Part shown: piece after piece, positions 1-64,000 of the stretch
Numbering within the stretch: position 1 is the first letter of the stretch
Layout: each line of letters begins with the position of its first letter
Source of the DNA: Emticicia agri
GTDB lineage: Bacteria; Bacteroidota; Bacteroidia; Cytophagales; Spirosomataceae
Length of the DNA stretch: 64,000 bases
Assembly (NCBI RefSeq): GCF_004168285.1
Contig: NZ_SEWF01000003.1
Location: 1-64,000 of the forward strand
Reading direction: 5' to 3'
The notes under the pieces: generated by a model
The model's database searches: none
What the model saw: the letters and a program-made list of their open reading frames with translations, nothing else
Told to the model about the DNA's origin: nothing
Program-made: the position numbers and the translations under genes

Positions 1-17
1 TAACGTGAATTCGATGT

Positions 18-890
18 TTATTTAATGATGAAAGTAGCTGGTTTAGTCTCATAAAAGCAATATGCAATTAGTCCACCAAAAGTATGAGCCATAGCATTGA
101 TAGGATTTCTATGTCTGGTATGATCTATGTCAAAAACAGTCATTAGAATGTCATTGACAGATTCTATCAAAGCCCGTTTTTTTAGGTTGATTTTGTCTTT
201 TATTTTCATCAGTTTATTTTTCATATTTTTTCTGACTTTAGTAATCAATAAAAGCCCTCTGAGATAGTATTGTTCAAAGAGTTTAGTTAGATATCCTTTA
301 TCACCAAAGCATTGTCCTTTTAGACCATCAAACATATAATTCATAAGTCTGTCATCATTATCAGAGATATTGGCTGGTGTAAGGGCGAAATTAATAATTT
401 GACCTAATTCATTGATTATCAGGTGGGTTTTTAGTCCATAGAACCAACCAGTAGAAGATTTTCCACGACCAGCAAACCCTACAAAGACTTTATTTGAATG
501 AATTCGTCTATTATCACAAACGGGCATTTTCTTACTATCAATAAAATAATTACCCGTCCTAATAGAAAACAAAGAAAGGTATTTTAAGAACATTTGTAAT
601 CTCAGAGTCTGATAGGGAATTAATTCAATAAAACGATTATATGAAGGTATTTTAGGGAAATCTTTCACTAAAACATTCCTTACTAAATCTTGATAATAGT
701 ACTGAAAGCATTTATATCCTGAATAATGATAGAATATAATAAGTGTCAAAATTTCACTATCACTTAAGGTACTTAAGGGTTGGTTTTGGTTTGCAGGTAC
801 CCCCCTTTTTGCTAACCAATTATCAAATAATTGACAGAAATCATCGCATCTCACAAAGATTTCAATTAGCTTATTTTCATTATATTGCAT
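18..890 (-). CDS. IS982-family DDE transposase
   Basis: 290 aa, a full length for the IS982 group. The order of features fits the family: an N-terminal region with VRCDDFCQLFDNW, then the DDE catalytic triad, which I place at D118 (in FIDSKKMPVCD), D197 (in GDKGY) and E243 (in LIESVNDILM). The E is followed by the conserved DIDHTRHRNP stretch near the C-terminus. The enzyme would cut and rejoin the ends of its own element. The ATG lies inside one arm of an 11-bp inverted repeat that could hide the start in a hairpin when the gene is read through from outside. No frameshift or stop is seen. Confidence 0.92.
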   Translation of the reverse strand: MQYNENKLIEIFVRCDDFCQLFDNWLAKRGVPANQNQPLSTLSDSEILTLIIFYHYSGYKCFQYYYQDLVRNVLVKDFPKIPSYNRFIELIPYQTLRLQMFLKYLSLFSIRTGNYFIDSKKMPVCDNRRIHSNKVFVGFAGRGKSSTGWFYGLKTHLIINELGQIINFALTPANISDNDDRLMNYMFDGLKGQCFGDKGYLTKLFEQYYLRGLLLITKVRKNMKNKLMKIKDKINLKKRALIESVNDILMTVFDIDHTRHRNPINAMAHTFGGLIAYCFYETKPATFIIK

Positions 891-961
891 AAGAATTGGG
901 GTGATTTTTGAGGTTTATGGACGGGAATTCATAAATTTCTCATTTTTACTCCAATTCTTAT
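889..961. repeat. Internal inverted repeat upstream of the transposase
   Basis: ATAAGAATTGG at 889-899 is the exact reverse complement of 951-961, and the arms can be extended with a few mismatches (tail ...TTTTTGAG against CTCATTTTT...). The near arm overlaps the transposase ATG at 888-890. This could form an mRNA hairpin that lowers translation of read-through transcripts, a known control on IS elements. The role here is inference. Confidence 0.5.
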
Positions 962-1080
962 TATAACTAATTGAAATACAATATTTTAACCATCGAACTC
1001 ACGTTATATTTAAGTGAATCCGGTTTTTATTGAGGAAGCAAATTTGCTTTTGAATACTACTATTTCTACCTGACAATTCT

Positions 1081-2871
1081 ATGAACATCTGGAGTATATT
1101 TAAGCGTTTACAGCCTTTTGTGAAGCCTTACAGGGGCTTAATTTACTTTGCCTTAATACTTACTTTATTGGGCTCTATTACCGCACAGGTAAACCCCTGG
1201 GTATTGCGTTATACGGTTGACACTATTCAAGGCATGTTAGATAAACATCTGACGATTCAACAAGGCTATCCACTACTATTAGAGATTACCTTAATTCTTT
1301 GCATTAAAGAAGTAATCAACTCCTTTATCACTTTCGGGCAGAAATTTTATGGTGAAAAAATCAGGATAAATATTTCGAGCGATTTATCGCAGGAGGTAGT
1401 TAACAGAATTCTGAGCTATCAGATGGCTTTTTATGCCGACAGCGAAAACCAGAAAGGTAAGCTACAGACACGCATTGACAGGGGCGTTGAAAGCCTCACG
1501 AAGCTGGTTCAGAACTTTTTCATTGATATTCTCCCGCTTTTTGCCAACTCAATCATGGCTTTGATAGTGATGTACACTGCCAATGTTTATGTGGGTTTGG
1601 TTGCTACGATAATTCTGCCTGTTTATTTCTGGATAAGTTATGTACAGGCTGATAAATTACAGGGAGTGAGAAGAAAACTAAAGTTTCAACGAGAAAATAA
1701 GAGTAATGGTATTATTAATCTGATAGAGTCTATTGTCGTAATCAAATCATTTGTAAGAGAAAAATATGAAGAGACTAAGCAATATGGTTTACAAATGAAG
1801 TTGATGGACTTGCAGTTGACTACCCGCCGAACCAACTTTTTGTTTGATGCTATCAAGAGTTTTGTAGAGCAGATAGGCGTAGTGTTGATTATTATTCTGA
1901 CGGCTTATCTGGTTTTAGACCGGCAAATCTCTATTGGGGCTATTATGTTTCATATTATGCTCTTCAATAATGTTTCGGCACCTATCCGCCAGTTGCATCG
2001 TATTTATGATGAAATGAACGATGCGCTTACTTATTCAGAAGGTTTTTTTGATATTTTAGATAGTAAGAAAGCTATTGAAAAAACAGGTACTTTTCAGCCG
2101 GTCCAAATTAAAGGAGACTATTTATTGAAGAATGTGAATTTCACGTACCCGAATGGAACAAAGGCGTTAAATGATATATCTATTGAAATTGAAAATGGAA
2201 AAACAACTGCTTTAGTTGGGCTTTCAGGAGCGGGTAAGAGTACATTGATTAATCTTTTAGTGAAATTTTATGCGCCTGATTCGGGACAAATATTGTTAGA
2301 TGATATAGATTTAGCAAAATATGATACGCAAGTATTGCGTGATGATATAGGGATGGTTTTACAGAAAAACCATATTTTCAAAGGAAATATTGAAGAGAAT
2401 ATCCGCTATGGCCAGATGACTGCATCTAAGGAAGAAATCATGGAAGCGGCTAAACAGGCTTCTTTGCATGAACAGATTATGGAACTACCCGATAAATATG
2501 AATCAGATGCACAACTTTTATCAGGCGGGCAACAACAACGCATAGCTATTGCCCGCTTATTTCTGAAGAATCCACCGATAATTATTTTAGATGAACCCAC
2601 GGCCAGCCTTGATGCCATTGCTACTGAGCAGATTAAAAATAGTCTGGATGCTATTAAGAAAGGGCGTACGGTAGTGATTATCTCTCATAGCTTATCGCAG
2701 ATTATTGATTCAGATAAGATTGTTGTGATGAAAAAGGGTAGGATAGTTGAACAAGGAGTTCATCAGGATTTATATGAAAAAAATGGTGTCTATCGGGAAA
2801 TTTTCGATGCCTCTGCCAGAAGTCTGAATTTAGAAAAAATAGCCAAGACATTTGATATTGACGAACATTAA
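1081..2871 (+). CDS. MsbA-like ABC transporter, fused permease and ATPase
   Basis: 596 aa half-transporter that would work as a homodimer in the inner membrane, exporting a lipid, drug or peptide. Residues about 15-310 form the six-helix exporter domain, beginning with FVKPYRGLIYF. Residues about 345-580 are the nucleotide-binding domain with Walker A GLSGAGKS (380-387), signature LSGGQ (480-484), Walker B IIILDEP (500-506) and the H-loop histidine in ISHS. All catalytic residues are present. It stands alone, 75 bp after the IS982 end, so the insertion may have displaced or altered its promoter. The substrate cannot be read from the sequence. Confidence 0.9.
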   Translation: MNIWSIFKRLQPFVKPYRGLIYFALILTLLGSITAQVNPWVLRYTVDTIQGMLDKHLTIQQGYPLLLEITLILCIKEVINSFITFGQKFYGEKIRINISSDLSQEVVNRILSYQMAFYADSENQKGKLQTRIDRGVESLTKLVQNFFIDILPLFANSIMALIVMYTANVYVGLVATIILPVYFWISYVQADKLQGVRRKLKFQRENKSNGIINLIESIVVIKSFVREKYEETKQYGLQMKLMDLQLTTRRTNFLFDAIKSFVEQIGVVLIIILTAYLVLDRQISIGAIMFHIMLFNNVSAPIRQLHRIYDEMNDALTYSEGFFDILDSKKAIEKTGTFQPVQIKGDYLLKNVNFTYPNGTKALNDISIEIENGKTTALVGLSGAGKSTLINLLVKFYAPDSGQILLDDIDLAKYDTQVLRDDIGMVLQKNHIFKGNIEENIRYGQMTASKEEIMEAAKQASLHEQIMELPDKYESDAQLLSGGQQQRIAIARLFLKNPPIIILDEPTASLDAIATEQIKNSLDAIKKGRTVVIISHSLSQIIDSDKIVVMKKGRIVEQGVHQDLYEKNGVYREIFDASARSLNLEKIAKTFDIDEH

Positions 2872-2875
2872 AAAA

Positions 2876-2896
2876 GAGGTAAGTTTTGCTTACCTC
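2876..2896. terminator. Bidirectional hairpin terminator
   Basis: GAGGTAAG at 2876-2883 pairs perfectly with CTTACCTC at 2889-2896 across a 5-nt loop. It lies between two convergent genes, the ABC exporter and the oxidoreductase, and has A- and T-rich flanks. Confidence 0.7.
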
Positions 2897-2920
2897 TCAG
2901 TTATAAAGAAATAAAAACTT

Positions 2921-4288
2921 CTAAACCTTTTTTGGATCCGGGTGAATATAAGGTTTGCGATACGGACGAGCCAAAAGACCATTGGCTTCACGGTCGCCTA
3001 CTATTTCACGTTTTATGGGGTCATAGACTATCGGGCGGCCTGTTTGCATAGAAATATTAGCTAACAAACAACTGGCTGTTGAGATATGCCCCTGTTCAAT
3101 GTCAGCTACCGGTCTGCCTTTGTTTTCGATAGCAGCTATAAAATCTAACATGTGCAAGCGTGTAGCCGGAGCTGCATTCAATTCTATTCTTTCTTCTGTC
3201 AAATCTTCCGGGTATTTTTCTCTTTCATAGACCACATCCTTATGGATTTTTTCTCCTTTACCCTGTGGGATAAAGTCATAAGCCATTGTACTTGCCCATA
3301 ATGTGCCTTTTTCGCCATATAAAGTAAACGACCAAGGATAGTCAGGATTGTTTGGTGTACCCCATGTACGGTGTTGCCATACACAGTTTAGTTCTGGATA
3401 TTCAAAAATAGCCGATTGGGTGTCTTCAATATTCGATTTTCCTTCTTTTTGTACATAAATGCCCCCTGTTGAAGAAATTTTGGTAGGCCAGCCTAATTTC
3501 AGCATCCAACGCACGGTGTCAAACATATGGATACACATATCACCCATAATTCCATTGCCATATTCTTTAAATGTACGCCACCAACGGATATGTGGTAAGC
3601 CATCATAAGGGCGCATAGGAGCAGGCCCTGTCCACATCTCATAATCTAAAAAATCAGGTACAGCCTGTACAGGAGGATTGCCATTGTTTCTCATATGGAA
3701 ATAGCAACACATTTCAACATGCGAAACTTTGCCTAACAAGCCCGCATCAACAATGTTCTTTTTGGCATCTATCAGGTGTGGTGTGCTTTTACGTTGAGTA
3801 CCTACCTGCACTACTTTATTATATTTACGGGCGGCAGCCACCATTGCTTCACCCTCCATTACATCAACACTAATAGGTTTTTGTACATATACATGGGCAC
3901 CTGCTTTTACAGCATCAATCATATTCAGTGCATGCCAGTGGTCGGGTGTACCTACCAGTACAATATCCAATTGATTATCAGCCAGTAATTTTTTGTAATC
4001 GGTATATAATTTGGGTACTTTGCCTGACTTCTGGCGTTGACCTACCAATTTTCCGGCAGCCTCAAGCATATTTTTGTCAACGTCGCAAAGTGCTACTACT
4101 TCAACAGGAGCCACTTGAATCAGTCGGAACAAATCACTTTTGCCGTACCAGCCTGTACCAATTAATGCGACACGATAGGCACTTGGTGGATTGATAAGGT
4201 CCATGCCTCTTGCACCAAAAGTAGATAAGGCAAGCGAGGCAGACGCCCCTTGCATGAAGCGTCGTCGGTTAATATTAAAGTTATTCAT
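2921..4288 (-). CDS. Gfo/Idh/MocA-family oxidoreductase with Tat signal
   Basis: 455 aa. The N-terminus NRRRFMQGASASLAL is a twin-arginine export signal, so the protein should be folded with its nucleotide cofactor and exported to the periplasm. The Rossmann fold starts with VALIGTGWYGKSDLF (about residues 38-52). Later segments VGTPDHWHALNMID and HVYVQKPIS contain the family's usual EKP-like lysine. This exported clade is common in Bacteroidota and acts on sugars or inositol-like compounds; the exact substrate is unknown. It is transcribed alone and convergent with the ABC exporter. Its start is fixed by the signal peptide. Confidence 0.88.
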   Translation of the reverse strand: MNNFNINRRRFMQGASASLALSTFGARGMDLINPPSAYRVALIGTGWYGKSDLFRLIQVAPVEVVALCDVDKNMLEAAGKLVGQRQKSGKVPKLYTDYKKLLADNQLDIVLVGTPDHWHALNMIDAVKAGAHVYVQKPISVDVMEGEAMVAAARKYNKVVQVGTQRKSTPHLIDAKKNIVDAGLLGKVSHVEMCCYFHMRNNGNPPVQAVPDFLDYEMWTGPAPMRPYDGLPHIRWWRTFKEYGNGIMGDMCIHMFDTVRWMLKLGWPTKISSTGGIYVQKEGKSNIEDTQSAIFEYPELNCVWQHRTWGTPNNPDYPWSFTLYGEKGTLWASTMAYDFIPQGKGEKIHKDVVYEREKYPEDLTEERIELNAAPATRLHMLDFIAAIENKGRPVADIEQGHISTASCLLANISMQTGRPIVYDPIKREIVGDREANGLLARPYRKPYIHPDPKKV

Positions 4289-4510
4289 TAGAAATTGAGG
4301 GGGTTGACTTTGATGGTTTTAAAATCTACCAATTTTAAGAATTTTTCTTAACACTTTTATGAGTTTCAGCAGATACTTAAAAAAATAATAACAAAATATA
4401 GGTTAGAAACCCAAAGCATTCAAGGGTACAGACAGGCTAATATAGACTATTCTACTGTATTCAACGACCAATGGTAAGATTATAGGAAAGATGCCTTGGC
4501 ATGAGCCAAT

Positions 4511-4541
4511 AAAAAAGGCCATAGAAGCTCTATGACCTTTT
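4511..4541 (-). terminator. Terminator of the haem-uptake operon
   Basis: An imperfect hairpin (CATAGA at 4520-4525 pairing with TCTATG at 4529-4534, extended by GG/CC and A/T pairs around one mismatch). On the minus strand it is followed by a run of six T. It lies 28 bp past the stop of the HmuY-like gene. The remaining bases between 4289 and 4510 are AT-rich and I see nothing else in them. Confidence 0.65.
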
Positions 4542-4568
4542 CTGCACTGTTTTATTCTAACTCTATTT

Positions 4569-5945
4569 TTATTTTTTCTTCACTAATTTGTATTCAATTA
4601 CTGGTTTTCCACGCTCTCCACCGTCAGCTGCAAGACCCATACTTACAAATTTCAATTTATAGATATTGCCAAGTGGGTCTTTGATTACATAGAAACGGTC
4701 TTTTCTGATACCTGCTGTAGTACCAGGTGCGGTTGAGCGCCATTTGCTACCAATTGCATCTCTTGTTTTAACAAAAGTAGTAGTAGCAATATTTGCTTCT
4801 GCATAGTTGGCATAAGTAACTGTGCTTTCAAGCACTTCGGCTGCTTCTGCTCCGGCAGCATAGTTAAGCAATACGAAATCCTGGAACCAGTATGGTGTAG
4901 GAGGTACAGTACCTGCATTTGAAGTGCTGTATCCCCACTGAATATCCCAGTTAACTTTACGTGGCTCTACCTCTGCTGTTTTACCTGTTTCCAAAGACAA
5001 GAAAGTAAAGTTTACGTCGGCATTTTTAGCAATGTCAACTGTTTGAATGGTTGTTTCACCAATTCTGGCAAATTGTACTTTGTAACCTTCGCCATTACGG
5101 TTTACTTTTACTTTAAACCATTTGCTTTTGGTTTTGCTTCCTTCAAAGCTTACTAAATATACTTTGTTTTGTGCTTCTGTAGCTGAAACTTCTGCAAAAA
5201 CTGTTTTAGTAAGGTCTCCGTCCCAAGAATCTGCTAAAGCAAGTGTGCCTTCTCCACCCGGTGCGAAATCAAGATTTGGTACTGAAGTAGTATCAGCCAG
5301 AGTTACCGCTGCAATATCTGTTTTAGCAGTTGGAGCAGCCGATGATTGGTAGCCCGGATTCAGGATTACTCTGAATTGTCCGCCTTGATAGAAACCTAAG
5401 TTCCAGCTTTTTCTGTTGACAGCCGTAGAAGTATTTGCGCTCAAGTCGGCATATACAGCGTTTGTATAGTTCGATTCAGCAGTTTTACCTTCTAATGTCA
5501 AGGTACTTCCTGTTGAAGTGATAGCCGCAAAGCTTAATTTCAATTCAGTACTATTGCCAGTTAATACAGGGCTACCTACTGAAGTCATTTTAAGTGTCAG
5601 GGTTTCATCACCGTTCAAAAATACATTTGCTTTTTTCTTTACTTTGAAAGACACACCCGATTGTCCGGCAGGGATTGTTACGTTTAATACGTTGTTAACG
5701 GCTGCAGGTTCTGTTACGAACTCCTTATCGTAGGTTACTAAATATGGAGTTAATTGAATACTTATAGGAATAGCTACATCAGCAGCCCGACTCAATGAGA
5801 TTTGAACAGTAGCTTCTTCTCCGTCAATACCTTGTGTAGCAGTGGTAAATCCGGCTAAATTGTCAGGCAATTCTACATCTTCTTTGCATGCTCCCAGCAC
5901 TACAATACCACATATAATAAGAAATTTGTTGAATAAACGATTCAT
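4569..5945 (-). CDS. HmuY-family haem-binding lipoprotein (predicted)
   Basis: 458 aa with a lipoprotein signal ending VVLGAC (Cys20). Residues about 28-140 look like a beta-sandwich of Calx-beta type (ATVQISLSRA ... GDETLTLKM). After that come HmuY-like blocks: YADLSANTSTAVNRKSWNLGF followed by FRVILNPG, then later FLSLETGKTAEVEPRKVNWD and, near the C-terminus, RFYVIKDPLGNIYKLKFVSM. HmuY proteins sit on the cell surface and pass haem to a TonB receptor. This one is about twice the length of the Porphyromonas protein (about 216 aa). It is 36 bp downstream of a TonB receptor gene in the same direction, which supports the assignment. Haem ligands cannot be identified by eye. Confidence 0.72.
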   Translation of the reverse strand: MNRLFNKFLIICGIVVLGACKEDVELPDNLAGFTTATQGIDGEEATVQISLSRAADVAIPISIQLTPYLVTYDKEFVTEPAAVNNVLNVTIPAGQSGVSFKVKKKANVFLNGDETLTLKMTSVGSPVLTGNSTELKLSFAAITSTGSTLTLEGKTAESNYTNAVYADLSANTSTAVNRKSWNLGFYQGGQFRVILNPGYQSSAAPTAKTDIAAVTLADTTSVPNLDFAPGGEGTLALADSWDGDLTKTVFAEVSATEAQNKVYLVSFEGSKTKSKWFKVKVNRNGEGYKVQFARIGETTIQTVDIAKNADVNFTFLSLETGKTAEVEPRKVNWDIQWGYSTSNAGTVPPTPYWFQDFVLLNYAAGAEAAEVLESTVTYANYAEANIATTTFVKTRDAIGSKWRSTAPGTTAGIRKDRFYVIKDPLGNIYKLKFVSMGLAADGGERGKPVIEYKLVKKK

Positions 5946-5981
5946 GGGATTTAAAACTTTGGTTTGTATTAGAAAAAATAA

Positions 5982-8264
5982 TTAATGCTTTGATAATTGT
6001 GCGGTCAGCCCCAGAAAATAAGAGCGCCCGTAAGACATAGGCACTGCTCCGCCGCCTGAACTATGCGCACCACCTGAGTCCACGGCGGAATTGTTTACAC
6101 GCGTTACATTAAACAGGTTTTTAACACCTGCTAACAACGAGAAGTTTTTATAGAAAACTTTATTGAAAGTCAGGTCAGAGGTATGAAAGCCGGAAGTTTC
6201 AGCCAATCGTGTCTGCAAGCCTGACTCGGTTGAGATAGCCTGATAGCTTGGTTGTTTACCTGTATATTTATAGAATAAACTGATGCTTGCGGCAATTTTA
6301 GGAAATGTGTAACGGACATTGGTATTTATTTCACTTGACCATACAAATTCTGGAAGACTCTCTGTAGTTGAGAAACGATTGAAACGACCTATGTATGAAT
6401 AGCCTAATGTTGCCTGAAGATTTTCCCAGTATAAGGTATTAGTCCAGGTTGTACCAGTAGTTTTATACAAGTCTACATTCAGATAAGTTGATACTTTGGT
6501 ATCATTAGGGTCAACACCAATTGAAATCAGGTTATTGAATACATTATAAAAACCGCCCAAGGTAGAGTTCAGACGAAATTTAGGTTTTTCGATTAACTGA
6601 TAAGATAAAAATGTGTTGAAGCTATTAGAGTTTTCAGCTTTCAGGTTTGTGTTTCCTCTGATAGAGTGGTTGCTGTCGAAGAAAGTGAAATATAACTCAC
6701 GCAAGGCCGGGGAACGGAAACCTCTTGCATAGGCCATTCTTAAATCAAGACCTTTAGCTAATGTAAATTTGGTATTGATAGATGGAATGACAGGTGGGGC
6801 ATCGTAAACAGAGTTTTTGATAAATCTTAAACCCGGACGAATGTTTATATTGGTGTTTAGTCTTAATTCGGAAGAAGCAAAATAGGCAAATTCGCTAATG
6901 GTTGGTGTGCCTTGAATCCTTGCTCCTGCACTTGAATTGATATTTGCTTCTAACCCATGTTGCAAAGAGATTTTTGAAGAGAACTTATGCTGACTTGTTA
7001 CCCGTGCAAATGTTGTCTGAAAAATAGCTTTATCCTGTGCGCCTGAGGTCAATGATAATGTTCTTCTGTCTCTTACCAAATCAATATCAGTTGTTTGGGT
7101 TTGTCTGCTATAATCGGTGTAAGAAGCCGCTAAATTCAGACTATTTTTAGTATTAAACTGGTATTCGCCCTGTACCTGATGGAACCAGCGATTGGTAATA
7201 TAGTATTGGTCTGTTGCTGAAAGATTGTTGGTTTGGGTACTGATGTAAGTATTTCCCAGACTTTTCAGTGTTTCGTTTGTGCCATTAAAACGGTACCAGC
7301 CATTAAATTTCTGTGTCCGATAAGATATGCCTGCAGTGGTAAGATATTGTTCTTTAGGCATCCATTCTTTAGACCTTCCAGTTGAGAGACCTTGCCAGCC
7401 ACCAAAGAAATTTCTCGTGAAATTACCGGATAACTGCAAGCCTTTTTTCTGCCATGCCAAGCCTAAAAACTCATTGTGTGTGCCTTCTCCCTGAAAGGCC
7501 TGATATTCATTGCCAGCAGTTTCTTCCTGTGCTCTGGCTGTAAGTGTCCAGTTTGCACCTTCTTCACCTTTTTTAGTAATAATATTAATAACTCCTGCCA
7601 AGGCATCAGAACCATAAGTTACTGACATAGGCCCTTCTACAATCTCTATTCTATCAATAATATTAATATCAATCTGTCCGATACTTTCACGTGTTGACCC
7701 TCTATCGACTAATGGGACACCATCTAATAATACCTTTACATTCTGGCCTGACATGCCCATTAGTTGCACATCAGTAGTACCCAGAGTTAAATCGTTTGAG
7801 AAACGCATACCTAATTCTGTATTCAGAACAGTCTGGATATTGGTAGCACCTCGTAATCTGATTTGTTCGTTGGTAATGGTACGTACCTGATAAACAGAGT
7901 TTCGAACTGATTGCGGGTCGAACTGTCCAGTAATGACTACGTCTTGTAATTCGTTGTTTTTTTCGTCTAATGTAATTGTACCAAGCCCAACAATTTCTTC
8001 TGCTTTTACTTCAATTACTTTCTCAAAAGACTTATAGCCAATGAATTGTATAACCAGTGTTTGTTTGCCGGCCGGAGCCTTGAGTGAAAAACTTCCATCA
8101 GCCTGTGTCAACTGACCTAACCGTGTATTTTTGAGTATAACCGATGCACCTGCTACCACGCCATTATTATCAATTACTTTGCCTTCAATTTTTCCTGAAC
8201 GTTCTTGTGTGTGAGCAGTAATAGCAATGTTGAATATGAATAAGAATAGATAAAGAAACCTCAT
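5982..8264 (-). CDS. TonB-dependent outer-membrane receptor (haem/iron type)
   Basis: 760 aa. Signal peptide up to about residue 19 (AITAHTQ), a carboxypeptidase-like regulatory domain (GKIEGKVIDNNGVVAGASV, residues about 24-105), a plug with VLLDGVPLVDRGSTRESIGQID and the block IEIVEGPMSVTYGSDALAGVINIIT (about 205-232), then the 22-strand barrel ending in LGLTAQLSKH. It would import a ligand across the outer membrane with TonB energy. Its partner is the HmuY-like lipoprotein directly downstream, so haem is the likely ligand. It is preceded by a clear -33/-7 promoter with two identical 13-bp palindromes, which suggests metal- or haem-dependent repression. Confidence 0.85.
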   Translation of the reverse strand: MRFLYLFLFIFNIAITAHTQERSGKIEGKVIDNNGVVAGASVILKNTRLGQLTQADGSFSLKAPAGKQTLVIQFIGYKSFEKVIEVKAEEIVGLGTITLDEKNNELQDVVITGQFDPQSVRNSVYQVRTITNEQIRLRGATNIQTVLNTELGMRFSNDLTLGTTDVQLMGMSGQNVKVLLDGVPLVDRGSTRESIGQIDINIIDRIEIVEGPMSVTYGSDALAGVINIITKKGEEGANWTLTARAQEETAGNEYQAFQGEGTHNEFLGLAWQKKGLQLSGNFTRNFFGGWQGLSTGRSKEWMPKEQYLTTAGISYRTQKFNGWYRFNGTNETLKSLGNTYISTQTNNLSATDQYYITNRWFHQVQGEYQFNTKNSLNLAASYTDYSRQTQTTDIDLVRDRRTLSLTSGAQDKAIFQTTFARVTSQHKFSSKISLQHGLEANINSSAGARIQGTPTISEFAYFASSELRLNTNINIRPGLRFIKNSVYDAPPVIPSINTKFTLAKGLDLRMAYARGFRSPALRELYFTFFDSNHSIRGNTNLKAENSNSFNTFLSYQLIEKPKFRLNSTLGGFYNVFNNLISIGVDPNDTKVSTYLNVDLYKTTGTTWTNTLYWENLQATLGYSYIGRFNRFSTTESLPEFVWSSEINTNVRYTFPKIAASISLFYKYTGKQPSYQAISTESGLQTRLAETSGFHTSDLTFNKVFYKNFSLLAGVKNLFNVTRVNNSAVDSGGAHSSGGGAVPMSYGRSYFLGLTAQLSKH

Positions 8265-8280
8265 TCTGTATATTGTTTTT

Positions 8281-8293
8281 ATTTAGACTAAAT
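8281..8293. promoter_or_regulatory. Downstream operator palindrome of the haem receptor
   Basis: ATTTAGACTAAAT is a 13-bp palindrome except for its central base. An identical copy lies at 8322-8334, 41 bp away, which is about four helical turns. This copy lies just after the predicted transcription start of the receptor gene. The TTTAG-N-CTAAA half-sites resemble those of DtxR/IdeR-type iron repressors; naming the regulator is inference. Confidence 0.6.
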
Positions 8294-8306
8294 ATAAATA
8301 ATTATG

Positions 8307-8339
8307 CAAATGTAATAGTTTATTTAGACTAAATCCAAA
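8307..8339 (-). promoter_or_regulatory. Promoter of the TonB receptor / HmuY operon
   Basis: On the minus strand TACATTTG (8307-8314) matches the Bacteroidota -7 consensus TAnnTTTG, and TTTG (8336-8339) gives the -33 element with a 21-bp spacer. The upstream palindrome at 8322-8334 fills the spacer, so a bound repressor would block sigma factor directly. Confidence 0.65.
8322..8334. promoter_or_regulatory. Upstream operator palindrome of the haem receptor
   Basis: Second exact copy of ATTTAGACTAAAT, placed between the -33 and -7 boxes of the receptor promoter. Two identical sites, one in the core promoter and one at the start of the transcript, are a typical repressor layout. Confidence 0.6.
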
Positions 8340-8473
8340 TAAAAAAATAAAAAATTCCAAATATTGAATTCGTGATTAAAATGTTTAAGATGAGAATGGG
8401 TAATGCTTAATCATCGGCAGGTTATTGCAGGTTGCTTGAAAACTGTGATGGTTAGAGGTAGGTACATAAGAAA

Positions 8474-8506
8474 AACAGCATCGCTCCAGAAAGAAGCGAT
8501 GCTGTT
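8474..8506 (-). terminator. Terminator of the small secreted protein gene
   Basis: A perfect 12-bp stem (AACAGCATCGCT at 8474-8485 with its complement at 8495-8506) and a 9-nt loop. On the minus strand it is followed by five T, and it lies 60 bp past the stop at 8566. It separates this gene from the haem receptor operon. Confidence 0.8.
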
Positions 8507-8565
8507 ATGACAAAGGTTTTGTGGGGACTATAAATTATTGGTTGTTTGACTGTAATTCATGGTGA

Positions 8566-8958
8566 TTAACGATTTTGTGCTAATGTTGCACCACGATTAA
8601 TTTGTGTTTTGATAACAAAACTTTGAGTTGCTTTTTCTGTTGGTGTCTGAACAACGAAAGTGTACTCGCCATCTACTAAATTAGTAAGATTAAATGCTTT
8701 TGAATATTGCGCATCACCTGAGGCATATTCGTTGTAGTAAACGGTATTATCCTTATCTACTAAAAATATCTGCGCTTTTTGTTTATTCGGATTTTCGAAT
8801 GACAATTTGAAACGTAGGCTTCCTAAGTTCTGAACATTTAGATTAGCTACCTTCTCTGCTGCACTTACTTTCCCGTTTGAAGTGCCTTTGTTTGTTTGTG
8901 CAAAGCTTGTGCTTGCTGATGTTGCGATGATTGCGATTGCTACAATTAGTGCTTTCAT
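8566..8958 (-). CDS. Small secreted protein of unknown function, DUF3244-like
   Basis: 130 aa. A signal peptide ends at about STSFAQ (residue 21). The mature part of about 109 residues reads as one small beta-sandwich: LRFKLSFENPNKQKAQIFLVD, then TVYYNEY, then DGEYTFVVQTPTEKATQSFVI. This pattern resembles the DUF3244 fold and T9SS C-terminal sorting domains, but here it stands alone. Such proteins are often abundant in the periplasm of Bacteroidota. It has its own promoter and terminator and is not clearly part of the haem operon. No catalytic motif is visible. Confidence 0.7.
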   Translation of the reverse strand: MKALIVAIAIIATSASTSFAQTNKGTSNGKVSAAEKVANLNVQNLGSLRFKLSFENPNKQKAQIFLVDKDNTVYYNEYASGDAQYSKAFNLTNLVDGEYTFVVQTPTEKATQSFVIKTQINRGATLAQNR

Positions 8959-9059
8959 AATTTTCTTTGAATTTTGTTTTCTATTGGAGTAAATACTTAA
9001 AAGATTAAACTAAAAAAAGTTATACCATTTATTGCCTCCTCTGAAAACCTTTGTTGATG

Positions 9060-9091
9060 CAAATTTACGTAACTAATTGAATACAAGTCAA
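9060..9091 (-). promoter_or_regulatory. Candidate promoter of the small secreted protein gene
   Basis: On the minus strand TAAATTTG (9060-9067) matches TAnnTTTG, and TTG (9089-9091) lies 21 bp upstream as the -33 element. This predicts a leader of about 95 nt. Confidence 0.45.
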
Positions 9092-9388
9092 TTAATAAAT
9101 TGTTAATTTCGAAAAGTTGTTTTAATAATATACGTCATTATTAAAATAGTACAATGTTTTAAGGAAAATTGCAAGAGAAAGTTTAAATAATCCTATCAAA
9201 AAAGTAGACTAATTTAGGCATCAGAATTTTATTTGGGTAAAAATGATTAAACTGTAGCTATGAATAATACAAAAAGCCAAAAAGCAGTAAAAAATGTGCT
9301 TTTTGAGGTCTCTAAGTAAATAAATATTTTATCGGGGATAATTCATAAAAATTTATTTCTTTCGCAGTAAAATTCAGTAATTAAACAT
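9092..9388. other. Intergenic region with one perfect inverted repeat
   Basis: AT-rich spacer between divergent transcription units. The only structure I see is TTTTAATAAT (9120-9129) facing ATTATTAAAA (9137-9146) across 7 bp, a perfect 10-bp inverted repeat that could be an operator. I find no small ORF with a convincing start and no RNA gene. Confidence 0.35.
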
Positions 9389-10018
9389 ATGCTTAATATT
9401 CAAAATTTTCTGAAAACTTATAATAACCATAAGATTTTAGAAATTGAAAATCTGCAGATTCCGGAAGGTATCCATTGGTTTAAGGGGATTAATGGCTCAG
9501 GGAAGTCAACGCTTTTCAGGTCAATTGCCGGAATAATTCCATTTAAAGGTAATATCTTATTTAACAATACAGACTGTCGGAAAGAGGTAGTAGCTTATCG
9601 GTTGCTTGTAAATTTAAGTGAAGCCGAGCCGCTATATCCTGATTATCTGAGTGGATATGATTTATTGAGTTTTATGGCTGAAGCTAAAAAAGCCCGGGAT
9701 GGACAATTAAAAAAATTAGCAGATAGCCTCGGAGTAAGCCAATACTGGAAATCTCCTATCGGGACTTATTCCAGCGGTATGCAAAAGAAAATATCCTTGC
9801 TATCTGCTTTTTTAGGAAGCCCGAAATTAATTATGCTTGATGAACCCCTGATTACGATAGATGACCGAAGTGTGCAAATTGTCTATGAATTGGTAAAGGA
9901 TTATTACGAAAAACAAGGTGTCAGTTTTCTGTTATCCTCGCATCAGGATTTTCGTTTTGAAAGATTAGCTATTAAAAACATTTATCTGGTTCAGAACCAG
10001 ACAGTAACTCAGCAATGA
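9389..10018 (+). CDS. ABC transporter ATP-binding protein
   Basis: 209 aa ATPase subunit, first gene of a three-gene operon. Walker A is GINGSGKST (33-41), the signature is the degenerate YSSGMQKK, Walker B is LIMLDEP and the H-loop is SSHQD. At 209 aa it is slightly shorter than usual but complete in motifs. Its stop overlaps the start of the next gene by 4 bp (ATGA), so the two products should form one transporter. It resembles ATPases of ABC-2 systems, which export or work on bacteriocins, antibiotics or cell-surface material. The substrate is unknown. Confidence 0.85.
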   Translation: MLNIQNFLKTYNNHKILEIENLQIPEGIHWFKGINGSGKSTLFRSIAGIIPFKGNILFNNTDCRKEVVAYRLLVNLSEAEPLYPDYLSGYDLLSFMAEAKKARDGQLKKLADSLGVSQYWKSPIGTYSSGMQKKISLLSAFLGSPKLIMLDEPLITIDDRSVQIVYELVKDYYEKQGVSFLLSSHQDFRFERLAIKNIYLVQNQTVTQQ

Positions 10019-11115
10019 AAAGTTTAATCAGGATACTAAATCTGACAATCATTAAAGAATATTACCGCCAGAATGCTGTATTTATTTTTGCTGTAATGAT
10101 GTTTGCTTTTGGCTTTCTGAGAGCCGTTGAGCATATAACCATTATAAAGCATGCACTTAAATATCCTTCTATATTGGGCTTTTTTTTCTTAGCATGGGCA
10201 TTGCACGGGCTGAAAGTTACTTTATTTACGCTACGCTTGTTGGAGTCCAAGCAGAATGAATTTCTGTATCATGCAAGGTTATTTCCACCTTTGAAGAGGT
10301 TTTGTGCATTTTGCTTGTTACAACTCAGCCTGATTCAACTGACTTTTCTTTATTCGCTGGCTATGATAAAATTCGGTATTGAGGAGGGGAAATTGTTAGA
10401 GATTGGGTACATTATAGGGTTTAATGTAGTTTTAATAGTAGTAGGAGCTTTGATTTATGAATACCGCATACAAAGACCTAATGCAGAGCAGGTCAGAAGC
10501 AAGCCTATTCAGAAATTGTTTGCGCAATTCCGTACGCCACCTTATCTTTTTTTTGTAAGGTATCTGTTCTCTAAACAACCTGTTTTGCTTTTGCTGACAA
10601 AACTTTTCTGCTGTTTGATACTGTTGGGAATTTGTAATTTGTATCCGACAGATGATTATGATGAGCGATTGCTTGCCTTAGGTGGTTTATTTGTAGCGGC
10701 GGGTCATACAGTATTCTGTCAGCAATATTTTATTTTTGAGAATAAGTTTATGCTTATTACTAAAAATCTGCCATTGAGTGATTCACAACGGTTAGTACAT
10801 TATTTATTAGCGTATTTTCTGCTTTTATTACCTGAAATAATTGTATTAGCCAGAAACCTACCCGATACGGTAAGTTATCTGTTTATAGTGTTTCTGATGC
10901 TATTTGTTTTATCAATGATATTTCTGAATCATCATGTGCAGTATATCAATAATATTTCGCATGATGCCTTTATGCAAAGGCTTTTTTTTACGGGTATTCT
11001 TTTTCTGGTGTTGATAATGTTCAAGATTCCTGTAATTTTGATGGCTCTTATAAATTTTTCAATCGCTGCGTTCGTTTTTAAGAAACATTATTTTTTGTCC
11101 GACTTCAATCCATAA
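10015..11115 (+). CDS. Integral membrane protein, likely ABC-2-type permease
   Basis: 366 aa with about ten hydrophobic segments, for example FIFAVMMFAFGFL, GFFFLAWALHGL, LLLLTKLFCCLILLGICNL and LVLIMFKIPVILMALINF. There is no recognised motif. The role is inferred from translational coupling (ATGA overlap) with the ATPase gene. The polar loop around residues 155-180 (RIQRPNAEQVRSKPIQKL) is cytoplasmic by charge. Similar orphan permeases are poorly conserved, which fits the absence of motifs. Confidence 0.65.
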   Translation: MKSLIRILNLTIIKEYYRQNAVFIFAVMMFAFGFLRAVEHITIIKHALKYPSILGFFFLAWALHGLKVTLFTLRLLESKQNEFLYHARLFPPLKRFCAFCLLQLSLIQLTFLYSLAMIKFGIEEGKLLEIGYIIGFNVVLIVVGALIYEYRIQRPNAEQVRSKPIQKLFAQFRTPPYLFFVRYLFSKQPVLLLLTKLFCCLILLGICNLYPTDDYDERLLALGGLFVAAGHTVFCQQYFIFENKFMLITKNLPLSDSQRLVHYLLAYFLLLLPEIIVLARNLPDTVSYLFIVFLMLFVLSMIFLNHHVQYINNISHDAFMQRLFFTGILFLVLIMFKIPVILMALINFSIAAFVFKKHYFLSDFNP

Positions 11116-11119
11116 CACT

Positions 11120-12517
11120 ATGATTCGCATACTTACTACATTATTGTTTATTACTGCCTCTAATTTTGCTTACAGCCAGTTCAGAATATCGGCCGAGATA
11201 CAGGAACCTACAGAAAAAAGGGCTATTTTAGTACTTCACCGTGATTGGGTTGGTAAAGAAGAAGAGTATGAATTAACTTTAAATAGCGATAATCGCTTTA
11301 GTTTTATTACTACTATCAAAGACCTGGCTTATATAGATTTTTATTACGGAGACCAGAGTTTACATTTCTGGATTGTAGAACCCAATGACGAAATCACTAT
11401 CAAATTTGACCCTAAAAAATTCTGGAGTACTTTACAGGTAGATGGGCAAGGTTCGGAAAAGGGTAAATATTATGCCGAGCATCAGAATAAATTTGAAATA
11501 GCAAATGACTGGGAACTACAGGTCGAAAAATGGCGCAAACTGCCACTGAAAGCTTATTTTGAGAAACTTGATGAGGAACAAGCTAAACAGATTGAATTCT
11601 TAGAGAACTATCAGAACCTTTCACAGAGTTTTAAAGATACACGCAAGGCAGATATTATAGGTATTATTCAGAACTATAAAGTTGAAGCCTTGTCAGGCGA
11701 CCAATATACTTCATTATCGCCGGACAGTATCAGGAATAGTTTAAAAATGGGAGATATACCACCAGTAGCGCAGGCGGCTTCTTTAGAGTATGGAAATACT
11801 TATCTGAATCTGATAGATTTATTTATTGCTAAAGAGGCGATACGTAGGAAAAAAGAACTGACAGAAGTGGATGAGTATAATTTTATAAAATCGCTTTATA
11901 CAAAAAAGCAAATCTCTCAGGAGTTGGGGGAGCGTATATTGGGTTTTAAACTTCAGAATGCTATTGAAGCCAACGGAGCAACTTCAAAAATTTTAACTCC
12001 TGCTTATGATTATATAGGTTTTGTACAGAACAAAACTTATAAGAATTATATCAATCAATTGATTAGTTTGCAAAGAACTTTGGCGAAAGGGTCGCCAGCC
12101 AAAGATTTTTCGCTGCGAGATATAGAGGGTAAGGAAGTTTCGCTGAAAGATTACAAAGGCAAAGTAGTTTATCTTGATTTCTGGGCAAGTTGGTGTGGGC
12201 CGTGTATTTATGATATGAAGTTTGCCGAGAAAGTAAAGGAACATTTTAAAAATAAAGAGGTAGTATTTATTCAGATTTCGATTGATAATGAAGCTGAATG
12301 GAAAGAAGCAGTGAAAATGTATGATTTGAAAGGTATTAATGTTCGGACGGATGATAATAGTGCTATTGTAAAAAATTATGCCATTTCGGGAGTACCTTCT
12401 TATTTTCTGATAGATAAAAGCGGCAATTTTGCGGTAGCAAAAGTAGTTGACCCCAGTGATGAAGAAGGTAAAACACTTATCTCACAAATTGAAGAGGTAT
12501 TAGCCAGAAACGAATAG
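11120..12517 (+). CDS. Exported thioredoxin-like (TlpA/ResA-type) protein with long N-terminal domain
   Basis: 465 aa. Signal peptide (ITASNFAYSQ, cleaved near residue 20), a beta-rich N-terminal domain of DUF4369 style (residues about 22-110), a helical middle, and a C-terminal thioredoxin fold from about residue 325 (GSPAKDFSLRDIEGKEVSL). The active site is WASWCGPC with Cys359 and Cys362, and the cis-proline is in GVPSYFLI. It would reduce or form disulfides in the periplasm. It starts 4 bp after the permease gene, so the operon joins an ABC transporter to a periplasmic redox protein. The stop is only 10 bp from that of the convergent LytTR gene, with no terminator between them. Confidence 0.88.
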   Translation: MIRILTTLLFITASNFAYSQFRISAEIQEPTEKRAILVLHRDWVGKEEEYELTLNSDNRFSFITTIKDLAYIDFYYGDQSLHFWIVEPNDEITIKFDPKKFWSTLQVDGQGSEKGKYYAEHQNKFEIANDWELQVEKWRKLPLKAYFEKLDEEQAKQIEFLENYQNLSQSFKDTRKADIIGIIQNYKVEALSGDQYTSLSPDSIRNSLKMGDIPPVAQAASLEYGNTYLNLIDLFIAKEAIRRKKELTEVDEYNFIKSLYTKKQISQELGERILGFKLQNAIEANGATSKILTPAYDYIGFVQNKTYKNYINQLISLQRTLAKGSPAKDFSLRDIEGKEVSLKDYKGKVVYLDFWASWCGPCIYDMKFAEKVKEHFKNKEVVFIQISIDNEAEWKEAVKMYDLKGINVRTDDNSAIVKNYAISGVPSYFLIDKSGNFAVAKVVDPSDEEGKTLISQIEEVLARNE

Positions 12518-12527
12518 GATAACTCTT

Positions 12528-13274
12528 TTAATGGCTACCTATTAATCTGATAAAATCTTTGTAATAGCTTTCTCCAACAGGAATAGTAGCACGGCCGATA
12601 AATATTCGTTGGCGCTCAATTGAATTGATTTTTTCTAAGGAAATGATATAAGATTTATGTACTCTTACAAAGCGATTGGCAGGTAATAATTCTTCCATTT
12701 TCTTCATGGTTTGCAAGGTCAGAATTCTTTCGTCTACGGTATAAATGGAAACATAATCTTTTAACCCTTCTATGTAAAGAATAGATGAGAGGTTAAGTTT
12801 GATGATTTTGTATTCAGTTTTTACGAAGATAAAATCTAATTGTTGTTCAGAGACAGGGGCTTTGTTCTCAATAGGTTCAGGTATCTGTAGTATGGAATGA
12901 TTAACAGGTATATGCTGAAGTCGGCCACTGACTTTTTGAACGGCTTTCAGAAATCTTTCGAACGAAATAGGTTTCAGTAAGTAGTCAATTACATCTAACT
13001 CATATCCATCCATAGCATATTCAGAATAGGCCGTCGTCAGGATTGCCTTGCATTTGCCATTTACTACCCTTAAAAACTGAATGCCTGTCAGGCTTGGCAT
13101 CTGAATGTCCACAAAAACCAAATCAACTTTTCCTTGTTGTATCAGACTTAGGGCTTCAAGTGGATCGGTACAGGCATCTACCAGGGTTAAAGAAGGGAGT
13201 TGGTTAATGTATTTTACCAGAATATCTAATGCCAGAGGTTCATCATCTACTGCCAGACATCGTATTTTCTCCAT
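12528..13274 (-). CDS. LytTR-family response regulator
   Basis: 248 aa. Receiver domain (residues 3-120) with acidic pocket D10-D11, phospho-acceptor D56 in VFVDIQMP, T79 in ILTTAYSEYA and K102 in DYLLKPISFERF. The LytTR DNA-binding domain follows at about 145-245 (KTEYKIIKLNLSSILYIEGLKD ... FVRVHKSYIISL). It binds direct repeats about 21 bp apart. It lies 1 bp after the kinase gene, so the two form a complete LytS/LytR pair. Candidate targets are the repeats at 14364-14394 just upstream of the kinase gene. Confidence 0.92.
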   Translation of the reverse strand: MEKIRCLAVDDEPLALDILVKYINQLPSLTLVDACTDPLEALSLIQQGKVDLVFVDIQMPSLTGIQFLRVVNGKCKAILTTAYSEYAMDGYELDVIDYLLKPISFERFLKAVQKVSGRLQHIPVNHSILQIPEPIENKAPVSEQQLDFIFVKTEYKIIKLNLSSILYIEGLKDYVSIYTVDERILTLQTMKKMEELLPANRFVRVHKSYIISLEKINSIERQRIFIGRATIPVGESYYKDFIRLIGSH

Positions 13275-13275
13275 A

Positions 13276-14304
13276 TTATAATATCAAATTTAGTTCAGAC
13301 GAATATTTATTGCCATCGTTTTGTATTTCTAAGTGATGGTTTTTAGGATAAATCAGGTTCAGTCTTTTTTTGATGTTTTCAAGACCAACACCCCCATATC
13401 TATCTTTATTCTGGTTCGTTAGCTGGTTCTTTACTGTAAAAATCAGATTATTCTGATTTAACAATAATTGAATTGAAAGGGGATGATTTATATCTTGCAC
13501 ATTCCCATGCTTAAATGCATTCTCCACAAAAGGAATCAACATCAGAGGTGCTATTCTCTGCGAAGATACGTCACCTATTACTTCAAAATCAACATAAGTT
13601 TGTCCTGAGTATCGTATCTTCTGCAATTCTATAAAATTATTCAGATAAGTTAATTCCGTATAAAGACTCACTTTCTCCTGATTTGACTCATACAGCATAT
13701 AGCGCATTAACTCAGAGAGTTTCATAATCGCCTCCGGAGTTTTAGACGATTGATTGAGTGCTAACGAATAAATATTATTAAGCGTATTGAATAGAAAATG
13801 TGGATTTAACTGATTTTTCAGAAATGCATTCTCTGCATTCAGTTTTTCGGTAAGTAAAGCAGTTTTTTCTTTTTCGTTGGCGAAGAAATCTTCAATCATT
13901 TTTAAAAAGAAAGCATTGAATGAAAAAGTAATGACATTATAGGTACTATCAGTAATGTAATAAGGAAAATATCTTGATTCTTCTGAGTAATTATGATAAC
14001 CGAATAAATGCCAGAAAAGAATCTCTTCAATCAAATAACGCAGAGCCACATAAATGAAGCAGACTGCTACAAAACCTAAAGCGAGATTGAGGTATTGTTT
14101 AGAAGAAAAGTAGCGGTTAAGAATAAAAAGTATTAAATAAGAGATAAGTATAGTGAAGAAAATAGTAGTCCAGTAAAATGGGTTCTGGTATCTTTCCCAA
14201 GAGAACTGATAGTTTTTATCTCCAATCAGGCTTAATATATCTCCTTTGAAGTAGAGAAACAGCCAGAAAATAATATGAAGCAGATTACGCTGACGCTTAT
14301 TCAT
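13276..14304 (-). CDS. LytS-type sensor histidine kinase (His_kinase family)
   Basis: 342 aa. Four membrane helices in residues about 8-150 (LLHIIFWLFLYFKG, IFFTILISYLILFIL, LNLALGFVAVCFIYV and a fourth around 120-135). Then come a short coiled coil and the phospho-acceptor block NPHFLFNTLNN with H169. The ATPase part holds FVENAFKHG (N box) and GGVGLENIKKRL (G box). There is no extracellular sensor domain, so the signal is probably sensed in the membrane. It is co-transcribed with the LytTR regulator. Confidence 0.9.
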   Translation of the reverse strand: MNKRQRNLLHIIFWLFLYFKGDILSLIGDKNYQFSWERYQNPFYWTTIFFTILISYLILFILNRYFSSKQYLNLALGFVAVCFIYVALRYLIEEILFWHLFGYHNYSEESRYFPYYITDSTYNVITFSFNAFFLKMIEDFFANEKEKTALLTEKLNAENAFLKNQLNPHFLFNTLNNIYSLALNQSSKTPEAIMKLSELMRYMLYESNQEKVSLYTELTYLNNFIELQKIRYSGQTYVDFEVIGDVSSQRIAPLMLIPFVENAFKHGNVQDINHPLSIQLLLNQNNLIFTVKNQLTNQNKDRYGGVGLENIKKRLNLIYPKNHHLEIQNDGNKYSSELNLIL

Positions 14305-14363
14305 AAGAATATTGTTGAAATTGGCGTTGAAAGTACTTGTTCTCTATCATATCTCAAACAGAT

Positions 14364-14394
14364 ACCGACAAACACCGATAAAACACCGTCAAAC
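14364..14394. promoter_or_regulatory. Candidate LytTR operator: three helically phased repeats
   Basis: ACCGACAAAC (14364), ACCGATAAAAC (14374) and ACCGTCAAAC (14385) are direct repeats 10 and 11 bp apart, and a related ACCGAC occurs at 14405. The outer pair is 21 bp apart, the spacing bound by LytTR dimers, and ACCGT resembles the start of the published LytTR half-site. The cluster is 60 bp upstream of the kinase gene and 150 bp upstream of the divergent DUF5694 gene, so it could serve either. Confidence 0.5.
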
Positions 14395-14543
14395 ACTCTT
14401 CTGAACCGACGAAGTCCATAAAGTCTATTAGTCGAGCGATTATCGTGTTAGACGGTGAAAAAGACTTCTATGACGATTGGAAACGATTTGTTATTGATGG
14501 CTCTTCTACTTTTGAGTATCATAATCAAAAACCATACTCACAT

Positions 14544-15644
14544 ATGAAAAAGCTGTTATTTATTCTATTGATTAATCTATCAGGTTTCGCACTTTTTGCT
14601 CAAAGACCTACGCAAGATTTAGAAGTACTCATGATTGGTGCATCGCACCAGTATGACCCTGAACCCAAACAAGATATGAGCGGAGTACATGCCAGAATCA
14701 GAGCATTTAAACCGGATGCAGTTTTTGGGGAATGGCTGTCGCCGGAAGATGAAAAAGCTATAAAAACCTATTGGAACAAAGCAGGCGTATTAAAGCGTCT
14801 GGAACGTCTGAAACAAAAAAACAACATCAACGAGAAGGATTTACCTGCTGCGATTGCTCGTTATGAAAAAACTTTAGATAAAAGCCCTGAGGATATGAAA
14901 AACAGGATAGACCTGGCAGTAGCCTATTATCTGAGTTATGATGCAGGCAATGGGTATTATCAGATGTGGCATATTGCCAAGCATCTGCAGAAAAACCCGA
15001 AAGATACCAGTGTATTTAACTATGCCCGTAAGAAGTTCTTTACCGCCTCGGTTGATTCTTTACACGAAGCAATTAACCCTTATATAGATGATGAGTACGA
15101 TTATGTGGCTCATCCTATGATGGTAGAGTTGGGTATGAAGAAAATTTATCCGATGGATTCGCAACGCTGGGATAATGAATGGAGTGAAGCATGGAGTAAG
15201 GCTGATTCAGTTTTTTATGCCCGGTTGAATGAGTTGAAAAAAGATTCATTATCGGCCGAAGGAAAGAGAGCCAGAGAAATTTCGGGAATTGTAAAAAATA
15301 GAATGGATTACCTCATTAAAGATGCGATTCAAACTTATGGCAATAACCATCATACTGAAGGCATGAATGGCCCGGAAATGACAGAATGGCTTTTCAGAAT
15401 TAATTTCTATTCCAACGAATATCAGGAACTCTCTATTTTTCCGGCTGATTTGTATGGATGGATGTTACATTGGTGGTGGCACAGAAATAACGATATGTGT
15501 AATAATACCATTGAACGTGCCAAAGCGAACGGCTTTAAAAAGGTGATGATTGTGGTAGGAGCAAATCATGCCGCTATCATGACTAAAATATTCAGAGAGA
15601 AAGGGGTGAAAGTAGTGAGTATATTAGATGCACCTCTTAAATAA
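14544..15644 (+). CDS. Exported DUF5694-family protein
   Basis: 366 aa from the ATG at 14544. I prefer this to an in-frame start at 14445 because a signal peptide begins here (MKKLLFILLINLSGFALFAQ). The mature protein starts with LEVLMIGASHQYDP, has an acidic, tryptophan-rich helical middle, and ends with KVMIVVGANHAAIMTKIFREKG. GASH near the N-terminus and GANHA near the C-terminus resemble the paired motifs of TraB/ChaN-like folds. The function is unknown. It is divergent from the LytS/LytTR pair and shares the intergenic region that holds the phased repeats. Confidence 0.75.
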   Translation: MKKLLFILLINLSGFALFAQRPTQDLEVLMIGASHQYDPEPKQDMSGVHARIRAFKPDAVFGEWLSPEDEKAIKTYWNKAGVLKRLERLKQKNNINEKDLPAAIARYEKTLDKSPEDMKNRIDLAVAYYLSYDAGNGYYQMWHIAKHLQKNPKDTSVFNYARKKFFTASVDSLHEAINPYIDDEYDYVAHPMMVELGMKKIYPMDSQRWDNEWSEAWSKADSVFYARLNELKKDSLSAEGKRAREISGIVKNRMDYLIKDAIQTYGNNHHTEGMNGPEMTEWLFRINFYSNEYQELSIFPADLYGWMLHWWWHRNNDMCNNTIERAKANGFKKVMIVVGANHAAIMTKIFREKGVKVVSILDAPLK

Positions 15645-15716
15645 TTCAGTAGGCACTACAAGGAGATTATCTGAAATGAATTAAAACCATTATTGATACT
15701 TGTTATCGGTTTAGGT

Positions 15717-15752
15717 AAGGCAAACCTGTTTTGAATATGGTTTGCCTTTTCT
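15717..15752 (+). terminator. Hairpin terminator after the DUF5694 gene
   Basis: AAGGCAAACC (15717-15726) pairs with GGTTTGCCTT (15739-15748) across 12 nt and is followed by a T-rich run. It lies about 75 bp past the stop. I see nothing else between here and 15927. Confidence 0.7.
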
Positions 15753-15927
15753 TTTAAATTCTGCTTATAACCTAAGATATTCGATAGAAAAAGTAGAGGA
15801 TAGGATTGGTAGTTAAGGCAATACCTGTTATCTAAATAATTTTAATAAGAATTTTAGTTTTTAACCATCAAATACTCCCTTTTTTTAGCGTTCTTTGTAA
15901 CAATTTATAGGATGTAAAACTTTTTGT

Positions 15928-16812
15928 ATGCTACACTCAATGACTGGTTTTGGCTCGGCGACTATCGAGAACTCCAAAATCTCTGTAACTGTCGAAATAA
16001 AATCGCTCAATTCAAAATTTTTTGATATCTATTGCCGAATCCCAAGAGGTTATTCAGAACGTGAAGTTGAAATCAGAAATATACTTACTCAAGAGTTAGA
16101 AAGGGGTAAGGTAGAGTTTATGATGTCTATCACACCCAAAGATGAAGCTGCGGCATCGACTGCGGTTAACCGGGCATTGGTAAAAGCCTATTTCAAAGAT
16201 TTAAAAGAAACTTCTCTTGAACTTGGATTTGAACCGAGTCCTACCGAAATACTACGAATGGCAACCATGATGCCGAATGCGTTTAATACTGATGGGTTAA
16301 GTGAAACTGATGCACAGGAAGAGTGGGACCTGATAAAAAATGCAGTTACTGTAGCTATTTCGAAATGCAAGGATTTTCGCTTGCAGGAAGGAAAAAATAC
16401 TGAGTTGAAATTCAGAGAGTATATCGAAAATATTGAAGCGTTACTGGCACAAGTTGAAGAACAAGCACCTAAGCGTATTCCGCTCGTACGTGAGCGGATT
16501 GAGAAAGCTGTATCGGAATGGATACAGAATGAAAACTTTGACAAAAACCGATTTGAGCAGGAATTAATCTATTATGTAGAGAAATTTGATATTTCGGAAG
16601 AAAAAGTACGCTTGAAAAACCACCTCGAATACTTTATTAAAGAGTTAAAGACGGCTTCTAATGGCAAGCGTCTGAACTTTATTGCGCAGGAAATTGGCCG
16701 TGAAGTAAATACTATCGGCTCTAAAGCGAATGACTCGATTATTCAGCGACTGGTTGTTCAGATGAAAGACGAATTGGAAAAGATAAAAGAACAAACAATG
16801 AATATTGTTTAA
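15928..16812 (+). CDS. YicC/YloC-family endoribonuclease
   Basis: 294 aa, the usual length. The family signature MLHSMTGFGSA opens the protein. SVTVEIKSLNSKFFDIYCRIP follows, and the C-terminal DUF1732 part holds ERGKVEFMMSI early and the conserved RLNFIAQEIGREVNTIGSKAND near the end. E. coli YicC is an endoribonuclease reported to act on small RNAs, and B. subtilis YloC is related. It lies 111 bp before eno in the same direction and may be co-transcribed. The many acidic residues near the C-terminus fit the metal-dependent activity known for the family. Confidence 0.92.
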   Translation: MLHSMTGFGSATIENSKISVTVEIKSLNSKFFDIYCRIPRGYSEREVEIRNILTQELERGKVEFMMSITPKDEAAASTAVNRALVKAYFKDLKETSLELGFEPSPTEILRMATMMPNAFNTDGLSETDAQEEWDLIKNAVTVAISKCKDFRLQEGKNTELKFREYIENIEALLAQVEEQAPKRIPLVRERIEKAVSEWIQNENFDKNRFEQELIYYVEKFDISEEKVRLKNHLEYFIKELKTASNGKRLNFIAQEIGREVNTIGSKANDSIIQRLVVQMKDELEKIKEQTMNIV

Positions 16813-16920
16813 AATATCTTTATTTTTGCTCCAGATTATCTGCGCCAAATCAGGCAAGAAACCACCTTATTTTTATATTTCTTATATTTATTACCAATAA
16901 CTCTAAATTTTAATTTCTGA

Positions 16921-18201
<1,281 letters not shown>

Positions 18202-18220
18202 TACCTGTTATATAGCAGGC

Positions 18221-18260
18221 AAAAGCACCAGACAATAAAATTGTTTCGGTGCTTTTTGTT
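18221..18260 (+). terminator. eno terminator
   Basis: AAAAGCACC (18221-18229) pairs with GGTGCTTTT (18248-18256), with partial pairing in the loop, followed by a long T-rich run. It is about 20 bp after the eno stop. Confidence 0.85.
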
Positions 18261-18291
18261 TTTTTGCACCAAATTTATAGTTTTGAGGTTA

Positions 18292-18453
18292 AGAAACTAT
18301 TTGAATCAATCTTGTTTCATCCAAAATGATTATTTTTTATAAATACTGCGTTACTAAAATCCTCATTTAGCTCTGCTAAATTCCGGTTTTAGTGCCTTGT
18401 CTTTACAAAAAATACTCTATTTTGTTCTGAAAAAGCTGATTCAAATAATTTCT
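18292..18453. repeat. 162-bp imperfect palindrome (MITE-like or structured RNA)
   Basis: Five pairs of inverted segments share one centre at about 18373: 18292-18309 with 18436-18453 (16 of 18 match), CAAAAT 18322-18327 with 18419-18424, ATTTTTT 18332-18338 with 18407-18413, ACTAAAA 18353-18359 with 18387-18393, and ATTTAGC 18365-18371 with 18375-18381. The whole block could fold into one long hairpin. It lies between the eno terminator and the ftsB-like gene, contains no ORF, and looks like a short non-autonomous element or a dispersed palindromic repeat. Confidence 0.6.
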
Positions 18454-18535
18454 AATTCGTGCTTTTAACAATTCCTAATTAAAACCTTTGGGCTAAACTA
18501 TTTGTTTATTCAAAGATGCCAAGCTTTATAAGTCT

Positions 18536-18859
18536 ATGAAAATTTACGTCCCTGCTTTTCTGCACAAGTACCGTTTTTATGTACTCACTACGGTAGTTCT
18601 ACTGGTCTGGATAGCTTTTTTCGACGGTAGCAATCTTATTTCCCAATTTCGACTCTGGCAAAAATACCGAGAACTCGAAGATGAGAAAGAATACTATGTT
18701 GAGGCCCTGAAAAAAGTGAAGTATGAAGAAAAAGAGGTAATGGGCAATGCCGATGCTATGGAAAAATTTGCCCGTGAGAAATACCTCATGAAAAAGACCG
18801 GAGAAACTGTTTTTGTGATAGTTGATGAAAATAATCAATCTGTCGAAAAAGAAGAGTAA
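18536..18859 (+). CDS. FtsB/DivIC-like septum formation initiator
   Basis: 107 aa. A short cytoplasmic tail, one membrane helix (residues about 12-30, FYVLTTVVLLVWIAFFDG), then a coiled coil (LWQKYRELEDEKEYYVEALKKVKYEE). The C-terminal block AMEKFAREKYLMKKTGETVFVI is the family's usual end. It would join FtsL and FtsQ in the divisome. Bacteroidota often place this gene shortly after eno, as here, which supports the call. A hairpin terminator shared with the convergent mrp gene follows directly. Confidence 0.88.
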   Translation: MKIYVPAFLHKYRFYVLTTVVLLVWIAFFDGSNLISQFRLWQKYRELEDEKEYYVEALKKVKYEEKEVMGNADAMEKFAREKYLMKKTGETVFVIVDENNQSVEKEE

Positions 18860-18863
18860 ACAA

Positions 18864-18893
18864 AAAGCCTTCAGGTTTATGTCTGAAGGCTTT
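18864..18893. terminator. Bidirectional terminator between the ftsB-like gene and mrp
   Basis: A perfect 11-bp stem (AAAGCCTTCAG at 18864-18874 with its complement at 18883-18893), 8-nt loop, with A-rich sequence on one side and T-rich on the other. It sits between two convergent genes. Confidence 0.8.
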
Positions 18894-18899
18894 CATTTT

Positions 18900-20003
18900 T
18901 TATCTTACCTCAACTCTCGCAGTTCGCTGGCCCGAAGCATTGCGGATAGCTACCTGTTGGGCTAATGCCTCTGCTGTAGATTTAAAAGCTTCGCTGGTAA
19001 TTGGCTCGTCATCCATCATAATCGGCCGCCCTTCATCGCCACCTTCTCTTATGCTTTGAACGATTGGAATTTGTCCTAATAAAGGCACATTATATTTTTC
19101 TGCCATTTCTTTCCCTCCATCTTTCCCAAACAGAAAATATTTATTATCCGGCAATTCGGCAGGGGTGAAGTAGGCCATATTTTCTACAATACCAAGAATC
19201 GGTACGTTGATTTGTGGTTGGCGGAACATGGAAATACCTTTGTTCACGTCGGCGAGTGCTACTTTTTGAGGAGTAGTAACCACTACGGCTCCGGTGAGCG
19301 GAACTGTTTGTACTAAAGTTAAATGTATATCACTAGTGCCCGGGGGTAAATCAATCAGAATATAATCTAATTCTCCCCAGTCAACATCTCCAAAAAACTG
19401 GCGCAATGCCTGGCTTGCCATCGGACCACGCCATACCACGGCACTGTCTGGCGGAGTTAAAAAGCCGATTGAAATCATTTTTATGCCATATTGCATAATA
19501 GGCGAAATCATGTTTTTGCCATTTTTCTGCGAAATTAGAGGCTGCATAGTTTCAGCCCCAAACATTAATGGGATAGAAGGCCCTGAAATATCGGCATCAA
19601 TAATGCCTACCTTAGCTCCTGATTTCTTTAAAGCCATCGCTAAGTTGACCGTAACCGTTGATTTGCCTACGCCACCTTTACCTGATGAAATAGCAATAAT
19701 ATTTTTAACACCTTCCAGCATTGGCGCATTACTTCGGATAGAAGTAACGTCAGCCGTCATATTAATGGTTACCTGTATATCTTTGCTAAGCAGATTATGA
19801 ATGGCATCTATACAATTTTTTCTGATGAGTTCCTTTAACGGGCAGGCAGGAGTGGTTAAAACTACAGTAAATGTAACCTGATTGACGCCGACCACAATGT
19901 CGCGAATCATGTTAAGGGTTACGAGGTCTTTTTTTAAATCCGGCTCTTCAACCGTACTTAATGCTTGTAATATTTTTTCTTTGGTGATAGTAAATTCTCC
20001 CAT
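18900..20003 (-). CDS. Mrp/ApbC-family iron-sulfur cluster carrier ATPase
   Basis: 367 aa from the ATG at 20003. I prefer this to an in-frame start 17 codons earlier because MGEFTITKEKILQAL matches the family start. An N-terminal MIP18/DUF59 domain (residues about 5-85, with TTPACPLKEL) is followed by a P-loop ATPase with the deviant Walker A SSGKGGVGKST, switch block DADISGPSIP, and ILIDLPPGTSD. The family carries Fe-S clusters to apo-proteins in the cytoplasm. The usual CxxC pair near the C-terminus is absent: the segment reads MAYFTPAELPDNKYFLFGK, where many homologues have two cysteines. Confidence 0.9.
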   Translation of the reverse strand: MGEFTITKEKILQALSTVEEPDLKKDLVTLNMIRDIVVGVNQVTFTVVLTTPACPLKELIRKNCIDAIHNLLSKDIQVTINMTADVTSIRSNAPMLEGVKNIIAISSGKGGVGKSTVTVNLAMALKKSGAKVGIIDADISGPSIPLMFGAETMQPLISQKNGKNMISPIMQYGIKMISIGFLTPPDSAVVWRGPMASQALRQFFGDVDWGELDYILIDLPPGTSDIHLTLVQTVPLTGAVVVTTPQKVALADVNKGISMFRQPQINVPILGIVENMAYFTPAELPDNKYFLFGKDGGKEMAEKYNVPLLGQIPIVQSIREGGDEGRPIMMDDEPITSEAFKSTAEALAQQVAIRNASGQRTARVEVR

Positions 20004-20067
20004 GCAATGGTAATTAATTCGTAAATACTTTTGTCGTACCTCTCCAATCAACAAGGAAAGTAGATTT

Positions 20068-20802
20068 TTAGTTTATTGTTTTTCCTTTCAAGACAGCTAT
20101 TTCAGAACCCTCGGCAAGTAAAACAGAAGCAGGAATGGTGTTCTTTAAAAAAGCAAAATCATCGCCATAAAGTTCACTGAAATTACATTGTATCTCATAG
20201 TCTGTAACGGGGTAGACATTCCAGCGAGGGTGTGTTACTTCATATTCATTGGTTTTTTTATCCGAATATCTGGCGTAACCCCAATAATGCTCAGTAATAA
20301 ATTCTTCTTCACTATCAGGCAGAATGGCATGAGACTGATTACTGGCAGTAGCCTGTAAATGATTCCATCCACTTTTTGATTTCCAGGAATACTTCACAAA
20401 TAACTGTGAGTCGCTTTCGGTAATTTCGTGTTTGCAGGCATGGGTGGCATAATTTTCATTATAAACTGTATTAGCCACCAATGTAATCATCATTTTAGGG
20501 ACAATCTCTTTGATAAAAACTACCCCTCTTTTCCAGTTACCATTATCGTTGTAACGTACATAAAAACGAAGATTCACTTCTTCGAAATTGACATGAAACG
20601 GGAATTTAATACCTAATACTTTGGTCTCTACAAAAAGAAAACCTACTAAACTCACGTAGCATCTATTATTCCATATATCCAGTTCGGTTTTATAAGGCAG
20701 GTATTTTTGCAGAATCTCCGGTGAAACCTCATAGTTGGCCATGAGAAGTTTTCTCCATTGAGCATCTAAAAAAGTAGTTTTTCCGGAAGGTTTCTCTTGC
20801 AT
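20068..20802 (-). CDS. DUF2071 (YqjF-like) protein
   Basis: 244 aa, cytoplasmic, no signal peptide. FLDAQWRKLLMANYEVSPEILQKYLP, YVSLVGFLFVETKVLG and FHVNFEEVNLRFYVR are the typical opening blocks of DUF2071, whose fold is related to acetoacetate decarboxylase. RGVVFIKEIVPKMMITLVAN and EHYWGYARY follow in the expected order. The biochemical role is unknown. It lies 64 bp upstream of mrp in the same direction, so the two could share a transcript, with no obvious link in function. Confidence 0.8.
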   Translation of the reverse strand: MQEKPSGKTTFLDAQWRKLLMANYEVSPEILQKYLPYKTELDIWNNRCYVSLVGFLFVETKVLGIKFPFHVNFEEVNLRFYVRYNDNGNWKRGVVFIKEIVPKMMITLVANTVYNENYATHACKHEITESDSQLFVKYSWKSKSGWNHLQATASNQSHAILPDSEEEFITEHYWGYARYSDKKTNEYEVTHPRWNVYPVTDYEIQCNFSELYGDDFAFLKNTIPASVLLAEGSEIAVLKGKTIN

Positions 20803-20829
20803 TGCCAGGATTGAGGATAGGTTAATACA

Positions 20830-20878
20830 AAAACTGACATAACTTGCTTACAAAGGTAAGCAGGCTTATGTCAGTTTT
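20830..20878 (-). terminator. Two-part hairpin terminator after the GSCFA gene
   Basis: An outer 13-bp stem (AAAACTGACATAA at 20830-20842 with 20866-20878) encloses an inner 7-bp stem (TGCTTAC 20845-20851 with GTAAGCA 20856-20862). On the minus strand it ends in a T run. It lies 20 bp past the GSCFA stop. Confidence 0.75.
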
Positions 20879-20897
20879 GATAATATTTTTATTAAAA

Positions 20898-21878
20898 TTA
20901 TGCTGCTACCAGTTGTGAAAGTACTTTTTCTTTCTCGCTCGATACATCAAATTTTTCACTAAAGCCATCTAATTTAGCCAGTAACTCAGTCAGGAATTTC
21001 TGATGAGCAGGCGTATCTGTCTGAATAGGGCGATGATTCAACGACATTTTTACTTTATACCATTCTTTCAGAAAGCTACTCAGGTCTTCGGTAAAATATG
21101 TTTCAGAGAATTTTTCAAATATATATTTTTCTGCCTGTTCGTTCGGATGAATCATGTCAGCTTTATAGAAACGATAATCCCGTAAGTCGTCCATCATTAT
21201 TTCATAGCTTGGGAAATAATGTACATCGGCAAAATCTTGCTCAATATGATAGCAGGCAGTACGAAGAATACTTTTACTCACTGAATTTAATTGTAAGGTT
21301 TCACGGGTGTGCCTTACAGGGCTTACAGTCAGCAAAATTTTTATTTTATTGTTGTGCATTTTCAATAACTCATACATAGAGCGAAAACGCAGCGTAATAT
21401 CTTTAATACTCAAAATCTCTTTTTTGAAATTAGCTGCCGGAGCTTTATGACAATTGGCGACTGCCAGACCATTTTCTTTTAACTGATGAACAATGGATGT
21501 GCCCAGTGTGATGATTAAGAAATTGGCTTTTCTTAAAAACTGCTGTGCTTTTTTGTTGGTTTGGTTCAACAAATCTTCTAATTCTTCTCTTGAATTAGCA
21601 TAGAATTTTGAATGATAGTCGTAGTGTTGCCAGATACCTGAATTTTCTACCATGAGGTGTTTATAAACAGGCTGACTCTGCAGGCTATTACTTACCAACT
21701 TGAAAATGGAAGAAGGGTTAAAAACAGTCCCGTAGGGATTACATAAGCATTGAATCTTATTATCAGCTAATTGACTTCCAATAACCTCGGAGAAACAAGA
21801 ACCAACGGTCATTATTCTGGAGTCAGTGCCGATACGGAAGCGAGAAGGACTCACTTCAATTTCAGTACGGAATTCCAT
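20898..21878 (-). CDS. GSCFA-family protein
   Basis: 326 aa. The name-giving motif appears as TVGSCFSEVIGSQLADNK (residues about 25-42), followed by CNPYGTVFNPSSI and FLIITLGTSIVHQ. Later come LLTVSPVRHTRETLQLNS and the DMIHPNEQAEKYIFEKF block, whose D and H fit an SGNH/GDSL-like catalytic triad with the serine of GSCF. The family is common in Bacteroidota, and its substrate is not established. No signal peptide is seen, so it is probably cytoplasmic. It is transcribed alone with its own terminator. Confidence 0.85.
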   Translation of the reverse strand: MEFRTEIEVSPSRFRIGTDSRIMTVGSCFSEVIGSQLADNKIQCLCNPYGTVFNPSSIFKLVSNSLQSQPVYKHLMVENSGIWQHYDYHSKFYANSREELEDLLNQTNKKAQQFLRKANFLIITLGTSIVHQLKENGLAVANCHKAPAANFKKEILSIKDITLRFRSMYELLKMHNNKIKILLTVSPVRHTRETLQLNSVSKSILRTACYHIEQDFADVHYFPSYEIMMDDLRDYRFYKADMIHPNEQAEKYIFEKFSETYFTEDLSSFLKEWYKVKMSLNHRPIQTDTPAHQKFLTELLAKLDGFSEKFDVSSEKEKVLSQLVAA

Positions 21879-22235
21879 TTCTTTATACTTTATTAGGGGT
21901 TAGTTTTAGGGACAGTTAAGTATTTGATAATCAACTATTTGCGAAAGTAGATTTTTCAATTGATTCTCGCAAACTTTTTCTGAAAAAAAGATTAAAATTA
22001 ATATTATGGAGAATATTCCTGTAACTAATATGTATATACTCAGAAACTATTGTATTATTTATATGATAATCTTATTGTATCAGAACCATCCTCAGTCAAT
22101 TACTTTACCTCTGTACCAAACCACCTCTTTTATTAATAGATACTTTTTTAAATAGCGAATTTTCACTACTGTTTATTGTACAAAACTTTTAATTCTTTGA
22201 TAATTAATTTCTGATTACCAATTGGCTGCATAACG
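21879..22235. other. Intergenic region without recognised features
   Basis: AT-rich sequence upstream of the GSCFA gene. I see one short inverted repeat (TTTGCGA 21938-21944 facing TCGCAAA 21967-21973) that could be regulatory, and no ORF or RNA gene I can support. Confidence 0.3.
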
Positions 22236-22267
22236 ATAAAGCCATAGAAATCATTCTATGGCTTTAT
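22236..22267 (-). terminator. Terminator of the DUF2490 gene
   Basis: A perfect 14-bp stem (ATAAAGCCATAGAA at 22236-22249 with 22254-22267) and a 4-nt loop, 20 bp past the stop of the minus-strand gene at 22287. Confidence 0.75.
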
Positions 22268-22286
22268 ATATGGTCTTTATGAAATA

Positions 22287-22943
22287 CTATAATTTCAGTT
22301 TATAAGTAAGCTGAATTGTAAAATCATCTAATTCGGTATCGGCAAATTCATGAGATATAAAACCGCCTAAAGTAATGGTATTTTTTTTATTGATTTTAAA
22401 GTCAACATCTGCTTTATACCTTACTTCATCAAAGGCTTCTCCCATTCTATAAAATAAATCGGCTGATAGGGCAGGTGTAAATTTGGTTTTATTAGGGTAA
22501 GAAAGCTCTATTCTGTTTCTCAGATAACTCTTGTCATTTTCAAGTGTACCGTTATCATCTTTAAACTGGTTCTGATAACGCAGGCGATAGGCAAATTTCA
22601 GAAAAGCTATTTTGTGGTCATAATTGAGGTTGGCATAAAAACGATGATAAGATTTAAAAACGTAGGCTTCATCACCGTTATCGTATTTTCTGCGACTTAT
22701 ATACCGATAAAATGCGCTGACCTCCCAATGTTTATTGAATTTATAACCGGCACCTAATTCTCCAATGTATGACCCTGTTGTACTCAGGTTATTGGTTATT
22801 CTCCATTGGGCATCAGCTTCAAGAAATATTTTCTTGGTAATACTTTTGCTTACATTTATCCCTGTCCAAAGATTTGTATTTCTTTCCTGAGATAATCCGG
22901 CTACTGGTATAATAAAGAGAATTATTAAAAAGTGTTTTTTCAT
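22287..22943 (-). CDS. DUF2490 outer-membrane beta-barrel protein
   Basis: 218 aa with a signal peptide ending VAGLSQ (residue 19). NTNLWTGINVSKSITKKIFLEADAQWR opens the mature protein, followed by alternating amphipathic strands (LGAGYKFNKHWEVSAFYRY, FAYRLRYQNQF, LRNRIELSYP) and a C-terminal FTIQLTYKLKL typical of a barrel end. The function of DUF2490 is unknown. It is divergent from a LytS kinase gene, and the shared region holds a direct-repeat pair (23111-23138) pointing toward this gene, which suggests it belongs to that regulator's targets. Confidence 0.82.
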   Translation of the reverse strand: MKKHFLIILFIIPVAGLSQERNTNLWTGINVSKSITKKIFLEADAQWRITNNLSTTGSYIGELGAGYKFNKHWEVSAFYRYISRRKYDNGDEAYVFKSYHRFYANLNYDHKIAFLKFAYRLRYQNQFKDDNGTLENDKSYLRNRIELSYPNKTKFTPALSADLFYRMGEAFDEVRYKADVDFKINKKNTITLGGFISHEFADTELDDFTIQLTYKLKL

Positions 22944-23110
22944 TGATGATTTTGTTGGTATAAGGGTAATAAGTGTTTAATGTATAGCAATAATAAAGCC
23001 TTGTTTGTCCGAGTAAATTAGTATCTAAAATCAAGAGCTAACCATTTTTTTAGTGGTATTTAAGGTTCTTTTATTCACAAAGACGACGAATACATTATAA
23101 TGGTAACAAA

Positions 23111-23138
23111 GTGTAGAAAATTTACGTAAATGTGTAGA
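23111..23138 (-). promoter_or_regulatory. Candidate LytTR operator A (toward the DUF2490 gene)
   Basis: On the minus strand TCTACAC occurs twice, exactly 21 bp apart (plus-strand GTGTAGA at 23111-23117 and 23132-23138). A 21-bp period on one DNA face is the known binding pattern of LytTR dimers. The same heptamer and spacing recur exactly at 25133-25160 and, more loosely, at 23190-23218. Confidence 0.6.
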
Positions 23139-23189
23139 GGTTAACAATAAAAATTATAAATCTTTATTAAAAACAATCCTGCCTGATTA

Positions 23190-23218
23190 TCTACACAATT
23201 ATACAGATTATATACAGA
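23190..23218 (+). promoter_or_regulatory. Candidate LytTR operator B (toward the kinase gene)
   Basis: TCTACACA at 23190 and TATACAGA at 23200 and 23211 are direct repeats spaced 10 and 11 bp, 21 bp overall. The site ends 78 bp before the kinase start and would allow the regulator to control its own operon. Confidence 0.5.
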
Positions 23219-23295
23219 CTGACGTTTCTGCGGTTTTAGCTATATCAATCTGTAGCAATTTATGGTTTGGTACTTATTACCTTAAACTCCCTTTA

Positions 23296-24399
23296 ATGAA
23301 TTTTCTGAAACGCTACTCTATCTGGCTCCACCTTATTGGTTGGATAGTTTTTATAATCATGCCTTTTCTGACAGTTCCCAACGGCAATTTCAATGCCTTT
23401 CGTCAGGCTAATTTTCCATCATTTCTGATTTCACAAGTAATCAATGATGTTGTTCTGATAGCTATCTTCTATTTTAATCTTAATTTTCTGACACCCAACC
23501 TGTTTATTAAGAAGGACACAACAGCCTTTATTCTATATCTGGCAGGTATATTTATATTAATGCTGCTACTCAATAAATTTACTTTCGACACTTTTGTAAA
23601 ACCTGATTTTCAAAGATTTTCAAGAACTGATATACCAGAGTTCAGGAGTAGAGAAGTGCCAACATTTTTTTTTATTCCATTACCTTTTTTTTTCAGAACT
23701 ACTATCTCATTTTCTTTGGTGATATTAGCCAGTTCATTAGTAGCCCTAATAAAACAACACGGTATTCATAAAGAAGAAAAACAGCAAATGGCCTTAGAAA
23801 AAACTGCTGCCGAATTAGCTGTATTAAAATTACAAATCAGTCCGCACTTTTTATTCAATACGCTCAATAATATTCGTTGGTTGGCCAGACAAAAATCTGA
23901 AGAAACAGAAGATTCAGTTGTGAAATTGTCTCAATTGCTCAGATATATGATTTATCAGGCCAGACATGACAGAGTATCGTTGGAACAGGAAATCAATTAT
24001 TTGCAGAACTATATTGAATTGCAGAAAATGAGGCTTTCTGAAAAAAATGAAGTAAGGTTCATATATGAGGGAGCTATTAAAAACTGGAGTATTGAGCCAT
24101 TACTGTTTATTCCATTTGTAGAAAATGCTTTTAAATACGGTTTGCACAGCCAACATGAAAGCCTTATAGAAATTATTCTGAAAGTTAATGCTAATAAACT
24201 CAACCTATTTGTGAAGAATCCCGTCTTTGATAATAGTTTTCCCTCAGATATTGAAGATTCAGGTATTGGTATTCAGAATGTAGAAAAGCGTTTAATGCTA
24301 CATTATCCGGCCAGGCATGAATTAAATATTGTGAATATAGAAGGGTATTTTAGTATTGATTTAACCATACTTCTCTCAGATGCTGAACCAGCTCAATAA
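23296..24399 (+). CDS. LytS-type sensor histidine kinase (His_kinase family)
   Basis: 367 aa. Membrane helices at about 12-30 (LIGWIVFIIMPFLTV), 45-65, 78-98 (FILYLAGIFILMLLL) and 130-152, with a soluble loop about residues 100-128 between the third and fourth. The phospho-acceptor block is SPHFLFNTLNN with H184, and the ATPase part has FVENAFKYG and GIGIQNVEKRL. It overlaps the next gene by 20 bp, so the pair is translated together. It is paralogous to the kinase at 13276-14304 but has its own targets by position. Confidence 0.9.
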   Translation: MNFLKRYSIWLHLIGWIVFIIMPFLTVPNGNFNAFRQANFPSFLISQVINDVVLIAIFYFNLNFLTPNLFIKKDTTAFILYLAGIFILMLLLNKFTFDTFVKPDFQRFSRTDIPEFRSREVPTFFFIPLPFFFRTTISFSLVILASSLVALIKQHGIHKEEKQQMALEKTAAELAVLKLQISPHFLFNTLNNIRWLARQKSEETEDSVVKLSQLLRYMIYQARHDRVSLEQEINYLQNYIELQKMRLSEKNEVRFIYEGAIKNWSIEPLLFIPFVENAFKYGLHSQHESLIEIILKVNANKLNLFVKNPVFDNSFPSDIEDSGIGIQNVEKRLMLHYPARHELNIVNIEGYFSIDLTILLSDAEPAQ

Positions 24400-25114
24400 A
24401 GAAAAAATCAGGTGTATAGCCATTGACGATGAACCCTTTGCGTTGCAAATCATAGTAGATGATATTCGAAAAGTGCCATTCCTTGAGTTAATTAATGTAT
24501 TTTCAAATGCTTTAGATGCCGAGCTGTTTCTGAAAGAAAATGCGGTTGATTTGATTTTTCTTGATATTCAGATGCCCACGCTTACTGGCATTCAATTGTT
24601 AAAAAGACTTGAACTATCACCTATGGTGATTTTTACGACAGCCTACGAACAGTATGCACTTGAAGGATATGATCTGAATGTTTTGGACTACTTATTGAAA
24701 CCTGTACCGTTTGAGCGTTTTTTAAGAGCTGCAAACCGTGCATTTGAATTGCATTTGCTAAAAGTAAAAGATGAATTGCCAGAAGTGCTTGATGAACGTT
24801 TATTCTTCTTTATTCACTCTGAATACAAGCAGATAAAACTATTTTATGATGATATTTTATATATTGAAGGACTGAAAGACTATGTAAAAATATTCATTAA
24901 AAATAATCCAAAGCCTATATTAACCCGTATGAATCTAAAAGCAATAGATAGTAAATTGATGAATACTCAATTTTGTCGGGTGCATCAATCGTATATTGTT
25001 GCTTTAAATAAAATTACCTCTTTTCAAAAGACCAAATTATTGATTGCTCAACAGGAGATTCCGATAGGCAGAAGTTTTTTAGACACATTCAGAGCAAAAT
25101 ACCAACAGGTTTAA
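24380..25114 (+). CDS. LytTR-family response regulator
   Basis: 244 aa. Receiver domain with D16-D17, phospho-acceptor D62 (LIFLDIQMP), FTTAYEQYALEGY and DYLLKPVPFERF. The LytTR domain at about 140-240 contains HSEYKQIKLFYDDILYIEGLKD and RVHQSYIVALNKI. Start at 24380 inside the kinase gene gives IRCIAIDDEP in register. The next genes are a TonB receptor and a DUF4249 lipoprotein. Sites with one recurring 21-bp pattern precede three transcription units here, which makes this a self-contained local regulon by inference. Confidence 0.92.
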   Translation: MLNQLNKEKIRCIAIDDEPFALQIIVDDIRKVPFLELINVFSNALDAELFLKENAVDLIFLDIQMPTLTGIQLLKRLELSPMVIFTTAYEQYALEGYDLNVLDYLLKPVPFERFLRAANRAFELHLLKVKDELPEVLDERLFFFIHSEYKQIKLFYDDILYIEGLKDYVKIFIKNNPKPILTRMNLKAIDSKLMNTQFCRVHQSYIVALNKITSFQKTKLLIAQQEIPIGRSFLDTFRAKYQQV

Positions 25115-25132
25115 GCAAACCGGCTTATATAA

Positions 25133-25160
25133 TCTACACAAATCTTTTAAATCTCTACAC
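25133..25160 (+). promoter_or_regulatory. Candidate LytTR operator C (toward the TonB receptor)
   Basis: TCTACAC at 25133-25139 and again at 25154-25160, exactly 21 bp apart, pointing at the receptor gene that starts 70 bp downstream. It is the same heptamer pair as site A in the opposite orientation. Confidence 0.6.
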
Positions 25161-25229
25161 TCTGCAAAAGGCAGGCATCTGAAATCAGAGTGGTTGCGTC
25201 CTTGACGATAAACCATTTAAAATGCCTGT

Positions 25230-27989
25230 ATGCGAAAAAGACTATCCTACTTTTCATTGATTGTGTTATGGATTTGCCTTGCCGGAAAAACCTATGCACA
25301 GAATTCTAAAAAAACTACCGTAAATAACCCATTGATAAAGGATGAATTCTTTAATAATATCCCGTTAGCTAATGTTTTGGCTGATATGGAAAAAAAATAT
25401 CCTATCAAACTTATTTATGACAAGACTGAGCTAAAACCTTATAACATTACCTATTGGTTTGCCAATGAGACTTTTCAGGAAGGTCTGAAAGTCATCTTCA
25501 AAAAAATGCCTTTGAAGTTTTATATGGATGAAAACGATGTGATACATATAGTAGGTAAGAATAAAAAAATAGAAACGATAGCCGATACTAAATTTGAGGG
25601 GCAACCTACTAAAAGCGATTTTACACTAACTGGTAGAGTGGTTGATGCCACCAACGGCGAAAACCTGCCTTTTGCTACTGTAACCATAAAAAACTCCAAA
25701 TCGGGTAGCCAGACTAATGTTGATGGGTATTTTACTTTACTAAAAGTACCTTCAGATACAGTTACGCTTGAAGTAAGCTATGTTGGATTTGTTACGAGGC
25801 TTTTTCATTTACATCCAAGATTGAATATGGAGGACTTGAAAATTGAAATTGACCCCGCTACCGGAGTATTGGAAGAAGTAACCGTAACGGAAAAGAAGAC
25901 TGAGGTACTGAAAGCAAATGAAGTGGTAGGTATGATTAAGATGACACCACGCAATATTGCCCGTTTGCCCAATGTAGGTGAAAGAGACCCATTCAGAGCT
26001 TTTCAGTTAATGCCGGGCGTAAGTGCCTCTAACGAATCGTCTTCCGGCTTATATGTAAGAGGGGGTACGCCTGACCAGACACTGGTTTTGTACGATGGTT
26101 TTACCGTATATCATGTTGACCATTTATTTGGCTTTTTTTCAGCTTTTAATTACAATGCCATCAAAGACATTCAGTTGTATAAAGGTGGGTTTGACGCAAA
26201 GTTTGGCGGAAGAATTTCGGCAGTAGCTGAAATAACCGGAAAAGAGGGAAACAAGAAAGAATTTAATGCAGGCGCCGATGTAAGTTTATTAAGTGCCAAT
26301 GGCTATATAGAAACACCGATAGGCGATAAATGGACATTTTTATTAGCTGCCCGTCGTTCGTGGAAAGGCCCTTTGTATAAAAAACTATTTGAAAGATTTA
26401 CCACTGAAAATACTACTCAGAATACACAGACAGGTGGTAACTTACCCGGTGGCACAGGTCGTAATCCATTCGGCTCGTTTGGACAAGAACAGGTTGCCAG
26501 TTCGTACTTCTACGATTTGAATTCTAAACTCACTTTCAGACCTACCAAAAATGATATTCTTTCACTAAGCCTTTATAATGGCACCGATAATATGGATAAT
26601 TCGAGCAGTTCGAGTCTGACAGGTTTTGGCCCTCCAAGAGGAGGCGGTGGTTTTAGTGGCAGAGGGTTTAATACGGCTACCAATGATATTTCTAACTGGG
26701 GTAATTTAGGAGGTAGTCTGAAATGGTCGAGACAGTGGAATGAGAAATTTTATAGCAATGCACTGATAAGCTACTCAAATTATTACAGTAATCGTGATAA
26801 TAGCCGCTTAATGACTATAACCAGAGATAGTGTGGATACAGACGTAAGAATAGGACAAATTGAAGATAATAGTTTAAGCGATGTTACAGCTAAAATAGAT
26901 TTTGAATGGAAGCCTATTCTAAATAATCAGTTTGATTTTGGCTTGCAAGCCGCCAGGAATACTATTAAATATACTTATAGTCAGAATGATACAATTAAGG
27001 TTCTGGATAGAAATGATACCGGAAGTTTATACACGGCTTATGTGCAAGACCAAATCAGATTATTTGATGGCAAACTGCACATTAATCCTGGTATCAGAAT
27101 GACGTATTTTGACGTAACCCAAAAAGTATACTTTGAACCAAGAATTTCCGGAAATTTTAATGTTACCTCAAAACTTAAACTGAAAGGAGCAGCAGGTATT
27201 TATTATCAGTTTGTGAAACAAATTAACCGTGAAGACATTTCACAAGGAAACCGGAATTTCTGGGTTTTATCCAATTCTTCTACACTTCCGGTTACACGTT
27301 CTAAACACCTGATTTTAGGGGGAAGCTATGAAACGGCAGATTATTTGTTTGATGTAGAGTTTTATCAGAAAAAAAGTACAGATATTACTGAATATACCCT
27401 GCGCTTTGTTCCACAGCTAAACCGGATGTTAGCCGCCAGTGAGACCTTTTTTAATGGTGATGAAACTATCAATGGCGTTGATATTTTAGTGCAAAAGAAA
27501 TTCGGAAATTTTAACGGCTGGATAGGCTATACTCTGGCTGAGGCCAAACGAAGTATTGCTGCTTTTTCAGATAAACCTTATTATTCAGACCAGGATGTGA
27601 GGCATCAGTTTAAAATAATTGGTTCTTATAAATACAAGAAATGGGATTTTGCAGCTACCTGGATTTATTCAAGTGGTCGCCCTTACACTTCCATTTTGGG
27701 TGCCTATCAGGTTACGCTGCTGGATGGTACAGTTAGAAATTTTACCAATCCGTCTGACAAAAATGCCAATCGTTTCCCGGCTTACCATCGCCTTGATGTC
27801 TCTGCTACTTATAATTTCAGTCCCAAATTTAACATAGGTTTTTCTGTTTTCAATTTATATAATCATACCAATGTGTGGTATAAGAGATTTCAGGTAATTA
27901 CTGATGAAGACCTGACAGTTTTGCAAACTACCAATGTCAATTATCTCGGATTTACACCTAATGTAACCCTCTCGTGGAAACTTAAATAA
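25230..27989 (+). CDS. TonB-dependent receptor with STN-like and carboxypeptidase-like domains
   Basis: 919 aa. Signal peptide ending AGKTYAQ (residue 24), an STN/secretin-like domain (about 35-112, IPLANVLADMEKKYPIKLIYD), a carboxypeptidase regulatory-like domain (about 130-215), a plug with GLYVRGGTPDQTLVLYDGFTVYH and the barrel ending NVTLSWKLK. STN domains of such receptors usually speak to FecR, but no sigma/anti-sigma pair is adjacent here and the neighbours are LytS/LytTR. It is followed 12 bp later by a DUF4249 lipoprotein, a frequent partner. The ligand is unknown. Two glycine-rich loops (FGPPRGGGGFSGRGF) lie in the barrel. Confidence 0.88.
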   Translation: MRKRLSYFSLIVLWICLAGKTYAQNSKKTTVNNPLIKDEFFNNIPLANVLADMEKKYPIKLIYDKTELKPYNITYWFANETFQEGLKVIFKKMPLKFYMDENDVIHIVGKNKKIETIADTKFEGQPTKSDFTLTGRVVDATNGENLPFATVTIKNSKSGSQTNVDGYFTLLKVPSDTVTLEVSYVGFVTRLFHLHPRLNMEDLKIEIDPATGVLEEVTVTEKKTEVLKANEVVGMIKMTPRNIARLPNVGERDPFRAFQLMPGVSASNESSSGLYVRGGTPDQTLVLYDGFTVYHVDHLFGFFSAFNYNAIKDIQLYKGGFDAKFGGRISAVAEITGKEGNKKEFNAGADVSLLSANGYIETPIGDKWTFLLAARRSWKGPLYKKLFERFTTENTTQNTQTGGNLPGGTGRNPFGSFGQEQVASSYFYDLNSKLTFRPTKNDILSLSLYNGTDNMDNSSSSSLTGFGPPRGGGGFSGRGFNTATNDISNWGNLGGSLKWSRQWNEKFYSNALISYSNYYSNRDNSRLMTITRDSVDTDVRIGQIEDNSLSDVTAKIDFEWKPILNNQFDFGLQAARNTIKYTYSQNDTIKVLDRNDTGSLYTAYVQDQIRLFDGKLHINPGIRMTYFDVTQKVYFEPRISGNFNVTSKLKLKGAAGIYYQFVKQINREDISQGNRNFWVLSNSSTLPVTRSKHLILGGSYETADYLFDVEFYQKKSTDITEYTLRFVPQLNRMLAASETFFNGDETINGVDILVQKKFGNFNGWIGYTLAEAKRSIAAFSDKPYYSDQDVRHQFKIIGSYKYKKWDFAATWIYSSGRPYTSILGAYQVTLLDGTVRNFTNPSDKNANRFPAYHRLDVSATYNFSPKFNIGFSVFNLYNHTNVWYKRFQVITDEDLTVLQTTNVNYLGFTPNVTLSWKLK

Positions 27990-28001
27990 GCTAACAAGAC
28001 A

Positions 28002-28847
28002 ATGAAAAAGATATATAGTATTCTGTTTATTTTATTAATTATAAACTGTATCATTAGTTGTACGGATACCAATGATGTCATCAATCCCGGAGAGAAACCC
28101 ATAGTAGAGGCTTATCTGGCACCGGGTCATCCGGTAAGTATGAAAGTTTTCACTGAAATACCTTATGCTGAGACATCAGAGGGCATTTCAGAACCTATTG
28201 ATGGACTGAATATAAAGATTACAGGCAGTAATGGAAAAGTTTTTAACTTAAAATCAATGGGAGATGGCGTATATGTTTCAGACAATACTGAACTGATAGA
28301 GGGCGCACCTTTGAAATATAAAATGGAATTTGAATACAAAGGCAGGATAGTAAGTGCCGAAACAGAAATTCCTGAAAAACCCTTAGATTTTACCATTAGC
28401 ACAAATCAGATATACCGAACCCAGATAGATTTATCAAGCGGCGGTTTCCCCGGTGGAGGTTTTGGAGGGAGCGATAATACGCCTGTTGAATTATCGTGGA
28501 GTAACCCTGACAATGTTTATCATTTTATTGCTGTGGAGAATACAGAAACAGAACCACAACAGATTATTATTCCGCCCACAGGTTCTGAGTTTCCGACTTT
28601 CAGATTCAGATTTACCAATGAGCCACTTTTAGGAACACACAATAATATTCAGCCGCAAAGTTTGGAGTATTTCGGAAATTATGATGTGATATTGTACCGA
28701 ATCAATCCTGATTATTCGGCTTTGTATCAGTCAAGTGGAACAACGACCCAGAACCTGAGTACGCCGCCTTCAAGTATAATTAATGGATTAGGTGTTTTTA
28801 CAGGCGTTAATGCTGATACAGTAAAATTGAATGTCGGGAAAAATTAA
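28002..28847 (+). CDS. DUF4249 lipoprotein, partner of the TonB receptor
   Basis: 281 aa. Lipoprotein signal with Cys20 (NCIISC). EKPIVEAYLAPGHPVSMKVFTEIPY is the typical DUF4249 opening, followed by beta-rich segments (LKYKMEFEYKGRIVSAETEIPEKP) and a glycine-rich insert (GGFPGGGFGGSD). DUF4249 proteins usually sit next to TonB receptors and are thought to act as surface or periplasmic binding partners. The spacing of 12 bp indicates one operon with the receptor. Its biochemical role is unknown. Confidence 0.85.
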   Translation: MKKIYSILFILLIINCIISCTDTNDVINPGEKPIVEAYLAPGHPVSMKVFTEIPYAETSEGISEPIDGLNIKITGSNGKVFNLKSMGDGVYVSDNTELIEGAPLKYKMEFEYKGRIVSAETEIPEKPLDFTISTNQIYRTQIDLSSGGFPGGGFGGSDNTPVELSWSNPDNVYHFIAVENTETEPQQIIIPPTGSEFPTFRFRFTNEPLLGTHNNIQPQSLEYFGNYDVILYRINPDYSALYQSSGTTTQNLSTPPSSIINGLGVFTGVNADTVKLNVGKN

Positions 28848-28880
28848 TGGTTTTGTATAGGTATACAGTTTAGTCAGATA

Positions 28881-28912
28881 GGGGTTGGTAAATAGCGTTG
28901 CCAGCCCTTTTA
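28881..28912 (+). terminator. Terminator of the TonB/DUF4249 operon
   Basis: GGGTTGG (28882-28888) pairs with CCAGCCC (28901-28907), one G-U pair, 12-nt loop, followed by a T run. Confidence 0.65.
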
Positions 28913-29062
28913 TCTTTACCAAATTGTTAAAAATGCAGACAGTAAATTAATGGTAGTTTTTTATAAGAATTGCGAATCTATGATTTACTTTGCGATAGAT
29001 AAGGTAAAGCCAATTACTGCATCGTGATTCAATTTTCAACCTATAAAACCTGCACCAATTAC

Positions 29063-29905
29063 ATGAAATTAAGTTTTATTCTTATGCTTTGTGGCGTCAT
29101 GTCAGTCTCCACAGTTTTTTCTCAGAAAGGAACACCCATTACTGTAGCTACTTACAACCTACGCTATAATACAGCTAATGATGGTGTGAACGCCTGGCCT
29201 AATCGTAAAGAATTTGTAAAAGCACTTGTGAGCTATCATGGATTTGATATTTTTGGAACACAGGAGGGCTTGCGTGGGCAATTAAACGATATTGCCGAAT
29301 TAAACGAGTTTGCTTTTTTAGGAGCGGGGCGTGATGACGGCAAGGAGGCCGGCGAACACTCGGCTATTTTTTATAGAAAGGATAGATTTAAAGTATTAAA
29401 GTCTGGGAATTTCTGGTTGAGTGAAACACCAGAAAAACCCGGTAAAGGCTGGGATGCAACCTGTTGTAACAGGATATGTTCGTGGGCTAAATTCAAAGAC
29501 CTTAAAACCAAAAAAGATTTTTATTTCTTTAGTGTACATTTTGACCATCAGGGCGTTGAAGCACGTCGCCAGTCTGGAAAACTAATGGTAAAAAAGATAC
29601 AAGAAATAGCTAATGATGCACCCGTGATATGTGTGGGAGATTTAAACTCTTTGCCTGATACAGAGCAAGTAAAAGAAATACAGACTATTCTGAATGATGC
29701 GCATAATGTAAGTGCTATGCCGCCTTATGGCCCCGAGGGTACCTTTAATGCCTTTAAGTTTGATGCACCCATGAAAAACAGAATTGATTATATTTTTACA
29801 GATAAAAGAATCAATGTTTTGAAATACGGTGTATTGACAGATGCCAAAGACCAACGGTATCCATCAGACCACCAACCTGTGGTAATAAAAGCTGTTATTA
29901 ACTAA
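29063..29905 (+). CDS. Secreted endonuclease/exonuclease/phosphatase-family protein
   Basis: 280 aa from the ATG at 29063, chosen because a signal peptide begins there (MKLSFILMLCGVMSVSTVFSQ); an in-frame GTG at 29024 is less likely. Motifs follow the metal-dependent phosphodiesterase fold: VATYNLRYNT, DIFGTQEGL (metal-binding E), FFSVHFDHQGVEARRQ, VICVGDLNSLPD and, at the end, YPSDHQPVVIKA with the catalytic D-H pair. The substrate could be a phosphodiester of nucleic acid, a sugar phosphate or a phospholipid head group. It stands alone with its own terminator. Confidence 0.88.
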   Translation: MKLSFILMLCGVMSVSTVFSQKGTPITVATYNLRYNTANDGVNAWPNRKEFVKALVSYHGFDIFGTQEGLRGQLNDIAELNEFAFLGAGRDDGKEAGEHSAIFYRKDRFKVLKSGNFWLSETPEKPGKGWDATCCNRICSWAKFKDLKTKKDFYFFSVHFDHQGVEARRQSGKLMVKKIQEIANDAPVICVGDLNSLPDTEQVKEIQTILNDAHNVSAMPPYGPEGTFNAFKFDAPMKNRIDYIFTDKRINVLKYGVLTDAKDQRYPSDHQPVVIKAVIN

Positions 29906-29924
29906 TTTAATGATTCTATTTTAA

Positions 29925-29966
29925 AAGGAGGTCATTTTTCAGGAATTGAGAAATGGCCTTCTTTTT
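29925..29966 (+). terminator. Terminator after the phosphodiesterase-fold gene
   Basis: A 17-bp stem with wobble pairs (29925-29941 with 29947-29963), 5-nt loop, followed by a T run. Confidence 0.8.
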
Positions 29967-30117
29967 TTAATTTATAGTGTTTTGGCTCTATTTTTGATAG
30001 TAAATAGATAATTTATTAGGCATTGACTAAAAAATAGTAACTAATATTCTGCTATGATAGAATAATTTTTTGATATTTGTTCTTTGCTATTGACTAACTT
30101 TTTTTGCACTATCTTTT

Positions 30118-32091
30118 ATGAAAAAAACTGTACTCTTGCTATGGCTTGTATGCTGTACTAACCTGCTTTATGCCCAAAAAATAGCTTTACCCAAAATCAA
30201 ATTCGGAGAGTTTAATATGGCTGACCTGGAGATGAAATCTTATGAGTCAGATTCTACTGCCGATGCTATTGTATTGTATGACTACGGGCAAACAACCTTT
30301 GAAGCCAAAGGAGGTATGATTTATACACATTTTGTGTATCATGGCCGAAAAAAAATCCTGAAGAAATCGGCTTTAGATTTAGGAACCATTTCTATGCAAT
30401 TGCTGAAATTTGGTTATGAAAAAGACCAGTTGATTTCAGATATTAAAGGATTTACCTTTAATCTTGAAAATGGGGAAGTAAAGAAAGAAAAACTGAATAA
30501 GGAATCTATTTTCTTAGAAAAAATAGTTGGCGATGTGCAGAATGTGAAAATCACCTTACCCAATGTAAAAGAAGGCTCGGTGATAGATTATACTTATACT
30601 ATTGATACGCCGTTCTCTTTATCAAACAACCCATCGACCTGGACTTTCCAGGGAGAACGCCCTGTGAAATGGAGTGTTTATGAAATTTCAATCCCTTCTT
30701 ACTTTACCTATCGGCTTTTGATGTCAGGCTACCTTCAACTTAGCGGGAATGAGGTAGAACCGGTCAATTTGTCACTTGGCTCTTACGAAACTAACGGCCT
30801 TTTCCAGAGGTTCATAGTAAAAGATGCGCCTGCTTTCAGAAAGGAGGCTTTTATTACCAGTGCAGGAGATTATATTTCAAAAATTGATTTTGAACTGGCA
30901 AGTGTGGTGTGGCCAAATGTATTAGTTAAGGATTTTTCACTGGATTACACAGCACTTAATAAAACTATGCTTGAAAATCAATCGTTTGGGGGGCAACTTA
31001 AACGAACAGGATTTTTAGAAGATGCTGCTAAAGAGATTAAAAGTAAACATAGTGATTCTACTGCACGCCTGAAAGCGGCTTGCGAGTTTGTTCGGAAAAA
31101 TGTAAAGTGGAATGAAAGCTATGGGTTATATGCTAATAACCTGAAGAAAGTATTGGAGACACACAAGGGCGATGCAGGAGATATTAATTTGCTATTGGTA
31201 GCCTTATTAAGAGAAATAGGCTTTGATGCTAACCCTGTGATACTGAGTACGCGGGGGCATGGTAAAATTCATGAGCAATATGCTTTGATGAAAAGATTCA
31301 ACTATGTAGTGGCACATATTGAAAGAAACGGAAAAGATTTACTTTTAGATGCGACTGATGAATACCTGAGATTAGGGATGCTCCCGATGGATTGCCTGAA
31401 TGGAAGTGGCTGGTTAGTACATCCAACTAAAGGAAGATTTGTAACAATTATTCCGGTAGAAAAAGACGTGGAGTTTAAAAAGGCAAGCCTGGTACTTGAT
31501 GAAGAGGGAGAACTGAAAGGGAGCATTTTAAAGTCGTATGCTGGCTATGGTGCATTGAGCGCAAAAAAAGAATTTAAGGAGAAAGGCTATGAAAAATATC
31601 TGGAAGAAGCCAGAAAAGATAATGCTACGTGGACTATTGAAAAGGCGGACTATGTGAATACTACCGAATTAGAAGCACCAATGGAGGCACAGTATCAGGT
31701 AACTTTAAGCGATTACGTAACGAAGGCAGGTAATATGCTTTATCTGAAACCTATGCTTTCTGAAGGGCAAACGGAAAATCTATTGAAAGCTAAAGAGCGA
31801 TTGTATCCGATTGATTTTGCTTTTCCGATAGAAGAAACTTTTATGGCCACTTATGAATTGCCCAAAGGTTACTCAGTGGTTGAAATACCAAAAAATATTT
31901 CTCTGAATTTGCCTGAAAGTTCAGGTAAGTTTACTTACCTCGTTGCAATCAATGATAATAAACTGACTGTAACCAGTCGAATTCAGTTTCGTAAGTCATT
32001 ATATTTTGCAGGTGAATATCCATTTTTACAGGAATTTTTTGATAAAATGATAGCAAAGCATAACGAACAGATTGTATTAAAGAAAAACTGA
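30118..32091 (+). CDS. DUF3857 protein with degenerate transglutaminase domain
   Basis: 657 aa. Signal peptide ending TNLLYAQ (residue 20). The DUF3857 beta-domain covers about residues 40-300, the transglutaminase-like core about 310-430, and a C-terminal DUF2569/3858-like beta region follows. In the core the usual GDCKD motif reads HKGDAGDIN, with Ala353 in place of the catalytic cysteine, and the FNHV motif reads FNYVV. LLLDATDEY keeps the aspartate. It is therefore probably a non-catalytic homologue. Seven bases separate it from a paralogue that keeps the cysteine. Confidence 0.85.
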   Translation: MKKTVLLLWLVCCTNLLYAQKIALPKIKFGEFNMADLEMKSYESDSTADAIVLYDYGQTTFEAKGGMIYTHFVYHGRKKILKKSALDLGTISMQLLKFGYEKDQLISDIKGFTFNLENGEVKKEKLNKESIFLEKIVGDVQNVKITLPNVKEGSVIDYTYTIDTPFSLSNNPSTWTFQGERPVKWSVYEISIPSYFTYRLLMSGYLQLSGNEVEPVNLSLGSYETNGLFQRFIVKDAPAFRKEAFITSAGDYISKIDFELASVVWPNVLVKDFSLDYTALNKTMLENQSFGGQLKRTGFLEDAAKEIKSKHSDSTARLKAACEFVRKNVKWNESYGLYANNLKKVLETHKGDAGDINLLLVALLREIGFDANPVILSTRGHGKIHEQYALMKRFNYVVAHIERNGKDLLLDATDEYLRLGMLPMDCLNGSGWLVHPTKGRFVTIIPVEKDVEFKKASLVLDEEGELKGSILKSYAGYGALSAKKEFKEKGYEKYLEEARKDNATWTIEKADYVNTTELEAPMEAQYQVTLSDYVTKAGNMLYLKPMLSEGQTENLLKAKERLYPIDFAFPIEETFMATYELPKGYSVVEIPKNISLNLPESSGKFTYLVAINDNKLTVTSRIQFRKSLYFAGEYPFLQEFFDKMIAKHNEQIVLKKN

Positions 32092-32098
32092 TTGTAAG

Positions 32099-33994
32099 AT
32101 GAGATATTTGATTTTGCTATTGATAAACTTTCAGACAATTGCACAGGATTTTTCTGCCACTACAATTCCGGCAGAACTGAAAGAAAAGGCTCATGCAGTA
32201 ATAAGAAACCATGATACTGAATTTTATGTGCGTGATATTGGCGAAGCTGTCATGAAAGTTAACGCCACCATCACTATACTCGACGAGAAAGGAAAAGACC
32301 ATGCCAATATTGTGATTTTCTATAATAAGTTTACGAAAGTAAATAATATTGAAGCACGTATTTATGATGCTAATGGCAAACAGATTAAGAAATTAAAAAA
32401 AGATGATATTGAGAGCTTCAGTACCTCATCGGGAGAAAATTCGATTGAAGACAGCTATGCAAAGGTTGCCACATTGTCCCATAATTTATATCCTTACACC
32501 ATAGACTATTCGTATCAATATACCGAGCGAAACATGATGTTTTATCCGACCTGGAGGCTTATAACAGATAGGGCAGAGTTTACAGCCATAGAAAAAGCAT
32601 CTTTTAGGGTCTCAATGCCAAAAGAGCTTGACTTGAGATATAAGGAGCAGAACATGCCTGCCAAAGTTACGATCGCAACAGAAGACAGTAGAAATACGTA
32701 TAGTTGGCGAATCAACAATCTGAAAGCAGTTGAGAGAGAAAGCAATAGCCCAAGTTTTGATGAAACTATGCCAACGGTTTACACAGCCCCAACAGATTTC
32801 AAAATAGACGATTACAAAGGCAACGTCAATTCATGGAACGATATAGGAAAGTTTTACGGGGCATTGAATGCTGACAGGGATAAATTACCTGCTGAACTGA
32901 CGGCTAAATTGAAAGACCTGGTGAAGAATGAGGCAGATATGAGTAGTAAGACAAAAAAAATATATGAGTACCTGCAGGCTAACACACGTTATGTAAGCAT
33001 TCAGTTAGGAATAGGTGGTTGGCAATCGATGAAAGCGACAGATGTAGCATCCAAGGGATATGGAGACTGTAAAGCATTAACTAATTTTACCAAGGCCATG
33101 TTGAAGGAACTGGGAATTCCATCGTATATGGCTTTAGTAAGAGCGGGAGAGGGGAAATCTGAAATTCAGGCAGATTTTCCGTCGTTTCAGTTTAATCATG
33201 TGATTTTATGTGTACCTATGCCTAAAGACACGCTATGGCTGGAGTGTACGAGTCAGGATAACCCATTTGGCTATTTAGGAAGTTTTACAGGAGACAGAAA
33301 TGTGGTTTTAGTTACTGAAAACGGTGGTAAACTGATAAGAACACCTACTTATAAACATAGTGATAATCAACTTTTAAGGAATGCTACTATTGAAATAAAA
33401 GATAATGGAGAGGCAGTGGCAGATATAAAAACTGAATACACGGGTTTGCAACAGGAGATTTATGCACAGGTAGCCAATTCTTTAAGTAGCGATGACCAGA
33501 AAAAATGGTTATACAAAAACCTAAGCCTGCCAAGTGTAGAAATTATCAGTTTTTCGTTGAATGAAAAAAAAGAAAAACTGCCGTCGGTAGAAGAAAAACT
33601 GAACCTGCATTTAAGAAATATAGCTAATAAAAGCGGCACACGTCTGTTTATTACTCCCAATATACTGAATCAACATCATAAGTTGCCTGTAGCCAATGCA
33701 AACAGGAAAACAGAACTGGAATTGGATGGAAATTATTTAGATATTGATAATATCTCGTTTAAGGTTCCAAAGGGTTACACTGCAGAATACCTGCCAGAAC
33801 CCATAAAAATTGAAACAAAATTTGGGAAATATTCGGCAAAAGTTGAGATGAAAGATGATATGATTATTTATAATCGTGAGGTGAGTATGTTTAAAGGACG
33901 GCATTCCGCTGCTATGTATAACGAATGGGTAGACTTCAGAAAGAAAATAGTAAAGGCCGACAAAAATCAGGTTGTTCTGGTAGTTAAACCGTAA
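32099..33994 (+). CDS. DUF3857/transglutaminase-like protein with catalytic Cys and His
   Basis: 631 aa. Signal peptide short (LLLINFQTIAQ, about 16 residues). DUF3857 region about 30-260, with FSTSSGENSIEDSYAKVATLSH, then the transglutaminase core with VASKGYGDCKALTNFTKAML (Cys324) and FQFNHVILCV (His). The third position reads LWLECTSQ, with Glu where Asp is usual. It forms a pair with the preceding, cysteine-less paralogue, 7 bp away. The proteins are exported, so the substrates would be periplasmic or surface peptides. The real activity of this family is not known. Confidence 0.85.
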   Translation: MRYLILLLINFQTIAQDFSATTIPAELKEKAHAVIRNHDTEFYVRDIGEAVMKVNATITILDEKGKDHANIVIFYNKFTKVNNIEARIYDANGKQIKKLKKDDIESFSTSSGENSIEDSYAKVATLSHNLYPYTIDYSYQYTERNMMFYPTWRLITDRAEFTAIEKASFRVSMPKELDLRYKEQNMPAKVTIATEDSRNTYSWRINNLKAVERESNSPSFDETMPTVYTAPTDFKIDDYKGNVNSWNDIGKFYGALNADRDKLPAELTAKLKDLVKNEADMSSKTKKIYEYLQANTRYVSIQLGIGGWQSMKATDVASKGYGDCKALTNFTKAMLKELGIPSYMALVRAGEGKSEIQADFPSFQFNHVILCVPMPKDTLWLECTSQDNPFGYLGSFTGDRNVVLVTENGGKLIRTPTYKHSDNQLLRNATIEIKDNGEAVADIKTEYTGLQQEIYAQVANSLSSDDQKKWLYKNLSLPSVEIISFSLNEKKEKLPSVEEKLNLHLRNIANKSGTRLFITPNILNQHHKLPVANANRKTELELDGNYLDIDNISFKVPKGYTAEYLPEPIKIETKFGKYSAKVEMKDDMIIYNREVSMFKGRHSAAMYNEWVDFRKKIVKADKNQVVLVVKP

Positions 33995-34136
33995 CAAATC
34001 TTTATTTTTACGTGTTATTACTTAGCCATTCAATGATTCAACTCGTCATGTCTTTACCAGTCTCAGGGCATGAAAAACCTTTAAACGACCCTTCCTATGT
34101 GTAGAGACAGCACAAACTATAGGAGGTTATAGACCA

Positions 34137-35429
34137 ATGAAGAAAATAATCTTACCCTTGAGCCTTGCATTTGGTTGGTTTCTGCTTACAAGTGCATCTG
34201 TCGAAAAAAACGTTAATGATGACCCCAAAAACACTAAAATCAGACCAGATAATGATAATGGAGGTATTAAGTTAGCTTCCGGCTTTGGTGCAGTGGTAGT
34301 AGCTGAAGCTACAGGTAAAGCACGCCATATTAAGGTATTACCCAATGGTACAATTTATATTAAGAATAGTAACGCCAAAGATGAAAAAGGCATTACAGTA
34401 CTGAAAGATACTAATAGTGACGGGAAAGCTGACGAAACAGAGTATTTTGGTAATTTTGGCGGTACGGGGATAGATATTTATAATGGCTATTTATATGCCT
34501 CTTCAAATTCGGAGGTGTTTCGTTATAAACTGGATGCTAATGGAAATGTAATTGATAAGAAAAATCCGGAAACGGTTATTACCGGACTACCTGACTTAAA
34601 ACAACATGAGTCAAAGCCTTTTACGTTTGATGAAAGCGGGCATATTTATGTAACTATCGGGGCACCTTCAAACGTATGTCAGGAAAAAGACCGCCAAAAG
34701 GGTTCTCCGGGTATGATGCCCTGCCCGTTGCTTGAAAAAAACGGAGGTATCTGGCAATTTGACGCAGATAAACTAAAACAGAAACAAGAGAATGGTATCC
34801 GTTTTGCTACCGGCATCCGTAATGCTGTGGCACTTGACTGGGATACCAACAGTAAAACCTTGTATGCTCTGCAACACGGCCGTGATATGTTGTTTCAGCA
34901 TTATCCTGAAATGTTTTCGGCAGAAAAAGGGGCAGAATTACCTGCAGAGGAGTTTTTGTTAATAAAGAAGAACGACGATTTTGGTTGGCCTTATAGCTAT
35001 TATGACCAAGATAAAAAACAAATGATGTTAGGGCCGGAATACGGTGGCGATGGTAAGAAAACTTATGCTAAAGCCAAAAAGCCTATTATGGCATTTCCTG
35101 GCCATTGGGCACCAAATGATGTATTGTTTTATCATGGTAATCAGTTTCCGGCCAAATATAAAAATGGGGCATTTATTTGTTTTCATGGTTCGTGGAATCG
35201 TGCCCCTTTAAATCAGGCAGGGTATTTTGTTGCCTTTGTTCCTTTTAAAAATGGACTTCCGTCTGGCCCGTATGAAGTTTTTGCAGAAGACTTTGCTGGT
35301 GGTCCGGAAATTAAAAGCCCGGGTGATGCAAAGGCTCGCCCGATGGGATTAGCCGAAGGTTCTGATGGCACGCTCTATATCACCGATTCTGTTAAAGGAA
35401 AAGTGTGGAGAGTTATGTATAATAAATAA
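34137..35429 (+). CDS. Sorbosone-dehydrogenase-like PQQ/beta-propeller protein
   Basis: 430 aa. Signal peptide ending about LLTSASV (residue 22). Six-bladed propeller blocks: GFGAVVVAEATGKARHIKVLPNG, GIDIYNGYLYASSNSEVFRY, RFATGIRNAVALDWD, QHGRDMLFQHYPEMF, DDFGWPYSYYD, and FICFHGSWNRAPLNQAGYFV. RPMGLAEGSDGTLYITDSVKGKVWRV closes the propeller. This family oxidises aldoses or sorbosone in the periplasm with PQQ. A gene for a c-type cytochrome follows at once, a fitting electron acceptor. Confidence 0.85.
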   Translation: MKKIILPLSLAFGWFLLTSASVEKNVNDDPKNTKIRPDNDNGGIKLASGFGAVVVAEATGKARHIKVLPNGTIYIKNSNAKDEKGITVLKDTNSDGKADETEYFGNFGGTGIDIYNGYLYASSNSEVFRYKLDANGNVIDKKNPETVITGLPDLKQHESKPFTFDESGHIYVTIGAPSNVCQEKDRQKGSPGMMPCPLLEKNGGIWQFDADKLKQKQENGIRFATGIRNAVALDWDTNSKTLYALQHGRDMLFQHYPEMFSAEKGAELPAEEFLLIKKNDDFGWPYSYYDQDKKQMMLGPEYGGDGKKTYAKAKKPIMAFPGHWAPNDVLFYHGNQFPAKYKNGAFICFHGSWNRAPLNQAGYFVAFVPFKNGLPSGPYEVFAEDFAGGPEIKSPGDAKARPMGLAEGSDGTLYITDSVKGKVWRVMYNK

Positions 35430-35436
35430 TATTTTT

Positions 35437-35481
35437 AAGCAAAACCTTACAAACTCTATGCCTGTGAGGTTTTGCTTTTTA
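35437..35481 (+). terminator. Hairpin between the dehydrogenase and cytochrome genes
   Basis: AAGCAAAACCT (35437-35447) pairs with AGGTTTTGCTT (35467-35477) and is followed by T residues. It lies inside the 60-bp gap, so the downstream cytochrome is either attenuated or has its own promoter. Confidence 0.7.
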
Positions 35482-35488
35482 TAGATTC

Positions 35489-35881
35489 ATGAAAAAAAAC
35501 ATAATACTTTTTTTAATTTTAAATGCCTTTTTTGCCTTTGCTCAAACACCAAAAGTAACTGATGGAAAAGGAATTTACACACAGTATTGTTTAGCTTGCC
35601 ATCAGGAAGATGGCACAGGTGTGCCTAACCTGAATCCTCCATTAAGAAAATCTGACTGGGTGAATGGAGACAGGAATCGGCTGATAAAGGTAATATTAGA
35701 GGGTCTGGATGAGGAGATTGAAGTAAATGGTGAAAGCTACAACCGGGTAATGGCCGCGCATAGTTTTCTGACCGATAAACAGGTAGCCGATGTGCTGACT
35801 TATATCAGGTCGAATTTTGGTAATTCATCTGATGCTATAAAGGAAGAAGAGGTGAAAGTGTTGAGAAACAAAAAACCTTAG
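35489..35881 (+). CDS. Periplasmic c-type cytochrome (class I)
   Basis: 130 aa. Signal peptide ending FFAFAQ (residue 19). Haem attachment motif CLACH at Cys34, Cys37 and His38, followed by GTGVPNLNPPLRKSDWV. The sixth ligand is a methionine, probably the one in RVMAAHSFLTDKQVADVLTYI. The close position after a sorbosone-type dehydrogenase suggests that it takes electrons from that enzyme and passes them to the respiratory chain. The C-terminal 20 residues are charged and probably disordered. Confidence 0.9.
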   Translation: MKKNIILFLILNAFFAFAQTPKVTDGKGIYTQYCLACHQEDGTGVPNLNPPLRKSDWVNGDRNRLIKVILEGLDEEIEVNGESYNRVMAAHSFLTDKQVADVLTYIRSNFGNSSDAIKEEEVKVLRNKKP

Positions 35882-35920
35882 TTTTAGAGTTGTCGGGTTG
35901 ATTTAGCCAAAAGTCCTTAA

Positions 35921-36457
35921 TCAGGATTCTTGCTTTAAAACATAAATGGCATCAAGGTTTCTACCCATTCCATCATAATCCAGTCCATATCCTACTACAA
36001 ACTTTGTTTCTATTTCAAAGCCGATATAATCTACTTTCAAAGGCACTTTCAGCGCTTCAGGTTTATACAACAACGTCAGGATTTTGATAGAAGCGGGTTT
36101 TTGAGAGGCTAACTGGCCTAATACTTCTTGCATGGTCATACCAGTATCCACAATATCTTCAACAATAATTATATGCCTGTTTTTTATATCTTCTTTTAAA
36201 CCTAAAATCTGCTTTACTTGTCCGGTTGACTCAGTATTATGGTAAGAGGCTACTCTGATAAATGTTACTTCACATTCTATTTCTATAGACTTAAACAGGT
36301 CGCCGATAAACATAAATGAACCATTCAACACACCAATCAATAAGGGATTTTTTCCGCTGTAATCTTTGTTTAATTGTTGTCCGAGTTCCCGTACACGTGC
36401 CTGAAGCGTTGGTGATTCAATGAAAGGAATGAAGTTTTTGTCTTTGATTTGTTTCAT
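35921..36457 (-). CDS. hpt: Hypoxanthine phosphoribosyltransferase
   Basis: 178 aa from the ATG at 36457, preferred over an in-frame start 15 codons upstream because MKQIKDKNFIPFIESPTLQARV fits the family start. The PRPP-binding loop reads HIIIVEDIVDTGMTM, with the preceding GVLNGSFMFIGDLFKSI and the base-binding C-terminal block VDYIGFEIETKFVVGYGLDYDG. It salvages hypoxanthine and guanine with PRPP in the cytoplasm. It is transcribed alone, divergent from the TPR-protein gene. Confidence 0.92.
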   Translation of the reverse strand: MKQIKDKNFIPFIESPTLQARVRELGQQLNKDYSGKNPLLIGVLNGSFMFIGDLFKSIEIECEVTFIRVASYHNTESTGQVKQILGLKEDIKNRHIIIVEDIVDTGMTMQEVLGQLASQKPASIKILTLLYKPEALKVPLKVDYIGFEIETKFVVGYGLDYDGMGRNLDAIYVLKQES

Positions 36458-36598
36458 GTTTAATTTTTGACAAACAAAAGAATGTCCGGATATCAGTTGC
36501 AATTTAGTAAATTTGCAGTAGAAAAATAATTTTAAGAAAATTTTAAGTTTTGCAATTTTATTTTTATTCTATACGTTATTCAGAAAAAATTGGTAGAA

Positions 36599-37813
36599 AT
36601 GAAATTAAAATATAGCTGTATTATTTTGTTGATGCTGACGCAGGTAGCACAGGCGCAGTTTTCGTGGTTTGGTGGTAGTACCAAGAAAAAGCATCATGAA
36701 GTATTGTTAGCCAATCGTGCCATTCAGATAGAAACTACGCAGGCCATTAATAATATGTATAACTTTAATTATGATGCCGCCGAACGTGATTTTAAATGGT
36801 TGACAGTAAAGTATCCTGAGCACCCAATAGGCTATTTTTTAATTGGGCTCAATGAATGGTGGAAAATTTTGCCTGATAGTAAAAACGAGCAATATGATGA
36901 TGCTTGTTTTTATAATATGGACAAAGCCATTGATATGGCCGACGATATGTTAGACGATGACAGTGAAGACAAAGAAGCTGCATTTTTTATGTCGGCTGCC
37001 TATGCTGTTAAAGGACGTTTACACTCAGAGAGAGAAAACTGGATTAAAGCTGCCTGGGCGAGTAAGCAAGCCATGAAATACCTCGAAAAATGTAGAGGTT
37101 TTGGTGATTTTAGTCCTGAATTAGCAATGGGAGATGGGTTATATAATTATTATTCCAAATGGATTCCTGAGAATTATCCTTCTTTGAAGCCTATGCTTGT
37201 ATTTTTCAGAAAAGGAGCAAAAAATGAAGGAATCAAGCAATTAGAGTATGTAGCACAAAATGCTTTTTATACGCGTATGGAGGCCAAATACTTTTTGATG
37301 CAGATATATTCGATGGAAAATCAGCATCAGAAAGCCTACTATACGGCATCGCAAATGCACAGTATGTACCCGAATAATTCTTTTTTCCATCGCTACGCTG
37401 CCCGTACAGCTTTTGTATTGGGAAAATCAGATGAAGCAGAAACTTTAGCGCAAGAATTGCTTAGTAATGTTAATTCGGGTAAACCGGGTTATGAAGCTAC
37501 CGCCGGGCGTTATGCGGCGTATATTCTGGGGTACATCAGTATGAATTACAGAAACGATATACCTAAAGCGAAAGAGTATTATCAGAAAACGATTGATTTT
37601 GCTGTACAGAGTAAGGCTAAAGATTCGGGTTATTTCTTAGGAGCCAATATGGCATTAGGTAAAATGGCGATTACTGAGAAAGAGTATCCGAAAGCTATTC
37701 AGTACTTTACTATTGTAGCCGATAATGCAGAGAAAAAGTCAGAAACCTACAAAGAAGCCAAGAAGAAGATAGATGAGGTGAAAGGGTTGATGAAACCAGT
37801 CAAGAAGAAATAA
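36599..37813 (+). CDS. Exported tetratricopeptide-repeat protein
   Basis: 404 aa from the ATG at 36599. An in-frame TTG nine bases earlier is less likely because the signal peptide starts at MKLKYSCIILLMLTQVAQAQ. The rest is all-helical and looks like a TPR scaffold: NFNYDAAERDFKWLTVKYPEHPIGYFL, AKYFLMQIYSMENQHQKAYYTASQMHSMYP and ALGKMAITEKEYPKAIQYFTIVAD. The acidic stretch ADDMLDDDSEDKEAAF interrupts one repeat. No catalytic motif is seen, and it probably holds partner proteins in the periplasm. Confidence 0.75.
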   Translation: MKLKYSCIILLMLTQVAQAQFSWFGGSTKKKHHEVLLANRAIQIETTQAINNMYNFNYDAAERDFKWLTVKYPEHPIGYFLIGLNEWWKILPDSKNEQYDDACFYNMDKAIDMADDMLDDDSEDKEAAFFMSAAYAVKGRLHSERENWIKAAWASKQAMKYLEKCRGFGDFSPELAMGDGLYNYYSKWIPENYPSLKPMLVFFRKGAKNEGIKQLEYVAQNAFYTRMEAKYFLMQIYSMENQHQKAYYTASQMHSMYPNNSFFHRYAARTAFVLGKSDEAETLAQELLSNVNSGKPGYEATAGRYAAYILGYISMNYRNDIPKAKEYYQKTIDFAVQSKAKDSGYFLGANMALGKMAITEKEYPKAIQYFTIVADNAEKKSETYKEAKKKIDEVKGLMKPVKKK

Positions 37814-37873
37814 ATCATAAAAAGGAGAGATGTTTTAACTGATGGGTGTATTTTTGAAAAAAAATAGATTGTC

Positions 37874-40207
37874 TTGAAAAAAGCCCAAAAGTATATACTA
37901 ACATTTCTCCTTTTTTTTGTATCCGTCCTATCACTTCAAGCACAAAATATCATCAGAGGACCTTATCTGCAACAACTTAGTAATAGTGGCGTAATTATCA
38001 GATGGCGTACAGATATTGCTACTGAAAGTATTGTTAAGTTTTATCAGAAAGATTCTACTCAGACTATTAGTGTTGCAGATGATAAAATTACAACTGAACA
38101 CATTGTTCAGTTAAGTAATTTATCTGCAGATACCCGTTATCATTATTCGGTTGGTACTGCTGCAAAAATATTAGCCAAAGGTAAAGATTTTTATTTTGTT
38201 ACAGGCCCACCTAAAGGTAGTACTCGTCCGGTTCATATCTGGGCTATGGGAGATTTTGGCGATGAATCGACCAAGATTTATATGGAAACCCAAAAAGGCA
38301 TCAGGGAAAGCTACCTGAAGAATCGCCCTGACTTTACAGATTTATGGCTGTGGTTGGGTGATAATGCCTATTGCTGTGGCACTGATGCAGAGTACCAAAC
38401 TCAGGTATTTGATTTTTATGGGTCAGGTATTTTTGGTAACACTGCCTTTTTCCCCGTTCCGGGTAATCATGAATACTTTGCCAGCCCTACAGGCAGAGTA
38501 GATAGGAAAATTCCTTATTTTGATATTATAAGCGTGCCGACTAAAGGCGAAATGGGCGGAATAGCGTCTAACACGAAGGCTTATTACTCGTATGATTACG
38601 GTAACGTTCATATCATAGCACTTGATTCTGACGGTTTTGATAATGGGAAGAGAGTCTATGAGCCACAAAGCCCTCAATACCAGTGGTTAAAGCAGGATTT
38701 AGCTACCAATAAAGCTATGTGGACGATAGTCATGTTTCATCATCCGCCTTATACTAAACGTTCGCATGATTCTGATGCCGAGCCTGAACTACAATACATC
38801 AGAGAAAACCTTGTACCCTTGTTTGACCAATATAAGGTTGACTTGGTACTGACAGGACATAGTCATATTTACGAACGCTCGTATCTGATGAAAAACCATA
38901 CAGGGCATTCTATGTCATTTAATAAGGATTCGTATGTAGTACAAAAAGTAAATGGTCGCTATGACAGAGACCTCGGCTCAAGCCCGTTTATCAATAAAAA
39001 TGATGGTACCATCTATTGTACAGTTGGTTCAGCAGGCCGATTAGACTGGAATGGCTCACATGAGGTTCACCCATCGTCTATTTATTCTAATATATCCATA
39101 GGTGGGTCTTTATTATTAACAGTGAATGGGAATCGATTGGACGGTAAATGGATTTGTGCCGATAATGTGGAGCGGGACCATTTTTCTGTTTTTAAAAATG
39201 TGAACAAAAGAGAAGACTTGCATGTAGAATTCGGGTCTAAAATTCATCTGAATTCATCATGGAGAGGAAGCCATGTGTGGTCTAATGGAGACATCAAAAA
39301 TGAGGAAATAGAGTATCAGGCTTTAAAACAGGAGAAGATAATAGTAAAAGACTCTTTAGGTTTTTTAGAAGATGATTTTTTTATCACAGTTACCCCTCAG
39401 CCTATTATCAGTACTGATTTTAACGATACAGTAAGTGTCTGTACCAACAAAGCACTGAAAGTAACTTTTAATGTGCAGCATACGGATTTGAGGAAGTGGA
39501 AATATTCTTTAGAACTCTCTGATGCCTCCGGCTCTTTTAATAAACCTTTGCTATTGTCTGAATCTGCTCAAAGTCCTATGCAGTTTACTTTACCTGATAG
39601 TTTAGCAGAAGGAAACTATAGAGTAAGGGTAAGACCTGAAGTAGATTTTTTTGATGAGCGCCCAAGTAAAAGTTTTCGATTGAATAAGCCTGCAAAAGGA
39701 GGGTTTATTGGCGGAAAGAATATTCCTTTTGATACATTGGTGCCTCTCACGCTCCGGTTTACAGGTACTCCGCCTTATACCTACCAATTGAGCCAATTGC
39801 CTGAAACTACAACTTATGACAGCGAAGTAATTATTAAAGTAAGGCCAACGGCGCCGATTACTTATACCTTAGAAAATCTGAAGAATGTTTGCGGAAATGG
39901 TTCGATAAGTGCCAATGATGCAAAGGTTTCGATATTAGCTCCATTATCAGTAGAGGAGGAAAGCAATAAAGTTTTTACTATTTTCCCGAACCCGACCTAT
40001 GGGGATTTAATTATTGAGAATCAAACTGAAAAACTGATAAAAACTCAGATTCATTTACTTGATTTGAATGGTAAGAAAGTATTGAGTAAAACAATCACTA
40101 TTGACAAGCGAGAGGTTATTCCGCTTAATGATGTTCCGGCAGGGACTTATGTACTAAGCTTAAAAACTTCTTCACTGAAAGTAATCAGGAAAATTACCAA
40201 AATGTAA
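37874..40207 (+). CDS. Secreted purple-acid-phosphatase-like metallophosphatase with T9SS sorting domain
   Basis: 777 aa with a TTG start (37874) directly before the signal peptide KKAQKYILTFLLFFVSVLSLQA. An N-terminal fibronectin-like domain (about 28-115) precedes the metallophosphoesterase core: MGDFGD, LGDNAYC, PGNHEYF, MFHHPPYTKRSH and GHSHIYERSYL give the two-metal site in order. The last 85 residues, from FTIFPNPTYGDL to LKVIRKITKM, are a type IX secretion C-terminal domain, so the enzyme is released to the surface or outside. It probably scavenges phosphate. A strong terminator follows. Confidence 0.9.
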   Translation: MKKAQKYILTFLLFFVSVLSLQAQNIIRGPYLQQLSNSGVIIRWRTDIATESIVKFYQKDSTQTISVADDKITTEHIVQLSNLSADTRYHYSVGTAAKILAKGKDFYFVTGPPKGSTRPVHIWAMGDFGDESTKIYMETQKGIRESYLKNRPDFTDLWLWLGDNAYCCGTDAEYQTQVFDFYGSGIFGNTAFFPVPGNHEYFASPTGRVDRKIPYFDIISVPTKGEMGGIASNTKAYYSYDYGNVHIIALDSDGFDNGKRVYEPQSPQYQWLKQDLATNKAMWTIVMFHHPPYTKRSHDSDAEPELQYIRENLVPLFDQYKVDLVLTGHSHIYERSYLMKNHTGHSMSFNKDSYVVQKVNGRYDRDLGSSPFINKNDGTIYCTVGSAGRLDWNGSHEVHPSSIYSNISIGGSLLLTVNGNRLDGKWICADNVERDHFSVFKNVNKREDLHVEFGSKIHLNSSWRGSHVWSNGDIKNEEIEYQALKQEKIIVKDSLGFLEDDFFITVTPQPIISTDFNDTVSVCTNKALKVTFNVQHTDLRKWKYSLELSDASGSFNKPLLLSESAQSPMQFTLPDSLAEGNYRVRVRPEVDFFDERPSKSFRLNKPAKGGFIGGKNIPFDTLVPLTLRFTGTPPYTYQLSQLPETTTYDSEVIIKVRPTAPITYTLENLKNVCGNGSISANDAKVSILAPLSVEEESNKVFTIFPNPTYGDLIIENQTEKLIKTQIHLLDLNGKKVLSKTITIDKREVIPLNDVPAGTYVLSLKTSSLKVIRKITKM

Positions 40208-40224
40208 TAATGTTAGCTATATGA

Positions 40225-40260
40225 AAAAAGCCTTTTTCTCATACGAGAAAAAGGCTTTTT
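40225..40260. terminator. Perfect bidirectional terminator
   Basis: A 16-bp perfect stem (40225-40240 with 40245-40260) and a 4-nt loop ATAC, with A5 and T5 at its base. It lies between the phosphatase gene and the convergent Lrp gene. Confidence 0.9.
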
Positions 40261-40280
40261 TCATTTGATTCTGGCTATTT

Positions 40281-40751
40281 TCAAGGTACTGGTAGTACCT
40301 GACTATCTTTGAAACTTGAGAGAATTACCATTGTCTGTGTATTGGCAACTTCTTCTATTTCGTTGATAGTTTCCATAATCAATTTCTGATACGAATTTAT
40401 ATCTTTGGCAATTACTTTCAATAAGAAATCGCATGAGCCTGTTACGTGATGACACTCTATGATTTCAGGAACTCGTAAAATTTTCTCAACAAAAGCATCG
40501 GTAATTGATTTTCTGTGGCCTGACAAAGAAACCTGTACGAAGGTCATGACACCTAAGCCAACTTTCTCTCTATCTATCTGGGCATGATAACTTTTGATGA
40601 TACCGGATAATTCTAATTTTTTTACTCGTTCGAGCGTGGGGGCGGGAGACAAACCAATTTCTTTTGAAAGCTGTGCGTTGGTAATCTTTCCATTACTCTG
40701 GAGTATTTCCAGAAGTTTATGGTCAATTGGATCGAGTTTGTTAATACTCAT
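40281..40751 (-). CDS. Lrp/AsnC-family transcriptional regulator
   Basis: 156 aa. N-terminal winged helix (LDPIDHKLLEILQSNGKITNAQLSKEIGLSPAPTLERVKKLE), then the RAM ligand-binding domain (GLGVMTFVQVSLSGHRKS, VPEIIECHHVTGSCDFLLKVIAKD). It binds amino acids or related metabolites and controls metabolic genes. It is a complete single gene, divergent from the Rossmann-fold gene with about 230 bp between them. That spacer is strongly AT-rich and holds no clear palindrome. Confidence 0.92.
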   Translation of the reverse strand: MSINKLDPIDHKLLEILQSNGKITNAQLSKEIGLSPAPTLERVKKLELSGIIKSYHAQIDREKVGLGVMTFVQVSLSGHRKSITDAFVEKILRVPEIIECHHVTGSCDFLLKVIAKDINSYQKLIMETINEIEEVANTQTMVILSSFKDSQVLPVP

Positions 40752-40977
40752 TGTTTATAATTATTTTGAAGTGCAAAATTTTATTTGGTGCAAAGGTATT
40801 GGTTTTTTCTTAAAAAACATAATAAAATACCGAATATTTGCCAAAAAAGAAAATTTTTTTTTAGTAAAATCCAAAAAATCAGTAATTCGTAATATGAAAT
40901 AAAAGATTATTTGGTCTGGAATGTAATTCGTTATTTCGGTGTTTATCAACTGTTGTTACACTTTAAAGAAATTTTGT

Positions 40978-41658
40978 ATGAGTAAGTCATTAGCTACAAA
41001 AATAAGAGCCATCGTAACAGGTGCAACGGGTATGGTAGGAGAGGGCGTATTGCACGAATGCCTACTACATGAAGATGTAGAGGAGGTATTAATTATCAAC
41101 AGAAAATCTTCAGGTGTGACGCACCCGAAACTAAAAGAAATTGTGCATAAAGATTTTCAGGATTTTTCACCGATTGAAGCACAATTGAAAGGCTATAATG
41201 CTTGCTTCTTTTGCTTAGGGGTGTCGTCGGTAGGTATGAAAGAAGATGAGTATTATAAACTCACTTATACATTAACTCTTCATGTGGCTCATACACTTGC
41301 TAAATATAATACAGATATGACTTTCTGTTATGTTTCAGGGGCAAGTACTGACAGTACTGAGGCTGGAAGATTGATGTGGGCGAGGGTAAAAGGCAAGACC
41401 GAAAACGATTTAATGAAACTGCCTTTTAAGCAAGTATATAATTTCCGACCGGGAGCTATTGAAGCAACCAAAGGGCTTAAGAACGTTTTACCCTATTATA
41501 AATATTTAAGCTGGCTTTTTCCGGTAATTAAACTTTTTGCTCCTAATGCCGTAGTAAAGTTGAAGGAAATAGGAATAGCCATGATAAAATCGGTAACAAA
41601 AGGATATGAAAAACCTATACTGGAAGTGAGTGATATAAAAACTCTGGCAGCCCGATAA
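40978..41658 (+). CDS. NAD(P)-binding Rossmann-fold protein (SDR-like epimerase family)
   Basis: 226 aa from the ATG at 40978, preferred over an in-frame start 13 codons earlier because KIRAIVTGATGMVGEGVLHECL places the dinucleotide motif TGATGMVG at the usual distance. NACFFCLGVSSVGMKEDEYYKLTY and FCYVSGASTDSTEAG follow. It lacks the YxxxK pair of classical short-chain enzymes, as do many NmrA/HTATIP2-like relatives. Cytoplasmic, substrate unknown. Single gene with a hairpin after it. Confidence 0.78.
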   Translation: MSKSLATKIRAIVTGATGMVGEGVLHECLLHEDVEEVLIINRKSSGVTHPKLKEIVHKDFQDFSPIEAQLKGYNACFFCLGVSSVGMKEDEYYKLTYTLTLHVAHTLAKYNTDMTFCYVSGASTDSTEAGRLMWARVKGKTENDLMKLPFKQVYNFRPGAIEATKGLKNVLPYYKYLSWLFPVIKLFAPNAVVKLKEIGIAMIKSVTKGYEKPILEVSDIKTLAAR

Positions 41659-41661
41659 AAG

Positions 41662-41695
41662 AAAAGCCTCTCCAAAAGGAGAAGCTTTCTCGGGT
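41662..41695. terminator. Convergent-gene hairpin
   Basis: An imperfect stem of about 12 bp with an AAAA loop (CTCTCC facing GGAGAAG, extended by AAAGC/GCTTT pairs around a bulge) between the Rossmann-fold gene and the convergent beta-barrel gene. Confidence 0.5.
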
Positions 41696-41723
41696 TAACC
41701 AACAGTTACATTTCTGTAATATC

Positions 41724-42341
41724 TTATATGATTTTCAAAGCCAGTGTAATTTGCCATCCGCTGGCTTTCTGGCTGAATTGTGAATTGCCTTGCAGATTTA
41801 ATTGTGAAATTTCGGATAAACTGCCTTCTTTTCTTAAATCTATGTCAAAGCCTAATATCTTTACACCTACGCCTATCTGATAACCGAAGGTGGCTTGTTT
41901 CATGGCATCGTCAAAACTACCTGACGTATAGCTTTTGATAGATTCGCCTAATTTCTGGTCTTCGTTCAATTTGAAAGTAGCTACCGGGCCACCCATAATG
42001 CGGATAAATTTAAGCACTCTTACACCCACTAATACAGGCACATCAATATTGCTGTATTTGAATTTTACCTTACCGTATTGGGTAGTTTCAATTGTGCCAC
42101 CTCTTTGCGCAAAGAGTACTTCAGGCTGTAAATAAACTTTATTACCAATGCGACCAAAAACACCAAAAACATAGCCTGTTTGTGTATCTAAACTTTCTTT
42201 GATATTATTGTTCAAAGAACCCGCATCAGTATAAACTTTGTTGAAATTGACACCTCCTTTGATGCCTAAACCTGATTGTGCAAAGGAAATTGAGAAAGAG
42301 CATAGCAACGCAAAAAGACTAAAAATTGTGATTTTTTTCAT
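41724..42341 (-). CDS. PorT-like outer-membrane beta-barrel protein
   Basis: 205 aa. Signal peptide ending FSISFAQ (residue 21), then GLGIKGGVNFNKVYTD, the usual start of PorT/OMP_b-brl_2 barrels. Alternating strands follow (YVFGVFGRIGNKVYLQPEVLFAQRGG, NIDVPVLVGVRVLKFIRIMGGPVATF), ending SGWQITLALKII with an aromatic/hydrophobic last strand. A structural or transport role in the outer membrane is likely; no specific function can be read. Single gene, divergent from radA. Confidence 0.82.
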   Translation of the reverse strand: MKKITIFSLFALLCSFSISFAQSGLGIKGGVNFNKVYTDAGSLNNNIKESLDTQTGYVFGVFGRIGNKVYLQPEVLFAQRGGTIETTQYGKVKFKYSNIDVPVLVGVRVLKFIRIMGGPVATFKLNEDQKLGESIKSYTSGSFDDAMKQATFGYQIGVGVKILGFDIDLRKEGSLSEISQLNLQGNSQFSQKASGWQITLALKII

Positions 42342-42586
42342 GATGTTTTTTGTTAAAAGATTAGTAACGACTTTTGAGGGTACACGTCAATTCATAGCTG
42401 CTATTGTGTTGCTTTCTGATTTATGGAATTAACGTATATAAACCTCCAAATCGTATTTGATTAACGAAACATTAACAGTTTTTCAGGCTTGATTGTTATC
42501 ATTTTATTTGTTATCTTTATGATAAGCTGAACTTATATTTTACTGATGTATCCGCATACACTTTTTAATTCTTAAAAAATTATTCA

Positions 42587-43966
42587 ATGGCTAAAGTTAA
42601 AACAGCTTATTTCTGTCAGAATTGTGGATATAATTCGCCTAAATGGTTAGGACGCTGCCCTTCATGTGCAGAATGGAATACAATGGTAGAAGAGGTAGTC
42701 AGCAAAGACGAACCCGAAAAAGGCAACTGGAAATTTACTTCATCAGGCACGCCCAAGGTAGCTAATAAACCTAAAACCCTCACAGAGATTTCGAAACATG
42801 AAAGGTATAGAATCATTACTGATGATGGGGAGTTGAACAGAGTTTTAGGTAGTGGCATAGTACCCGGTTCATTGGTATTAATTGGCGGAGAACCCGGCAT
42901 TGGGAAGTCTACTTTGATGTTGCAGATTGCCTTGAGCCTGAAAGATTATACTGTTTTATATGTATCAGGCGAAGAGAGTGAGCAACAGATAAAGATGCGT
43001 GCCGAACGTATGAGCTTCTCAAACGAACGTTGTTTTATTCTGAATGAAACAGCTACTGACAATATTTTCAGGCAAATAGAATTAACAGAGCCTGATATTG
43101 TGATTATTGACTCTATTCAGACCCTGGTTTCTCCATTAATTGAGTCTGGTGCAGGCAGTGTGTCTCAGGTGAAAGAATGTACTGCCGAACTGATGAAGTT
43201 TTCTAAGGAGTCTGATATTCCGGTTATTATGATTGGACATATTACTAAAGACGGTTCTTTGGCAGGACCTAAAGTTTTAGAACACATGGTTGATACTGTG
43301 TTGCAGTTTGAGGGAGACCGCCACATGACCTACCGGATACTGCGTACTACTAAAAATCGCTTTGGGAGTACTTCTGAATTAGGTATTTACGAAATGCAGA
43401 GCGATGGACTCAGACAAGTGAGTAATCCCTCAGAAATTCTGATTTCGCAAAGAGAGGAAGATTTAAGTGGGATTACGATTGCTGGGATGTTAGAGGGTAA
43501 CAGACCTTTATTAATAGAGATACAGTCGTTGGTAAGTACAGCTACTTATGGAACTCCCCAACGGACAAGCAATGGTTTTGATAGCCGACGCACACAGATG
43601 CTATTGGCAGTTCTCGAAAAACGAGGCGGTTTCAGACTTGGTACGCAAGATGTGTTCCTGAATATTGCCGGGGGGCTAAAAGTAGAAGACCCTGCTATTG
43701 ATTTAGCCGTTTGTACTTCAATTGTTTCTTCTTTTGAGGATATAAGTATCCCTCATCTGTATTGCTTTGCCGCAGAAGTAGGCTTAGGGGGCGAAGTAAG
43801 AGCTGTAAACAGAATTGAAAACCGGATTTCAGAAGCTGAAAAGTTAGGTTTTAAGAAGATCTTTATTTCAAAGTATAACCTAAAAGGGCTGAATACGAAG
43901 AATTATAAAATTGAAATTTTTGCCGCCAGTAAGTTAGAAGAAGTTTTTAGCGAATTATTCGGATAG
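42587..43966 (+). CDS. radA: DNA repair protein RadA
   Basis: 459 aa, full length. Zinc finger with Cys10, Cys13, Cys24 and Cys27 (FCQNCGYNSPKWLGRCPSC), Walker A GGEPGIGKST, Walker B DIVIIDSIQT, the RadA-specific KNRFGS motif and a C-terminal Lon-like domain (FLNIAGGLKVEDPAIDLAV ... AAEVGLGGEVRAVNRIENRI). It is a RecA-like DnaB-type helicase that drives branch migration in recombination. A hairpin begins inside its stop codon region. Confidence 0.97.
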   Translation: MAKVKTAYFCQNCGYNSPKWLGRCPSCAEWNTMVEEVVSKDEPEKGNWKFTSSGTPKVANKPKTLTEISKHERYRIITDDGELNRVLGSGIVPGSLVLIGGEPGIGKSTLMLQIALSLKDYTVLYVSGEESEQQIKMRAERMSFSNERCFILNETATDNIFRQIELTEPDIVIIDSIQTLVSPLIESGAGSVSQVKECTAELMKFSKESDIPVIMIGHITKDGSLAGPKVLEHMVDTVLQFEGDRHMTYRILRTTKNRFGSTSELGIYEMQSDGLRQVSNPSEILISQREEDLSGITIAGMLEGNRPLLIEIQSLVSTATYGTPQRTSNGFDSRRTQMLLAVLEKRGGFRLGTQDVFLNIAGGLKVEDPAIDLAVCTSIVSSFEDISIPHLYCFAAEVGLGGEVRAVNRIENRISEAEKLGFKKIFISKYNLKGLNTKNYKIEIFAASKLEEVFSELFG

Positions 43967-43996
43967 ATTTTAAACTTTTCAGGTTTAAAATCTATC
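43962..43996 (+). terminator. radA terminator
   Basis: A perfect 14-bp stem (GATAGATTTTAAAC at 43962-43975 with 43983-43996), 7-nt loop. The stem starts within the last codons of radA, so the stop codon is part of the hairpin. Confidence 0.65.
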
Positions 43997-44019
43997 TTAT
44001 TGATAGTAAAACCTGTATC

Positions 44020-45147
44020 ATGAAAAAGCTTTTCACACTTCTTGTCTTATTATCACTTTTAGTAGCCTGTTCTTCGAGAAACTGGCATTCAAATACCCAT
44101 AAAGAGGTGTATAATTATGCCAGAAAAGTAGAGCGAAAACCTTCCAATGATAAATTTAATGAAAGACTTCAACTGGCTTACAAAGAGCAGAAAGATAAAC
44201 TATTGATTGAAATAGAAAATCTAAAACAAATTAAACAGGCATTTTATTGGGAGAAAGTTCATGATAATTACAGGATTTTAAATGAAATGGCTTCGAGGAT
44301 TCGGGACTGTGTAGTTTGTTTGAATAAGGTTACTCCTGTATATTATGAAACAGAGCAACTGGAGGCGTTAGAAAATGCAACTGATAATAGGGTAGAGGCG
44401 GGGCTACTGGCATTAGGTTTAAATACAAAACCTAATGCCCAGAAAGCGTATTATAGCTTTATGAAAGCCAAGAAATTATCGCCTAAGCGAACAGATATTG
44501 ATTCATTGATTAATGAATCTGTGGAAGTGGGTACTGTAAGAATAGTATTAGAGGGAGATTACAAATATGATAAATCTTATGTGCAGGAAATTGAGCGAGA
44601 TTTATTAAGAAGCCTACCAGTTGCCAGAGAAGCAAAACCATTTTATCAGTTTTTTAGCCCGGAGGAAGCTACTGAGAATCATATAAAACCCGATTATATA
44701 ATTAGTTTTGGGTATGAATACCTGAATGTAGGTTTTGAAAACCGGAATTGTTCAGAAGAATCATTCAGTAAAGATATTAAGGTTGGAGAGAAAAAAATAG
44801 ATAGTGTAAAAGTAGAACCCATCTATGAGAAAGTGTCGGGTAAAATCGTGAAATGTGTAAAGAGTGTAAAAGCTGAGGGCAGGGTTTGGTTTAAGGTGAT
44901 TGACTACAAGCAGGATGAAGTTATTTTAAGAGATAGTTTTTATGATGATGATAATTGGGTGAATGAATGGGTAACAGTTTCGGGAGATGCAAGAGCATTA
45001 CCTGCTGGAGCTGTTAGTTCTGGTACGGAATCATTTGCCCCCTCCAGATGGACACAGTTTGACAATATTACAGATGAGTTATGCAGCTCGGTTTCGTGGA
45101 AAATCCGGCAGTTTATCAGAAGGCAAAATTCGTTAGCTTTGAATTAA
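44020..45147 (+). CDS. Lipoprotein of unknown function
   Basis: 375 aa. Lipoprotein signal with Cys17 (LSLLVACSS). Residues about 20-115 are charged and helical (VYNYARKVERKPSNDKFNERLQLAYKEQKDKLLIEIENLK). The middle holds a TPR-like stretch (NAQKAYYSFMKAKKLSPKRTDIDSL), then come beta-rich segments (VGTVRIVLEGDYKY, GRVWFKVIDYKQDEVILRDSFYDDDNW). Its 3' end overlaps the convergent WYL gene by 15 bp. I do not recognise a family with certainty. It may be anchored in the outer membrane. Confidence 0.75.
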   Translation: MKKLFTLLVLLSLLVACSSRNWHSNTHKEVYNYARKVERKPSNDKFNERLQLAYKEQKDKLLIEIENLKQIKQAFYWEKVHDNYRILNEMASRIRDCVVCLNKVTPVYYETEQLEALENATDNRVEAGLLALGLNTKPNAQKAYYSFMKAKKLSPKRTDIDSLINESVEVGTVRIVLEGDYKYDKSYVQEIERDLLRSLPVAREAKPFYQFFSPEEATENHIKPDYIISFGYEYLNVGFENRNCSEESFSKDIKVGEKKIDSVKVEPIYEKVSGKIVKCVKSVKAEGRVWFKVIDYKQDEVILRDSFYDDDNWVNEWVTVSGDARALPAGAVSSGTESFAPSRWTQFDNITDELCSSVSWKIRQFIRRQNSLALN

Positions 45148-46164
45148 ATGATTGGCTTCATAATTCTGTACACTTTTGTGAATTCGGGCGTGTATTCTCT
45201 TTTTAAATGCTTCAGGAGCAATTACCTGCATGGTGTCTCCAAAACCTAAAATTTCTCTTTCTAATTCAAAATTTAGCTGTACCTTAATCTGAATAATTAT
45301 CCCATTTTCATTTTTTTCTAAAATTCTTTGAGAATGATGCAATGGTTTGGTTTCAACATAAGGAGCATCGGCCTTTGCAACAAATAAAGTGATTTCTTCT
45401 GCCCTTAAATTAGTAGAAACAGTTACACCTATTACGTCCTGATAAAAGGTTTCAGAATCATATAGGTCATTTTCGATATAATCTATTTTTTCATCAGGGC
45501 ATAAAGACTGAATCCGGTCTAACGCTAAGTGAGTAATAAATTTTTTAATACCCCGAACACCTACAGCAAACCATCGGTTTTTAAATTCTTTTAGCCACCA
45601 GACATGAAATGTAAACGTATTGGCTTCATGCGCTTTAAATGACTGATAGGTCAATTTAATTGCTTTTTTCTGCACGATAGCATGATACAGCAAATCAAGG
45701 TAAGATAATCCTTTCAGGTTTTCATTTTTCTCAAAATTAATGACTGATTGCTTCTTATGAGCCGCTGCATAAACATGGTCTTCTAATTTCTGCACTACTT
45801 CGTTTAGCTGATTAAAATGTGAAAACCCTTTGAATTGCTTTAGGAGTTCGACGGCTTCATTCATTCTTCCTAAATCTGCGTTTGAAATAGGAATGTTAGT
45901 GATGCTGTATTTGGGGTCTTCGTAGGTATAATACTTTTTATCTATGACTACAATAGGAGCGAAGTACCCTAATTTGTCACTCCGCATCATCTGAATATCT
46001 GCTTGTATAGTTCTGACACTAATGCCCTTATCAATACCCTCATATTCATAAAGTGTATCTGAAACCTTTTCAACAAGGTCTTCCAACGTCCATTTTCTTT
46101 GTCGATTTCTCAGACAGGCATCAATAGTTTTATAACGAACGAGAGCGTTTCGGTTAGCAGGCAT
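45133..46164 (-). CDS. WYL-domain transcriptional regulator (YafY-like)
   Basis: 343 aa from the ATG at 46164. I prefer this to an in-frame start 39 codons earlier, which would put coding sequence across the shared promoter palindrome. N-terminal helix-turn-helix (YKTIDACLRNRQRKWTLEDLVEKVS ... GISVRTIQADIQMMRSD), a central WYL domain with LTYQSFKAHEANTFTFHVWWLKEFKNRWFAVG, and a C-terminal WCX extension. WYL domains sense nucleotides or nucleic acids and regulate several phage-defence and DNA-damage operons (CapW, BrxR, DriD). It is divergent from the RNA ligase gene and shares its promoter region, with its own -7 box inside a palindrome. Confidence 0.88.
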   Translation of the reverse strand: MPANRNALVRYKTIDACLRNRQRKWTLEDLVEKVSDTLYEYEGIDKGISVRTIQADIQMMRSDKLGYFAPIVVIDKKYYTYEDPKYSITNIPISNADLGRMNEAVELLKQFKGFSHFNQLNEVVQKLEDHVYAAAHKKQSVINFEKNENLKGLSYLDLLYHAIVQKKAIKLTYQSFKAHEANTFTFHVWWLKEFKNRWFAVGVRGIKKFITHLALDRIQSLCPDEKIDYIENDLYDSETFYQDVIGVTVSTNLRAEEITLFVAKADAPYVETKPLHHSQRILEKNENGIIIQIKVQLNFELEREILGFGDTMQVIAPEAFKKRIHARIHKSVQNYEANHLIQS

Positions 46165-46207
46165 AAAAATTTTAAAGATATTTGGCAAAAGAATAAAATT
46201 ATCTTTA

Positions 46208-46230
46208 ACTACGCAAATATACTGCGTAGT
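46208..46230. promoter_or_regulatory. Palindromic operator in the WYL / RNA ligase divergent promoter
   Basis: ACTACGCA (46208-46215) and TGCGTAGT (46223-46230) form a perfect 8-bp inverted repeat with a 7-bp spacer. On the minus strand TATATTTG (46214-46221), an exact TAnnTTTG -7 box for the WYL gene, lies inside it. This suggests autorepression by the WYL protein and joint control of the RNA ligase operon starting at 46266. Confidence 0.65.
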
Positions 46231-46265
46231 GATATTTTTATTTTGTAGTGTAAAACAAAAACAAA

Positions 46266-47285
46266 ATGAATATTCAAGCACTTCATGAATTAATTGCTAA
46301 CGATTATATCAATGTACAGAAGCATAATGATGCCGATTTGTATATCTATAATTATTCGGCCAAAGCGCAATATGATAGAGTATGGAATGAATGGACGCTA
46401 GCGTGTAGAGGCTTAATCATGAATGCTGACTATGAAGTGGTGGCTCGCCCATTCGGGAAATTCTTTAACTGGGGAGAACTAGCAAATCAGGTGATTCCAC
46501 AAGAATCTTTTGAAGTGTATGAAAAAATGGATGGTTCATTAGGAATATTGTATTGGATTGGTGAAATTCCTTATATTGCCACCAGAGGTTCATTTAATAG
46601 CGACCAGGCTAAAGTAGCTACTCAGCTGTTGCATACAAAATATGCTACTTCAATTCCGCTTTTAGATAAAACTAAAACCTATTTGTTTGAGATTATCTAT
46701 CCTGAAAACCGCATTGTAGTAAACTATGGAGATACCAAAGCATTGGTTTTATTGGGTGTGATTGATACTAAAACCGGAGAAGAATGTGCTTTGCAGCAAA
46801 TTGGTTTTGAGGTGGTAAAACTATACGATGGTATCAATGATTTGTATCAGTTAAAGAAACTGGAAGAAAACAATAGAGAGGGGTACGTAATAAAGTTTGA
46901 AAGCGGCTTGAGACTAAAGGTGAAATTTGAAGAATATCAACGTGTTCATCAGATTATTACCAGAGTATCGAATGTCAATATCTGGGAGCATTTAAAAGAG
47001 GGAAATGATTTAAGAGAGATTTTAGACCGTGTACCCGATGAGTTTTATGATTGGGTAAAAATGACTGAACAGCAATTATTTGAAAGTTTTAAAGCTATTG
47101 AGGCAAAAGCTAAAAGTGAATTTAAAATGTTTGGTACCAGAAAGGAAAATGCGCTTTATTATCAGACTTGTAGCTATCCGGCTGTTTTATTTAAAATGAT
47201 GGAAGATAAACCTTATGACCAGATTATCTGGAAAATGCTCAGACCAAAATTTGAAAAACCTTTTGCAACACCTATAGAAACATGA
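46266..47285 (+). CDS. T4 Rnl1-like RNA ligase
   Basis: 339 aa. The nucleotidyltransferase core contains motif I KMDGS with the AMP-accepting Lys87, an upstream CRGLIM with Arg48, motif III LFEIIYP with Glu142, motif IV EGYVIKF with Glu205, and motif V KVK (218-220). A helical C-terminal part (about 225-339) follows, as in Rnl1-type ligases with a specificity domain. The enzyme joins 3'-OH and 5'-phosphate RNA ends with ATP. It overlaps the next gene by 4 bp (ATGA). Together with the polynucleotide kinase/phosphatase at 50816 it forms a healing-and-sealing pair. It is the first gene after the WYL operator. Confidence 0.88.
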   Translation: MNIQALHELIANDYINVQKHNDADLYIYNYSAKAQYDRVWNEWTLACRGLIMNADYEVVARPFGKFFNWGELANQVIPQESFEVYEKMDGSLGILYWIGEIPYIATRGSFNSDQAKVATQLLHTKYATSIPLLDKTKTYLFEIIYPENRIVVNYGDTKALVLLGVIDTKTGEECALQQIGFEVVKLYDGINDLYQLKKLEENNREGYVIKFESGLRLKVKFEEYQRVHQIITRVSNVNIWEHLKEGNDLREILDRVPDEFYDWVKMTEQQLFESFKAIEAKAKSEFKMFGTRKENALYYQTCSYPAVLFKMMEDKPYDQIIWKMLRPKFEKPFATPIET

Positions 47286-48313
47286 AAATCTTATTGAAAG
47301 CCATTGTAGGAAGTCAGGCATACGGAACGAATACAGCTAATTCGGATATTGATTATAAAGGAGTATATGCGCAACCAGTAGAGGATTTGATTGGATTTAA
47401 TTATAAAGAGCAGATTGAAGTCTCGAAAGACGAATGTTATTTCGAGGTACGACGTTTTTTGCAATTGCTTCAATCTGCCAACCCCACCATGTTAGAGTTG
47501 TTGTATTTGCCACCAGAGTGTATTGTTGAGAAGCATCCTGCTTTTGATTTGATTATACAAAACCGTGATAAATTTTTAACGCAAAAGTGCTTACAATCTT
47601 TTGGTGGATATGCCATTGCCCAGATTAGTAAAGCTAAGGGGCTGGAAAAGAAAATGAACTGGGAACAGACCAAAATAACACGCAAAACGCCTTTTGATTT
47701 TTGCTATGTTTATGAAGAAGGTAAAACCATGCCTTTGCTATACTTTCTGGAAAGAAACCATTGGTTGGCAGAGAAATGTGGTTTGGTAGCTTTGAAGCAC
47801 TTTAAGAATTGCTATGCCTTGTATTATGATAGCACAGGAGAGTTGGCATATAAAGGTATTGTGTCAGAAAAAGGGAATGATGTCAAACTGAGTTCTGTGC
47901 CGAAAGGAGAAAAGCCAGTGAGTATTATGTGTTTTAATCAGGAAGGGTATTCATCGCATTGTAAAGATTATGTGGAGTATGAAACGTGGCTGAAAAACAG
48001 GAATGTACAACGTTATGTGGATATAGCCAATCATCAGCAACAGATTGATGGCAAAAATCTTTTGCATTGTCGCCGATTATTGGACATGGCTATTGAAATA
48101 GCTACTCAGAAAACCATTCATGTAAGACGTCCAAATACAGAGGAGTTATTAAAAATCAGGCGAGGCGAAATCGACTTAAATGCCTTTATGCAAAGAGCAG
48201 AAGAAGAAATAGAAGAGCTGAAAGATTTGTTTGCAAAGAGCGACTTGCCGAAGGAAATTGATAATGTATTTGTGAATGATTTATTATTGGAGGTGAGAAG
48301 GGTGATACTGTAA
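47282..48313 (+). CDS. COG3541-type nucleotidyltransferase (pol-beta superfamily)
   Basis: 343 aa. The catalytic block GSQAYGTNTANSDIDYKG (residues 10-27) carries Ser11 and the metal-binding Asp22 and Asp24 of the MNT/pol-beta fold. QSANPTMLELLYLPPE is the next conserved segment of the COG3541 group. The C-terminal half is helical (RRLLDMAIEIATQ, RRGEIDLNAFMQRAEEEIEELKDL). Such proteins add a nucleotide to an RNA or a protein; relatives appear in RNA-repair clusters and in toxin-antitoxin modules. Translational coupling to the RNA ligase (ATGA overlap) says that it acts in the same process. Substrate unknown. Confidence 0.82.
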   Translation: MKILLKAIVGSQAYGTNTANSDIDYKGVYAQPVEDLIGFNYKEQIEVSKDECYFEVRRFLQLLQSANPTMLELLYLPPECIVEKHPAFDLIIQNRDKFLTQKCLQSFGGYAIAQISKAKGLEKKMNWEQTKITRKTPFDFCYVYEEGKTMPLLYFLERNHWLAEKCGLVALKHFKNCYALYYDSTGELAYKGIVSEKGNDVKLSSVPKGEKPVSIMCFNQEGYSSHCKDYVEYETWLKNRNVQRYVDIANHQQQIDGKNLLHCRRLLDMAIEIATQKTIHVRRPNTEELLKIRRGEIDLNAFMQRAEEEIEELKDLFAKSDLPKEIDNVFVNDLLLEVRRVIL

Positions 48314-48338
48314 ATGAATAATTGAACCTTTTAAACAA

Positions 48339-48833
48339 ATGATAAGATTTATATTTGACTCTTTTGGTAGCTCACATCAAGATATATTTGTAAAAATAGA
48401 TGCAGGTATTGCAACGAATGAGCCTTACATAGCAGACTTTTATTTTGTTCCTGATTTTTTGGAATTTGAATCAGCAATTCAAGATGAGATAGAATGGAAG
48501 AAGGCATGTTTTAGGAAATTTTTAGAATACTTGATTGACCAGATAAGTTTAAATCTTGATAAAACATACTTAATATTTGATCTTTCAGACCAATATATAG
48601 GTGCTATTAAAATCGAAAAATTTACCAGAAATAAGACTGTCTGCTACAAGACTTCTGCAGTTTATAGTGATAAATATTATGGGTGGAATATGAATTACAA
48701 GATTCAGCAGTCTGAATTTATGGATAGTGATTGGAGGCAAAATAGCACTATTATTTGGGAGATAACCAAAGATAATTTATTAAAAGGTATTAAATGGAGT
48801 ATTGAAAATTTAAGTATTAAAACCCTGTTATAG
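48339..48833 (+). CDS. Small protein of unknown function in the RNA-repair cluster
   Basis: 164 aa, no signal peptide or membrane helix, acidic and rich in aromatic residues (DFYFVPDFLEFES, KYYGWNMNYK, DSDWRQNSTIIWEI). I do not recognise a family. It starts 25 bp after the nucleotidyltransferase stop, in the same direction, so it is probably the third gene of the operon. Base composition is visibly more AT-rich than its neighbours, which hints at a separate origin. The tight globular look and position after a possible effector would also fit an immunity-type protein, but that is only a guess. Confidence 0.6.
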   Translation: MIRFIFDSFGSSHQDIFVKIDAGIATNEPYIADFYFVPDFLEFESAIQDEIEWKKACFRKFLEYLIDQISLNLDKTYLIFDLSDQYIGAIKIEKFTRNKTVCYKTSAVYSDKYYGWNMNYKIQQSEFMDSDWRQNSTIIWEITKDNLLKGIKWSIENLSIKTLL

Positions 48834-48863
48834 AATAGATTAAATAATCTTTAGTTTTAAAAA

Positions 48864-49769
48864 ATGAATAAAACAGAGACCATCAGAGATTTTTATCAGA
48901 TCAAGGTAAATAGCATACCGGATAATTTAGATAAAGAAATAGGACATTTCAATGTATTTAAGTTAGAAGATTTTTTGCCTCAATATAGCAGGGAGATTCC
49001 CTATAGCCGTAAAGACTTTTTTAAAATCAGTCTTATTATCGGTAAAAACAGGGCGAATTATGCTGATAAAACAATTGAAATTGATAAGCAGGCTATATTA
49101 TTTGCAAACCCGCAGATTCCTTATAACTGGGAATATCTGGGAGAAGAGCAATCAGGATATTTTTGTGTTTTTACCGAAGCCTTTTTTAATCAGTTCGGGA
49201 AGATTAAAGACTATCCGGTTTTTAAGCCAGGAGGTAATCCTATCTATTTTTTAAGTGATGAGGATTTAGTTAGGGTTAAAGGAATCTTCTTACGAATAAT
49301 GGATGAGATTAAGACCGATTATCTATATAAGTATGACTTAATCAGGGCGCTTGTCATAGAGTTGATTCATACTGCCCAGAAAATGCAACCTGCAACTGTG
49401 GTGCAATCGAACCACAATGCGCATACTCGTATTTCGGCGATTTTTCTGGAGTTACTGGAAAGACAATTTCCGATTGAATCCTTACAACAGCAGGTTAATT
49501 TCCGTGCGCCTGTCGATTATGCCAATCAACTGTCATTACATGTAAATTACCTGAACAGAGTTATTAAAGAGACTACAGGCAAAACTACTTCCCAAGTAAT
49601 AGGTGAGCGCATTGCACAGGAAGCAAAGACCTTGCTAAAGCATAGTGATTGGAATATTGCAGAAATTGGATATAGTCTTGGATTTGAAGAACCCCCTCAT
49701 TTTATCAATTTTTTCAAAAAGTACACTCAGATTTCGCCTAAATCTTTTCGTGCAGCACAGGTAGTTTGA
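48864..49769 (+). CDS. AraC-family transcriptional regulator
   Basis: 301 aa. N-terminal cupin-like sensor part (DKQAILFANPQIPYNWEYLGEEQSGYFCVFTE) and a C-terminal double helix-turn-helix (VNYLNRVIKETTGKTTSQVIGERI ... DWNIAEIGYSLGFEEPPHFINFFKKYTQISPKSFR). It is followed by a short-chain dehydrogenase gene, 93 bp away, a very common pairing in which the regulator controls the enzyme. It has no evident link to the RNA-repair genes on either side and may be a later insertion between them. Confidence 0.9.
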   Translation: MNKTETIRDFYQIKVNSIPDNLDKEIGHFNVFKLEDFLPQYSREIPYSRKDFFKISLIIGKNRANYADKTIEIDKQAILFANPQIPYNWEYLGEEQSGYFCVFTEAFFNQFGKIKDYPVFKPGGNPIYFLSDEDLVRVKGIFLRIMDEIKTDYLYKYDLIRALVIELIHTAQKMQPATVVQSNHNAHTRISAIFLELLERQFPIESLQQQVNFRAPVDYANQLSLHVNYLNRVIKETTGKTTSQVIGERIAQEAKTLLKHSDWNIAEIGYSLGFEEPPHFINFFKKYTQISPKSFRAAQVV

Positions 49770-49862
49770 TTTTCGCAATTATGGGTTTGTTTGTTGTAAT
49801 AATTGAGACCTGCCTCAAGCCTAATTTTGTGTCATCAATTAATTTAAAAATTAAATAAAAAA

Positions 49863-50702
49863 ATGGACACAAAGAAAGTTTGGTTTGTAACAGGCTCTTC
49901 AAAAGGTTTGGGGCTTGAATTGATAAAAAAATTGTTAAATGAAGGGTATAAGGTAGCAGCTACTTCAAGAAACATCAGTGAATTAAAGGAAGAAATTGGG
50001 GAAAATATTCCAGATTTCTTGCCACTACAAGTGGATTTGGTAAATGAAGAAAGTGTAGTTAAAGCCGTCACTGAAACTATTAACACGTTTGGCGAAATAC
50101 ATGTTGTTGTAAACAACGCAGGATATGGACAATTAGGAACTCTGGAAGAATTGAGTGATGAAGAAGCTCGGAAAAACTTTGATATTAATGTTTTTGGTTC
50201 TTTGAATGTTATTCGTCTCATTATGCCTCACTTTAGGGAAAAGAGATCTGGGCATATCTTTAATATTTCCTCAATTGGTGGTTTTACTGGTGGTTTTCCC
50301 GGATGGGGTATTTATTGCGCAACAAAGTTTGCCGTGGCAGGTTTTACAGAGGCATTGGCAGTTGAGGCAAAATCTCTTGGCATCACGGCAACAATTGTCT
50401 ATCCGGGTTATTTTCGTACCAACTTTCTTTTGAAAGGTTCTTTATGTTTGCCACAAAAGCCTATCGCAGCCTATAAAGAGGCAAGAGAATTAGAGGCATT
50501 ACACGAAAATCAAATAGTAGGTAATCAACCGGGCGACCCAGAAAAAGCAGCAAGTGTACTCATAGAAGTCTCAAAAAATGATAATCCTCCATTACATTTA
50601 TTCTTGGGCAAGGATGCTTACGGTATGGCCAAAGCAAAATTAGAAATGATTCACAATGAATTAAATATAAACGAAGTGTTGGGTACTTCAACTGATTTTT
50701 AG
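49863..50702 (+). CDS. Short-chain dehydrogenase/reductase
   Basis: 279 aa. Rossmann motif TGSSKGLG near the N-terminus, NNAGYG, the catalytic serine in ISSIGG and the YCATK pair (Y and K four residues apart). The order and length are those of classical SDR enzymes, with a longer C-terminal tail (VGNQPGDPEKAASVLIEVSKND) as in the DhrS-like group. Cytoplasmic, NADP or NAD dependent, substrate unknown. Probably regulated by the AraC protein upstream. Confidence 0.9.
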   Translation: MDTKKVWFVTGSSKGLGLELIKKLLNEGYKVAATSRNISELKEEIGENIPDFLPLQVDLVNEESVVKAVTETINTFGEIHVVVNNAGYGQLGTLEELSDEEARKNFDINVFGSLNVIRLIMPHFREKRSGHIFNISSIGGFTGGFPGWGIYCATKFAVAGFTEALAVEAKSLGITATIVYPGYFRTNFLLKGSLCLPQKPIAAYKEARELEALHENQIVGNQPGDPEKAASVLIEVSKNDNPPLHLFLGKDAYGMAKAKLEMIHNELNINEVLGTSTDF

Positions 50703-50735
50703 CCATATTCTTAGATTAGAAATAGCATAATTATG

Positions 50736-50779
50736 ACGGCTAAATGAAGTTTATCGACTGGTATATTTCTTTTAGCCGT
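50736..50779 (+). terminator. Possible hairpin after the SDR gene
   Basis: ACGGCTAAA (50736-50744) pairs with TTTAGCCGT (50771-50779) across 26 nt. There is no T run after it, so it may be a weak terminator or a regulatory structure ahead of the polynucleotide kinase gene. Confidence 0.35.
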
Positions 50780-50815
50780 TCTAAAGGTATCCAACGCTAA
50801 GAAAATACAAACAAA

Positions 50816-51697
50816 ATGAAAACTGTATTAATATTGCGTGGATTGCCGGCAAGTGGGAAGTCCACTTTTGCCCGAAATTTATTAGAGGAAAAAAGAGGCA
50901 TGTGGAAACGGCTGAATAAAGATGAGCTACGTGCTATGTTGGATAATTCGCATCATACCACATATAATGAGAAGTTTGTAGAAAAAGTACGGGATATAAT
51001 GCTGGTAGAAGCCTTGAAAGCCGGACATCATGTAGTGATTGATGATACTAATTTATCAGACCGTCCGGTAGAGCGCATTACGCAAGTAGTAGAAAAATAT
51101 AGAAAAGATACAGGCGAAGAGGTAAGAATTGAGATTAAAGAGATGATGACCTCATTAGAAGAGTCATTGGCAAGAGATGAAGTAAGAGAGAAAAAAGTAG
51201 GTAAGGAGGTGATTATGAAAATGTATAGACAACACGTATTGAAAGATGAGCGAGGGCCACATTATCAGGCTCAAGATGATACTTTGCCACCGGCGATTTT
51301 ATGTGATTTAGATGGTACACTGGCTATTTTACATGCCCGAAGCCCCTATGATGCTGAACGTTGCGAGACTGATTTGTTAAATAAGCCTGTGGCAGACATT
51401 GTTCAGACTTACTACCAGTTAGGTACAAAAGTGATTTTTATGTCTGGTAGAGAAGAAAAGGCCAGAAAGCAAACCATTAACTGGTTGGAATGTAATGGTA
51501 TTAATTATGATGCTTTATATATGCGAGCTACGGGAGATTCACGTAAGGATTCAGTAGTTAAAAAAGAACTCTATGAAACCCACGTGAAAGGTAAGTATTA
51601 TGTAAAATTTGTTTTAGACGACCGTAACCAAGTGGTTGACTTATGGCGTTTAGATTTAGGGCTACCGTGTCTGCAAGTAAACTATGGTGATTTTTAG
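50816..51697 (+). CDS. T4 PseT-like polynucleotide kinase / 3'-phosphatase
   Basis: 293 aa, the same two-domain order as T4 Pnkp (301 aa). The N-terminal kinase has Walker A GLPASGKST (9-17) and the DDTNLSD block (76-82). The C-terminal HAD phosphatase has CDLDGTLAI with Asp164 and Asp166, then MSGREEKARKQT and, at the end, VLDDRNQVVDLWR, close to the T4 sequence. It phosphorylates 5'-OH RNA ends and removes 3' or 2',3'-cyclic phosphates, giving the ends that an Rnl1 ligase joins. It is separated from the ligase operon by three genes but in the same direction. Confidence 0.92.
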   Translation: MKTVLILRGLPASGKSTFARNLLEEKRGMWKRLNKDELRAMLDNSHHTTYNEKFVEKVRDIMLVEALKAGHHVVIDDTNLSDRPVERITQVVEKYRKDTGEEVRIEIKEMMTSLEESLARDEVREKKVGKEVIMKMYRQHVLKDERGPHYQAQDDTLPPAILCDLDGTLAILHARSPYDAERCETDLLNKPVADIVQTYYQLGTKVIFMSGREEKARKQTINWLECNGINYDALYMRATGDSRKDSVVKKELYETHVKGKYYVKFVLDDRNQVVDLWRLDLGLPCLQVNYGDF

Positions 51698-51719
51698 TGA
51701 GGTAGTATTTACCTCACTA
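51695..51719. terminator. Hairpin covering both stops of convergent genes
   Basis: TAGTGAGGTA (51695-51704) pairs perfectly with 51710-51719 across a 5-nt loop. The stem includes the stop codon of the kinase/phosphatase gene and part of that of the aminopeptidase gene on the other strand. Confidence 0.55.
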
Positions 51720-53670
51720 CTAAAACTTTGGCTAACGAATACTTGCCAAAACCTATGCGAACAATATAATTGCCAACAGGTAGGTCATCTATTTTAATTG
51801 TTCTTTTATAACTGGCCGCACTCAGCTTTTCTTCCGGCAGTTCTTTTACTTTTCTGCCCGCTACATCAAAAACCGAAATCTGAGCGGAAGTATTCTGTTT
51901 TAAGGTAAAATCAATTAATACCTCACTGGTAGTTGGGTTAGGTGATATTTGCCAGTCTATCAATTGACTTACAGGTTCTTTTCCGGTAAGTGATATTTTT
52001 ACTTCAGTAGCCTCTTTCAGAACCTTGTTCTCAGGGTCAAAAACTACCTGATTTATAGTGCCCTTGATATTAGGAATTTCAATATCCTGCGTTGCCTTAT
52101 CAATAAAAACAGATGTAGTGGTTTCGCCCTGTGAAGTAATAATTTTTATGTCAACAGGCATTGAAAAATATTCAGGATTAGTATTTTTGGTTTGGGTAAC
52201 TTTAAGAGTTACAGTTGATGACCCATCTGCAGCTGTGGCAGTTGTCCATCCATAACTATATCTTGGATAACTCTCGCCATAAATCCATTCTTTGAAAAAA
52301 TAATCAAGATTCAGGCCTGTGGTTTGTTCGGCTACTTTCTGAAAATCCTCAGTAGTTGCAGAGTTATAGGCCACAGATGAAACAAGATAGTTCTGAAGGG
52401 TTTTAAAGAATTTTTCGTCGCCTACTATGCCTCGCAGCATGTGCAGTACAACGCTTCCTTTGGCATAACTACGGTTAAAACCAAAGATTTCGTTTTCGCT
52501 ATTAATGTTTTTTACAAAAAGACTACCTGCAGCTCTTCTGGCGAAAACCATATTGCTGTTCATCGTTGTATTGTAGGCATTTTTCCCTCCGACAGCTTCG
52601 GCATAAACAGCTTCACTAAAGGTAGCGAACCCTTCATTAAGCCAGATATGCTCCCAACTTTTGCAGGTGATTTTATCGCCAAACCATTGATGCGCCAATT
52701 CATGGGCTACAAGACTACTCTCAAAATTGCCCATCGAACTGCAAGTCTGGTGTTCCATGCCTCCACCAAAACCACATTGTGCATGCCCGTATTTTTCTTT
52801 AATAAATGGATATTGCCCGTATTTATCAGAGAAAAGTTTAAGCATAAACGGGGTTTGGTCTAACTGATTCCTTACGTTCGCAGAGAAGTTTTCGGGGTAA
52901 ATGTAGTGGGTTACCACCATAGAATCAGTCGCACTATACTTATAATAATTCTTATATTCGGTGTAGTTGGTAGCGGCAATTGAAATCAGATAATGTGCAA
53001 TCGGATAGTGGTTTTTCCATTGATAAGTTCTTGTACCATTAGTATTATCTAAGGTTTTTGTCAAAGTACCGTTAGATACTGACACAAATTCTTTGGGCAT
53101 TGTAACCCATACATCAGATGAGTCTGCTTTATCTGCCGGAGTGTCTTTGCATGGAAACCAGTCAGGTGCTCCATAAGGCTCGCTTAATGTCCATACAATT
53201 GGAGATGTGGCATGAGAGCCAAAAGTAAAACTGCCAAATGATGAAGCAACCGGATTGCCCTGATAATAGATAATCAGGGTAAGAACTTGATTTTGCGTAT
53301 AAGACTTGTCAAAAGTGATATTCACTTTGGCTGTCTCCTGGTTGTAAGTTAATTTTTTTGTACCCAACTTAATGGAGTCAACTTTCAGGGTATTTTTAAG
53401 GTCTAAAAAACAACCCGAAATAGTTGAATTTGCTTTAAGACTAATAGTAGCTTCGCCTTTCAGGTATCTTTGGGCATAAGAAATATCCAGATTTAATTTA
53501 TAATACCCTATGTCTATTTTATCATCGCCAGGATATGCCATTTCAGCATAACGGGCATTTCGGGCAAATGTGCTTTGTTTAGATAATGAACAACTCATGC
53601 CACCTTTTTCCTGCGCCAGCCCTGACAGAGGTAATACTAAAAATATAAAATACAAAAATGGATTTCTCAT
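51709..53670 (-). CDS. Secreted M1-family metallo-aminopeptidase with T9SS sorting domain
   Basis: 653 aa from the ATG at 53670, chosen because the signal peptide (MRNPFLYFIFLVLPLSGLAQ) begins there. The gluzincin site is HELAH (323-327) with the third zinc ligand Glu346, giving HEXXH-X18-E. The exopeptidase loop reads GGMEH instead of GAMEN. The C-terminal 80 residues (ISPNPTTSEVLIDF ... GNYIVRIGFGKYSLAKVLVV) form a type IX secretion domain. The protein would trim peptides at the surface. It starts 11 bp after a TonB receptor stop, so peptide digestion and import are probably linked. Confidence 0.9.
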   Translation of the reverse strand: MRNPFLYFIFLVLPLSGLAQEKGGMSCSLSKQSTFARNARYAEMAYPGDDKIDIGYYKLNLDISYAQRYLKGEATISLKANSTISGCFLDLKNTLKVDSIKLGTKKLTYNQETAKVNITFDKSYTQNQVLTLIIYYQGNPVASSFGSFTFGSHATSPIVWTLSEPYGAPDWFPCKDTPADKADSSDVWVTMPKEFVSVSNGTLTKTLDNTNGTRTYQWKNHYPIAHYLISIAATNYTEYKNYYKYSATDSMVVTHYIYPENFSANVRNQLDQTPFMLKLFSDKYGQYPFIKEKYGHAQCGFGGGMEHQTCSSMGNFESSLVAHELAHQWFGDKITCKSWEHIWLNEGFATFSEAVYAEAVGGKNAYNTTMNSNMVFARRAAGSLFVKNINSENEIFGFNRSYAKGSVVLHMLRGIVGDEKFFKTLQNYLVSSVAYNSATTEDFQKVAEQTTGLNLDYFFKEWIYGESYPRYSYGWTTATAADGSSTVTLKVTQTKNTNPEYFSMPVDIKIITSQGETTTSVFIDKATQDIEIPNIKGTINQVVFDPENKVLKEATEVKISLTGKEPVSQLIDWQISPNPTTSEVLIDFTLKQNTSAQISVFDVAGRKVKELPEEKLSAASYKRTIKIDDLPVGNYIVRIGFGKYSLAKVLVVR

Positions 53671-53681
53671 GTGTTTTGTTA

Positions 53682-56027
53682 TCAAAATTCCCAACGATAG
53701 CTAAGAATTGGAATTAAGCCTAATTGATATTGTTTAATGACTTTTTTCTGTAAAATATCATAATAACTATAAGCTGTATTTTTATAACCTGCAATATTCT
53801 GTATATCTAAAGCCAAAGTACGTGAATATCTTTCTTTTGATTTTTTGAGATAAATACGAAAATCAGGTCTGAAATAGTCGGGTTGTTTGACAGTAAATGC
53901 CTCAGTAACTTTATAAATAGCTCTGCCCGCCTGCTGAGATGCCTGTTCATCAATAGGTGTTTCATAGAAACCTCCTAACCAGATGATTCTGATGCTTGTT
54001 CCCAGTATCCGGTTTTTACTATATTCCCATTCTTTACCTGTTGTTAAATTAAAAATATGTTTACCGTTATAACGGGTATTTCTTTTTACACCATCGCCAC
54101 CTACATATGAAGAATTAAAATAAGTACCATTTACTAACGCATAAAACCCATTGGCCAGGTATTGCTGATACGTAATTTCTATACCATAATTCTGACCTGT
54201 ACCTTTGTTTTGTAATGGTTCATCTATAAAGCCTTCAACCAGATTTAAGGTAGAAAAACCTGGTTCAACTTTTTGCGTTACCAGTGGAGAAGCAGTAATA
54301 ACAGGTACATTAAATATTTTCTGGTAATATAATTCTGTCTTGAAATAAGAACCACGTTTGAAAAAATACTGGTGGCTTAACACATAATGATGTGCTTTAG
54401 TAAAGTCGAGCGCAATATTGGGGGTATTTTGTGCTAATGTGCTATAAGCAAAATAAACCTGTGGTAGCTGTAACTGACTGTGCAAACCATAAGCAAAACT
54501 AATTGATTGATTATTTGTAAGCTGATAACCCACAGAAACTCGGGGTTCAACTGACTGGGATTTGCTGACTGTATAATTGAGGTAATGTAAACCAATGTTT
54601 GCAGTTAGCTTGGAAACAGGTGTAAATTGCCAGTTAATATAGGGTTGAAGTACAAGACCTCGGCCTTCACCCTTAGCCGATTGTTCGCTTGCTACTGAAT
54701 AAATACCATCAGACTGATGGGTGATAAATGCACCTACTTTTAATAAATTTCTGGTGTTAATTTTATATCCAAGTGAACTGGTAAAAGAGATTCTACCTTT
54801 ATAAACGCTATCAGATTGGGTTAAATATCTTTGAAAATTACTTTTACTCAGGACATAACCTTTACGGACACTTTCTAAGCCAGAGCCTACGAGTGTAGTT
54901 CTCCATAGTAATTTATCTCCAATATTGATACTATGAGTGGCACCTAAGGCTCCCATTTTGTTGGTATAATTTATATCAAAACCATCTTTTTGTACTTCCC
55001 ATAGGGTTGTATCACGTTGTCCGGCAAAGTAATTACTGCTTAGTCCGGCCATACCAAATACTGTAAAAGTGCCCGATTTTTTAGAGGGCAACGATATATT
55101 GAACGACAAATCCTGAAAAGTAATGTCTTCTCCGCCAAAAGTTACTCCCAATAAGCCTAATAAACCTGTAAAAGAGTATCTGTAGTTGACCAGATAACTG
55201 CCATTTTTCTTTGAGTTGCTAAGAGGGCCTTCTGCTGCCAAATCAATACCTATCAAGCCTGCCTGAGCCGTAAACTCATGCCGCTGATTATTGCCCTTTC
55301 TTAAACGCATATCCATTACACCTGAAAGCGCATTGCCATATTCTGCCGGAAAAGCTCCTGTAAGAAAGTTCATGTTTCCTAATAACTGTGCTGATAGAAT
55401 ATTTACTCCTCCCGAATTCTGGGTGATTCGGTCACTGAAAGTACCGGCATTACTTAAATGGTTGGGGTTTACAATCTCTACTCCCTCTAAACGCCATTGC
55501 ATGCTGTTGGGCGAATTACCTCGGATAATCATGCCATTAGCCTGATCATTTGAATTCGCAACTCCCGCATAAGCTGATGCTAAACGGGCAGGGTCGAGAT
55601 AGGTACCGGGGTAGCGGAATATCTGCTCGGTTGTAATAGAATGAATACTTGTCAGTGAACCTGTAAGGTTATTAGATGGAGCCTTAACAATGGCTTCTCC
55701 TAATTGTTTGGTAGCTTCCTGCAGACGAATTTCGAGTACTACTTCTTTGCCTGACTCAACCAATATTTCTGAAATAACCTGGGTTTCAAAACCTATTGAA
55801 CTAATTTCAAGCTGATGACGACCAACCGGAACTTTTTCGAGCCGGAAGTATCCGTTATCGTCAGTCTGAGCTCCTTGAGTAGTATTTTTTAAAATAATAT
55901 TTGCTCCGGCAAGTGGTTTTTCGTTATTTGTATCAATGATTCTGCCGCGCACTGTCTGGGTAGTTTGTGCAGAGAGACTAACGTAAAAAAAGAATGTAAG
56001 TAGTGATAAGGTAAATTTTTTTAACAT
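53682..56027 (-). CDS. TonB-dependent receptor, operon partner of the aminopeptidase
   Basis: 781 aa. Signal peptide ending SLSAQTTQ (about residue 22), a carboxypeptidase regulatory-like domain (TVRGRIIDTNNEKPLAGANI, residues about 24-105), a plug (about 110-240, with IIRGNSPNSMQWRLEGVEIVNP and PAEYGNALSGVMDMRLR), then the barrel ending GLIPILSYRWEF. No STN domain is present. The adjacent aminopeptidase suggests that the receptor imports short peptides or a metal-peptide complex; this is inference. No sigma factor is adjacent. Confidence 0.88.
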   Translation of the reverse strand: MLKKFTLSLLTFFFYVSLSAQTTQTVRGRIIDTNNEKPLAGANIILKNTTQGAQTDDNGYFRLEKVPVGRHQLEISSIGFETQVISEILVESGKEVVLEIRLQEATKQLGEAIVKAPSNNLTGSLTSIHSITTEQIFRYPGTYLDPARLASAYAGVANSNDQANGMIIRGNSPNSMQWRLEGVEIVNPNHLSNAGTFSDRITQNSGGVNILSAQLLGNMNFLTGAFPAEYGNALSGVMDMRLRKGNNQRHEFTAQAGLIGIDLAAEGPLSNSKKNGSYLVNYRYSFTGLLGLLGVTFGGEDITFQDLSFNISLPSKKSGTFTVFGMAGLSSNYFAGQRDTTLWEVQKDGFDINYTNKMGALGATHSINIGDKLLWRTTLVGSGLESVRKGYVLSKSNFQRYLTQSDSVYKGRISFTSSLGYKINTRNLLKVGAFITHQSDGIYSVASEQSAKGEGRGLVLQPYINWQFTPVSKLTANIGLHYLNYTVSKSQSVEPRVSVGYQLTNNQSISFAYGLHSQLQLPQVYFAYSTLAQNTPNIALDFTKAHHYVLSHQYFFKRGSYFKTELYYQKIFNVPVITASPLVTQKVEPGFSTLNLVEGFIDEPLQNKGTGQNYGIEITYQQYLANGFYALVNGTYFNSSYVGGDGVKRNTRYNGKHIFNLTTGKEWEYSKNRILGTSIRIIWLGGFYETPIDEQASQQAGRAIYKVTEAFTVKQPDYFRPDFRIYLKKSKERYSRTLALDIQNIAGYKNTAYSYYDILQKKVIKQYQLGLIPILSYRWEF

Positions 56028-56129
56028 CTGCTTTGAGACTTGGGAATTTTCTGAATGACCTGAAATTATTCTTTAATATTAAACATTTTTGATTAGCAAA
56101 AGTTTATTAGTTTAGTTAAAACTACCTCT

Positions 56130-56768
56130 ATGATACTAAGTAAGTTTGAAGTGAAATTCTATCAGCAACTGGAGGAGTTTTTCCAGGAGCATGACTTCAA
56201 TCTGCACATAGATAACAAGCAATTTCGCAAAGCTACGCAAAACGGATTTCAGAATGTAATATTTTCTATTTCAGAAACACAAAAAGAATTCTGGATTGAA
56301 GTGAATTTTGGAGTACGGTATGAATTTATTGAGCAATTAGCCCAACAGTTTCTCAATAATGCCAGAGGGAACAGGTCTTCAGCCAATACGCTTGTGATTA
56401 GTTTCGGTAAGTTTCAGAATCTTAAATACTTCAGATTCAAGGTAACAGATGAACAAGAGTTATATAAGATTTTAGAAGAGATTAAAAGTTTTTTCAAACT
56501 CCGGGGGTTCAGGTTCTTAGAAGAAGCGGCTTGTTTAGAAAAAATCAACGATCTGATTAATGATATGCCTACCAAGCCTTGCAGGTATTTGTATAATCAG
56601 ATTCATCGGTGCTTTAAAGGTGTAATTGCCGCAAAACTGACAGATAACCATAGTTTTACGACAATTACAAATATTTACCGACACTTTTTATTAAAAAACG
56701 GTTCAGACGAAGAGTTACTGAACTATGAACGCCTGGTTAGTTTTCTTCATTTTTATAGTCCGAATTAA
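56130..56768 (+). CDS. Protein of unknown function, DUF4304-like N-terminal part
   Basis: 212 aa, no signal peptide, cytoplasmic. The N-terminal half (FYQQLEEFFQEHDFNLHIDNKQFRK ... IFSISETQKEFWIEVNFGVRYEFIEQL) has the look of DUF4304-type proteins: a helix, then a beta-hairpin with aromatic residues. The C-terminal half is helical (ITNIYRHFLLKNGSDEELLNYERLVSFLHF). I cannot name a function. Its last 4 bp overlap the convergent GIN-domain gene. It is divergent from the TonB receptor. Confidence 0.65.
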   Translation: MILSKFEVKFYQQLEEFFQEHDFNLHIDNKQFRKATQNGFQNVIFSISETQKEFWIEVNFGVRYEFIEQLAQQFLNNARGNRSSANTLVISFGKFQNLKYFRFKVTDEQELYKILEEIKSFFKLRGFRFLEEAACLEKINDLINDMPTKPCRYLYNQIHRCFKGVIAAKLTDNHSFTTITNIYRHFLLKNGSDEELLNYERLVSFLHFYSPN

Positions 56769-57481
56769 TCTTTCTCCACTTTACTGCTGCCTGATAAATT
56801 AGAGTTCACCTGAGGATTCCCACGGTATCTCACTTTACTTGCTCCACTTGCTCTTACGTTTAGCTGCCCACTTACATTTACCCTGCCGCTACTTGCACCA
56901 GATACATCAAGCGTTGCTTTTTCTACAACCGTATCGAAGGCATTTAATTTAGAAGCACCTGATAAATCTATTTCCATTTCTTTGCCGCTTCCTTCTATGT
57001 CTAATTCTGAGGCACCTGATAAATCAATTTCATAAAACCTTGCTTTTGCTGATAGGGTAGCTCTTGAAGAACCGGATAAATCAATTTCTAATTCATCAAG
57101 GTTATCGAAACCCTCAATGTAGGAAGTAGATGCTCCTGAAAAATCAATTTCTTTCACCGTAGGCATCTCAATGTCAATTTCCATACGATAACGCCTGACA
57201 CGCCAGTTGGCATAATAGATTTTTAACTCACCATTATTTACTTTTACAATCAAATCATCAATATCACGGCTATCACCATTGGCTTGTATTTTGAAATCGT
57301 TACCTTGTTTTACATTGATATGAAAGGCATTACCCATTTCTAATTTATCGAAATTCCGTAAATTAAAAGTTTTATCTTCCGGATTACGAGGTTCGATTCC
57401 TTGTTGCAAAAGTCCACATGAGCTAATACTGAAGGCTACTATTATAATAGCTACTGCACTGTTTAATCTTAAGTTTTTCAT
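56765..57481 (-). CDS. GIN-domain (DUF2807) lipoprotein
   Basis: 238 aa from the ATG at 57481, chosen because the lipoprotein signal starts there (MKNLRLNSAVAIIIVAFSISSC, Cys22). The head GIN domain opens with NLRNFDKLEMGNAFHINVKQGNDFKI. The C-terminal 120 residues form a right-handed beta-helix built from repeats with the core [D/N][L/F]SG[A/S]S, visible eight times (DFSGAS, DLSGSS, DLSGAS, DLSGAS, DVSGAS and so on). The adhesin-like helix would face the periplasm or surface. Function unknown. Confidence 0.88.
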   Translation of the reverse strand: MKNLRLNSAVAIIIVAFSISSCGLLQQGIEPRNPEDKTFNLRNFDKLEMGNAFHINVKQGNDFKIQANGDSRDIDDLIVKVNNGELKIYYANWRVRRYRMEIDIEMPTVKEIDFSGASTSYIEGFDNLDELEIDLSGSSRATLSAKARFYEIDLSGASELDIEGSGKEMEIDLSGASKLNAFDTVVEKATLDVSGASSGRVNVSGQLNVRASGASKVRYRGNPQVNSNLSGSSKVEKD

Positions 57482-57691
57482 AATCGTTTTTGTTTGTATT
57501 TGTGTGTATGACAAACGAAAAAAGCTGAACCCCTATTCGACAAACCTATTTTTTTGAAAATTTTTCTCACCTCTCAAAATTCAGAATATTTTATTATGGG
57601 TTATTAAAAAAAATTACTGAAAGTAAATGGGGGTATGGGCTTGTTGAGTTGTCACATAAAAAAATCCGTTTATCAAATTCCACTATCGAAC

Positions 57692-57719
57692 TTTGCATAG
57701 AAAAAGCTATGTTTGCATA
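57692..57719 (+). promoter_or_regulatory. Candidate promoter and repeat before the ECF sigma gene
   Basis: TATGTTTG (57708-57715) matches TAnnTTTG. TTTGCATA occurs at 57692-57699 and again at 57712-57719, 20 bp apart, overlapping that box. No well-spaced -33 element is visible, so the promoter may use another sigma factor or an activator. Confidence 0.4.
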
Positions 57720-57738
57720 AACTTTCAAATTTTATTCG

Positions 57739-58341
57739 GTGCAATTATCGGAGCAAGAAATAGTTGGTGCAATCAGGCAGGGGAATGAACGTATTTTCGA
57801 GACAATTTTTCGGAAATACTATCAGAGCTTATGCAATTATGCCAATTCTATGCTGAAAGAGATGGACGAAGCTGAAGAAATTGTACAGAACTTATTTTCT
57901 GGTATCTGGGAGAAAAGAGCAGAGTTAGAAATAAGTATATCATTGAAATCTTATTTGTACAGGGCTGTTCATAATCATTGTCTGAACAGAATTAAGCACC
58001 TGAAAATAAGAGAAGAATATCAGCAATACGCCAGCAACTACCACGAAAACTCTTATGAGTCGGTAGGGCAATCGGTCATGAAAAATGAATTAGAGAGACG
58101 AATTGAGGAAGCAATTGAGAAGTTACCTGAGCAATGTCGCCTGATTTTCAGACTGAGCCGTTTTGAAGAATTAAAATACCATGAGATTGCCGAAAAATTG
58201 GGTATTTCGCCTAAAACGGTAGAAAACCAAATTGGAAAAGCATTAAAGATTCTGAGAACAGATTTAGCAGAGTATCTGCCACTGATTGTCTTACTGATAG
58301 ATGGATTGGTAAGCGTAAGAAACGATTACTGGTATATTTGA
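57739..58341 (+). CDS. ECF-type RNA polymerase sigma factor (FecI-like)
   Basis: 200 aa with a GTG start. Region 2 begins IFRKYYQSLCNYANSMLKEMDEAEEIVQNLFSGIW, region 4 is LPEQCRLIFRLSRFEELKYHEIAEKLGISPKTVENQIGKALKILR. The length and motifs fit the FecI-like ECF group typical of Bacteroidota. It is followed 27 bp later by a FecR anti-sigma gene, then by an STN-domain surface protein. Signal flow would be outer membrane, FecR, then sigma. Confidence 0.92.
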   Translation: MQLSEQEIVGAIRQGNERIFETIFRKYYQSLCNYANSMLKEMDEAEEIVQNLFSGIWEKRAELEISISLKSYLYRAVHNHCLNRIKHLKIREEYQQYASNYHENSYESVGQSVMKNELERRIEEAIEKLPEQCRLIFRLSRFEELKYHEIAEKLGISPKTVENQIGKALKILRTDLAEYLPLIVLLIDGLVSVRNDYWYI

Positions 58342-58368
58342 ATAGCCTGACAGATAAAAATACTAAAC

Positions 58369-59382
58369 TTGAATACGAATAATTCTGATAACAACGAAGA
58401 CCTTTTAGGCAAATTTCTGGCACAGGAAACTGATGTACAAGAGAATGCCTTGGTTGAAAAATGGCTTCAGGAAAATGAAGGAAATCAGAAAGAGTTAGAT
58501 GATTATGCTTTTATCTGGGATAAAACCAATCAGTTAAAAGAGCAATTTTCACAAACTGTAGATACAGATGCAGCCTGGTTGAAAGTGAAGTCAAAAATGG
58601 ATTCAATTAGTGAAACCAAGGTTGTTTCGATGCCAATTGCGCCCAAGAAAAACAAATTTTTTACCTTAGGTGTTGCGGCAAGCATTAGTGTTCTTCTGAC
58701 CGTAGGTATATTATTCTATTTATTCAAAAATTCGGCTCCTGAACTTATTTCGTTAAAAACTACACATAATACTTTAGAACAAACCCTGCCCGACGGATCG
58801 GTAGTATTTTTAAACGCAAATACCACCATAACCTATCCCGAGAACTTTAAGGGTGATATGCGTGAAGTTAATTTAACTGGCGAAGCATTTTTTGACATCA
58901 AAAGAGATGAAACAAAAGCTTTTTTGATTCATGCCAATGGGTCTGATGTTAAGGTATTGGGAACTTCGTTTAACGTGCGGGCTTATAATAAAAATGTAGA
59001 AGTAAGTGTAGAAACCGGAAAAGTACAATTTAAAAATAAGTCTAAGGCTACGCTATTAGTGGCAGGTGAAAAAGCGGCTTTTGAAGCTGAAAAAGATACT
59101 ATTAAAAAGCAGGTGTTAATTGATAAAAATGCTTTTGCCTATAAAACAAAAATATTTGTTTTTGAAAACTCAAGCCTTGAACATGTAGCTAAAGTATTGG
59201 AAGAGGGGTATCATGTAAATATTTCCTTAAAAAATAATCGTATTAAAGCGTGTCGCCTGACTACCAGATTTGATAATGAAACTCTTCCTGATGCATTGAA
59301 TATCATTGCCGAAACGCTGAATCTGACTCTGAGCTCAAAAGGAGAGAAATATGTATTGGATGGTGAGGGTTGTGCTGAATAA
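58369..59382 (+). CDS. FecR-family anti-sigma factor
   Basis: 337 aa with a TTG start, 27 bp after the sigma gene. A cytoplasmic N-terminal part (DLLGKFLAQETDVQENALVEKWLQ), one membrane helix (about residues 97-120, FTLGVAASISVLLTVGILFYLF), the periplasmic FecR domain (LPDGSVVFLNANTTITYPENF ... GEAFFDIKRDETKAFLIHANGSDVKVLGTSFNVRAY) and the C-terminal STN-binding-like DUF4974 (SLEHVAKVLEEGYHVNISLKN). It would hold the sigma factor until an STN domain on an outer-membrane protein signals. Confidence 0.92.
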   Translation: MNTNNSDNNEDLLGKFLAQETDVQENALVEKWLQENEGNQKELDDYAFIWDKTNQLKEQFSQTVDTDAAWLKVKSKMDSISETKVVSMPIAPKKNKFFTLGVAASISVLLTVGILFYLFKNSAPELISLKTTHNTLEQTLPDGSVVFLNANTTITYPENFKGDMREVNLTGEAFFDIKRDETKAFLIHANGSDVKVLGTSFNVRAYNKNVEVSVETGKVQFKNKSKATLLVAGEKAAFEAEKDTIKKQVLIDKNAFAYKTKIFVFENSSLEHVAKVLEEGYHVNISLKNNRIKACRLTTRFDNETLPDALNIIAETLNLTLSSKGEKYVLDGEGCAE

Positions 59383-59474
59383 TCCACACCTATTTACAGA
59401 ATTAATAGTTGAAAAAATAAATTTTTATAGGGGAAAAAGTGTTGTGAGGTGTCATAGCTTCAAAAAAGTAATTT

Positions 59475-61409
59475 ATGAAAAAGCTATTAACGTTTATTTT
59501 TTTATTACATCTTTCCCAGTCTTTTGCTCAGAACATACCTCCACTTGAAAGGATTATTACCATAAGAATCAATAATGTAAAATTAGATAATGCACTTAAA
59601 AACATTTCAGGTGCAGGCAATTTCAGTTTTTCTTATAACCCTAACGAAATTGACATTAATAAGCGTGTTACGGTTTCTGTTCAGAACCAATCTGTAAGAG
59701 AAGTACTGACTATGATTTTTGGTAATACGGCTACCTTCAGAAATAAGGGTAACTATATTATTCTCAAAAAAAATGACGAAGAGCCGAAAAAGGATTTTTT
59801 CGTGATGGGCTACGTTTCAGACGGGGAAACGGGCTTGAAAATTGAAAAAGCCAGTGTGTACGAGCCTATTACACTTGCTTCTGCCGTCACTAACCAATAT
59901 GGGTATTACCGCCTGAAAATTCCTGTTACACTCTCAAATATAAGCATACAGGTACGCAAACAAAATTATCATAATGAAGAATTGACGGTTAAAAGTAAAG
60001 CCAATACAACATTGAATGTGATGCTTTTGCCAATTAAACCAATACAGGTTTCGGCAAAAAAACTGGAACCAATTGCTATTAAAACCGATACATTACCCCT
60101 GAAAAAAATAGATAGTATAGTACCTCTAAAAATTGCACCATTGGTTTTAGCCAAAAAAGATTCAACTGTTGAAGTGTCAACAAAGTTAGACTATCAGGAT
60201 TACTGGAATGAAACTAAAGACAGGCTGCTCACAGCTCAAAGACACATAACCGACTGGTTAATAACAACCAGACAGAATATTCACTTGAACAATATCGGAG
60301 ATACAATTTATCGTCCGGTACAAGTATCTTTTCTGCCATTTGTTGGTACTAATCATTACCTGAGTGGGAATGTAATCAATGATTATTCTTTGAATGTTAT
60401 TGCTGGATACTCTTTAGGGGTAAGAAAACTTGAAATAGGTGGCTTTTTGAACCTGGTGAGGGGTAAAGTAGGTGGAATACAGGCCGCAGGATTTGCCAAT
60501 CTGGTAGGGGAGAGTGTAAAAGGAATACAGGCCGGAGGGTTCGCCAATGTGGTGGGGAAAAGTGTTTATGGAGTACAGGGAGCAGGGTTTGGCAATTTGG
60601 TTTTCAGGAGTTTTAGTGGGGTACAAGGAGCCGGTTTTGCTAATATGGTGTTACATAGTACCAGAAATGCAGTGCAAGGGGCAGGATTTGGCAATATAGT
60701 ATTAGGCAATGGAAGCGGTGTTCAGGCTGCAGGTTTTGGTAATGTGGTAGGTGGTAATTTTGATGGTGTACAAGCCTCAGGATTTTTTAATTATGTAGGT
60801 GAAAACTTCAAAGGTATGCAGGTAGGGGTTATAAATATTGCCACTCGGGTTAATGGTGGGCTACAGATAGGAGTATTAAACTTTGCAGAAGAATCTAATT
60901 CAATTCCTATAGGTTTGGCGAGCTTTGTAAAAAGGGGAGGGTATCGCCGTTTTGAATTAAGTACTGATGAAGTGAATCTGGCGAATGTTACCTTTAAAAC
61001 AGGTGTTAAACGATTCTATAATATTTTTACTGCTGGATATAGTTTTGGTGAATTTAATAAACCTTTATTCAGTTTTGGCTATGGGTTGGGTACCGCTTGG
61101 CGATTAAACAGAACATTCTGGCTGAATTTTGATATTGTAAGTTCTCGCTTGCAGAATGATGTCTATGATTGGGAACTCAACCAGTTGATTCGTGGTAGTT
61201 TAGGATTAGAGGTACATCTTACGCCTCGCATAGCCTTATTTGTAGCACCTACCATTAATTTTCATGCCACACAAGAATCAGAGATTAATTTAGGGCAGTT
61301 CAGTAGATTTAAGTTCTATGAGCAAGAGGGGAGATATTTTGGCGAAAGAGCTTCTTTATCTTCATGGATCGGTTATCAGGCCGGAATCAGAATTTGTAAT
61401 CTGAATTGA
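59475..61409 (+). CDS. STN-domain protein with LA_2272-type surface repeats
   Basis: 644 aa. Signal peptide ending SQSFAQ (residue 19), an STN domain (about 28-95, ITIRINNVKLDNALKNISGAGNFSFSY), a carboxypeptidase-like domain (about 108-190), a linker, then nine tandem repeats of about 16 residues between about 333 and 475 with the core G[V/I]Q[G/A]AGF[G/A]N[L/V/M]V, and a final beta-rich barrel-like region. There is no TonB plug or TonB-type barrel, which is unusual behind FecI/FecR. The STN domain should still reach FecR. Ligand and role are unknown. Confidence 0.8.
   Translation: MKKLLTFIFLLHLSQSFAQNIPPLERIITIRINNVKLDNALKNISGAGNFSFSYNPNEIDINKRVTVSVQNQSVREVLTMIFGNTATFRNKGNYIILKKNDEEPKKDFFVMGYVSDGETGLKIEKASVYEPITLASAVTNQYGYYRLKIPVTLSNISIQVRKQNYHNEELTVKSKANTTLNVMLLPIKPIQVSAKKLEPIAIKTDTLPLKKIDSIVPLKIAPLVLAKKDSTVEVSTKLDYQDYWNETKDRLLTAQRHITDWLITTRQNIHLNNIGDTIYRPVQVSFLPFVGTNHYLSGNVINDYSLNVIAGYSLGVRKLEIGGFLNLVRGKVGGIQAAGFANLVGESVKGIQAGGFANVVGKSVYGVQGAGFGNLVFRSFSGVQGAGFANMVLHSTRNAVQGAGFGNIVLGNGSGVQAAGFGNVVGGNFDGVQASGFFNYVGENFKGMQVGVINIATRVNGGLQIGVLNFAEESNSIPIGLASFVKRGGYRRFELSTDEVNLANVTFKTGVKRFYNIFTAGYSFGEFNKPLFSFGYGLGTAWRLNRTFWLNFDIVSSRLQNDVYDWELNQLIRGSLGLEVHLTPRIALFVAPTINFHATQESEINLGQFSRFKFYEQEGRYFGERASLSSWIGYQAGIRICNLN
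60471..60902 (+). repeat. Degenerate 48-bp tandem repeats (surface-repeat coding)
   Basis: Nine units of about 16 codons, each with the core G-[V/I/L/M]-Q-x-[A/G/S/V]-G-[F/V]-x-N, read in frame in the STN-domain gene. Units differ from each other at the DNA level, so recent slippage is not evident. Confidence 0.7.
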
Positions 61410-61420
61410 AAGTGTAAAAT

Positions 61421-61446
61421 AAGTGCCTTGAATTTTCAAGGCACTT
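61421..61446. terminator. Bidirectional terminator
   Basis: AAGTGCCTTGA (61421-61431) pairs perfectly with 61436-61446 across a 4-nt loop, with a T run further on the plus strand. It lies between the surface-repeat gene and the convergent gene at 61454. Confidence 0.75.
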
Positions 61447-61453
61447 GCCATTT

Positions 61454-62236
61454 TTAGAATCTATATCCAATATTAAATCCAAGCCCTCTAAGATTGAGTA
61501 GTTTCAGATTACGGGCGTTTTCTACTCTAACACCTGATTTATCAACATCTAATGCCAGATATTGCTCGTTAATTTTAAATGTATCAATGATTTTTGCTCT
61601 TAAGTCTTTAATAAACTGTTCGTCGTAGCCTTCCAGGTCTTGTTTAGATTCGCCAAAAATGGTTACTTTTCCATAGTGCCCACCGATAATAAACCAATCG
61701 AAAGTAAACCGATTTCCTAAACGAAACTGCTTGCCAAGCATTAAACCTCCTGAATATGTTTTAATCTGTGTATCTACAGGCAGTTCAACTCTGGCCATTA
61801 CTCCACGGTATTCCATGTCTACAAATACAGGTGCTTTCCCAAAATAGCTGTTATACCTGCCAAAAACAGCAATGTATGTGCCGATAGGTGCAGACTTGTT
61901 TTTACCCAGATAAAAACGAAACTCAGGTGTCAGGTTAAATGTACCAACTGTCGCTTCACCTTTTTTTACATTCGCCAGACTTATGTAATCTATTCTACTG
62001 TCGGCTGCATCAATGTATCTTTCTACTGTTCTGGCAAAAGGCACTCGTTTTACCGGCCTGTAACCTGCCCCTAAAGTAAGACTTATCTTCTTGCCCAATA
62101 CTTTTTCGTATTGCAGAGAGTAAGTACCCAGAGTAAGTGCTGAAAGATTGAGTTTCAGTACACTTGTCGGAGATTCCTGAGAGAAACATAAAAATGAAAA
62201 ACAAACATAAAAGGCTGTAATGGAAGTAGTTTTCAC
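61454..62236 (-). CDS. Outer-membrane beta-barrel protein (DUF3575-like)
   Basis: 260 aa. Signal peptide ending SFLCFSQ (residue 19). KLNLSALTLGTYSLQYEKVLGKKISLTLGAGYRP is the typical opening of DUF3575-type barrels; LTPEFRFYLGKNKS and YSGGLMLGKQFRLGNRFTFDWFIIGGHYG follow, and the protein ends LRGLGFNIGYRF with a C-terminal phenylalanine, as in many outer-membrane barrels. Function unknown. It is followed upstream by a small gene read in the same direction, 44 bp away. Confidence 0.8.
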   Translation of the reverse strand: MKTTSITAFYVCFSFLCFSQESPTSVLKLNLSALTLGTYSLQYEKVLGKKISLTLGAGYRPVKRVPFARTVERYIDAADSRIDYISLANVKKGEATVGTFNLTPEFRFYLGKNKSAPIGTYIAVFGRYNSYFGKAPVFVDMEYRGVMARVELPVDTQIKTYSGGLMLGKQFRLGNRFTFDWFIIGGHYGKVTIFGESKQDLEGYDEQFIKDLRAKIIDTFKINEQYLALDVDKSGVRVENARNLKLLNLRGLGFNIGYRF

Positions 62237-62280
62237 CGGATTTTTTAAGTAAGGTTAATACAATAAATAAAGAAAGCGGA

Positions 62281-62499
62281 TTAATTAAGATTATCGTCTT
62301 TGGTGGACTGATAGAATGAGTTAATGGTTGCCATTTCTTTAATTAAAAAGGTTTGCAATTGCTCATTAAATTCTTTTTTATCCTCGTCAGACAAAGATTC
62401 ATACAGGTCTTTTAATTCCTGATTGATAGAAGCTTTTTCAGCTTCTGACGAAGAGTTCATAGCCCTTATATGATATGATTTAAGGTTAAAATCTTTCAT
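62281..62499 (-). CDS. Small acidic cytoplasmic protein, unknown
   Basis: 72 aa, no signal peptide or membrane helix. Almost entirely charged and helical (SSSEAEKASINQELKDLYESLSDEDKKEFNEQLQTFLIKEM), so one or two helices are expected. The ORF has a clear start, normal codon use and lies 44 bp before the beta-barrel gene, in the same direction. It might be co-transcribed with it. I do not recognise the family. Confidence 0.6.
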   Translation of the reverse strand: MKDFNLKSYHIRAMNSSSEAEKASINQELKDLYESLSDEDKKEFNEQLQTFLIKEMATINSFYQSTKDDNLN

Positions 62500-62558
62500 T
62501 GATTATTTTTAATCTCTCTTATTAAACACAATATTGTTCATTTAATTGCAAAGAAAGT

Positions 62559-64000
62559 TTATTTTTCAGTAGAATTAACTAAAAAATAAACTATCCTACA
62601 GGCATTGCCTTTACTTTGAGGGTTTTTACTGCTACTTACTTTTAATTGAAGCGTATGTTTTTTGTCGGTAAGACCTGCGGCAAACAATTTGTACCAGGGT
62701 AAATGCAAAAAGTGACTCCATTGAGTATATAAATCCATGGTTTTATAGAGGCCACCATCAATGCGATACAAAACTTGTCCGGCATCCGGCCCTGAAACTA
62801 ATCCTATCCCTATGGCATTGCCTGTAAAAGTCAGAGATAAAGCGGCATCTGAGGAAGTTGCTTCAAGAACAGGGCAATTAACAAAACCTTCGCGTGTTCC
62901 GATTCCATCAGATGGTTGCCACTTTTCAATTATTTTCCATCCCTGCTGTATTTTTGCCTCATGAATAGCGATATATTTACCACCTTCAAAATTCTTAGGC
63001 TCTAACGGTTTGGTTAATTGAATACTTTCTGATAAAACTACGTTAACTGGTAGAAAGTTTTTGTAGGCTTCATGCAAAAGGAATTTCATGCTTTGGTAAT
63101 AAATTTCCTGACCAAAAGGTGAGGGGTGTAAATCTTTAAAATCATACTCCCAACTGAATTCTCTAGCAGCTAATCGGTCAGCTATTTCTTTGGCCAGATT
63201 AATAGAAGGCAACTGGTAATGGTTAGCTACTGCCTCATGATTCATAATTTCCAACGGAATAAACCCTTTTTGATAATCTGCCGTTTTATCAGGATCAGCA
63301 AAAGACATTAAAACTATATCTATTGCAGGATTACTTTTTTTGGCATGGCGTATAATTCCTTCCAAAGCTCTTATTTGGGTCAGACTGTCGGTTTCGTTGG
63401 TGTGGTCGTTTACAGCGGCTTCAACAAATAATAAATCTGGTTTACCTTTCCTGAGAACATCTTGTTCAAAACGAAAAGCATGAGGCAGGCTCCCCAATGA
63501 GGGTATTCCGGCATTAATAAATGTAAAAGACTTTTCAGGGAATCTCTCTTGCAGATATTTGCTTACTTTATCTCTCCACCCTTTATTGTGCGTAATAGAA
63601 CCGCCTAAATAAGTTACTGTGATAGTTTGTTTCTGCTGTAAAGTCTGGTAGAAGTGCGAAAGCCCAGCTCGTAGCTGTACATAATCAGCTTTGGGCAATG
63701 GCTGTATAACAGGTGTAGAATGTTGAATCACGAAATCAGCCCACCACTCAGGGTGTTCGATTGGAAAATGATGCCCTTCTAAAGTTTGTGGGCCACGACT
63801 CATGCTATATACGTAAGCAGTACCACCCAACTTCTGGTATCTTTCTACTAAGGGGAATGTATTTTCTTCTACTGGGACTAATTTATCTTTTAACCCTATA
63901 ATATGTAGAAGAGGTACTTTATGTGCCGCTAAGCCTTCTAAATGGTCTAAAGGATTATCGTCGTAGGCTAATGCTTTTTCTTCCGTAAAGCTATATACTT
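62559..64000 (-). CDS. Fused alpha/beta-hydrolase and SGNH-hydrolase (5' part beyond the window)
   Basis: At least 479 codons, open to the right edge. A TTG at 63828-63830 could pass for a start, but the frame continues upstream without a stop and encodes the end of an alpha/beta-hydrolase: LLHIIGLKDKLVPVEENT holds the catalytic Asp region and GHHFPIEHPEWW the catalytic His region. From about 63680 downward the same frame encodes an SGNH hydrolase with LGGSITHNKGW (Ser), GIPSLGS, VEAAVNDHTNE and DLHPSPFG (Asp-His). The protein probably removes acyl groups from a polysaccharide. A beta-sandwich C-terminal domain follows. Confidence 0.82.
   Translation of the reverse strand, partial: VYSFTEEKALAYDDNPLDHLEGLAAHKVPLLHIIGLKDKLVPVEENTFPLVERYQKLGGTAYVYSMSRGPQTLEGHHFPIEHPEWWADFVIQHSTPVIQPLPKADYVQLRAGLSHFYQTLQQKQTITVTYLGGSITHNKGWRDKVSKYLQERFPEKSFTFINAGIPSLGSLPHAFRFEQDVLRKGKPDLLFVEAAVNDHTNETDSLTQIRALEGIIRHAKKSNPAIDIVLMSFADPDKTADYQKGFIPLEIMNHEAVANHYQLPSINLAKEIADRLAAREFSWEYDFKDLHPSPFGQEIYYQSMKFLLHEAYKNFLPVNVVLSESIQLTKPLEPKNFEGGKYIAIHEAKIQQGWKIIEKWQPSDGIGTREGFVNCPVLEATSSDAALSLTFTGNAIGIGLVSGPDAGQVLYRIDGGLYKTMDLYTQWSHFLHLPWYKLFAAGLTDKKHTLQLKVSSSKNPQSKGNACRIVYFLVNSTEK

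Follow-up and report, generated by a model that had tools for sequence, protein, structure and literature searches.

Direct repeats with a 21-bp period as probable operators of a local LytS/LytTR regulon in Emticicia agri

The window analysed here is a stretch of 64,000 nucleotides from Emticicia agri (contig NZ_SEWF01000003.1, positions 1 to 64,000). At a single locus it carries three direct repeats of the TCTACAC-N14-TCTACAC type, which very probably serve the adjacent LytTR regulator as operators and would together form a complete local regulon. Judging from sequence comparison, we consider it highly probable that the regulator encoded at 24380–25114 controls three units through these sites by activation: the kinase–regulator operon, the receptor–DUF4249 genes and a divergent unit. 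Genome comparison establishes the sites, their period, their tie to the regulator, the gene order and the lack of any other convincing site in the genome. The features of the locus are as follows.

22287–22943, minus strand: DUF2490 outer-membrane barrel-like protein (PF10677, E = 6.4e-24), presumed to have closed the divergent operon of the ancestor
23111–23138, minus strand: putative operator on the DUF2490 side, TCTACAC-N14-TCTACAC (exact), positional ortholog of the cotH operator of relatives
23190–23217, plus strand: putative operator of the kinase–regulator operon, TCTACAC-N14-TATACAG (two mismatches)
23296–24399, plus strand: LytS-type sensor histidine kinase (PF06580, E = 6.3e-27)
24380–25114, plus strand: response regulator combining a receiver domain with a LytTR DNA-binding domain (PF00072 and PF04397, both over cut-off)
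25133–25160, plus strand: putative operator of the TonB receptor, TCTACAC-N14-TCTACAC (exact)
25230–27989, plus strand: TonB-dependent receptor (Pfam) that contains CarbopepD_reg and, at its N terminus, a domain matching FecR_C (STN-like)
28002–28847, plus strand: DUF4249 lipoprotein-like gene

The kinase, for which hydropathy predicts about four membrane segments, and the receiver–LytTR regulator encoded alongside it, whose gene overlaps that of the kinase by 20 bp, make up a LytS/LytTR two-component system. When the regulator profile was compared with solved structures, coverage among the matches listed was mainly of the receiver domain; the same comparison with the receptor sequence gave no match. 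For the N-terminal domain of the receptor the Pfam match is to FecR_C (PF16344, E = 2.5e-8) and not to an STN model. The gene that starts 12 bp after the receptor, thereby completing a TonB receptor–DUF4249 pair, has no Pfam match of its own and is called DUF4249 on the strength of its ortholog in G004, which shares 77% identity with it and hits PF14054 (E = 4.7e-10).

Both exact pairs lie where an earlier note on this DNA had placed them, and the looser pair that it had reported before the kinase gene is present as well, although it ends at 23217 and not at 23218. As had also been claimed, each site is oriented toward its own gene, 69 bp upstream of the receptor ORF, 78 bp upstream of the kinase ORF and 167 bp upstream of DUF2490. 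A genome-wide search for TCTACAC-N14-TCTACAC returned two matches in 6.65 Mb, both at the kinase/regulator locus, which contradicts a random scatter; since about 0.05 matches would be expected by chance in a genome of this size, the observation goes beyond chance. The remaining one-mismatch matches (five genome-wide) all fall within ORFs, and regulon members elsewhere in the genome were rejected on this ground: neither the exact nor the one-mismatch search gave a convincing further site. When up to one mismatch per half was allowed, half-site pairs between 20 and 31 kb of the window occurred at the 21-bp period only. The kinase site had been read as built from 10/11-bp subunits, and copies of TATACAGA do exist at 23200 and 23211 within it, but relatives lack the middle TATACAGA-type copy, which is therefore probably due to chance. 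We dropped the triple-subunit reading; what is conserved is the 21-bp pair.

FecI/FecR control of the receptor was also rejected. The nearest FecR match (58765–59028, inside the window) is one of only three in the genome and lies over 30 kb away, and no FecR or sigma-factor gene is found among the ORFs listed at 17–36 kb, so that the receptor has no adjacent fecI/fecR genes. The earlier note had considered LytTR control of a TonB receptor unusual; this view found no support, as the genome holds 72 LytTR-domain matches versus three for FecR and the same operator precedes receptors in other genera. LytTR is a major regulator class in this genome.

The link between sites and regulator was followed across 11 Emticicia genomes, that of the window included. 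An ortholog of the regulator is encoded in 7 of the 11, with 61–78% identity in the six besides the window genome. The exact operator occurs ten times in this set, in every case beside a regulator ortholog, and is absent from the four genomes devoid of the ortholog, which lends comparative support to the proposal of LytTR-type operators forming a local kinase, regulator, receptor and DUF4249 regulon. The kinase and receptor operators are present at all seven orthologous loci, with up to two mismatches (in G003 and G008 both halves of the kinase operator read TCTACAC), and keep a near-constant distance to the start codon while the sequence of the spacer diverges.

A survey of 222 genomes of the family gave 33 exact matches, 17 of them at regulator loci by our count; those away from such loci amount to about 0.07 per genome, which resembles background, and include a sequence of the TCTACACCGA type that recurs. 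When 46 regulator loci were scored with a half-site matrix out to 4.5 kb, 57 pairs had the 21-bp period versus at most five for any other period between 14 and 30, the matrix having been trained on the Emticicia sites, which are themselves among those scored. Exact matches restricted to the other genera distribute in the same way (seven at 21 bp, one at 20 bp and none elsewhere). Paired direct repeats with a period of about two helical turns are thus conserved in the family at 21 bp. For about one third of the regulator homologs examined in the family, the surrounding 4.5 kb contains no good site; drift of the half-site, or targets located at other places, may account for this. On a quick tree of the regulators with several long branches, operator presence is clustered, requiring 8 changes versus 18.4 in shuffles. 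In other genera the same type of site is found upstream of TonB receptors, with and without DUF4249, and also before genes for a dioxygenase-like lipoprotein and for an efflux-type protein of the outer membrane; as differing targets stand behind the same operator, the operator goes with the regulator while the cargo varies. In genus g33, two genomes carry TCGGCAC-N14-TCTACAC (L195, 12697–12724; L201, 3926–3953) 83–85 bp before the dioxygenase-like lipoprotein gene and a few kb from the regulator, possibly a further target class.

The nearest paralog clade of the regulator (about 55% identity), which occurs in every Emticicia genome examined, does not have this operator at any of its nine loci. 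Instead, all nine (L122–L130) carry GTC(G/T)(C/A)-N16-GTC(G/T)(C/A), with a period of exactly 21 bp; this GTCGC/GTCKM pair sits 33–39 bp past the regulator match, downstream of the regulator gene. It surfaced in an alignment and was then checked, a scan for shared 7-mers having shown no clear signal. Near other LytTR genes, 21-bp repeats are in excess: the window genome has 17, where the remaining periods average 3.3, the genus has 15 versus 3.1, and the control set shows a weaker excess (13 versus 5.6). A general enrichment of the 21-bp period near LytTR genes is thus supported, with a control set that is not clean.

The window holds a second LytS/LytTR system on the minus strand, with its kinase at 13276–14304 and its regulator at 12528–13274. 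A repeat at 14364–14392, 59 bp before the kinase ORF, reads ACCGACAA-N13-ACCGTCAA, 21 bp apart. It shares its period with the first system and has a different half-site word.

These distributions bear on what the sites are and on which protein reads them. That one-mismatch copies occur in ORFs at about chance level (five seen versus 2.2 expected) is the one point found in favour of a fortuitous or dispersed repeat devoid of regulatory role; such an origin has next to no probability, given the specificity for the locus, the conserved positions, the divergence of the spacers and the sharpness of the 21-bp peak, and it was rejected on the genome-wide and genus-wide counts, the distribution in the genus contradicting it. 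A LytTR regulator other than the adjacent one might conceivably bind the sites, in a genome with 72 LytTR matches and with a site sequence that does not name its reader. We regard this as very unlikely: in the 11 Emticicia genomes exact sites are confined to those with the regulator ortholog, and there to its immediate neighbourhood, other clades use other half-site words, and operator presence tracks the tree of the adjacent regulator. The adjacent LytTR regulator remains by far the best candidate for the reader of the sites.

Each operator is followed by a candidate −7 element of uncertain register:

23078–23085, minus strand: CGTCTTTG, 25 bp past the operator, candidate for the DUF2490 promoter
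23243–23250, plus strand: TATCAATC, 25 bp past the operator, candidate for the kinase promoter
25197–25204, plus strand: CGTCCTTG, 36 bp past the operator, candidate for the receptor promoter

CGTC recurs at exactly the offset of CGTCCTTG before all seven receptor genes of the genus; these promoters are orthologs and not independent cases. CGTCTATG, before cotH in G004, has the same offset as CGTCTTTG before DUF2490, and this element is kept in G006 and G007; TATCAWTC likewise occurs at an equal offset in the kinase promoters of G006 and G007. The receptor candidate, at 36 bp versus 25 bp for the kinase and DUF2490/cotH, is one helical turn further away. A TAnnTTTG consensus at one fixed place scored weakly (best mean offset +27, z = 3.7; +25, z = 3.8 for a CGTCTTTG-like version), and it is for this reason that the elements are given as candidates. 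If these are correctly assigned at +25 and +36, the operator would lie a short way upstream of the core promoter and its −33 region. Most described LytTR activators sit just there (PMC11347149), and activation combined with autoregulation is for this reason the most likely mode of action.

The third operator calls for a separate analysis, since its partner differs between species. The earlier note had counted DUF2490 as a member of the regulon; the operator does face DUF2490 in the window genome, but in relatives it is primarily that of cotH. The divergent site precedes cotH in G002, G003, G004 and G008, with a gap of about 60–67 bp, and in G004 the genes that follow it on one strand are cotH, VTC, DUF4956 and DUF2490, a series that several other genera also have next to the regulator, frequently with cotH present twice. 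The window genome and its two closest relatives, G006 and G007, lack cotH, VTC and DUF4956 at the locus, DUF2490 alone being left of the full module and directly facing the operator position. The simplest reading would be that a deletion placed the operator beside what had been the final gene of an older operon, making DUF2490 a putative lineage-specific occupant of a site that serves cotH, or cotH–VTC–DUF4956–DUF2490, in relatives. The only VTC gene of the window genome is on contig 6, adjoining a cotH, and no exact or one-mismatch operator lies beside this pair. In G004 a DDE transposase gene is found between GSCFA and DUF2490 (L118, 1682–3325), near the breakpoint region of the cotH–DUF2490 cluster.

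Whether the third site still matters in this species, and whether the bound regulator activates, are two points on which other readings deserve weight. The site could be a remnant of the cotH operon that was lost: its distance to DUF2490 is 167 bp, versus 60–67 bp to cotH in relatives, and it is decaying in the closest relatives, one half being left in G006 and the whole being lost in G007. Yet both halves remain intact in the window genome, and all three species retain the TTTGTTACCA and CGTCTWTG stretches close to the promoter, so that we hold loss of function to be possible but rather doubtful. As to the sign of the control, the same regulator could bind the sites and repress, the bound dimer blocking the promoters until a signal or phosphorylation relieves the block. 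There is a known LytTR repressor, CoxC, with repeats over the −35 box (PMC11347149), and the operators may overlap the core promoter, depending on where transcription starts. Repression is nevertheless unlikely if the elements at +25 and +36 are the −7 elements, as the operators would then lie upstream of the core promoter, where most LytTR regulators activate.

With activation as the preferred mode, the system could operate as follows. The membrane histidine kinase (23296–24399) would sense an envelope or extracellular signal and phosphorylate the LytTR regulator, a dimer of which would bind two TCTACAC-type half-sites on one face of the DNA, two helical turns (21 bp) apart. The bound regulator would activate its own kinase–regulator operon, the TonB receptor–DUF4249 genes and the divergent unit, namely DUF2490 alone in this species and, in relatives, cotH, often followed by VTC, DUF4956 and DUF2490. 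In this scheme we infer the binding itself, its dependence on phosphorylation, activation over repression and the nature of the signal.

The locus provides a precise, conserved operator for one clade, together with evidence of a 21-bp grammar in others. It is conceivable, if somewhat short of probable, that the LytTR regulators of Bacteroidota share an operator grammar (two half-sites, a 21-bp period, a position shortly upstream of the core promoter) with a word specific to each clade, and that the family-wide regulon of the present clade joins cotH–VTC–DUF4956–DUF2490 to TonB receptor–DUF4249 uptake. Were the grammar shared, the regulon of every LytTR system in LytTR-rich genomes could be read from the sequence. 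The predicted regulon would tie the poorly understood CotH-like kinase, VTC/DUF4956 and DUF2490 families of the envelope, along with the TonB receptor–DUF4249 pair, to one sensor kinase. Our literature search found no LytTR binding site described for Bacteroidota and no precedent for a LytTR operator there; a search on CotH with VTC likewise gave no such precedent.

The sites of BtsR and YpdB are direct repeats with a 21-bp period. The corresponding BtsS/BtsR and YpdA/YpdB systems of E. coli resemble the present one in pairing a LytS-type membrane kinase with a receiver–LytTR regulator that controls the gene of a transporter by way of a motif conserved in the promoter (PMC5552118). By contrast, the window system has another half-site word, is predicted to target a TonB receptor and envelope genes, and has a kinase with about four membrane segments versus seven in BtsS/YpdA-type kinases; its regulator resembles the BtsR model, with a score of 105.7 bits that is far under the 246-bit cut-off. 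LytTR sites in other phyla are direct repeats with a period close to this one (PMC11347149), and those of RcoM/CoxC (18–21 bp) share with ours a spacing of about two helical turns. They differ in comprising three repeats (TTCNNGCA or TTNNNGCN) versus two TCTACAC, and RcoM/CoxC are single-component gas sensors, of which CoxC represses, whereas the window system is two-component. In Bacteroides, BT2172/BT2173 form a TonB transporter–DUF4249 pair conserved across dozens of genera (PMC11003636); the likeness is that of the gene pair, a TonB receptor followed by DUF4249, and a LytTR operator link is not described for the Bacteroides pair. In pel clusters of Gram-positive bacteria, cotH, polyphosphate polymerase and DUF4956 form a known accessory module (PMC7112168). 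The same three families are adjacent in G004 and other genera, although in these relatives DUF2490 follows and a LytS/LytTR system, not pel genes, lies alongside; at the locus in the window none of the three is present. Set against these systems, the control mechanism is ordinary, and it is the binding site and the gene set that are newly identified.
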